From positions 1 to 38,016 of the forward strand of contig JAILPE010000020.1 of NCBI GenBank assembly GCA_024699645.1: a DNA stretch of 38,016 nt, in the 5' to 3' direction. This DNA comes from Lachnospiraceae bacterium. GTDB lineage: Bacteria > Bacillota > Clostridia > Lachnospirales > Lachnospiraceae. The position numbers were made by a program, and so were the translations under genes. Every line of letters starts with the position of its first letter. Position 1 is the stretch's first letter. The notes under the pieces were generated by a model. It was not told where the DNA came from, searched no databases, and saw nothing but the letters and a program-made list of their open reading frames with translations. Shown piece after piece: positions 1 to 38,016 of this stretch.

Positions 1-327
1 GCGCTCATGAAACCCGCCGGAGATCTCCTTGCAAAAGAGATGGAGAGCTACACGTTCGGACCCGAAAAGATCAAGGTTGTTTACAATGCGATCGGAAGGG
101 CAAAGAACGACGGCGAGACGGTACAGGCACTTCTTGAAAAACAGGTTCAGTCATCGGTATATCTTGAGGATTCCATCAGGTATATGCGCGACCAAGGTGT
201 CGATACGTTTATCGAGATAGGACCCGGTAAAGCGATCAGCGGATTTATCAAGAGAACACTCACCGATGTGACAAGCTTCACTATAGAAAAAGTCGAAGAC
301 TTAAAGACAATAAGGGGAATAATATGA
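1..327 (+). CDS. fabD: Malonyl-CoA-ACP transacylase C-terminal part (5' truncated by window)
   Basis: In-frame from base 1 (ALMKPAGDLLAKEM...FIEIGPGKAISGFIKRT); FabD C-terminal motif; ATGA overlap with fabG. Confidence 0.9.
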   Translation, partial: ALMKPAGDLLAKEMESYTFGPEKIKVVYNAIGRAKNDGETVQALLEKQVQSSVYLEDSIRYMRDQGVDTFIEIGPGKAISGFIKRTLTDVTSFTIEKVEDLKTIRGII

Positions 328-1049
328 GTATAGCACTGGTTACCGGAGGAAGCAGAGGTATCGGCCGTGTTATCGCACAGACTCTCGCACAGAAGGGATA
401 CGACGTTGCGGTCTGCTACGCAGGCAACGAGGCAGCGGCCAAGGAATGCGTGAGTGAGTGTGAGAAAGCCGGAGTGAGGTCCATATGCGTTAAGGCTGAT
501 GTGAGCAGGCAGGAAGATGTTGAGGCCATGTTCGCGACAGTCAAAGAGCAGCTCGGAAACGTTGATGTTCTGGTGAACAACGCGGGAATCACGCGTGATA
601 ACCTTATGATACGTATGAGCGTTGAAGATTATGAGGCGGTCCTTGACACGAATCTCAAGGGCGCTTTCCTTTGTACGAAGGCAGCGATCAAAGATATGAT
701 GAAGAGCCGCAAAGGCAAGATCATAAACATTACATCGATAGTCGGGATCACCGGCAATGCGGGACAGACAAACTATTCCGCGAGCAAGGCGGGTCTTATC
801 GGTCTGACGAAATCAGTGGCGCGCGAGTACGGCGGCAAGGGGATATGCGTTAATGCCGTGGCACCCGGATTTATCGAGACCGAGATGACGGGCGTGCTGC
901 CTGAAGCGGTTAAAAACGATTACCTTTCACGGATCCCTTTGAAGAGATTCGGAAAACCCGGGGATGTTGCCAATGTTGTGGCTTTCCTCGCAAGCGATGA
1001 TGCGGATTACGTTACGGGACAGGTCATTGAGGTGACCGGGGGAATGTAA
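324..1049 (+). CDS. fabG: 3-oxoacyl-ACP reductase
   Basis: SDR motifs TGGSRGIGR, NNAG, YSASKAG, C-terminal VTGQVIEVTGGM. Confidence 0.97.
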   Translation: MSIALVTGGSRGIGRVIAQTLAQKGYDVAVCYAGNEAAAKECVSECEKAGVRSICVKADVSRQEDVEAMFATVKEQLGNVDVLVNNAGITRDNLMIRMSVEDYEAVLDTNLKGAFLCTKAAIKDMMKSRKGKIINITSIVGITGNAGQTNYSASKAGLIGLTKSVAREYGGKGICVNAVAPGFIETEMTGVLPEAVKNDYLSRIPLKRFGKPGDVANVVAFLASDDADYVTGQVIEVTGGM

Positions 1050-1118
1050 CGTCCGGGGGAACGCGATTATATATGACATGATTAAGAAGTGTTTTAACGC
1101 TTCACAAGAGGTGCAAAT

Positions 1119-2354
1119 ATGAGAAGAGTAGTGATCACAGGAATGGGAACCGTGAATCCGCTCGCTAACAGCGTGCAGAAAACATGGGAAGGCGTAAAAG
1201 CCGGAAAATGCGGGATCGGCCCCATAACCAGATTTGATACAACGGAATTTAAGGTTAAGCTTGCAGGAGAGGTGAAGGACCTTGACAGGGTCGGAATCCT
1301 CGGAGTCAAAGAATCGAAGAGAATGGATCTTTACTGCCAGTACGCTTGTATAGCGGCTATGGAGGCAGTGAAGGATGCGGGACTTGAGTGCCCCATGGAA
1401 GATGCAAAACGCTGCGGATGTATCATTTCGTCCGGTATCGGCGGACTTTCAACGATCGTTGACGAGGAATGTAAAGGCGGCGAGAGAGGATATAAATTCA
1501 TTTCTCCTTACTTTATCCCCATGGCCATCAGCAACATGGCTGCGGGACAGATCGCTATCCAGTACGGTCTCAAGGGCATGTGCACGGCGGTCGTTACTGC
1601 ATGTGCAAGCTCAAACAATGCGATCGGAGATGCTTTCCACAGGATCCGTTACGGACACGAAGATCTTATGCTCTGCGGCGGTGCCGAGAGTGTGATCCTT
1701 CCTCTTGCGGTTGCCGGATTCCAGTCCATGAAGGCGCTCAGTACGAGCGAGGATCCGAACCGCGCGTCGATACCTTTCGACAAGGAGCGCGGAGGCTTCG
1801 TTATGGGCGAAGGCGCCGGCGTGCTTGTTATAGAGGAACTTGAGCATGCTCTTGCGCGCGGTGCGAAGATTTACGCCGAGATCATCGGTTACGGTACAAA
1901 CTGCGACGCTCACCACATCACAGCTCCCGCACCCGACGGTGAAGGCGGAGCAAATTGTATCGAGCTTGCGATCGAGGATGCGGGCATCAAGAAGGAAGAA
2001 GTTGATTACATCAACGCTCACGGAACAGGAACTTCACTTAACGATTCGGGTGAGACACGTGCGATCAGAAAGGCTTTTGGCGCCCATGCCGACAAGCTTA
2101 TGGTCAGCTCGACCAAGTCCATGACAGGACATCTTCTCGGTGCTGCGGGTGCGGTTGAAGCGATCATCACATCACTTGCGCTTCAGAACGGTTTTGTACC
2201 GCCCACAATCAACTACAAAGAGGCCGATCCTGAATGCGACCTTGATATCGTTCCCAACAAGGGACGTGAGTGCGATATAAACATTGCCGTTTCGAATGCA
2301 CTCGGATTCGGCGGACACAATGCAAGCATCGTGCTCAAAAAGTATAAAGACTGA
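1119..2354 (+). CDS. fabF: Beta-ketoacyl-ACP synthase II
   Basis: RRVVITGMG N-terminus, TACASSNNAIGDAF active-site Cys, AHGTGT, STKSMTGHLLGAAGAVE. Confidence 0.97.
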   Translation: MRRVVITGMGTVNPLANSVQKTWEGVKAGKCGIGPITRFDTTEFKVKLAGEVKDLDRVGILGVKESKRMDLYCQYACIAAMEAVKDAGLECPMEDAKRCGCIISSGIGGLSTIVDEECKGGERGYKFISPYFIPMAISNMAAGQIAIQYGLKGMCTAVVTACASSNNAIGDAFHRIRYGHEDLMLCGGAESVILPLAVAGFQSMKALSTSEDPNRASIPFDKERGGFVMGEGAGVLVIEELEHALARGAKIYAEIIGYGTNCDAHHITAPAPDGEGGANCIELAIEDAGIKKEEVDYINAHGTGTSLNDSGETRAIRKAFGAHADKLMVSSTKSMTGHLLGAAGAVEAIITSLALQNGFVPPTINYKEADPECDLDIVPNKGRECDINIAVSNALGFGGHNASIVLKKYKD

Positions 2355-2453
2355 ATATATACGCCAAAAGGCTTTGCCGGTTAAGAAACAGAGGGAGAAG
2401 GCAAAGCCTTGCGGATTATATAAATAAATATATAGGGAGCTTAGGAAATATAT

Positions 2454-2882
2454 ATGACATTAGATTCTGTACAGATTCAACAGATTTTACCTCACAGATA
2501 TCCTTTCCTGATGGTTGACAGGATAACTGAATGTGAGCCCGGGGTCGACGGTAAAGGCATTAAGTGCGTTACTGCAAACGAGATGCAGTTTATGGGTCAC
2601 TTTCCCGGACATCCCGTAATGCCCGGAGTGCTCATTATCGAAGCACTTGCACAGGTAGGAGCGGTTGTGCTTCTGACCCAGCCCGAAAACAAAGGTAAGC
2701 TTGCCTTTTTCGGAGGGATAAAGAACGCAAGGTTCAAAAAGCAGGTTGTGCCCGGTGATGTTCTTGAACTCAGCTGCAAGATAACGGCAGTGAAAGGTCC
2801 GATGGGACGCGGTGAAGGAATAGCAACTGTTGACGGTCAGATCGCGGCTAAGGCAGAGTTTTCGTTCGCACTCGGAGAGTGA
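2454..2882 (+). CDS. fabZ: 3-hydroxyacyl-ACP dehydratase
   Basis: [14 protein letters not shown] and [20 protein letters not shown] motifs. Confidence 0.97.
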
Positions 2883-2916
2883 CGGAACTGCTGCCTCACA
2901 GGAGGGAGTACGGGTT

Positions 2917-3375
2917 ATGCTCGAAAAATCTTTACTTGAAGTCCACACAAAACTCAAGATCCATTTTTACCAGGAGATGTTTAAAAGACTCCGCTCGCGT
3001 GAAACATCGCTTTCTACTGTTGAGACATTCTGCGTGGAAGTGATATATGCGCTCGGAGAACCCACAGTCGCACAGTTTGCAAAGTTTATAAACGTTTCAT
3101 CACCCAATGCGACTTATAAAGTTAACAGTCTTATCAAAAAGGGCTATATCGAAAAGATCAGGTCCGATGTCGATAAGCGTGAATACCATCTCAGGGTGAC
3201 CGAAAAATTCAGAAACTACTATGCTCTTTCAAGCGATTATGTCGACGAGGTTGTTCGTCGTACACGTGAGCGTTTTGAGCCCAAAACGGTCGATGAGCTT
3301 GACAGATTCCTCACGATCATGTCGGAAGAACTCATGGATGACGTTCAGATTCCCGGTTTTTCTGAGTTGGAGTAA
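2917..3375 (+). CDS. MarR-family transcriptional regulator
   Basis: wHTH with MarR-style recognition (SSPNATYKVNSLIKKGYIEKIRSDVDKREYHLRVTEKF); start placed at ATG 2917 after an AGGAGGG RBS; the ORF-track start at 2830 overlaps fabZ. Confidence 0.8.
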   Translation: MLEKSLLEVHTKLKIHFYQEMFKRLRSRETSLSTVETFCVEVIYALGEPTVAQFAKFINVSSPNATYKVNSLIKKGYIEKIRSDVDKREYHLRVTEKFRNYYALSSDYVDEVVRRTRERFEPKTVDELDRFLTIMSEELMDDVQIPGFSELE

Positions 3376-3381
3376 GATATC

Positions 3382-3410
3382 TTTACATCGGAAAATTCGT
3401 GTGCTACAAT
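3382..3410 (+). promoter_or_regulatory. Sigma-A type promoter for phosphofructokinase gene
   Basis: TTTACA (3382-3387), 17-bp spacer, TACAAT (3405-3410). Confidence 0.65.
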
Positions 3411-3462
3411 ATGCAACGATGTTTTTTAACCAGATAATTTCTATGTATAAGGAGTAACAAAA

Positions 3463-5121
3463 ATGAATCTTTCACCTCTTCAGAAGGCAAGATATGCGTA
3501 CGCTCCCAAGCTTCCCGGTATGCTCCGCGACGGAATCGCAAATATCGGCGTTAGCGAAGGCAAAGAGACAAACAGCGTAGCTGATTGCGACAAGATACGT
3601 GCTAAATTCCCCAACACATACGGAAAGAAGGAGATCACCTTCGTTAAGGGCAAGAACACAGCTCCCGCTAAGAAGCAGGTTGTCGGTGTTATCCTTTCCG
3701 GTGGACAGGCACCCGGCGGACACAACGTAGTTTGCGGTCTTTACGATGCTCTTAAGGCTGCCGACAAGAACAACGTTCTTCTCGGATTCAAGGGCGGTCC
3801 CGACGGACTTATTTATGACAATTACATCGAATTTACAGATGATTATATCGATCAGTACAGAAACACAGGCGGTTTCGATATCATCGGTTCGGGCAGAACT
3901 AAGCTTGAGACACCCGAGCAGTTCGCAGAGGTAACAAAGGTTTGCGCCAAGCACGGTGTTACAGCTATTGTTATCATCGGTGGTGATGATTCGAACACAA
4001 ACGCAGCAGTTCTTGCTGAGTACATGGCAGCTAACAAGACAGGCGTTCAGGTTATCGGTTGCCCCAAGACTATCGACGGAGATTTAAAGAACGAGGACAT
4101 TGAGGCTTCGTTCGGTTTCGATACAGCTACAAAGACGTACAGCGAGCTCATCGGTAACATTGAGAGAGATGCAAACTCAGCTAAGAAGTATTGGCATTTC
4201 ATCAAGGTTATGGGTCGTTCGGCTTCTCATGTTGCACTTGAGTGCGCACTTGAGACACAGCCCAACATCTGCCTTATCGGTGAGGAAGTTGCCGCAAAGA
4301 AGATGAGCCTTTCACAGATCGCTGATGATATCGCCGATTCTGTTGCAGCAAGAGCAGCAAACGGCAATAACTTCGGTGTTGCAATCATCCCCGAGGGTAT
4401 CGTAGAGTTCGTTCCCGAGTTCTCAAAGCTTATCGCTGAGATCAACGAGCTCCTTGCGGGCGAGAAGACAGCAGCATTTAACGCACTTCCCGACTGGGAT
4501 TCAAAGCGTGACTTCATCAAGAAGGGTCTCTCGGCAGATTCCTTCAAGGTATTCGATATCCTTCCCGAAGAGATCGGCAAGCAGCTCTTCCTTGAGAGAG
4601 ATCCTCACGGCAACGTTCAGGTATCACTCATTGAGTCAGAGAAGCTCTTTGCTCTTCTCGTTGCTGACAAGCTTAAGGCAAGAAAGGCAGCAGGAACATA
4701 TAACGGCAAGTTCTCAACACAGCATCACTTCTTCGGATACGAAGGAAGATGCGCATTCCCTTCGAACTTTGATTCGGATTACTGCTATTCGCTCGGATAC
4801 AACGCATTCATGCTTATCTCATACGGCTACAACGGATATCTTTCAAAGGTTTCCAATATCAGCAAGCCCGCTGCAGAGTGGGTTGCAGGCGGTATGCCCA
4901 TCACCAAGATGATGAACATGGAGCGCAGAAACGGCGAAGACAAGCCCGTTATCAGAAAAGCTCTTGTAGAGCTTGACGGCAAGCCTTTCAAGTATTTCGA
5001 GGAGCACAGAAAAGAGTGGGCTGTCGAGACAGCATTCACTTATCCCGGAGCTATCCAGTACTACGGACCTTCAGAGGTTTGTGATATCACAACAAGAACT
5101 CTTGCTCTTGAGAAGGGCTGA
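3463..5121 (+). CDS. Diphosphate--fructose-6-phosphate 1-phosphotransferase (PPi-dependent PFK, long form)
   Basis: [54 protein letters not shown]; 552 aa. Confidence 0.92.
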
Positions 5122-5154
5122 TAAGTCAGAAAAAATTAATTCACAAGATACATT

Positions 5155-5188
5155 CAAAGGTACCCGCCGGGTACCTTTGTTTTTTTTC
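5155..5188 (+). terminator. Rho-independent terminator after PFK
   Basis: Perfect AAAGGTACCC-GCC-GGGTACCTTT stem followed by a T-tract. Confidence 0.9.
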
Positions 5189-5414
5189 TCTATAATCATT
5201 ATATCCTTCCCGAAAGAAAAGATACTCTGTGAAAAGACAGGGAGGCACGGGCACCGGGGTATATCCCTTGAATGAAAAGTATGATTATGGTATCATCAAA
5301 AGTTGGAAGGGTCTACGAAAAGACTTACTAAAAGAAAGTTTATGATTACGGACTTTTTATGACACGGACCGCGGGGAGCATGTTTTGGCGGATCAAAAGC
5401 ATAAGGAGGAAGAA

Positions 5415-7808
5415 ATGAATTTTAACGATCTGATGAACAGCAGATTTGGCGAGCCGGCCATTATTTTGTCGGTGGTCGATGATAAAATTTCGCCGGTGGA
5501 CATAAACAACAGATTCCTCAACGAACTTGGGATGAATCTTGACAAAAATGATTATCTTTCACGCGATTATCTGGAAGGTTTTACCGCTGACAGCCTTGCA
5601 ACATACAAAAAAGCGATAAATGACGTGTGCAAAGGCAGTGATGAGATCAGGTTTGAAACATGGCGCCGCCTTGTGTCGAATTGTTGCGGCGAAGAAAATA
5701 TATGCATTCGGAGCAGACTTATCAATCTTGGAACGGAAAACGGGATTCAGTATATATACGAGGGTGTAAGGAACGTTACGCTCGAGCATTATCATCCCAC
5801 AGCCGACGTTGATTACAAGGACATGTTCGCAAGGACGGCCGAATCAAACAACATTTATTACTGGGAGTATACAGTCGCCACACGCGAGATGAGGCCTTGC
5901 TTCAGATGCATGAGAGACCTTGGCCTTCCCGCAGTCGTAAAAAATTATCCCGAACCGGCCATCGATGCCGGGATCTTTCCTCTTGACTATGCAGACTTGT
6001 ACCGCGATTGGCACCGACAGATCGTTGAAGACGGTGTTCCCGGGGTCGAAGGTATCATTCCGCTCACAGTTGCAAGAGTTCCCTTCAGAGTCAAACTTAC
6101 AGCCGAATACGGAGCTGACGGAAAGCCCGTAAAGATCCTCGGCTCGGCAACGATCATCCCCGAAACGGAGAAAAAGAGGAACGCACTCGATGATTCGATA
6201 ATCTCAACTCTTGCCGGTGAATACAGCGGCATATATCTCGTTGACCTCCAAAAGGATGAGCTCAGTACGATAGTGGAAGACCCGAGATTAAAGGGCTTTA
6301 TACCACAAAAATGTTGTTACTCTGAGCAGGTGGAGATTATACTCAGCAAGTATTCGGAACGTGCGGATGAAAATGTCGCCTATTTCGCAAATCTTGATTT
6401 CCTCAGGAAAGATTTCTTTAGGGAAAACAATCGTCGTGAGATGAATTTCAAGATAAGCGTCGGCGGCCCCTGGGCAAGACTCATGTGCCGTTCTGTCGAG
6501 AGCGAGAACGGTGTGGTCAACAAGATGATCATCACATACACTCTTCTTGACGATCATCGTTCACAGAAGCTCGACTACGACCAGACGATCGCCAAGCAGA
6601 AGAAGGAACTCGAAGACCGTCAGGAAAAGCTTGTTGCCGCCGTAGAAGAAGCAAACCGTGCGAACAGGTCTAAATCAGAATTCCTCGCGAAGATGTCACA
6701 CGAGATCAGAACCCCTATGAACGCCATCATGGGAATGAACGAGATCATAATGAAATCCGATGTAAACGAGGAGATTCGCGGTTACGCCACTGACGCCTAT
6801 CGCGCCTCGGAGGGTCTCCTTGCCATAATCAACGAGATCCTCGATTTCTCAAGGATCGAGAGCGGAAGGCTTGAACTTGTTTATGACAGATTCGACTTAG
6901 GTGCATTTTTGCTCAGAATGTACAACATGTTCGTCATGCGTGCCGAAGGAAAGGGCCTTGCTCTTTGTTTTGATATCGCGAGCGACCTCCCGCGTTATAT
7001 TACAAGCGACGAGAACCGGCTTATGCAGGTACTTAACAATCTGTTGAGCAATGCAGTCAAATATACGAAAACAGGCGTTGTGACACTGAAAATATCTTCG
7101 GTGCCCAACGGGGAATCTGCTCATATCGTTACTTTTGAAGTTACGGACACGGGACAGGGTATAAAGAAAGAGGATCTTTCAAAGCTCTTCCAGGCATTTG
7201 AGAGGATAGACGTACAGAATAACCGCAATATTGAAGGCACGGGACTCGGACTCAATATCGCATACCGTATAGTCGAAAAAATGGATTCGAAGCTTGAAGT
7301 GGAGAGCGAATTCGGCAAAGGAACACGTTTCTTCTTCACAGCCCGCTTTGATTGCGAACCTTATGTGAGAATGGGTGATTTCCATTCCTGCGATGATGTG
7401 ATCCACACAGAAAACGAAAGGCCTCTGTACGTAAATCCCGACAAGAGGATACTTGTTGTTGATGACAACATAGTAAATCTTAAGGTCATAAAGGCGCTCC
7501 TCAAGGATTCGAAGATGACGATCATAGAGGTGACCTCGGGAGACCAGGCTCTGCGTGCTACAAGCACAAGGAAGTTCGACCTCATATTTATGGACCACTA
7601 TATGTCGGGCATGGACGGAGTAGAGACACTTTTCCGCATCAGAGAGCAGGAAAACAGCCTTAACAAAGAAACGCCCGTCATCGCGCTCACGGCGAACGCA
7701 ATAAAGGGAGCTTATGAGAAATACAGAGAACTCGGCTTTATGGACGTTGTATTTAAACCCACAACCCTGAATGATCTTAATGAGATGTTATGGAAGTATT
7801 GTGGTTGA
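5415..7808 (+). CDS. Hybrid sensor histidine kinase / response regulator
   Basis: H-box FLAKMSHEIRTPMNAIMG, N-box NNLLSNAVKYT, GTGLGLNIA, and C-terminal REC (ILVVDDN, DLIFMDHYMSGMDG, PVIALTANA). Start at ATG 5415 after AAGGAGG; ORF-track start 5385 is TTG. Confidence 0.92.
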   Translation: MNFNDLMNSRFGEPAIILSVVDDKISPVDINNRFLNELGMNLDKNDYLSRDYLEGFTADSLATYKKAINDVCKGSDEIRFETWRRLVSNCCGEENICIRSRLINLGTENGIQYIYEGVRNVTLEHYHPTADVDYKDMFARTAESNNIYYWEYTVATREMRPCFRCMRDLGLPAVVKNYPEPAIDAGIFPLDYADLYRDWHRQIVEDGVPGVEGIIPLTVARVPFRVKLTAEYGADGKPVKILGSATIIPETEKKRNALDDSIISTLAGEYSGIYLVDLQKDELSTIVEDPRLKGFIPQKCCYSEQVEIILSKYSERADENVAYFANLDFLRKDFFRENNRREMNFKISVGGPWARLMCRSVESENGVVNKMIITYTLLDDHRSQKLDYDQTIAKQKKELEDRQEKLVAAVEEANRANRSKSEFLAKMSHEIRTPMNAIMGMNEIIMKSDVNEEIRGYATDAYRASEGLLAIINEILDFSRIESGRLELVYDRFDLGAFLLRMYNMFVMRAEGKGLALCFDIASDLPRYITSDENRLMQVLNNLLSNAVKYTKTGVVTLKISSVPNGESAHIVTFEVTDTGQGIKKEDLSKLFQAFERIDVQNNRNIEGTGLGLNIAYRIVEKMDSKLEVESEFGKGTRFFFTARFDCEPYVRMGDFHSCDDVIHTENERPLYVNPDKRILVVDDNIVNLKVIKALLKDSKMTIIEVTSGDQALRATSTRKFDLIFMDHYMSGMDGVETLFRIREQENSLNKETPVIALTANAIKGAYEKYRELGFMDVVFKPTTLNDLNEMLWKYCG

Positions 7809-7833
7809 TATATCATAAGCGTTTGTGTATAAT
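7805..7833 (+). promoter_or_regulatory. Sigma-A promoter for the LPKTG / ECF cluster
   Basis: TTGATA, 17-bp spacer, TATAAT; the -35 overlaps the last codons of the upstream kinase gene. Confidence 0.75.
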
Positions 7834-7893
7834 ATCGTTTGTTTGAAAACTAAATATGAATATAGCGAAAATAATTGAAAGAGGTGCATTAAA

Positions 7894-8739
7894 ATGAAAA
7901 AACTGATCACATTACTTCTTACACTCACAATGGTCATTGCGGCCACATGTACCGCAGTTTCCGCGGACGAGGGTACCAATGTTTACGTTACGATCGCTGA
8001 CGGCAGCGGCGAGATCGTTCTTGTTCATCAGGCTGTTTCTGTAACCGATATTGACGAAGACGGTGCGATCACCATAAACGACGCTCTCGGAACAGCTCAC
8101 GCAGAGTTCTACGCGGACGGCGCTGACGGATACGGAACATTTAACAGCGATTACGGCCTTAGCCTCGGCAAGCTTTGGGGCGAGGAAAACGGCGGATCGT
8201 ACGGCTACTATGTTAACAATGCTTCGGCATGGAGCCTTACGGATCCCGTAGTTGACGGAGATCATGTATATGCGTTTGTATACACAGATCTTACTGCTTG
8301 GAGCGACACATACAGCTGGTTTGATAAGATAACAGTTGATGCAGCCAAAGGCGAAGAGATCGAACTCACACTTAAGTGCGCAGGCTATGATGCAGACTGG
8401 AATCCCGTTGAGGCTCTTGTCGGCGGTGCAGAGATCACAGTTGACGGTCAGAAAACAGGCGTTGTTACAGACGCAGACGGTAAGGCAGTCATCACTGTAG
8501 ACTACACGGGTGAAGTTGTTATCAGCGCAGTTTCCGATGCAATGACACTTGTACCCGCTGTCTGTGTGGCAAACATCACCGCAGCCGGTGACGCAGTGAC
8601 TGAAACTCCCGTGCTTATCGCAACACTTCCCAAGACCGGTGTGGCTTCAACATCAGCATTTGTTGTTTGCGGTATCGCTCTTATCGCAGCAGGTGCAACA
8701 GTAGTGCTTCGTTCAAAGAAGCGTGAAGAAAACGCATAA
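7894..8739 (+). CDS. LPXTG-anchored surface protein with DUF4430-like domain
   Basis: Signal peptide (MKKLITLLLTLTMVIAATCTAVSA), DUF4430-like segment (INDALGTAH...GSYGYYVNN...VDGDHVYAFVY), C-terminal LPKTG + TM + RSKKREENA sorting signal. Confidence 0.8.
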   Translation: MKKLITLLLTLTMVIAATCTAVSADEGTNVYVTIADGSGEIVLVHQAVSVTDIDEDGAITINDALGTAHAEFYADGADGYGTFNSDYGLSLGKLWGEENGGSYGYYVNNASAWSLTDPVVDGDHVYAFVYTDLTAWSDTYSWFDKITVDAAKGEEIELTLKCAGYDADWNPVEALVGGAEITVDGQKTGVVTDADGKAVITVDYTGEVVISAVSDAMTLVPAVCVANITAAGDAVTETPVLIATLPKTGVASTSAFVVCGIALIAAGATVVLRSKKREENA

Positions 8740-8744
8740 GACAT

Positions 8745-10547
8745 GTGACAGAATCTATGAGACATAAAAGTGTATTTTTTACAGTTGTCTGCCTGATACT
8801 GGCGGCAATATTGGGAACAAATACAGCGTTTGCAAATACCGTTGATGATGCGCAGAGCGTCATCGACGGTATTGCCATGTTTAAAATGAGCGAAGCGGGG
8901 GCGGAAAGCCTTCAGGAATGGGCCGACGGTGCGATATGTGAAGGGGCGGGAGCAGACTCCGACGCCTATGCATATGCGTTATACAAGCTCGGCGTTGTCG
9001 ACGTTTCGCACTACAAAGATGCGCTTCTTGAATACCTTGATGCAAACGAAGTCCGCTCGGCAACGACGCGGCTCAAATACGCACTTTGCCTGTGCATGGA
9101 CACTAACCCGGAGGGAGCCGGCGCGGCGTCCGGTGCTAACTTGGATGGACAGTCCGGCGCGGCACAAGAGGCAGCGGCCTATATCGCACGAACCCTTGAG
9201 GACAGCATCGGCAGGCTCGGGATCATGAGTCTTGTGTACGGCCTTCATCTCGCAAGCAACGGACAGATCGGAAATGATTATTCTGTAGAGCGGATTTTGA
9301 GCGAGATCATGGACCTTCGCCACGAGGACGGCGGCTGGTCTGTCATGGGCGACCACAGCGATGTCGATGTGACGGCAATGGTCCTTCAGTCGCTTGCCGG
9401 CGCGAAAGTAGCATTCGCGGAGGATACCGTGGGCTCAGTCGGAGCTGCCAAGGACTCGACTTCGGACTCAAAGGAAAGCCTTTCTGCGGTTCGGGAGATG
9501 GTAGAAGACGGGATCTTAACAGGACTCGCCTTCCTTTCGGAAAAACAGAAGGACGACGGCGATTATTCAGGCTTCGGAAGTGACAATGCGGAGAGTACCG
9601 CACAGGTTCTCATCGCGATCACGTCTCTCGGGATAAATCCGGAGACAGATGAGAGATTCATAAAAAACGGAAAGACGGTTGTTGACGGCCTGCTAAAGTA
9701 CAGGCTTCCCGACGGAACCTTTTCGCATATCCCGGGCGGAGGATCAAATGGCACGGCGACCTCGCAGGCCTTTACCGCAATTGCGGCGCTGGTTTCCTGC
9801 AAGGAAGGCGAGCCTTACTATATAGTGGGTCCCGCAAAATATATAAGACCCGAAAATCCACAGACGGGCGAAAAGACAGGTGAAGAGGCAAGAGGGGAAA
9901 ACACGGGAGCCCCGGGGAACCCGGGTACGGACGGCGGCAGCTTAAAAACCGGCATTCTGCTCGGAATTTTGGGACTCGCTATAATTGCATCCGCCTTACT
10001 CTTTATCTTTAAAAAACGGAATTGGAAAAACTTCCTGTTTGTTTTGATCGTTGCCGCAATAGCCGCAACATTTGTATTCTTCTCGGATTTTAAGACCGAA
10101 AGCGAGTACTACAGCGGCGGTGACACCGTCGAAAGATCGATCGGAGAGGCGACTTTATCGATAAGGTGCGACACCGTTGCGGGCGAGGGAGATCCCGACA
10201 TCCCCGAAGACGGCATTATCCTTGACACGACAACATATGCGTTCGGAGAGGATGAAACGGTCTACGACATACTCGTTCGGGCAGTCAGAAACAATAAGAT
10301 CCACATGGAAGTGAAAAAGACGGGAAGCGGACCCAAAGACTATTATATATGCGGTATCGCTAATATTTACGAGTACGATTGGGGCGACCTTTCGGGCTGG
10401 ATGTACTACGTGAACGGCGAATCGCCGTCGGTCGGCTGCGGCGAGTATTACGTGAAGCCGGGCGACCGCATAGAATGGCATTACACGAGAGAGATAGGAA
10501 AAGATATAAATTCGGGAAAGCCCGCAAACATGGAAGCAGCCGGATAA
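8745..10547 (+). CDS. Transcobalamin-like membrane protein: signal peptide, alpha/alpha-barrel (prenyltransferase/squalene-cyclase-like repeats), two TMs, C-terminal DUF4430
   Basis: Repeats such as DLRHEDGGWSVMGDHSDVDVTAMVLQSLAG and NAESTAQVLIAITSLGINP; TMs ILLGILGLAIIASALLFIF and FLFVLIVAAIAATFVFF; DUF4430 ETVYDILVRAVRNNK...GWMYYVNGESPSVGCGEYYVKPGDRIEWHYT. Start could be GTG 8745 or ATG 8757. Confidence 0.8.
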   Translation: MTESMRHKSVFFTVVCLILAAILGTNTAFANTVDDAQSVIDGIAMFKMSEAGAESLQEWADGAICEGAGADSDAYAYALYKLGVVDVSHYKDALLEYLDANEVRSATTRLKYALCLCMDTNPEGAGAASGANLDGQSGAAQEAAAYIARTLEDSIGRLGIMSLVYGLHLASNGQIGNDYSVERILSEIMDLRHEDGGWSVMGDHSDVDVTAMVLQSLAGAKVAFAEDTVGSVGAAKDSTSDSKESLSAVREMVEDGILTGLAFLSEKQKDDGDYSGFGSDNAESTAQVLIAITSLGINPETDERFIKNGKTVVDGLLKYRLPDGTFSHIPGGGSNGTATSQAFTAIAALVSCKEGEPYYIVGPAKYIRPENPQTGEKTGEEARGENTGAPGNPGTDGGSLKTGILLGILGLAIIASALLFIFKKRNWKNFLFVLIVAAIAATFVFFSDFKTESEYYSGGDTVERSIGEATLSIRCDTVAGEGDPDIPEDGIILDTTTYAFGEDETVYDILVRAVRNNKIHMEVKKTGSGPKDYYICGIANIYEYDWGDLSGWMYYVNGESPSVGCGEYYVKPGDRIEWHYTREIGKDINSGKPANMEAAG

Positions 10548-10588
10548 GGCAAGAGGCGAAGGCAGACCGGTAAGGCAAGAGGCGAAAG
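10536..10588 (+). repeat. 26-bp direct repeat x2 spanning the stop codon and following junction
   Basis: gcagccggataaggcaagaggcgaag / gcagaccggtaaggcaagaggcgaaa. Confidence 0.85.
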
Positions 10589-10614
10589 GCACTCGCAGAA
10601 AGGAGGAAATTGTC

Positions 10615-11544
10615 ATGAAACCGCTGGAAAAGTATAATCCTGCCGTTCTTTTTATATATTTCCTTCTGCTTGCGAGCCTTGTTATGTTCGCGGCGAACCC
10701 GGTGATGACCATGATCGCCTTTGTCGCGATGAATTCGGCGGCGGTCGTATATGCGGGGAACGGACTCGGCCGCGCCTATATTTTCTACGCTGTGATCTTT
10801 GTCCTCACATCGCTTGCAAACCCCGTCTTCAGCCACAACGGAGTCACGGTCCTGCTTGTGGTCAACGACAACCCCATCACGCTCGAGGCTGTGCTGTACG
10901 GAGTGATGACCGGATTTACGATACTCTCCGTTCTCCTTTTGTTCAGAGTCTTTTCAACGCTTATGACCTCCGACAGACTTCTCTATATCTTCGGCCGTGC
11001 ATTTCCGAAGCTCGGGTTGCTTCTTTCGATGACACTCAGATTTGTGCCGCTTTTCGGAAGGCAACGCAGGAAGATAGAGAATACGCAAAAAACGCTCGGT
11101 CTTTATAAAAATGAAAATGCGATCGACACGATAAAAGGGAAGCTTTCGATCCTTTCGGCGATGACTACTTGGGGACTTGAGAACGGGATCGTGACGGCGG
11201 ACAGCATGAGCGCCCGCGGCTATGGCATAAAACGGAGCAGGACGAGTTTTTCGATGTATCGTTTTGAAAGATCGGATGCATTTATGTTGTGCGCGGTGCT
11301 TCTGAGCTGCGGATTCATATTTTTAGGCATCGCGATCGATAAACTGAAAACGGATTTTTATCCGAGGATAGAGTTGTCGGAGGTTTCGGCATATGCGCTT
11401 ATAAGCTATGTTTTATATGCGCTGATCGCATTCTTTCCCTTCGTGGCGAAGCTTGCGGAACGGGAGGCGCAGAAGAAGCTGTTTAAAGAATCGTGTGATA
11501 ATTCCGTAAATAGGGAAAGAATAGAGAAAAGAGATTCGGTTTGA
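10615..11544 (+). CDS. ECF transporter transmembrane (T) component, CbiQ/EcfT family
   Basis: Multi-TM protein with TLRFVPLFGRQRRKIENTQKTLG and MSARGYGIKRSRTSF (EcfT coupling-helix type ARG motif). Confidence 0.85.
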   Translation: MKPLEKYNPAVLFIYFLLLASLVMFAANPVMTMIAFVAMNSAAVVYAGNGLGRAYIFYAVIFVLTSLANPVFSHNGVTVLLVVNDNPITLEAVLYGVMTGFTILSVLLLFRVFSTLMTSDRLLYIFGRAFPKLGLLLSMTLRFVPLFGRQRRKIENTQKTLGLYKNENAIDTIKGKLSILSAMTTWGLENGIVTADSMSARGYGIKRSRTSFSMYRFERSDAFMLCAVLLSCGFIFLGIAIDKLKTDFYPRIELSEVSAYALISYVLYALIAFFPFVAKLAEREAQKKLFKESCDNSVNRERIEKRDSV

Positions 11545-11633
11545 AAGGAAAGTACCGAAAAAGGGATCCGGCATGGAAAGAAAGCACCGAAAAATGGAAG
11601 CGCGAGAACGGGGAAATGTAAAGGAGAGCTTAG

Positions 11634-13454
11634 ATGGAGATACTCAGAACGGAGAATCTGAATTTTATATATCCTGACGGAAGACAGGCGCTCAGCGACA
11701 TCAGCTTTTCACTTGAAGAGGGTGAGATGATGTGCGTGTGCGGTCCGACGGGAAGCGGCAAATCTACGCTTTTACGGCTCCTGAAGCGTGAACTTTCACC
11801 CCGGGGCGAGAAAAGCGGCGATATATTTATCTCGGGTCGAAAGCAGGAGGAACTGAGCGATTTTGAGGCGGCAACGCGTATCGGCTTTGTCTTTCAGCGT
11901 CCGGATATGCAGATCGTGACGGACAAGGTTTGGCATGAGCTCGCTTTCGGACTTGAAAATATTGGGATAAAGCAAAATGAGATCAGACGTCGCGTCTGCG
12001 AGATAGCGGGATATTTCGGAATGGAATCGTGGTTTGACAGAAGCACCGATTCGCTCTCGGGAGGTCAGAAACAGCTGTTAAATCTTGCGTCCGTAATGGT
12101 TATGCAGCCCGATATCCTTATCCTCGACGAGCCTGTTTCGCAGCTCGATCCCATCACGGCTTCGGATTTTATCGCAACTCTCACGAAGCTTTGCCGTGAA
12201 TTCGGAATAAGCATCATCGCTGCGGAACAGCGCCTTGGGGAGCTTATTCCGGTTTCCGACAGGATACTCGCGATAAAAGACGGAAAAACGGTCGCATTCG
12301 GGGAAACGAGAGATTGCGTGAGAACGCTTATAAAAGACGAGGCCTTCGCCGTCTCCATGCCCGCTTCGGTGAAACTCTATGAGAAGATCATGAGTGCATC
12401 CGGTAAAGAAAACCCGAAGGAAACAGACAATGCATCCCACGAAGAGAAAACCATAAAAACAGACAGTGCAACCCTCAAAGAGGAACCCATAAATACAGAC
12501 AGAGCAACCCTCGCAGAGGAACCTGTAAGAACAGGCATTACACATTCAAAAGAAGACCATAAAGGAGGGGATATCCCCTTAAGCGTCGGGGAGGGCAGGA
12601 GGTTCCTAAAGGAATACTTAAAGTCTCCGGAATCTGATCCGCGCATCCTAAGTGAAGTAAGTGGAAGCGAAGACACACGCACCCTTCACGAGGATGACAA
12701 GGAAAATGCCGCGGAAAAACAGGCCGTGTCCCGCGTTGAGGCGAACAAGGAAAATGCTGCGGAAAAACAGGCGGACCGTGACAAGAAAGACTCTCGCCGC
12801 AAAGACATCGAGACCGTGCTTGAATTTAAGGAGGTATATCTCAAATACGAGAGGAACGGCAGAGATATTCTGAGGGCATGCGGGTTTAAAGTCGGGAAGG
12901 GAGAGGTATTCTGCATTCTCGGCGGAAACGGCGCCGGAAAATCGACGGCGATAAGCGCTGCGGCGGGACTTATAAAGCCTTATTCGGGAAAGATCAGGGT
13001 CTTTGGAAAGAACATCGGCGACTACAAGGGACAGGAGCTCTATAACGAGTGTGTTGCGATGTTGCCGCAGGATGTGCAGACGGTCTTCATAACAGACGAA
13101 ATAAACGGAAGGCACCCTTATGATCTTTCGGGCGGAGAGCAACAGCTCGCCGCGCTTGACATAGTGCTTGCGAGCAAACCGAAGCTGCTGCTTCTTGACG
13201 AGCCCACGAAGGGACTCGATGCCGTTCTTGGCGAAGAACTCAAAAAGAAGCTCAAAAAGCTTGCCGCAGACGGTGTTACGATAGTTATCGTATCGCACGA
13301 TATAGAGTTTTCGGCATCGATCGCCGACAGGTGCGCGATGCTTTTCAACGGAGAAGTGGTTTCTGTCGGTGAAGCACGCGATTTCTTCAAGGGAAACTAT
13401 TTCTACACAACAGCCTACAACCGCATCATGAGAGGAATGCAGGCCGAGAAATGA
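11634..13454 (+). CDS. Fused ECF ATPase (two NBDs joined by a charged repetitive linker)
   Basis: NBD1: GPTGSGKST, FQRPD, LSGGQKQ, ILILDEPVSQLD. NBD2: GGNGAGKST, LPQDVQTVF, LSGGEQQ, LLLLDEPTKGLD, VSHD. Confidence 0.92.
   Translation: MEILRTENLNFIYPDGRQALSDISFSLEEGEMMCVCGPTGSGKSTLLRLLKRELSPRGEKSGDIFISGRKQEELSDFEAATRIGFVFQRPDMQIVTDKVWHELAFGLENIGIKQNEIRRRVCEIAGYFGMESWFDRSTDSLSGGQKQLLNLASVMVMQPDILILDEPVSQLDPITASDFIATLTKLCREFGISIIAAEQRLGELIPVSDRILAIKDGKTVAFGETRDCVRTLIKDEAFAVSMPASVKLYEKIMSASGKENPKETDNASHEEKTIKTDSATLKEEPINTDRATLAEEPVRTGITHSKEDHKGGDIPLSVGEGRRFLKEYLKSPESDPRILSEVSGSEDTRTLHEDDKENAAEKQAVSRVEANKENAAEKQADRDKKDSRRKDIETVLEFKEVYLKYERNGRDILRACGFKVGKGEVFCILGGNGAGKSTAISAAAGLIKPYSGKIRVFGKNIGDYKGQELYNECVAMLPQDVQTVFITDEINGRHPYDLSGGEQQLAALDIVLASKPKLLLLDEPTKGLDAVLGEELKKKLKKLAADGVTIVIVSHDIEFSASIADRCAMLFNGEVVSVGEARDFFKGNYFYTTAYNRIMRGMQAEK
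12405..12795 (+). repeat. Linker minisatellites inside fused ECF ATPase (36-bp/12-aa repeats, then a ~48-bp repeat x2)
   Basis: TDSATLKEEPIN/TDRATLAEEPVR (36 bp) and KENAAEKQA(V)...KENAAEKQAD. Confidence 0.75.
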
Positions 13455-13507
13455 CCGGGAGGAATGCAGGCAGGGAATGACCGGGAGGAATGCAGGTCGG
13501 GGAATGA
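13432..13507 (+). repeat. 26-27 bp tandem repeat x3 spanning the stop codon
   Basis: gaggaatgcaggccgagaaatgaccgg / gaggaatgcaggcagggaatgaccgg / gaggaatgcaggtcggggaatga. Confidence 0.85.
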
Positions 13508-13526
13508 TTCGGAAAGGAGCGGTGAC

Positions 13527-14213
13527 ATGCCGGTAATAAATAATCCGACGGTACGGAAGATCCTTAGGATCATTATACCCTTTTTGGTAGTACCCGCGGC
13601 CGTCCTTGTAGGCGCTTATGTCTTCGAGGACAAAATGTATGCCTATGTCTCGCTTGTTATCACCATCCTTGCGATAGTCCTCTTTATCAGCGGATTTGAA
13701 AAGCGCAGGACGGGGTCACGACGGATGGTCATTGTTGTCGTGATGACGGTCATTGCCGTGATCGGGCGTTTTGTCCCGATAATCAAACCTGTGGCGGCGA
13801 TAACGGTCATCAGCGGAGTGTTCCTCGGCGGAGAGTCGGGATTCCTTGTGGGATCCATGACAAGCGTTGTTTCAAATTTCTTCTGGGGACAGGGTCCGTG
13901 GACACCATTCCAGATGTTTTCGTGGGGGATGATCGGCCTCGTTGCCGGACTTATTGGAAAATACCTTAAAACATCGAAGCCTGTTCTGTACATTTACGGC
14001 GCCTTTTCGGGCCTGCTTTTCTCGCTGATCATGGACGTATGGACGGTTCTGTGGTACAACGACGGGTTTTCGTGGGATGGATATCTGGCAGCGATAGCTT
14101 CGGCAGCGCCCATGACAATTCTTTATGCATTCTCAAATGTGATTTTCCTCATTATCCTTTTTGACCCGATAGGAAAAAAACTCGAAAGAATACGAACGGT
14201 ATATGGTTTATGA
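13527..14213 (+). CDS. ECF transporter S component (putative; CbrT/CblT-like substrate-binding subunit inferred)
   Basis: Six-TM-type protein with GEGSGFLVGSMTSVVSNFFWGQGPWTPFQMFSWGMIGLVAG-type motif (seen as GGESGFLVGSMTSVVSNFFWGQGPWTPFQMFSWGMIGLVAG); start set at ATG 13527 after AAAGGAG. Confidence 0.75.
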   Translation: MPVINNPTVRKILRIIIPFLVVPAAVLVGAYVFEDKMYAYVSLVITILAIVLFISGFEKRRTGSRRMVIVVVMTVIAVIGRFVPIIKPVAAITVISGVFLGGESGFLVGSMTSVVSNFFWGQGPWTPFQMFSWGMIGLVAGLIGKYLKTSKPVLYIYGAFSGLLFSLIMDVWTVLWYNDGFSWDGYLAAIASAAPMTILYAFSNVIFLIILFDPIGKKLERIRTVYGL

Positions 14214-14260
14214 AATACAAATGAACAAAACAACATTTTTGAATATTTCGCTTTTCTTAA

Positions 14261-14278
14261 TTTATCACATGTGATAAA
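14261..14278. promoter_or_regulatory. Perfect 18-bp palindrome, candidate operator
   Basis: TTTATCACATGTGATAAA upstream of the GGDEF gene. Confidence 0.6.
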
Positions 14279-14358
14279 ATTAAATTGCGAATAAGCATTT
14301 TACTATATGTGAAGAAGAAAAAAGGACTCGCAATAAAGCGAAATGGAGAAAAGGGTAC

Positions 14359-15819
14359 ATGGCTTATCAGTTTCTTGTATGGTTTCAAGGAATTAGTATT
14401 GCCGCTGTTTTTGTGACGCTGGTGATGTTCTTTCCGTCATGGAAAAACAGGATTCACTCGTATCTGTTCATATTTGCGGCATCTGTTACAGTCAATAACA
14501 TCGGTTATTTTATTGTGATGATTTCCGATAATATTACGGACAGTTTGTGGGGTACAAAGATAGAATACCTCGGAAAACTGTTTATTTCTGCGTCGCTTCT
14601 TTTCTTCATGACCGAATATACCGGCGCCAAGATAAGTCAATATACAAAAAGGATCGTGGCGATCCTGCATGCACTGATCGGCGTGCTTGTGTTTACATGC
14701 GAACACCACATGATGTATTACGAGTCGTTCAAGTTCGTGGAAGACGGACTGTTCCCTCATATTGAGTTTGTGCATGGGATTTTTTATTACATATACATTA
14801 TGATGGTTGCGGGATATCTGATCTACGCGACTGCTTCCGCTATCCACATAATGATGCGTGAACACAGGAAAAAGAGAAAGAGGCAGGCAACGCTTATAAT
14901 CGTGTGCGGACTGGTCATGGCTGCCGGACTGATCGTGTATTCGACGGGCATCATGGGCGGCTATGATGCGACCGGGATATCTTACCTGATATGCCTGGTA
15001 CTTATGATCATCGCAACGATCAAATACGATATACTTGCGGCTCTCGATGCGGTTAAGAATTATATCGCCGATAATATGACGGAAGGTATCGTGGCAGTCG
15101 ATACGGAAGGTGCGATAATCTATTCCAACAAGATCGCGGAACATATATACCCCGAGCTAAAGGAGAAAAACGAAGGCGTTATCACACTGCTTACGGAGGC
15201 AATCGAAAAGGAAGAGGTCATAAACATTAAGAAGAGTTATTACAGAGCGAGGCAGAATGACCTGAAAAACGATTCGAAGATCCTCGGTAAGCTTTATGTG
15301 ATCGATGATATCACCGAAGAATACAATCACAATGAGGAACTCAGACTTCGCTCGATCACCGACGGAATGACGGGACTGTTCAACAGGACCGAGACGCTCA
15401 GACGTATCGAAGAAGCTATGACCGGAGAAGGTGTGGCTCTTGTCATGATCGACATCGATAACTTTAAAGTTGTCAACGATTCGTTTGGTCATGATGTCGG
15501 CGATAACGTGATCAAGGGAGTCGCCAAGATCATGCTTGAACTTACATATATCGATCCGAAGCTTTCGGCAGGACGTTGGGGCGGCGAGGAATTTATGCTC
15601 GTTATGCCGGGATCAGACGCGCAGGAGGCTTTGAGCGCGGCTGAAAAGATACGCGTTGGCTTTGCGGAAACGAAATTCGACTATGCGGGCACGAGGACGG
15701 TAAGCCTCGGTGTTACTGTTTATATCGACGGCGAAGATTCCGATACTCTCTGTAAGAGGGCCGACGAAGCTCTTTATACGTCAAAACAGGAAGGGAAAAA
15801 CAGAACGACTGTTATGTAA
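14359..15819 (+). CDS. Membrane diguanylate cyclase (7TM-type N-terminus, PAS-like region, GGEEF domain)
   Basis: Hydrophobic N-terminal half; DGMTGLFNR, DIDNFKVVNDSFGHDVGD, GRWGGEEF. Confidence 0.88.
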   Translation: MAYQFLVWFQGISIAAVFVTLVMFFPSWKNRIHSYLFIFAASVTVNNIGYFIVMISDNITDSLWGTKIEYLGKLFISASLLFFMTEYTGAKISQYTKRIVAILHALIGVLVFTCEHHMMYYESFKFVEDGLFPHIEFVHGIFYYIYIMMVAGYLIYATASAIHIMMREHRKKRKRQATLIIVCGLVMAAGLIVYSTGIMGGYDATGISYLICLVLMIIATIKYDILAALDAVKNYIADNMTEGIVAVDTEGAIIYSNKIAEHIYPELKEKNEGVITLLTEAIEKEEVINIKKSYYRARQNDLKNDSKILGKLYVIDDITEEYNHNEELRLRSITDGMTGLFNRTETLRRIEEAMTGEGVALVMIDIDNFKVVNDSFGHDVGDNVIKGVAKIMLELTYIDPKLSAGRWGGEEFMLVMPGSDAQEALSAAEKIRVGFAETKFDYAGTRTVSLGVTVYIDGEDSDTLCKRADEALYTSKQEGKNRTTVM

Positions 15820-15876
15820 AGTCATATATTCTCAATTCTTGCCATGAATAATGGTGGGAACTTCACGAATTCTTGA

Positions 15877-15904
15877 GAAGCCGGCTGTATAGTTGGCTTC
15901 TTTT
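15877..15904 (+). terminator. Terminator after GGDEF gene
   Basis: GAAGCC...GGCTTC hairpin then TTTT. Confidence 0.6.
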
Positions 15905-15924
15905 GATGTTACAAAATTTCGTGC

Positions 15925-15936
15925 TAACACGTGTTA
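15925..15936. promoter_or_regulatory. Perfect 12-bp palindrome TAACACGTGTTA, candidate operator
   Basis: Located in the ~360-bp AT-rich gap upstream of the GH43-like gene. Confidence 0.4.
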
Positions 15937-16177
15937 ATAGGTACAAAATAAGGTAGTTCCAAGCGTTGTTTCGATAAGGTCAAACATTTTTACATAAGCG
16001 TTAATACCTTAAAGACACAAAAAAGAAAAAAAGTTAGCAATATTTGATAAGTCGTGCCACTAAATGAGTTAGTAATTGCATTTTTTGTGTCATATAATGT
16101 GAATCGTGAGAAAAGGCTTATTGACTTTTCGATGCAAAATATTTTTATTTCTGTGAATCAGGAGAGGTAAAGGGTTT

Positions 16178-17167
16178 ATGGCAAAGCAGAGAAGACCATT
16201 GGTGTCACATATTTTTACAGCTGATCCTTCAGCGCATGTTTTCAACGATAAGATCTACATTTATCCGTCACACGATATTCCCCATGATGCAGAAGATAAT
16301 GATAACGGCGACGAGTACCGTATGGAAGATTATCACGTACTTTCGCTCGATAACCTTGATGCTGATTGCGTAGATAACGGTGAGGCTCTTCATATGAAGA
16401 ACGTTCCGTGGGTCAGCAAGCAGATGTGGGCTCCCGACGTTGCATTTAAGAATGGAACATATTACCTCTATTTCCCGGCAAGGGATAAAGACGGAATTTT
16501 CAGGATCGGCGTTGCCACTTCGAAGTCTCCTGTAGGACCTTTCGAGCCCGAAGCCAATTATATTCAGGGTTCGTACAGCATTGATCCCGCTTCTTTCGTT
16601 GATGAAGACGGAAGAGCATACCTCTATTACGGAGGACTTTGGGGAGGACAGCTTGACAAGTGGACAAAGGGCTTCTTTGATGAGAAGGCAGGCCAGCTTG
16701 AAGGCGACCTTGATCCCAAGCGCGACGCTATCGGACCTATGTTCTGTGAGCTCGCAGAAGATATGAAGTCATTTAAGGGTGAGCCCCGTCATATTCAGAT
16801 TAATGATGAGAACGGCAACCCCATAAAGGAAGGCGACGAGGACCGCAGATATTTCGAAGGCCCTTGGATGCATAAATTTAACGGAAAGTACTATCTTTCC
16901 TATTCGACAGGAACAACACATTATCTTGTTTATGCCGAGTCTGACAAGCCCGAAGGACCTTTCACATACAAGGGAAGGATCATGGAGCCCGTACTCGGAT
17001 GGACAACACATCATTCGATCGTTGAATATCACGGTGAGTGGTATCTCTTCTATCATGATTGTGAGCTTTCAAAGGGTATTAATCACCGCAGAAATGTTAA
17101 GTATACAAAGCTTGACATTGCTCCTGACGGAACGATCAAGACGATCATCCCTTATGAGAACGAATAA
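16178..17167 (+). CDS. Glycoside hydrolase family 43-like protein (arabinofuranosidase/xylosidase type), no signal peptide
   Basis: FTADPSAHVFNDKIYIYPSHD, WAPDVAFKNGTYYLYFPA, IDPASFVDEDGRAYLYYGG, FEGPWMHKFNGKYYLSYSTG. Confidence 0.85.
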   Translation: MAKQRRPLVSHIFTADPSAHVFNDKIYIYPSHDIPHDAEDNDNGDEYRMEDYHVLSLDNLDADCVDNGEALHMKNVPWVSKQMWAPDVAFKNGTYYLYFPARDKDGIFRIGVATSKSPVGPFEPEANYIQGSYSIDPASFVDEDGRAYLYYGGLWGGQLDKWTKGFFDEKAGQLEGDLDPKRDAIGPMFCELAEDMKSFKGEPRHIQINDENGNPIKEGDEDRRYFEGPWMHKFNGKYYLSYSTGTTHYLVYAESDKPEGPFTYKGRIMEPVLGWTTHHSIVEYHGEWYLFYHDCELSKGINHRRNVKYTKLDIAPDGTIKTIIPYENE

Positions 17168-17188
17168 TGTAATGATGTAAGTTTACCA

Positions 17189-17219
17189 AAGCCTGCCGAT
17201 TTGAATCGACAGGCTTTTT
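17189..17219 (+). terminator. Terminator after GH43 gene
   Basis: AGCCTG...CAGGCT stem with inner CGAT/ATCG pairing, then TTTTT. Confidence 0.85.
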
Positions 17220-17240
17220 ATATTTTGAGGAATGTTATAA

Positions 17241-19619
17241 ATGAAAGAAAAACAGGTCAAAACAAAACAAACAGATATTAAGACCGCACTTGCCCGGATG
17301 ATCGAAGAACAGGGCATTGGCGAGCTTGCTCCGAAAGAGCTTAAGGCCGGACGTCATCGGATCGGTCCGACTGCGCTTTTTGACATTTCGAAAGACGGAA
17401 CTTATGTCAAGGGCTGCGTATTTTGCTGCGACGGGTACGTTGTGAGCGCATACGGTCCTGTCGGAGAGATCTCGGAAGGCGCGGGGCGCCGTTATGCCTC
17501 GGGAAAGCATGACATTCCGAACGCTCCGGACGGTCCCACACAGGGGCTTCCCACCGTATTTACGGATTACCTGTATTTAAGTCTCGACGACATGGAAAAC
17601 ATCAGAGTTGACAGGCTTTTCGCTTCAAGCGTGCTCACGGCGGTCATTAACGGCAACGACGCCTATGTGGCAGCTTTTTCCGGCATCTGCATGTCGGAGA
17701 TGACGGGATTTATCAAAGCCGTTAAGACGCTTAAGGACGGAGAAGACTCCGGCAAGAGTGAGGGCGATGCAGGTGAGACCGGAGAGACCGGAGAGGTCGG
17801 AGAGACCGGAGAAGAGAAGATCCCCTTGGTCAAGAAGCGTACGATCTTTTCGCGTGTGTTCCGCTATTTCCTGAAATACAGGTTCTCGGTCATTACATTG
17901 TTCTTCTTATACCTCGCATCGGCACTGCTCTCGGTCGCATGGCCTTACCTTTCGGGTACGGTGCTTTATGATAAAATACTTGAACGAAACGATGAGTTCC
18001 TGGCGGACTATGGGGTCGCCGGCAGGTACATGCTCGCACTCTTCATCCTCGTGGTAATCATATTCGTGTTGAGGGTTATCCAGACTGTCGTACAGATCCT
18101 GCAGCAATATCTTGCTGCGAGGATAGCGGCGAGAACGGTCAGAGATATAAAGCAGGACATCTTTTCTTCAATGGGTGATCTGTCTCTGCGCTTCTTTACG
18201 AGTAAGCAGACAGGCGGCCTGATGACCCGCGTGCGAAGCGATTCCGACAGGGTGACGGACTTTTTCCTTGACGGATTTCCGTTTTTGTTCATTCATTCAT
18301 CGACGATCATCGTGACTTTTGTGGTCATGTTCAGGCTTAACTGGCAGCTTTCACTGCTGGCTGTCGTACTTCTGCCGGTACTCGTGGTGCTGAGCATTAA
18401 GCTCAAGCCTGCATTGTGGACCCTTTTCGGCAAGCGGCACCGTGCAGAGAAATCGATGACTTCCAAAGTCAATGACAACCTTACGGGAGCCCGTGTTGTC
18501 AAGGCGTTCGGGCGCGAGGACGAGGAACTGAAGAGCTTCTCTTCCAAGTCGCGGTCGCTTATGAATGCGGAGGTCGATATCGTCCGCTATAATAACCGTT
18601 TTACGATCCTTTACAACATGGTTGCCGAGATCTCGAACATCTGGGTCTGGATCGTAGGAGTGCTTCTTGTTATCGATACAAGATCGATCGAACTCGGAGT
18701 GCTCATCACATTTGTCGGCTATGTGGCCTCGCTCAACGGGCCGATGAACTTCTTCTCTTACATATTCCGGGTTTGGACCGACAGCATAAACTCTGCGCAG
18801 CGAATGCTCGAGATAATAGATGCTGTACCCGATATCAAAGAAGCCGACAACCCCGTGAGGCTTACCGAGCCGAAAGGCGGGATAGAGCTTAAGAATGTGA
18901 CATTCGGCTACGAGGCATTCAGACCCGTGCTTAAGGATATATCGCTTAAAATTGAGCCGGGAGAGGTGCTCGGTATCGTAGGACGCTCCGGAGCCGGCAA
19001 ATCAACGCTTGTAAACCTTATATCGAGACTGTACGATCCGGACGAAGGAAGCGTGAGTATCGACGGGATAGACGTTAAAGACCTTGCTTTCAGGGATCTG
19101 AGACGAAGCGTTGCGATGGTTTCACAGGACACATACATTTTTATGGGTTCGGTTGCGGACAACATCGCCTACGCAGACAGAGAAGCATCGCGTGATGACA
19201 TCATCCGCGCAGCAAAGCTTGCGGGAGCACACGACTTTATAAGCGCCATGCCCGACGGTTACGACACCATTGTAGGTGCGGGCGGCAAGGACCTTTCGGG
19301 CGGCGAACGTCAGCGTCTTTCGATAGCGCGCGCTGTTCTTGCGAATCCGAAGATCCTTATCCTTGACGAGGCAACATCGGCAGTTGATACCAAGACGGAG
19401 CAGATCATAGAAAAATCGATCACTTTACTCGCCGAGGGGCGCACGACCATCTCGATCGCGCACCGTCTGTCGACGCTCAAGAACGCTGACAGACTGATCG
19501 TCATCGACGGTGGAAGGATCGTGGAGGAAGGTACCCACGACGAGCTTTACAAACAGGATGGCATTTACCGCAAGCTTTCGGACCTGCAGACAGGGTTCCT
19601 CTCGCTGGAGGAGATCTGA
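17241..19619 (+). CDS. ABC transporter, fused permease-ATPase, with N-terminal accessory domain
   Basis: TM region followed by GRSGAGKST, LSGGERQRLSIARAVL, ILILDEATSAVD; ~200-aa N-terminal extension before the first TM. Confidence 0.92.
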   Translation: MKEKQVKTKQTDIKTALARMIEEQGIGELAPKELKAGRHRIGPTALFDISKDGTYVKGCVFCCDGYVVSAYGPVGEISEGAGRRYASGKHDIPNAPDGPTQGLPTVFTDYLYLSLDDMENIRVDRLFASSVLTAVINGNDAYVAAFSGICMSEMTGFIKAVKTLKDGEDSGKSEGDAGETGETGEVGETGEEKIPLVKKRTIFSRVFRYFLKYRFSVITLFFLYLASALLSVAWPYLSGTVLYDKILERNDEFLADYGVAGRYMLALFILVVIIFVLRVIQTVVQILQQYLAARIAARTVRDIKQDIFSSMGDLSLRFFTSKQTGGLMTRVRSDSDRVTDFFLDGFPFLFIHSSTIIVTFVVMFRLNWQLSLLAVVLLPVLVVLSIKLKPALWTLFGKRHRAEKSMTSKVNDNLTGARVVKAFGREDEELKSFSSKSRSLMNAEVDIVRYNNRFTILYNMVAEISNIWVWIVGVLLVIDTRSIELGVLITFVGYVASLNGPMNFFSYIFRVWTDSINSAQRMLEIIDAVPDIKEADNPVRLTEPKGGIELKNVTFGYEAFRPVLKDISLKIEPGEVLGIVGRSGAGKSTLVNLISRLYDPDEGSVSIDGIDVKDLAFRDLRRSVAMVSQDTYIFMGSVADNIAYADREASRDDIIRAAKLAGAHDFISAMPDGYDTIVGAGGKDLSGGERQRLSIARAVLANPKILILDEATSAVDTKTEQIIEKSITLLAEGRTTISIAHRLSTLKNADRLIVIDGGRIVEEGTHDELYKQDGIYRKLSDLQTGFLSLEEI

Positions 19620-19668
19620 TACGAAGCACAGCTTATCGGTACAAGCCGGATAAATGAAAGGAAATCGA

Positions 19669-20145
19669 ATGGAACAGAAAACACTTACATATTTTGAAAG
19701 TTCGGGCGGGTTCCTCGGAGCGCGCGCCGGAGAAGAGGAGTACACGCGAGTGCGTGCCGTACGTCTCTTCCCTTTTTCGGATCCCGACAAGTATATTTCG
19801 ATAAGAGTCGGAAGTGAGACGGGGGAGGAGCTTACAGTCATCGGGGACATGGCAGATCTTGACCCCGAACAGAGAAAATTTATCGAGCGTGACCTTGAAC
19901 TCAATTACTTCATACCCGTTATCAATAAGGTCATATCGATCAAGGATGAGTACGGCCACGCCTATTTCCACGTCATGACGGACAAGGGAGAGGTGAAGTT
20001 CACCATAAACATGAGCGGCACGAACGTCACCAAACTCTCCGAAACACGTCTTCTCATCACGGACATAAACGAAAACCGTTTCGAAATCCGCGACGTGAGA
20101 GCACTTACCCCTCCGGAACAGAGGAAACTTGATCTGTTCCTGTAA
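19669..20145 (+). CDS. DUF1854 family protein
   Basis: RLFPFSDPDKYISIRV...LDPEQRKFIERDLELNYFIPVINKVISIKDEYGHAYFHVMTDKGEVKF; start assigned to ATG 19669 (MEQKT; ORF-track start 19654 also possible). Confidence 0.75.
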   Translation: MEQKTLTYFESSGGFLGARAGEEEYTRVRAVRLFPFSDPDKYISIRVGSETGEELTVIGDMADLDPEQRKFIERDLELNYFIPVINKVISIKDEYGHAYFHVMTDKGEVKFTINMSGTNVTKLSETRLLITDINENRFEIRDVRALTPPEQRKLDLFL

Positions 20146-20239
20146 CAGGGAAAGAACTTGATCCCGAAACAGAGAAAGAGCTTGAACCCTGAACAGGGAA
20201 AGAGCTTGATCCCGGAACAGAGGAAAACATAACTGTTCC
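20117..20239 (+). repeat. 24-27 bp tandem repeat x5 running through the DUF1854 stop codon, bounded by hairpins
   Basis: aacag(a/g)g(g/a)aa...cttgat... at 20117, 20144, 20168, 20192, 20216; last copy forms CCGGAACAG/CTGTTCCGG stem. Confidence 0.85.
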
Positions 20240-20295
20240 GGTAGCCTGAGTTTTTATATTGGAAAGTAACCTATATATTAAATGAGAGAATAATC

Positions 20296-22482
20296 ATGAT
20301 ACTTAATTTTGAATTATCGGACGATCTGCGGAAACAGATCTGCCTTTCGGAGAGAGAAGAGATCTATTACTCGCTCCCCATAGACATCGACGGGCAATCC
20401 CGGTACACCCGCGACTCGTTCCTCGTGGTCTCGAACACGAAAATCTACGTGATCATGCAAGGGGCGCTCGAGCGTACGCTTGCGATCGCTGACTGCAGTG
20501 AAGCAAAGTCTCACGCGCATGTCGGACAGGGACTCCTGACGGTCGTTCACAAGGGAACGCTCACCGTCATTGCGCGGTACACGCACGGGCATATGGGTCG
20601 TTACGCCTATGTGGCGCGAGGGATCAACATCCTCGCATCCGGCAGAACGGAGCACGTCGAAAGCAATGAGTACGAAGCTTCGTGCCCCAAGTGCGGACGC
20701 GCGATACCGGGTACGGCGAAGTGTCCTTATTGCAACGGTGAGAACCGTTTTGCATCGACGCTCAAGAAGGTTGCAAAGCCGTACATCCCGCAGTTCATAG
20801 GCATTGCAGTGCTCATGGTCCTTGCATCCGTAACCACTCTTGTTAACCCTGCTATTCAGAGGTACCTTGTCGATAATGTTCTTCTTGAGAAAGAACCGTC
20901 GAAGCCGTTGGCGTTTATGTGCCTCGGCGGGATGTTTCTGATGAGTGCGGGGATCGTATTTGTTAACGTAGCAAAGAGTTTTTACTCGACAAAGCTTGGG
21001 GCACGCATTTCGATGGACATGCGCAACAGCCTGTTCGAAAAGCTTCAGAAAGCTCCGCTTTCCTTTATAAACGACAGACGCCCCGGCGAGCTCCTCAACC
21101 GTGTCGTTCAGGACACGCGCGTTATAAGGGAGTTCATGGAAAACAGCTTTTGCAATCTCTTCACCGTCGCGTTCATTTTTGTATGCGACGTGATATTCAT
21201 GCTGTATATTAACCCTAAACTTGCGCTGTTGTCGTTTATACCGGCTCCTTTTGTCGTGATGCTGACGGTTGCCTTCCGGAAGAGCATACACCGTCGCTTT
21301 CATCTTCAGTGGCATAAGAATGATGATGCGAGCAGCAACCTTCAGGATGTGTTATCGGGAATGCGCGTTGTTAAGTCATACGGCAATGAAAAGCATGAAG
21401 CGGCCAGGTTCCTTAAGTATTCGAACGAATACTGCCGTGTTCAGACAAGAAATGAGTGTTTCTGGGCAATTTTTAATCCGATGCTCTCGTTTCTTATGGG
21501 AGCGGGAGTGTTCGTCGTGACCTGTTTCGGAGGACGCGATGTGCTTTTGGGCGACATGACAAAGGGTCAGCTCGTGCAGTTTATGACGTACACATCGCTG
21601 CTTTATCAGTATCTTAACTGGATGACGCAGCTGCCCAGGCAGCTTACGGCTCTCATCAGCAGCCTTGAGCGTATCGATGACATACTTGCTTTTGACCGCA
21701 TTCCGGATCGTGAGAACGGTACTGTCAAAACGATCAAAGGGCAGGTCGATTTTAAGAAGGCAACCTTTGGTTACAGATCATATAAGCCCGTTCTCGAAGG
21801 GATAGACCTTCACGTTACACCCGGTGAGAAGATCGGTATCGTCGGACCTTCGGGAGCCGGAAAATCGACGCTTATAAATCTTCTCATGGGTCTCTACGAG
21901 GCCGATGACGGACTGCTTCTTGTAGACGGGACCGATATCAGATCACTTGACAGAAAGAGCTTCCACAGTCAGCTCGGAGTAGTGCTTCAGGAGACATTCC
22001 TCTTCTCGGGAACGATACTCGAGAATATCAGGTTTGCACGGCCGGATGCCACTTACGAGGAAGTTATCGCTGCGGCGAGAACAGCGAATGCGCATGACTT
22101 TATCTGCCGGACTCCCGGCGGATACGACACTTATGTCGGCGAAAAGGGCTACAACCTTTCGGGAGGAGAGCGTCAGAGGATCGCCATAGCACGCGCCGTG
22201 CTTGCGAATCCGTCTCTTCTTATACTTGATGAGGCAACGGCAAGCCTTGACACCGAGAGCGAGTACCTTGTTCAGAGTGCACTTTCGAAACTCACGAAGG
22301 GCAAGACGACTTTCGCTATCGCCCACAGACTTTCTACTCTCAAGGACTGCGACAGGCTGATCGTGATCGACGGTCACAGGATAAGCGAAATGGGCTCACA
22401 CGAGGAGCTTATCGCCGCCAAAGGACTGTATTATGAACTGCTCACGGCACAGCTTCAGATGCAGAAACGACAAGAAGGGTAA
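20296..22482 (+). CDS. ABC transporter, fused permease-ATPase, with N-terminal PH-like region and zinc ribbon
   Basis: CPKCGRAIPGTAKCPYCNG zinc ribbon; permease region; GPSGAGKST, LSGGERQRIAIARAVL, LLILDEATASLD. Confidence 0.92.
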   Translation: MILNFELSDDLRKQICLSEREEIYYSLPIDIDGQSRYTRDSFLVVSNTKIYVIMQGALERTLAIADCSEAKSHAHVGQGLLTVVHKGTLTVIARYTHGHMGRYAYVARGINILASGRTEHVESNEYEASCPKCGRAIPGTAKCPYCNGENRFASTLKKVAKPYIPQFIGIAVLMVLASVTTLVNPAIQRYLVDNVLLEKEPSKPLAFMCLGGMFLMSAGIVFVNVAKSFYSTKLGARISMDMRNSLFEKLQKAPLSFINDRRPGELLNRVVQDTRVIREFMENSFCNLFTVAFIFVCDVIFMLYINPKLALLSFIPAPFVVMLTVAFRKSIHRRFHLQWHKNDDASSNLQDVLSGMRVVKSYGNEKHEAARFLKYSNEYCRVQTRNECFWAIFNPMLSFLMGAGVFVVTCFGGRDVLLGDMTKGQLVQFMTYTSLLYQYLNWMTQLPRQLTALISSLERIDDILAFDRIPDRENGTVKTIKGQVDFKKATFGYRSYKPVLEGIDLHVTPGEKIGIVGPSGAGKSTLINLLMGLYEADDGLLLVDGTDIRSLDRKSFHSQLGVVLQETFLFSGTILENIRFARPDATYEEVIAAARTANAHDFICRTPGGYDTYVGEKGYNLSGGERQRIAIARAVLANPSLLILDEATASLDTESEYLVQSALSKLTKGKTTFAIAHRLSTLKDCDRLIVIDGHRISEMGSHEELIAAKGLYYELLTAQLQMQKRQEG

Positions 22483-22499
22483 ATAATCAAAATTTCCCT

Positions 22500-22527
22500 T
22501 TGAAAAATGTTCTGTGTACGATATAAT
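22500..22527 (+). promoter_or_regulatory. Sigma-A promoter for mreB-like gene
   Basis: TTGAAA, 16-bp spacer, TATAAT. Confidence 0.7.
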
Positions 22528-22586
22528 ATCCGTATGGGCGCAGAAGTCGCCCGCTTAGGGGATATTTGAAAGGAGTATTTTGTCAT

Positions 22587-23573
22587 ATGCTTGGAAGTGA
22601 CATTGGTATAGATCTCGGTACGGCCAGCGTACTTGTATACATTAAAGGAAAGGGTGTTGTACTCAAAGAGCCCTCGGTTGTGGCTTTTGACAGGGACACC
22701 AACAAAATCAAAGCTATAGGAGAGAACGCAAGATTGATGCTCGGTCGTACACCCGGCAACATTGTTGCGGTCAGACCTCTCCGTCAGGGCGTTATTTCGG
22801 ACTACACGGTTACCGAAAAAATGCTTAAATATTTCATCCAAAAGGCGGTCGGAAAGCAGCGTTTCCGTAAGCCTGTCATAAGCGTGTGCGTACCAAGCGG
22901 CGTTACGGAAGTTGAGAAGAAGGCCGTTGAGGATGCAACATACCAGGCAGGTGCCCGTGAGGTTGCCATCATCGAGGAGCCCATTGCGGCAGCCATCGGT
23001 GCAGGTATCGACATCTCGCGTCCCTGCGGTAACATGATCGTCGACATCGGCGGCGGTACGACAGATATCGCGGTTATCTCACTCGGAGGTACCGTAGTAA
23101 GTACATCGATCAAGATCGCGGGCGATGACTTTGACGAAGCGCTTGTGCGTTATATGCGTAAGAAGCACAATCTCCTTATCGGTGAGCGTACAGCCGAGGA
23201 CATCAAGACTAACATCGGATCGGCATACAGACGTCCCGAAACGGTGGCTATGGATGTCAGAGGACGTAACCTCGTAACAGGTCTTCCCAAGACTATCTCG
23301 GTAACATCCGAGGAGACGGAGGAGGCACTCAAGGAGACAACCTCCCAGATCGTTGAAGCAATCCACAGCGTACTCGAGAAGACGCCTCCCGAACTTGCTG
23401 CCGACATAGCTGACAGAGGAATCGTTCTTACCGGCGGCGGTTGCCTGCTCTACGGGCTTGAAGAGCTCATTGAAGAGAAAACGGGTATCACCACCATGAC
23501 AGCAGAAGATCCCATGACGGCCGTTGCTATCGGAACAGGTAAGTACGTGGAGATGTTCAGTTCAAGAAAATGA
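22587..23573 (+). CDS. mreB: MreB/Mbl rod-shape actin homologue
   Basis: GIDLGTASVLVYIKGKGVVLKEPSVVAFD, VDIGGGTTDIAVISLGG, GIVLTGGGCLL; start at ATG 22587 after AAAGGAG. Confidence 0.92.
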   Translation: MLGSDIGIDLGTASVLVYIKGKGVVLKEPSVVAFDRDTNKIKAIGENARLMLGRTPGNIVAVRPLRQGVISDYTVTEKMLKYFIQKAVGKQRFRKPVISVCVPSGVTEVEKKAVEDATYQAGAREVAIIEEPIAAAIGAGIDISRPCGNMIVDIGGGTTDIAVISLGGTVVSTSIKIAGDDFDEALVRYMRKKHNLLIGERTAEDIKTNIGSAYRRPETVAMDVRGRNLVTGLPKTISVTSEETEEALKETTSQIVEAIHSVLEKTPPELAADIADRGIVLTGGGCLLYGLEELIEEKTGITTMTAEDPMTAVAIGTGKYVEMFSSRK

Positions 23574-23580
23574 TCCCATA

Positions 23581-23630
23581 GGTCAGCCGGGCGAAGCGAA
23601 AAGGTTCGTAAAAAGGCTGACCTTTTCTTT
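23581..23630 (+). terminator. Terminator after mreB
   Basis: GGTCAGCC...GGCTGACC followed by TTTTCTTT. Confidence 0.8.
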
Positions 23631-23698
23631 ATAAGTAAGGATTGAAAGCCGGGATTTTTCCGTCACGGCGAGATACGAAAAGATAAACACTTACATAT

Positions 23699-23725
23699 TA
23701 AGAAAAATGTAGTTTGTGCCGATAA
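23699..23725 (+). promoter_or_regulatory. Sigma-28 (SigD/FliA) type promoter upstream of flagellar rod genes
   Basis: TAAG-N15-GCCGATAA, one mismatch from consensus TAAA-N15-GCCGATAA. Confidence 0.7.
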
Positions 23726-23885
23726 AGAAAGAAGAAGAATATTTCTGTCACATAGGCGTTTTAAAGGCTCTGCGTGGCAAAAGAAATAAATGTCGGCAAC
23801 TGATTAAAGGCAAAAGAAACGTCATACAAAAGGCGGGTCACGGAGGATCCGATCGGCGTCACATCTTTTGACCAAAAGGAGTTAC

Positions 23886-24659
23886 ATGCTCAGAAGCCTT
23901 TATACCGGATGGACCGGTATGTACAACGAACAAAAAAGACTTGACGTTATCTCGAACAACATGGCAAATTCGACCACAGTCGGATTTAAGAAAGAGGGCG
24001 TCACAAGTCAGAGCTTTAGAGACCATCTTGCGATCAAGATCCGCGACGAGTCTGAGGACTGGAAGCAGCGCAGGATCGGCGATCTTGCCCCGGGCGTAAA
24101 GATCGGTGAAGTTTATACCGACTACGCACAGGGTTCTTTGCGTGAAACGACCAATCCCTACGACCTCGCGATGGACGGCGACGGATTCTTTACTGTAAGG
24201 ATCACCGACCGTGAAGGCGGGGACCATATACGTTATACACGCGCCGGAAGTTTCCATATGAGAGAAGACGGTTATATAACGGATGTCGATGGCAACCACC
24301 TTCAGGGTGAGTCGGGAGATGTTCAGGTTCCGGTTGATGCGCATCAGGTCGTGATCGACCCCGACGGAACCGTTTACGCGGACGGAGAGGCGATAGACAG
24401 GCTCCTTATCCGTGACTTCGAGGACTATGATTATTTTAAGAAACACGGCGATACATATTACGAGCCGGTTAATGGCGCTACGGAGAAGGATGCGACGGGT
24501 CTTGTACGCCAGGGCTACACCGAGCAGTCGAACGTCAACGTTGTTTACGAAATGGTAAACATGATAGCAATCACCCGTGCATATGAAGCAAATCAGAAGG
24601 TCATCAAGAGCGTGGACAGCACGATTGAGCTGGCGGTTTCTTCGGTAGGTAAGGTCTGA
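23886..24659 (+). CDS. Flagellar basal-body rod/hook protein, FlgF/FlhO-like
   Basis: LRSLYTGWTGMYNEQKRLDVISNNMANSTTVGFKKEG N-terminal rod signature; C-terminal NVVYEMVNMIAITRAYEANQKVI. Confidence 0.9.
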   Translation: MLRSLYTGWTGMYNEQKRLDVISNNMANSTTVGFKKEGVTSQSFRDHLAIKIRDESEDWKQRRIGDLAPGVKIGEVYTDYAQGSLRETTNPYDLAMDGDGFFTVRITDREGGDHIRYTRAGSFHMREDGYITDVDGNHLQGESGDVQVPVDAHQVVIDPDGTVYADGEAIDRLLIRDFEDYDYFKKHGDTYYEPVNGATEKDATGLVRQGYTEQSNVNVVYEMVNMIAITRAYEANQKVIKSVDSTIELAVSSVGKV

Positions 24660-24756
24660 TAACGCCTATGTGATCCTTTATCATCGATCGTCAGGCAAAG
24701 CAGATACGGATTAAACAGACATATAGGCCCGGATACAGAAAATCAGGAGGTTTCGC

Positions 24757-25575
24757 ATGGTTAGAGCATTATGGACAGGCGCATCGGGAATGACGGCGCA
24801 GCAGACAAGTCTTGATAACATTGCAAACAATCTTTCCAATGTCAATACAGCAGGTTTTAAGAAACAGACCACCGAATTCTCGACACTTCTTTATCAGAAG
24901 CTTCAGAGAAAGGTTACCGATAACAACGGCGATCCCAAGCCCGTTATCGGACAGGTCGGACTCGGAGTTCGTGTTTCGGGTCTTTCACAGATATTTACTC
25001 AGGGAGCAATGCTTGAAACAGGCAGAAAGTATGACTTCTGCGTTGAAGGCGAAGGCTTCTTCAGAGTGGCTCTTCCCGACGGAACGATCGGATACACCCG
25101 AAACGGCGCGCTTCAGACCTCGATGACGGCCGAGGGAGTTGCCCTTTGTACGGCTGAAGGTTACAGCATTCTTGACGATGCCGGACAGCCGATCATCTTC
25201 GGACCCGAGTACGATATGGCAAAGGTCTCCACAGATCAGTACGGTAATTTCATGTATCCCGATGAGGAAACAAATGTAGCTCAGAATATAGGCGTTAAGA
25301 TCAGCATGGCACAGTTCAACAATCCTGCGGGTCTTGATAAGATTTCGGGAAGTATGTTCCGCGAGAGCGAGAACTCGGGTGTTCCGAGACTCGAGGCCGA
25401 TGATCCGCTTCTTAAAACAAGTAAGATCCATTCGGGATACCTCGAAGGCTCCAACGTTGCAACAGTTGACGAGATCGTAAACCTCATCGTAACTCAAAGA
25501 GCATACGAAATGAATTCGAAGGTCATCACAGCATCCGATGAAATGATGCAGCAGGCTAACAACCTGAGATCCTAA
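24757..25575 (+). CDS. flgG: Flagellar basal-body rod protein FlgG-like
   Basis: MVRALWTGASGMTAQQTSLDNIANNLSNVNTAGFKK; C-terminal LEGSNVATVDEIVNLIVTQRAYEMNSKVI. Confidence 0.92.
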   Translation: MVRALWTGASGMTAQQTSLDNIANNLSNVNTAGFKKQTTEFSTLLYQKLQRKVTDNNGDPKPVIGQVGLGVRVSGLSQIFTQGAMLETGRKYDFCVEGEGFFRVALPDGTIGYTRNGALQTSMTAEGVALCTAEGYSILDDAGQPIIFGPEYDMAKVSTDQYGNFMYPDEETNVAQNIGVKISMAQFNNPAGLDKISGSMFRESENSGVPRLEADDPLLKTSKIHSGYLEGSNVATVDEIVNLIVTQRAYEMNSKVITASDEMMQQANNLRS

Positions 25576-25688
25576 GGATTATTTTTCGCAGATATTGCGA
25601 AGCAATAGTCTGACCCAAGACATGAGCAAGAAGCGAGCGAAGCGAGTGGATTGCGAATGAGATTGGGGCGAAATGAAAGGAGTTCGAC

Positions 25689-26069
25689 ATGGCAATATCT
25701 GTCAGTTCAGACATAAATGCGGTAATGGACCGCTACGCCAAGCAGACGGCAGCAAATTCTGCGGCGGCCGGCCTTGAAAAGAAACTCAAGGGCGACCTCT
25801 CGAATGCTACTGACGAAGAACTCATGGATGTCTGCAAGAGCTTTGAGGCGTATCTTCTGGAGCATGTTCTCAAGGATGTAAAGGAAGCGATCGTTCCGAA
25901 GAAGGATGAGAATCCCTACCTTAACATGTTCGGTGATAATCTCTATCAGGAATACTCGAAGATGATCGCTGAAAGAGGAGATCTTGGGATCGCACAGAAG
26001 CTTTTTGATTCCATGAAGAGAAATACGCCGGTTGTAAAAAATGACAGCACGGAAAGCACAGTGAAATAA
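25689..26069 (+). CDS. Rod-binding protein (FlgJ N-terminal domain type), no muramidase domain
   Basis: ELMDVCKSFEAYLLEHVLKDVKE...NMFGDNLYQEYSKMIAERGDLGIAQKLFDSM. Confidence 0.8.
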   Translation: MAISVSSDINAVMDRYAKQTAANSAAAGLEKKLKGDLSNATDEELMDVCKSFEAYLLEHVLKDVKEAIVPKKDENPYLNMFGDNLYQEYSKMIAERGDLGIAQKLFDSMKRNTPVVKNDSTESTVK

Positions 26070-26165
26070 TCGACTGCAGAGAAATATTTTCATTGCCTTG
26101 TGTTACTTCGCGAAAGCATAAGTGACCGCAGTGAATTTTCAATAACAAATCGGAGAGTATGAGGT

Positions 26166-28406
26166 TTGAAAGAAATAGAGGGCACCGTCAGCAATATAAT
26201 CTATCGCAGTCAGGATACGGGTTATACAGTATTTGAACTTGTGGTATCAGGTAAAGATCAGCCGGTCACCTGTGTGGGTGGCTTTTCTTTTATTGCTGAA
26301 GGAGAGTGTCTCAGGATAAACGGCCGCGACAAGCATCACCCCGTATACGGTGATCAGATCGAGGTCATTTCTTATGAAGATATTGAACCGAGCGACGCCG
26401 CATCGATCGAGCGATACCTCGCAAGCGGCATCATAAAGGGTGTCGGGCTCAAGCTCGCGCACAGGATCGTTGATGCTTTCGGAGACGATACCTTCAGGAT
26501 CATAGAGGAAGAGCCGGAAGCGCTTATAGACATTAAAGGCATAAGCGCTAAGCTTGCGCGTGCGATCAGCGAATCGTTCGAAGAAAAACGCGGGATCAGG
26601 GATCTCATGATCTTCCTTCAAAAATACGGAATCAGCAACAGTCTTGCGCTTAAAATCCACAAAGAATACGGACACGAGGCAAAAAAAATAATACTCGATA
26701 ACCCCTACAGACTCGCTCAGGACATACAGGGCGTCGGCTTTAAGACGGCAGATGCGCTCGCTATGAATATAGGCGTTGAGAAGAACTGCGAGCACAGGGT
26801 CCGCGCGGGGATGCTCTACGAGCTTTCGGTTGCGGAAGGCGCGGGACATACGTATCTCCCCGCAGATATGCTTGTGGCAGCGGTTTGCGGACTTCTCGAT
26901 GTCGAAGAGGATGCGGCCCGCAGAGCGCTTGACGAGCTGACGGTGGAAGGTCAGGTCATTGTTAAAGGTCCCGAGATCGATGAAACGGATATGCCGGGCA
27001 AGGTATACCGTGCGCCTTTCTATTACATGGAACTCGGTGTCGCGAGGATGCTTCTCGACTTGAACGCCGAGGATCAATACGCGGGCGAGATAAGCGACAG
27101 GGAATTTGCGCAGATGGGCATGGGCGACGTGGAGCTTGACGACCTTCAGAAGAGAGCAGTTCGTGAAGCATACAGGCACGGCGTTTTTATCCTGACCGGA
27201 GGCCCCGGAACAGGTAAGACGACGACAATCCGCGCCATGATATCATATTTTGAAAAAAAGGGACTGACGATACTTATCGCAGCTCCGACTGGGCGTGCGG
27301 CAAAAAGGATCACCGAGACCACGGGGCGCGAGGCACTCACGGTTCACAGACTTCTCGGATGTCAGGGTGTTCCGGACGATCCGGCCGGCGGAAGACGCGG
27401 AAGATTCACGTTTGAAAAAAATGAAGATGAACCGCTTGAGGCAGATGCAGTGATTATCGACGAAATGTCTATGATCGATCTGCCGCTTATGCATGCGCTC
27501 CTTAAAGCAGTCTGCCCGGGAACAAGGCTCATTCTCGTCGGAGACTCGAACCAGCTTCCGAGCGTCGGCCCGGGAAACGTACTCAAGGATATAATCGCAT
27601 CACACAGGTTTAATGCCGTGTGTCTGACAAGAATATTCCGCCAGGCGATGGAAAGCGATATCATCGTCGGCGCCCATATGATAAACCGTGGGGAAGTGCC
27701 GAAACTTGACAACAACTCCAAGGATCTTTTCATGATGGAAAGGCTGAGCAGCGCCGATATACGCGGTGTGATCGCAAATCTCGCCGGAGGAAGGCTCGCC
27801 CGTTATGTCGGGGAGGACGTTTTTGATGTGCAGATCCTTACGCCTATGAAAAAAGGTGAGCTCGGAACCGTCAGTCTCAACAGTCTTCTTCAGCAGTTCT
27901 TAAATCCGCCCGAAGAAGGTAAAAAACAGATCGAATATCACGATATCATATTTCGTGAAGGCGACAAAGTCATGCAGACGAAGAATGACTACCATCTTGA
28001 ATGGGAGATCAGAGAGCACGGCTTTGTAAAGAATGCCGGAACGGGTATTTATAACGGCGATATGGGAAGGATCAGACAGATCAATACATTCGCTCAGTTT
28101 CTTCTTATAGAATTCGACGATGGCAGATTCGTCGAATATCCCATTTCACAGCTTGAGGAACTTGAACTTGCCTATGCGGTGACGATACACAAGTCACAGG
28201 GCAGTGAGTATCCTGCAGTCGTGATCCCGCTTCTTTCGGGGCCGACCCAGCTGTTTAACAGAAATATTCTTTATACGGCGGTTACGCGTGCAAAAAAGTG
28301 CGCGATCATTGTCGGAAGCAGACAGACCGTCAGTAACATGATCCATAACGAAAACGAACAAAAAAGGTACTCGGGTTTGACAGAGTGCATAACAGAAATG
28401 GCTTAA
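26166..28406 (+). CDS. recD2: RecD2-family ATP-dependent DNA helicase
   Basis: GTVSNIIYRSQDTGYTVFEL N-terminus; GGPGTGKTTTIRAM, VIIDEMSMIDLPL, GDSNQLPSVGPGNVL, YAVTIHKSQGSEYPAV. TTG start. Confidence 0.92.
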   Translation: MKEIEGTVSNIIYRSQDTGYTVFELVVSGKDQPVTCVGGFSFIAEGECLRINGRDKHHPVYGDQIEVISYEDIEPSDAASIERYLASGIIKGVGLKLAHRIVDAFGDDTFRIIEEEPEALIDIKGISAKLARAISESFEEKRGIRDLMIFLQKYGISNSLALKIHKEYGHEAKKIILDNPYRLAQDIQGVGFKTADALAMNIGVEKNCEHRVRAGMLYELSVAEGAGHTYLPADMLVAAVCGLLDVEEDAARRALDELTVEGQVIVKGPEIDETDMPGKVYRAPFYYMELGVARMLLDLNAEDQYAGEISDREFAQMGMGDVELDDLQKRAVREAYRHGVFILTGGPGTGKTTTIRAMISYFEKKGLTILIAAPTGRAAKRITETTGREALTVHRLLGCQGVPDDPAGGRRGRFTFEKNEDEPLEADAVIIDEMSMIDLPLMHALLKAVCPGTRLILVGDSNQLPSVGPGNVLKDIIASHRFNAVCLTRIFRQAMESDIIVGAHMINRGEVPKLDNNSKDLFMMERLSSADIRGVIANLAGGRLARYVGEDVFDVQILTPMKKGELGTVSLNSLLQQFLNPPEEGKKQIEYHDIIFREGDKVMQTKNDYHLEWEIREHGFVKNAGTGIYNGDMGRIRQINTFAQFLLIEFDDGRFVEYPISQLEELELAYAVTIHKSQGSEYPAVVIPLLSGPTQLFNRNILYTAVTRAKKCAIIVGSRQTVSNMIHNENEQKRYSGLTECITEMA

Positions 28407-28469
28407 TTGTGAACAGATGCATTTTCTTTGCGAAACGTGAAAAAATAACGTGCATTTCGATGATAAACA

Positions 28470-28478
28470 TGTTATAAT
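28470..28478 (+). promoter_or_regulatory. Extended -10 promoter upstream of comF-like gene
   Basis: TGTTATAAT (TGnTATAAT); -35 is weak. Confidence 0.45.
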
Positions 28479-28583
28479 TATGCAAAGACGAAAAAGGTGT
28501 GAGAGATTCGGATTTCGGCTTGAACTGAAGAGATGTGTAAGGCGCCAATATAGGCGTTAAATGCCTATAGACAGGAGAACGTA

Positions 28584-29303
28584 TTGAAAGAAGGACTTAC
28601 TCATCTTATTTTCCCGAGAAAGTGCCCGGGATGCGGGATAGTGCTGCCGGCGGGAGAGCTTGTTTGCGAGGAATGTGCGCATGAGTTCCGATTGATCGGG
28701 GAGCCGGCCTGCATGATATGCGGACGCCCTATCAACAGCGGAGAAAAATGCTATACCTGCTCGACATCGGAGCGGAGCAACGATTTCGGGATCGCGATAT
28801 TTGCCTATGACGATATTATGAGGAAGGCGATGAGCGACCTGAAGTTTCACGGACAAAAGGATAATTCGGAATACTTCGCGGCGATGGCCGTGAGCAGAGT
28901 GGGAGACAGGATCAGAGGCTTTGATCCGTGTGCGTTGATACCCGTACCTGTTCACAAAACGAGGTTTAGAGAAAGAGGATTTAATCAGGCTGAGGAGATA
29001 TGCAATAAGATCGGAAGCCTCATAGGGATACCGACGATCTCGGATTTCCTGTACAGAAACAGAAAAACCGAGTATCAGAAGAACCTCAGCAGAATGAAGA
29101 GAAAACGCAACACGATGGGCGCTTTTTCGTGCAATACGGAAAAGTATCCGCCTGAAAAAGTGGCGAAAGAGCTTGAGAGAGTGTTGCTGGTCGATGACAT
29201 ATATACCACGGGAAGCACGATGGAGGGATGCGCGGCCAAACTTAAAGAGAGCGGCGTTGAACAGATAGGACTCCTAAGCATTTCCATAGTCATGGGAAAC
29301 TGA
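28584..29303 (+). CDS. comF: ComF family protein (phosphoribosyltransferase-like)
   Basis: CPGCG...CEEC zinc motif, CALIPVPVHKTRFRERGFNQAEEI, LLVDDIYTTGSTMEGCAAKL. Confidence 0.9.
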   Translation: MKEGLTHLIFPRKCPGCGIVLPAGELVCEECAHEFRLIGEPACMICGRPINSGEKCYTCSTSERSNDFGIAIFAYDDIMRKAMSDLKFHGQKDNSEYFAAMAVSRVGDRIRGFDPCALIPVPVHKTRFRERGFNQAEEICNKIGSLIGIPTISDFLYRNRKTEYQKNLSRMKRKRNTMGAFSCNTEKYPPEKVAKELERVLLVDDIYTTGSTMEGCAAKLKESGVEQIGLLSISIVMGN

Positions 29304-29394
29304 GAGATACGAGGAGTTCGGCATGGGTGCAGGGAGATGATAAACGAAAATTTCGTGTGAAAACACGTGAAATAAAAACGGAAGGAGTGATTAT

Positions 29395-29808
29395 ATGGAA
29401 GTCAGATCATGTAGAGGTTGCGGAAAGCTTTACAATTATCTTGGACCAAGCACACCCGCATGTCCTGCCTGTATGGCGGCGATGGAAGAAAAATTCCAGA
29501 AGTGCAAGGAGTACATCAGGGATAATCCCGGTGCAAACATTCAGCAGGTGGCTGATGAAACCGAGACTACGGTCAAGATGATCAAACAGTGGGTACGTGA
29601 GGAGCGCCTGACCTTTGCGGAAGGTTCTGCCGTAGGCATCGAATGTGAAGGATGCGGAGCCAGCATACTTACAGGAAGATACTGTCCTGCATGTAAGTTC
29701 AAAATGCAGCAGAATTTCATGAATGCTTCGAGAAGGACTCCAACCCCCGAACAACAGACCAACAACAGGAACGATAGGGACAACAAGATGAGGTTCCTTG
29801 ACAGGTAA
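29395..29808 (+). CDS. Flagellar-operon associated zinc-ribbon protein, YvyF-like
   Basis: CRGCGKLYNYLGPSTPACPAC...YIRDNPGANIQQVADETETTVKMIKQWVREERL; adjacency to comF as in the B. subtilis comF-yvyF arrangement. Confidence 0.75.
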   Translation: MEVRSCRGCGKLYNYLGPSTPACPACMAAMEEKFQKCKEYIRDNPGANIQQVADETETTVKMIKQWVREERLTFAEGSAVGIECEGCGASILTGRYCPACKFKMQQNFMNASRRTPTPEQQTNNRNDRDNKMRFLDR

Positions 29809-29811
29809 GGG

Positions 29812-30303
29812 GTGATAATTATAGAAATCAATGACCGATTTATAGAAGAAACGATCCGTTCGGTCTACTCTTCAGTTACAAAAACTGTGGCACAGATAGA
29901 ACTAAAAGAACCTCCGCCCCGGAGAAAGAGAATAGAAGCACCTGTTTCCGTGGTAGTCCTGTCAAAAGGTATCTTTAAATCAAGGGTCGTAAGTACCTTC
30001 CCGTCACTTTTGGTTGACGAGATCGTTGACAGGATGAGTCATAACAGTCCGTTATCTCCGGAGGACAGAGATGCGTATTTTAAAGAATACATAAACATGT
30101 GCTTTGGAAGATTTATTTCACGGATTAACAATGAAACGGGGAGGGCATCCAGATTCGTGATTCCGGTAATGCTCCGTGGATTGTATCGATCGACGCAGGA
30201 AGATGTATTCTCCGACACGGCGAAAGTCGATTTTGGAAGTGATTATGGAAGCGTCAATATGATCGTATCGTATGATATATTACCCGAGCACTCGAGTAAT
30301 TAA
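29812..30303 (+). CDS. CheX/CheC-like chemotaxis phosphatase
   Basis: KEYINMCFGRFISRINNETG resembles the CheX ExxN helix (GELTNMISG type); GTG start immediately after the preceding stop; next to a CheY-like gene. Confidence 0.6.
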   Translation: MIIIEINDRFIEETIRSVYSSVTKTVAQIELKEPPPRRKRIEAPVSVVVLSKGIFKSRVVSTFPSLLVDEIVDRMSHNSPLSPEDRDAYFKEYINMCFGRFISRINNETGRASRFVIPVMLRGLYRSTQEDVFSDTAKVDFGSDYGSVNMIVSYDILPEHSSN

Positions 30304-30323
30304 TGTAAGGAGAAAGGAAGAAT

Positions 30324-30686
30324 ATGAAGAGAATTCTCATTATAGACGATTCACCGTTTATATTTAAGGAAGTTTCGGCAACACTCGAGGGGCATGACTA
30401 CGAGATAGTCGGACATGCAAAGAACGGTGAAGACGGCATTCGCATGGCACAGGAACTGAAACCCGACGTCATCACGCTTGATATTGTGATGCCCGGAATG
30501 GACGGAATTGAAGCCGCAAAGAAGCTTATCGAGATCGAACCCGGGATTAAGATCGTTATGCTCAGCTCTTTATGTGATTATGACACGGTAAATGAAGTTG
30601 AGGGACTCGGACTCAAGTATCTCGTTTCCAAGCCGATCGAAAAGGAAGTCCTTCTCGATACGCTTGAAAAAGTATTCGAAGATTAA
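30324..30686 (+). CDS. CheY-like single-domain response regulator
   Basis: RILIIDDSPFIFKEV, VITLDIVMPGMDGIEA, VMLSS, KPIEKE. Confidence 0.9.
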   Translation: MKRILIIDDSPFIFKEVSATLEGHDYEIVGHAKNGEDGIRMAQELKPDVITLDIVMPGMDGIEAAKKLIEIEPGIKIVMLSSLCDYDTVNEVEGLGLKYLVSKPIEKEVLLDTLEKVFED

Positions 30687-30715
30687 GAAGAGAGCCGCCC
30701 GGCGAGCCGTCGGTA

Positions 30716-31726
30716 TCAGGGTGTGGAAAGCAGCTTGATACCTGTGGAATCCTGAGTGATCTTGCCCTCTTTCATGAGATGGCCCACGGCTTTTTTGAAG
30801 GAATTTTTGGACATACCGAAAGTTCGTCTGATAACTTCGGTGTCTGTTTTGTCATGAACGGGAAGAAATCCGCCCGGAGCGTTCTTAAGTCTTCCGACGA
30901 TGAGTTCGCAATCGGCAAAAATCTGAACGTGTGAAGGATCGCGCATGGCAAGCACGAGCTTGCCGTCCGGGAGGACGCGCGCAACCCGTAATCTGATCTC
31001 GTCTCCGATATTAACTTCGGTAACGAGATCTTTTTTCGGTATGAGGCCACGGAAAACACCGTCGACGGCAACATGAGCGCCTTCGTCCCTTCCTGTCTCA
31101 TAGATGCGCCCGAGAACCCTGTCGCCTGTCTTGTAAGGAGAATCGTTGCGCAAATATCTGTAAAGCTTCATGGTCGCACAAAGGCGCCCCGATTTATCGA
31201 TATAAAGAGCTACAAGAACCTTACTTCCCTGTTTGGGACGCTTTGTTTGTTCGCGGTAAGGAAGAAAAAGATCCTTCTTGAGCCCCCAGTCAAGAAATGT
31301 TCCGAGCTGTGTAACTTCAAGGCAAGTAAGTACGGCTGTTTCTCCGAGCGAAAGAAGTGGACGCTTCATCGTTGCAACCGGCCTATCCTCGGAATCAAGG
31401 TATATAAAGCACTCGGTGATGTCACCTTTGTCGAGTCTGGCGGTCATTTCGCCCTTGGGAAGTAAAACCTCTCCGTCTATGGTCCCGCGTGAACGCTCCT
31501 TTACGGCTCCGTCTGCGGCCTCGTGTGAACGCTCCTTTACGGCTCCGTCTGCGGCTGCGAGTGAACGCTCATTTGCATCCCCTTCTGCGGCTGCGAGTGA
31601 ACGCTCCTTTGCATCCCCTACTGCGGCTGCGAGTGAACGCTCCTTTACGTCATCTGTATCTGTTATGTATGCACCGTGCGGTGTCATTCGTGCTATCTTT
31701 ACAATATTGATCTTTCCGAGTTCCAT
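30716..31726 (-). CDS. CvfB/YitL-like S1 RNA-binding protein with tandem-repeat insertion
   Basis: FIYLDSEDRPVATMKRPLL...GTFLDWGLKKDLFLPYREQ, S1-like repeats, C-terminal wHTH FGMSKNSFKKAVGHLMKEGKI. Start at ATG (complement of 31724-31726) behind AAAGG. Confidence 0.85.
   Translation of the reverse strand: MELGKINIVKIARMTPHGAYITDTDDVKERSLAAAVGDAKERSLAAAEGDANERSLAAADGAVKERSHEAADGAVKERSRGTIDGEVLLPKGEMTARLDKGDITECFIYLDSEDRPVATMKRPLLSLGETAVLTCLEVTQLGTFLDWGLKKDLFLPYREQTKRPKQGSKVLVALYIDKSGRLCATMKLYRYLRNDSPYKTGDRVLGRIYETGRDEGAHVAVDGVFRGLIPKKDLVTEVNIGDEIRLRVARVLPDGKLVLAMRDPSHVQIFADCELIVGRLKNAPGGFLPVHDKTDTEVIRRTFGMSKNSFKKAVGHLMKEGKITQDSTGIKLLSTP
31489..31668 (-). repeat. 36-bp (12-aa) in-frame tandem repeat x5 within cvfB-like gene
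   Basis: Units start at 31489, 31525, 31561, 31597, 31633 on the + strand; protein KERSLAAAVGDA/KERSLAAAEGDA/NERSLAAADGAV/KERSHEAADGAV/KERSRGTIDGEV. Confidence 0.95.
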
Positions 31727-31819
31727 GCCTTTTCCTTTCAATGGCGGCTTGGCTTTTTTGCAGCCGCATTTGCGTATCCGGATCGTCTTCGCCGGGTTAT
31801 ATGAGGGGGCACGCGTACT

Positions 31820-31938
31820 TCACCGTCGATCCGTTGCGGAAACTTCGCCGCCGATCCGTTGAGAAACATCACCGCCGATCCGTTACGGAAACTTTGCCGC
31901 CGATCCGTTGAGAAACTTGATCGCCGATCCGTTATCGG
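31820..31938. repeat. ~24-bp tandem repeat x5 upstream of cvfB-like gene
   Basis: Core cgccgatccgtt(g/a)(c)gga/gaaac repeated five times. Confidence 0.85.
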
Positions 31939-32182
31939 GGAGAGTATAGGCGTTGCCCTGAATGCGTCACGATTATAGCATAAACATTGAAAGTTTTGAA
32001 TGTATTTTTATAAACGCTTGAAATAAATGATTGTTTTTGCAATACTTATATATGTTTTTGGGTATATGGATCGTCGTATGATCAAATGGTTAGGACTATG
32101 ATCGGAAATCCCCGGTCGTTTGATTGCCGATGGGATCACACGACAGTAAGAAAATAATGATATAGAAAAGTGAGGGTTTGTT

Positions 32183-33277
32183 GTGGAGAAACACTATGAA
32201 AAAGCGGGAGTAGAAGTCAGATTGGTCGGTATTTGTTTGATCCTGACAATGTTCCTGATCGAGGGAGGGTCATATTTCGGGTTCTTCAATGGGATAAAGG
32301 CATATTGGCTCCGCACTGTCTGCGCAGAATTATCGTTGGCAATACCGGGACTTGTCTTTTTGTTATGGGATAAAAAGCAATTTGTTCCAATGCTTAGGAT
32401 AAAACCCATCAAGATCAGGGTGGCCTTGCTGGCTGTTTTGGTTGAGATATGCTTGATGCCGCTTATGGGACTTTGCAATTTGATCACCGAAACATTTACT
32501 CCGAATGTTGTGGAAGTTTCGCTTTCGAAGACAATAGCTGAAACGCCTTATCTTTTAATGATCTTCTCAATGTGCCTTGTGCCTGCGATCCTGGAGGAAA
32601 TGTTGTCGAGGGGGCTCTATCTTTCGGCATTTTTAAGGACCGGAAGAACGTTGCATGCAATCTTCTTTGCGGCTTTGTGTTTCGCGCTCGCGCACGGAAA
32701 CATCAACCAGTTCGCATATGCGTTAATTGCGGGAGTTGTGATGGGGCTTGTCGTCGAGGCAACGGATTCCGTTATAACGGGCATGGTGATACATTTCGTT
32801 ACAAATGCGCTTTCGGTAACAATAATGTATGCAACATATTACGCTAATATCGCATATGAACAGACAAAGGAACTCTTCGGAACCGATGAGAGCCTGCAGG
32901 TTGCCGGTTTTCTTGAAGACACCGAGCTTATGAAGTCGGTCGAAGTGATGACAAGGGTTATAGTCGGCATTATATTTGTCGGGCTGGCGATCCTCGGAGT
33001 TATGGGAATCTACAGGTTGATAGGTCGTATGGCGATTATTTCGGGCAGATATGAACATATGAAGAGCTTCATGCCGGAGTACGGAATATTCAGAATGAGA
33101 AACAGGTTCGTAGAAATGATGGAGCGGTCTGGGAGTAATAAATCTGAAATTAAAGCCGTCGCCGATCTTCCGTGTACGAGGATAATGAATCCGATTCTGG
33201 CGCTGGGAATGCTTATATGGGTGGTTGATATGGTTGTCTATGAACTTATAGTACACGGGGGCATTATTATAAAGTAA
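32183..33277 (+). CDS. CPBP family intramembrane metalloprotease
   Basis: Multi-TM; PAILEEMLSRGLYLSAFL (EExxxR) and FALAHGNINQFAYALIAGVVMG. Confidence 0.85.
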   Translation: MEKHYEKAGVEVRLVGICLILTMFLIEGGSYFGFFNGIKAYWLRTVCAELSLAIPGLVFLLWDKKQFVPMLRIKPIKIRVALLAVLVEICLMPLMGLCNLITETFTPNVVEVSLSKTIAETPYLLMIFSMCLVPAILEEMLSRGLYLSAFLRTGRTLHAIFFAALCFALAHGNINQFAYALIAGVVMGLVVEATDSVITGMVIHFVTNALSVTIMYATYYANIAYEQTKELFGTDESLQVAGFLEDTELMKSVEVMTRVIVGIIFVGLAILGVMGIYRLIGRMAIISGRYEHMKSFMPEYGIFRMRNRFVEMMERSGSNKSEIKAVADLPCTRIMNPILALGMLIWVVDMVVYELIVHGGIIIK

Positions 33278-33375
33278 CTGGAAAAAATGTTGCAAAAGCG
33301 TTTTTTTCAGAGTAATATATCAAAGGTCAAGGGTAACAGGAGAAAAGCCTATTGGGCAATGGTATTGAGCCAAAA

Positions 33376-33479
33376 GGGCAGCGGACAGGGAACGTGATCC
33401 GGCGGTTATGCTAAACCCGGATGGGCAGCGGACAGGGAACGCGATCCGGCGGTTATGCTAAACCCGGATGGGCAGCGGA
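33376..33479 (+). repeat. 47-bp direct repeat, 2.2 copies, upstream of guaA
   Basis: gggcagcggacagggaacgtgatccggcggttatgctaaacccggat starting at 33376, 33423 and partial at 33470. Confidence 0.92.
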
Positions 33480-33512
33480 GTAAGTGTACGGACATAAACA
33501 GGAGGAAAGAAA

Positions 33513-34490
33513 ATGGATAACAAACGTCCCGAAAGTATGGAAAGAATCAATGACACAGAAAAAGCAATGAAGTTTATCAATGAGCAGGTAGAGATTATAA
33601 AGAAGACTGTCGGTGACGGCAAAGTCCTTCTTGCACTTTCGGGAGGTGTGGATTCGTCGGTTGTGGCGGCCCTTCTTATAAAGGCAATCGGAAAGCAGCT
33701 TGTGTGCGTACATGTTAATCACGGACTTCTTCGTAAGGGAGAGCCCGAGCAGGTTATCGACGTATTCCGCAGACAGCTTTCGGCAAATCTTGTATATGTA
33801 GATGCGGTAGACAGATTTTTAAATAAACTTGAGGGAGTTTCTGATCCCGAAAAGAAGCGTAAGATCATCGGCGCTGAATTTATTGAAGTGTTCGCTGAAG
33901 AAGCACGCAAACAGGAAGGTATCAAATTCCTTGCACAGGGTACAATTTATCCCGATATCCTTGAGTCTGACGGAGTTAAGGCACATCACAATGTTGGCGG
34001 TCTTCCCGAGGAGCTTAACTTTGAGCTTGTTGAGCCCGTCAAGTTCCTTTATAAGGATGAAGTCCGCGTAGTAGGTAAGGCACTCGGCCTTCCCGATAAC
34101 ATGGTATATCGTCAGCCTTTCCCCGGACCCGGACTCGGTGTTCGTTGTACAGGCGCCATCACTCGCGACCGTCTTGAGGCAGTTCGTGAATCCGATGCGA
34201 TCGTTCGTGAGGAATTTGCGGCAGCAGGCCTTGAAGGCAAGGTATGGCAGTACTTTACGGTAGTTCCTCCCATCACATCAACCGGTATCAAGGATGGAAA
34301 GCGTACAGAAGACTGGATCGTGATCATCCGCGCAGTCAACTCCGTTGACGCAACAAGCGCAACTATAGAGCCTATCCCTTACGAAGTTCTCGGTAAGATC
34401 GTTAACAGGATCATAAGCGAAGTTAAGGGCGTAAGCAGAGTTGCATACGACTTGAGTCCCAAGCCTGTGGCAACAATTGAGTGGGAATAA
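33513..34490 (+). CDS. guaA: GMP synthase, ATP-pyrophosphatase + dimerisation domains only (subunit B-like)
   Basis: LALSGGVDSSVV, VHVNHGLLRKGE, FLAQGTIYPDILES, HHNVGGLPE, RQPFPGPGLGVRC, C-terminal PKPVATIEWE; no glutamine amidotransferase domain in the ORF or immediately upstream. Confidence 0.93.
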   Translation: MDNKRPESMERINDTEKAMKFINEQVEIIKKTVGDGKVLLALSGGVDSSVVAALLIKAIGKQLVCVHVNHGLLRKGEPEQVIDVFRRQLSANLVYVDAVDRFLNKLEGVSDPEKKRKIIGAEFIEVFAEEARKQEGIKFLAQGTIYPDILESDGVKAHHNVGGLPEELNFELVEPVKFLYKDEVRVVGKALGLPDNMVYRQPFPGPGLGVRCTGAITRDRLEAVRESDAIVREEFAAAGLEGKVWQYFTVVPPITSTGIKDGKRTEDWIVIIRAVNSVDATSATIEPIPYEVLGKIVNRIISEVKGVSRVAYDLSPKPVATIEWE

Positions 34491-34635
34491 TTAACGAAGT
34501 CCAAAGAATGCCGTATTTAAGCGGCTTTCAGGGGTTTGGAAAAGCGATTTGATAACAAAATGATAACACTTGATAACTGAGCATTATTTATGAGTAATGC
34601 AAAAGGTTAGCAGGTGAGGTTTCAGCAAAGATTTA

Positions 34636-34684
34636 AAAAGGTCTTGTTAAGCTAATGAATAGCTTAGCAAGGCCTTTTCTTTTT
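34636..34684 (+). terminator. Rho-independent terminator-like hairpin downstream of guaA
   Basis: AAAAGGTCTTGTTAAGCTA / TAGCTTAGCAAGGCCTTTT then T-rich tract. Confidence 0.8.
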
Positions 34685-34800
34685 GCCTTTATGTTAGCCG
34701 GTTGAAACCGTTCAGATAAGATTTGCTCAGATTATTCCTGGGGTGGAACAGTTTCAAAGTGTGAGTGTGCTGTCTGTCCCGGTGTTGGATAGTGATATCT

Positions 34801-34983
34801 TCAAGCATCATATTCATCCTGAGTGATCTTACCGGATCTGAGTACTTCGGATTTATCCATCCAATCTAACAGCATGTCATAAAGCTGCATGCTGCCAGGG
34901 TGATTCCTTAGATCAAGATAGAGCTGAGGCAGACCATCTTCGGCCTTTTCAATCTTGAAAGAAAGAGACTGCTGAGCGTCCAA
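34801..34983 (-). other. Small ORF, hypothetical protein or gene remnant (TTG start)
   Basis: 60-aa protein-like sequence DAQQSLSFKIEKAEDGLPQLYLDLRNHPGSMQLYDMLLDWMDKSEVLRSGKITQDEYDA, no convincing start or RBS. Confidence 0.35.
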
Positions 34984-35135
34984 CGAATCAGGTGATACCT
35001 AAGAAACATAGAGGACCGGAATTGGATTAAGCTACTTACTTGATAGACAGTGACGGGGTCGTGTCACGCTCCCGTTCTATGTCAATCAGACAAGATTCTT
35101 GTAGAATTATCTGGACAAATACGCGTATAAATATC

Positions 35136-35164
35136 TGGACAAAATGCTATGTCCATGATATGAT
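35136..35164 (+). promoter_or_regulatory. Promoter of AlbA_2/HTH gene, -35 embedded in a repeated motif
   Basis: TGGACA (35136-35141), 17-bp spacer, TATGAT (35159-35164); -35 lies in repeat TATCTGGACAAA (copies at 35108 and 35132). Confidence 0.6.
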
Positions 35165-35192
35165 CACAGAGTATTATGAGAGGAGGTTTTAG

Positions 35193-36521
35193 ATGGTTAT
35201 AGGATCTGAAAGTGAAACCGTTGAGTTTAAGCTTACTACCGGAGAAAAGAATGAAGCTGTGGAAGCTATAGCAGCCATTTTGAATAAACATTGCAGAGGT
35301 ACAGTTTACTTCGGCGTTGATGATTCCGGATTTGTTAGGGGACAACAGATCAGTGATTCCACAAAAAAAGATATATCAAGGATAATTAGCGACTCTATTG
35401 AACCAAGGATTGCACCAACGATAGAGGTGCTCACTATAGAACAGCGTACGATAATTAAGGTGTCATTTTCCGGGCATAACAGACCCTATGCAGTTAATGG
35501 CAGGTATCTCATTCGTACAGGGACAGAGAATAAACGTATGTCTCCTGATGAATTAAAGCGATTGATAAAGAATGATGATTACTCTTCCAAATGGGAAGAA
35601 GAGATGACGGATTATACCGCTGAAGACCTGGACGATGAAGCGCTTAAAGATTTCTATCAGTCTGCAAAAGACTGCGGTCGCTTATCCATGAAAACATATG
35701 ACAAAGAGAAGCTGCTTACTACCATTGACATCATACACGATGGGCAAATAAATAATGGTGGGTATGCCCTTTTTGGAAAAAATGCAAAGATAGGGTTAAA
35801 ACTTGCATCGTATGCGACGGATAATAAAGTCACGTTTACAGATCTGAAGTTGCTTGAGGGTAATATCTATAATCTCGTAAATGCTGCGTTAGATTACATT
35901 TTGAATCGCATTAATTGGAGAGGGGAGATCGGGACGAGAAAGAGGAAAGAGATCCCGGAGATTCCCGAAGAGGCGATACGTGAAATCATAGTAAATGCTT
36001 TTGCTCACGCAGATTATGAAACCGTTCCGGAGATTGAAATAGGTATTCATCCTGGCAAGATTGAGATATATAACCCCGGATCTTTTCCGGATGGTCTCAC
36101 GCCTATAGATTTTATATCAAGGAATCTTCCGTCTTACAAAAGGAATAAGCTTATATTGGATATTCTGTTTCGAAGTAAAGACGTGGAGAAATCTGGCACC
36201 GGCTTCCAGCGTGTAAATGATTTTTGCAAACAACAGAATGTGACATGGAATTATAGAAAAGAGGCATATGGGTTCTTCTTCGAATTTATCAGGACAAATG
36301 TCCAGATAAATGTCCAGATAAATGCAGAGCTCACAGAGGCAGAGCAGGTTATTTTCAATCTGATTCAGAATAATGAGGGAATATCAAAAGCTGAGATGGC
36401 GATAAGAATAGGAAAGTCGGAAAAGACTGTACAGAGGCTTATTTCTTCTCTCATGAAAAAACAGGTGATTGAGAGGGAGGGATCAAATAAAACAGGTAGT
36501 TGGAAAATTATGGTAAAGTAG
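35193..36521 (+). CDS. AlbA_2 (Schlafen-like) domain, HATPase-like, C-terminal winged-HTH protein (COG2865-type)
   Basis: ESETVEFKLT...VAIAAILNKHCRGTVYFGVDDSGFVRGQ-type N-terminus; EIIVNAFAHADYE, IEIYNPGSFPDGLTPIDF, RSKDVEKSGTGFQRV; C-terminal LIQNNEGISKAEMAIRIGKSEKTVQRLISSL. Confidence 0.85.
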   Translation: MVIGSESETVEFKLTTGEKNEAVEAIAAILNKHCRGTVYFGVDDSGFVRGQQISDSTKKDISRIISDSIEPRIAPTIEVLTIEQRTIIKVSFSGHNRPYAVNGRYLIRTGTENKRMSPDELKRLIKNDDYSSKWEEEMTDYTAEDLDDEALKDFYQSAKDCGRLSMKTYDKEKLLTTIDIIHDGQINNGGYALFGKNAKIGLKLASYATDNKVTFTDLKLLEGNIYNLVNAALDYILNRINWRGEIGTRKRKEIPEIPEEAIREIIVNAFAHADYETVPEIEIGIHPGKIEIYNPGSFPDGLTPIDFISRNLPSYKRNKLILDILFRSKDVEKSGTGFQRVNDFCKQQNVTWNYRKEAYGFFFEFIRTNVQINVQINAELTEAEQVIFNLIQNNEGISKAEMAIRIGKSEKTVQRLISSLMKKQVIEREGSNKTGSWKIMVK

Positions 36522-36556
36522 TTTTTTACACTCTGATCGTAGGGGAGGGATAAAAA

Positions 36557-37171
36557 GTGAGCATAAGAACGAATTACGAAAAATGGTATGACGGAGACGA
36601 TTATTACTGGGGGCTGGAACCTGGGGACTTTCTGGAAGAATTAATAGAACTGTGTCCGCCAGCTACTGATAAAAGGGTTCTCGACATAGGATGCGGTGAA
36701 GGAAAAGATGCCGTGTACATGGCCCAGAAGGGTTACCATGTTACAGCATTTGATCTGACTGAAAAAGGTATCATGAAGACAGTTGCTTTGGCTGAGAAGA
36801 GAAACGTTAATATCAGAGCATATGTTGATGATATTAATTCATTCAGCACAGATGAACAGTTTGACATAATATATTCAACGGGAACAGTTCAATATCTTTT
36901 CGAGGAAAACAAAAAAAGATTCTTTGATAAGCTGGATAAGATCACAAAGAAGAACGGAATCGTTTATATCAACGTATTTGTTGAGAAGTCGTTCTTGGAT
37001 TTACCTCCGGATTGGGATTTAGAAGAGAAGATGTGGAAATCAGGCGAGCTCTTCACATATTTTGCTGACTGGAAGGTTGAGCGCATTGATGAAGTGATCT
37101 TCGAAGATAACAGTGGCGGAGTTCCTCACTATCACTGCATGGATACGATTATCTGCAGAAAGGTTACTTGA
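36557..37171 (+). CDS. Class I SAM-dependent methyltransferase
   Basis: VLDIGCGEGKDAVYMAQKGYHVTAFDLT; GTG start. Confidence 0.85.
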   Translation: MSIRTNYEKWYDGDDYYWGLEPGDFLEELIELCPPATDKRVLDIGCGEGKDAVYMAQKGYHVTAFDLTEKGIMKTVALAEKRNVNIRAYVDDINSFSTDEQFDIIYSTGTVQYLFEENKKRFFDKLDKITKKNGIVYINVFVEKSFLDLPPDWDLEEKMWKSGELFTYFADWKVERIDEVIFEDNSGGVPHYHCMDTIICRKVT

Positions 37172-37189
37172 TTTCTAGAGGAGTGAAAA

Positions 37190-37411
37190 ATGAATTTGAG
37201 ATTGATCAAGCTGACAAAAGAATATGAAACACAGGTAAAGGAAATGATTGAGGAGTGGAAGGCTGATATTATCGCAAATAATACAAATCGTTCGCCTTGG
37301 GTTATATTTAAGAATGATTGTAATGATTTTATTCATTATTTGGAAAACCTTGAGACAAAAGAGGAAACTGACACTTGGGTACCGGATTCCGTTGTAAACT
37401 TAATGTGGTAG
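37190..37411 (+). pseudogene. Truncated GNAT-like N-acetyltransferase N-terminus
   Basis: MNLRLIKLTKEYETQVKEMIEEW...NDFIHYLENLETKEETDTWVPDSVV resembles the N-terminus of GNAT proteins, then terminates at 73 aa before any acetyl-CoA-binding motif. Confidence 0.55.
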
Positions 37412-37531
37412 TGTTCTCAGAAGGCTGAAGAGTGGTGCAGGTGGATCGCACTGTCGTATGCGAAGAGAGTTTAATATGGTTTGATGGTAGGCCCGTAGTT
37501 GTCGGTGGGCCGATGTCTGCTGACTATTTCA

Positions 37532-37640
37532 AATTCTACTGAAGAAAAATGCGGAAATCCGCAAAAAAGTTAATTGAGTTATTGTTTTATCATAAGGGAT
37601 GCAGTACAATTCTACTGAAGAAATGTGCGGAATCCGCAAT
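37532..37640 (+). repeat. Two direct repeats (77 bp apart), each with a TGCGG/CCGCA inverted repeat, flanking a promoter
   Basis: aattctactgaagaaaaatgcggaaatccgcaa (37532-) and aattctactgaagaaatgtgcggaatccgcaa (37609-); TTGTTT-N17-TACAAT at 37582-37610. Confidence 0.8.
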
Positions 37641-37665
37641 GGTTTGAAATAAAAGGAGTCTTAAA

Positions 37666-38016
37666 ATGGAGATAAGAAGAGACATATATCTTGACAAGCT
37701 GATTTTAAAAAAGCAGAACAAACTGATAAAAGTGATCACGGGAATCCGCAGATGTGGCAAATCATATCTGCTTTTTAACCTGTTTAAGGATCACCTTGAA
37801 TCAGAGGGCGTTCCTGATGATCATATTATTGAAATGGCATTTGACCTATATGAGAATATTGACTACAGGGATCCAAAGGTTTTCTTCCCTTATGTTAAGG
37901 AGCAAATTAAAGATAAGGAAATGTATTATGTCCTTTTGGATGAGGTGCAGCTGCTTAAGGAATTTGAGGCTGTGCTAAACAGTCTGTCACGAATGAAGAA
38001 TGTGGATGTATATGTG
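37666..38016 (+). CDS. AAA-type ATPase (DUF4143-associated family), 3' truncated by window end
   Basis: Manual translation from ATG 37666: MEIRRDIYLDKLILKKQNKLIKVITGIRRCGKSYLLFNLFKDHL...YVLLDEVQLLKEFEAVLNSL; Walker A GIRRCGKS, Walker B LLDEVQ. Missing from the ORF track because no stop occurs in the window. Confidence 0.85.
   Translation, partial: MEIRRDIYLDKLILKKQNKLIKVITGIRRCGKSYLLFNLFKDHLESEGVPDDHIIEMAFDLYENIDYRDPKVFFPYVKEQIKDKEMYYVLLDEVQLLKEFEAVLNSLSRMKNVDVYV

Follow-up and report, generated by a model that had tools for sequence, protein, structure and literature searches.

A candidate intragenic operator in the interdomain linker of a Schlafen AlbA_2/GHKL ATPase/winged-HTH gene

Described systems and the gene under study

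The auxiliary operators lac O2, in lacZ, and gal OI, in galE, of E. coli lie inside genes, and as in the locus described here, the promoter site recurs inside the downstream coding sequence. These two operators sit in a target gene, whereas the candidate site here belongs to the gene of the regulator itself, where it occupies linker codons beside the DNA-binding domain, and, unlike lac O2 and gal OI, it covaries with the promoter across the family. Short phased direct repeats are also the building blocks of helically phased operators and iterons, such as plasmid iterons, parC/tubC and the omega repressor sites; the arrays described below, for which binding is predicted, resemble them in this respect, but those systems are mostly noncoding, whereas many of the present arrays lie in coding DNA, sometimes in more than one reading frame. 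Intragenic operators are a known kind of element; searches of the open-licence literature found none described in linkers of the present type.

A published account associates Schlafen-histidine-kinase-wHTH proteins with BREX and with other defence systems (PMC12839542); the protein studied here has the same order of Schlafen/AlbA_2, GHKL-like ATPase and wHTH. The passages of that paper that bear on these proteins treat nuclease effectors and gene neighbourhoods, and operator sequence in linkers does not appear in them. The COG2865 group has been called RecG-related through its similarity to RecG (PMC7641849), and regulation data for COG2865 or for DIP2311 (structure 3lmm) were not found in the open-licence literature.

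The window, i.e., the whole stretch of 38,016 nucleotides that was analysed, contains the following gene, which is labelled WIN in the locus comparisons, where the other loci carry L and a number. Start codons and promoters are predictions throughout, and many of the compared loci are metagenome-assembled.

35193..36521, + strand: Schlafen AlbA_2 - GHKL-type ATPase (HATPase_c_4) - winged HTH gene, 442 aa (Pfam, AF2)
36336..36509, + strand: region encoding the winged HTH (residues 382-439), the domain proposed to read the motif (HTH_24 match, AF2)

The 442-aa protein has the COG2865-like order of AlbA_2, HATPase_c_4 and C-terminal HTH, with Pfam matches above the cut-off for SLFN_AlbA_2 (residues 6-117, 2e-18), HATPase_c_4 (280-350, 8e-13) and HTH_24 (387-427, 1e-6), and its closest solved structure, by both fold and sequence, is 3lmm (DIP2311). 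The AF2 model has a mean pLDDT of 74, falling below 50 at linker residues 370-375, and its wHTH consists of helices 382-393, 399-406 and 410-422 plus wing strands. In the search for the catalytic acids of the Schlafen RNase core, E6, E8 and E11 proved invariant in the clade alignments, and no residue was assigned as the third acid.

The neighbours in the window are a guaA-type gene, a TehB-like methyltransferase and an AAA_14 gene, where the window stops, and no BREX core gene adjoining the studied gene was recognised within it. Upstream of the AAA_14 gene, which begins at 37666, stands a near-identical pair of ATTCTACTGAAGAAA..TGCGGAA..TCCGCAA elements (about 37533-37566 and 37609-37640). In three genomes the gene is located 3' of guaA (window 33513-34490 and the flanks of L034 and L041); this location, together with identity of up to 98% across bacterial families, suggests that guaA is the insertion site of a mobile island. 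Further members of the same clade, L244 and L245, occur on Mycoplasmopsis arginini plasmids, where their neighbours are type I restriction genes and an integrase; the L244 copy is split over several frames.

The promoter and linker clusters

The two clusters and the predicted promoter lie as follows.

35108..35119, + strand: promoter motif copy 1, TATCTGGACAAA (exact match; conserved block in 12 homologous promoters)
35132..35143, + strand: promoter motif copy 2, TATCTGGACAAA, which includes the -35 hexamer TGGACA (exact match; conserved block)
35150..35155, + strand: TGTCCA, an inverted half-site between -35 and -10 (mostly TG[TC]CCA in homologues)
35136..35164, + strand: predicted sigma-70-like promoter, TGGACA-N17-TATGAT, with which the motif copies overlap (motif match)
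36286..36321, + strand: linker cluster, a candidate operator, TTATCAGGACA-AA-TGTCCAGATAA-A-TGTCCAGATAA, which encodes IRTNVQINVQIN (exact match, synonymous conservation)

The two TATCTGGACAAA copies are 24 bp apart, and the hexamer of the second forms with the half-site an inverted arrangement, TGGACA-N8-TGTCCA, that spans 35136-35155. The predicted promoter (TGGACA at 35136-35141, TATGAT at 35159-35164) agrees with the sigma-70 consensus at 10 of 12 positions and has a TG extension; the -10 element of most homologues is TATAAT or TACAAT. In 12 homologous promoters with diverged flanks, the blocks that were kept are TATATGGACA, a second TATATGGACA 22-24 bp further on, TGTCCATGATATAAT and the ribosome-binding site, conservation being strongest at the motif copies and the -10.

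The word TATCTGGACA stands twice at the promoter and twice more, next to a near copy, in the linker codons, which lie about 1.15 kb downstream and directly precede the wHTH. In the 2.13 Mb genome it has eight exact matches; four of these are at the promoter and linker of this gene, and the other four are solitary and within unrelated ORFs, for which reason a genome-wide TATCTGGACA regulon was rejected. When one mismatch is allowed, the window contains seven sites, five of them in the two clusters, against 1.9 expected, a number reached in 1 of 100 shuffles. Pairing of the promoter copies with the linker copies in mRNA was also rejected, because the promoter copies precede the predicted transcription start.

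Covariation in the clade and constraint on the linker codons

The members of the clade to which WIN belongs are about 37-98% identical and extend from Lachnospiraceae to Mycoplasmopsis, and their promoter and linker words shift jointly (TGGACA, GTGACA, TGGCAC, ATGATAAGAT). A tree of the core domains, which leaves out linker and wHTH, supports the clade at 100/100 and requires at least three motif changes. In a permutation with ten representatives, which treats related genes as exchangeable, the own-pair score was 145 versus a mean of 46 (p=5e-5). The relatives with other words are more distant (about 37-45% identity), and promoter and linker agree in most of them: GTGACA at the promoter goes with TGTCAC in the linker in L051, L054, L212, L235, L252 and the plasmid gene L245 of Mycoplasmopsis arginini, L213 and L251 have TGGCAC, and L253 has AAATGATAAGATAA. 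The orientation of the two clusters is inverted in WIN and L245 and the same in L253, L122 and L140. A linker copy is absent from the clade members L047 and L048 (lost) and L255, and L214 combines an eight-copy promoter array with a weak linker match. These exceptions and the varying orientation count against the operator reading proposed below. Scans of viral contigs for further clade members found none. The same pattern, with new words in both places, occurs in a separate clade formed by L140 (TGTCGGTTTGAA) and its 39% relative L288 (GTTGGGAAAA).

The recognition helices differ across the motif groups as well (KSEKTVQRI, RTVQR[AS]L, KSLRTIQRT, KSTPTIKRH), and this bears on whether both clusters could be bound by another protein of the host or of a mobile element, or be recombination sites. 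Such an origin would fit a gene that moves between families, given a 98% identical copy in an Erysipelotrichaceae MAG, the position 3' of guaA in WIN, L034 and L041, and the return of the linker word past the stop codon in L203, L154 and L215, where it brackets the wHTH region. However, there is no reason to expect that a host factor would switch its word jointly with the recognition helix of this gene, or find a match in hosts as distant as Mycoplasmopsis, and this alternative is unlikely. Recognition by the encoded wHTH itself is the preferred reading.

Across ten homologues down to 67% identity, synonymous conservation in the linker windows (0.82-0.85) is the highest of the gene, whose mean is 0.50, and all of the twelve top windows cover or touch the linker. 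Furthermore, AGGACAAATGTCC (AGG ACA AAT GTC C) is nearly fixed among the homologues, while the adjacent Gln codon varies (CGG, CTA, CAA), which argues for constraint on the DNA. The 8-mers shared with the promoter show a sole peak in the clade genes, with 125 per 1000 positions at the linker versus about 7 elsewhere. Synonymous recoding of the linker abolishes its match to the promoter: in WIN, the observed sharing was reached by 8 of 20,000 recodings, and in the other genes by 0 of 5,000 (L245, L253, L212, L140), 1 (L054), 4 (L252 and L235), 32 (L213), 35 (L122) and 86 (L288). L051 (291) and L046 (1,201) are not significant alone in this test.

Thus, covariation, the 8-mer peak, synonymous conservation and the loss of the match on recoding together show, on comparative grounds, that the WIN linker codons are under DNA-level constraint beyond that of the protein alone. 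An earlier, sequence-only reading of this DNA had noticed the word shared by promoter and linker and proposed that the linker codons are constrained; all of its sequences and coordinates were confirmed, the sharing exceeds chance in both shuffles and recodings, and the constraint is borne out by the four lines of evidence just named. It had also proposed a comparison of homologues, to be judged by whether promoter/linker correspondence exceeds background; when this comparison was made, the idea held up in the clade. Its suggestion that the wHTH protein may bind both clusters, and may autoregulate through a loop of about 1.15 kb, went further; such binding and autoregulation would be consistent with the data.

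As in an intragenic auxiliary operator, the same word stands at the promoter and in the gene and is conserved as DNA. The locus does not resemble a phase-variable simple-repeat gene, since the unit in the clade is 12 bp, present in 2-4 copies and in frame; its copy number is stable within the WIN subgroup. The cluster could also be a functionless relic, left from a copying of promoter DNA into the linker or from the fusion of a stand-alone wHTH gene together with its operator, and such a history would account for arrays that directly precede the wHTH in any frame. Nevertheless, a fossil would hardly retain synonymous conservation in homologues down to 67% identity or change its motif jointly with the promoter, repeatedly, so that this origin is quite improbable.

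The COG2865 family and the proposed autoregulation

The wider sample comprised 166 COG2865-type genes, mostly from Lachnospiraceae, with other families of the phylum also included. Tandem 8-mer repeats were found in 64 of the 166 linkers, in comparison with 2 mid-gene segments and 0-2 codon-shuffled linkers. The units are 10-12 or about 21 bp long (e.g., L104, L114, L115, L124, L126 and L129) and mostly have no promoter match, so that a linker array does not require the arrangement seen in the clade. Their spacings concentrate at 10-14 and 20-24 bp, about one and two helical turns, while 9, 15 and 18 bp are almost absent even though they keep the frame; in 19 of the 64 arrays, the spacings are not multiples of three, which puts a single DNA word into more than one reading frame. 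Both the spacings and the out-of-frame copies point to DNA-level selection on the linker repeats across the family.

These data also weigh on another explanation, in which replication slippage generated a flexible linker peptide of low complexity whose likeness to the promoter is coincidental. Many members of the family do have repeated linkers, and tandem duplication is tolerated in linkers. However, slippage leaves unexplained why codon choice matches the promoter beyond the amino acids, why synonymous conservation peaks in the linker, why promoter and linker covary through motif changes, and why the preferred spacings and the copies in different frames occur; it is very improbable indeed.

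The sequence-only reading had further supposed that the promoter-linker correspondence might be general in COG2865, and in that form it fails, because outside the two clades the agreement of promoter and linker words does not exceed background. Repeated linkers are common, but among the roughly 160 genes outside the clade there is no linker peak of promoter words, and the linker-upstream match of 61 non-clade arrays is at background (mean mid-p 0.49). A narrower rule, promoter-linker agreement within the clades, holds for the genes compared. Clear promoter matches outside the main clade are found in L122 (the clearest case outside both clades), L140 and L288; L267, 78% identical to L122, keeps the linker word without the promoter match of L122. 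L178 scored well and was rejected, as its upstream region was unconvincing on inspection. In the wider flanks, linker words occurred in 28 of 57 genes versus 21.6 expected from swaps, a weak excess but for a few post-stop sites.

Upstream arrays were detected in 29 of the 166 genes, versus 1-5 in shuffles, and in 22 of 247 control upstream regions; they and the linker arrays are usually in different genes. Mutual exclusion of the two (Fisher p=0.036) was not retained, since different subfamilies could explain it.

It is probable, judging from these comparisons, that the wHTH binds both clusters and represses its own promoter, with the linker cluster as an auxiliary operator. At the -35 and spacer of its own gene, the wHTH would recognise both the overlapping direct repeats of TATNTGGACA and the TGTCCA half-site in inverted orientation. 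The linker cluster would strengthen the repression of the encoded protein, either because the ATPase core, if dimeric, connects it to the promoter or because RNA polymerase is blocked inside the gene. GHKL domains often dimerise. During evolution, a change in wHTH specificity would come with a joint change of the sites at promoter and linker. An effector with the predicted RNase role could be harmful, and its tight autorepression would make sense in view of the likeness to the defence-linked Schlafen-histidine-kinase-wHTH proteins.

Looping and roadblock cannot be told apart from the present sequence evidence. A linker operator that works without looping, whether as a roadblock, with RNA polymerase stopped by protein bound in its own gene, or as a local protein sink, is a sub-case of the same explanation with a different mechanism and draws on the same sequence evidence; many COG2865 genes have a linker array and no promoter array, so that the loop partner is missing there. 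In the clade, however, promoter sites are kept alongside linker sites, which suggests joint action, and the non-looping mechanism is possible though somewhat doubtful. In either form of autorepression, the linker codons would seem to be held as candidate operator DNA for the encoded protein, with promoter, linker and recognition helix coevolving. The repetitive linkers of AlbA_2/GHKL/wHTH proteins, a widespread oddity, would find an explanation at the DNA level, and predicted binding sites become available for a family that is large and uncharacterised and probably acts in defence. More speculatively, the wHTH module might carry its own operator in the preceding linker DNA, reader and site being inherited, transferred and re-specified as a unit; if true, the coding linkers of the family would form a library of operator arrays, and the linker of each gene would reveal the specificity of its wHTH.

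Two further arrangements were seen in the sample. Phased direct-repeat arrays at the promoter only, with a plain linker, occur in L190/L194/L196/L204, L149/L223/L239/L292, L143, L119 and L063, with words such as ATTGAAGTGAC, GTAGCAAATAAA and GTGGGTATAAAT in up to about ten copies. In L203, L154 and L215, the post-stop copy of the linker word lies within about 30 bp of the stop codon, and that of L203 is a palindrome with 20 bp identical.
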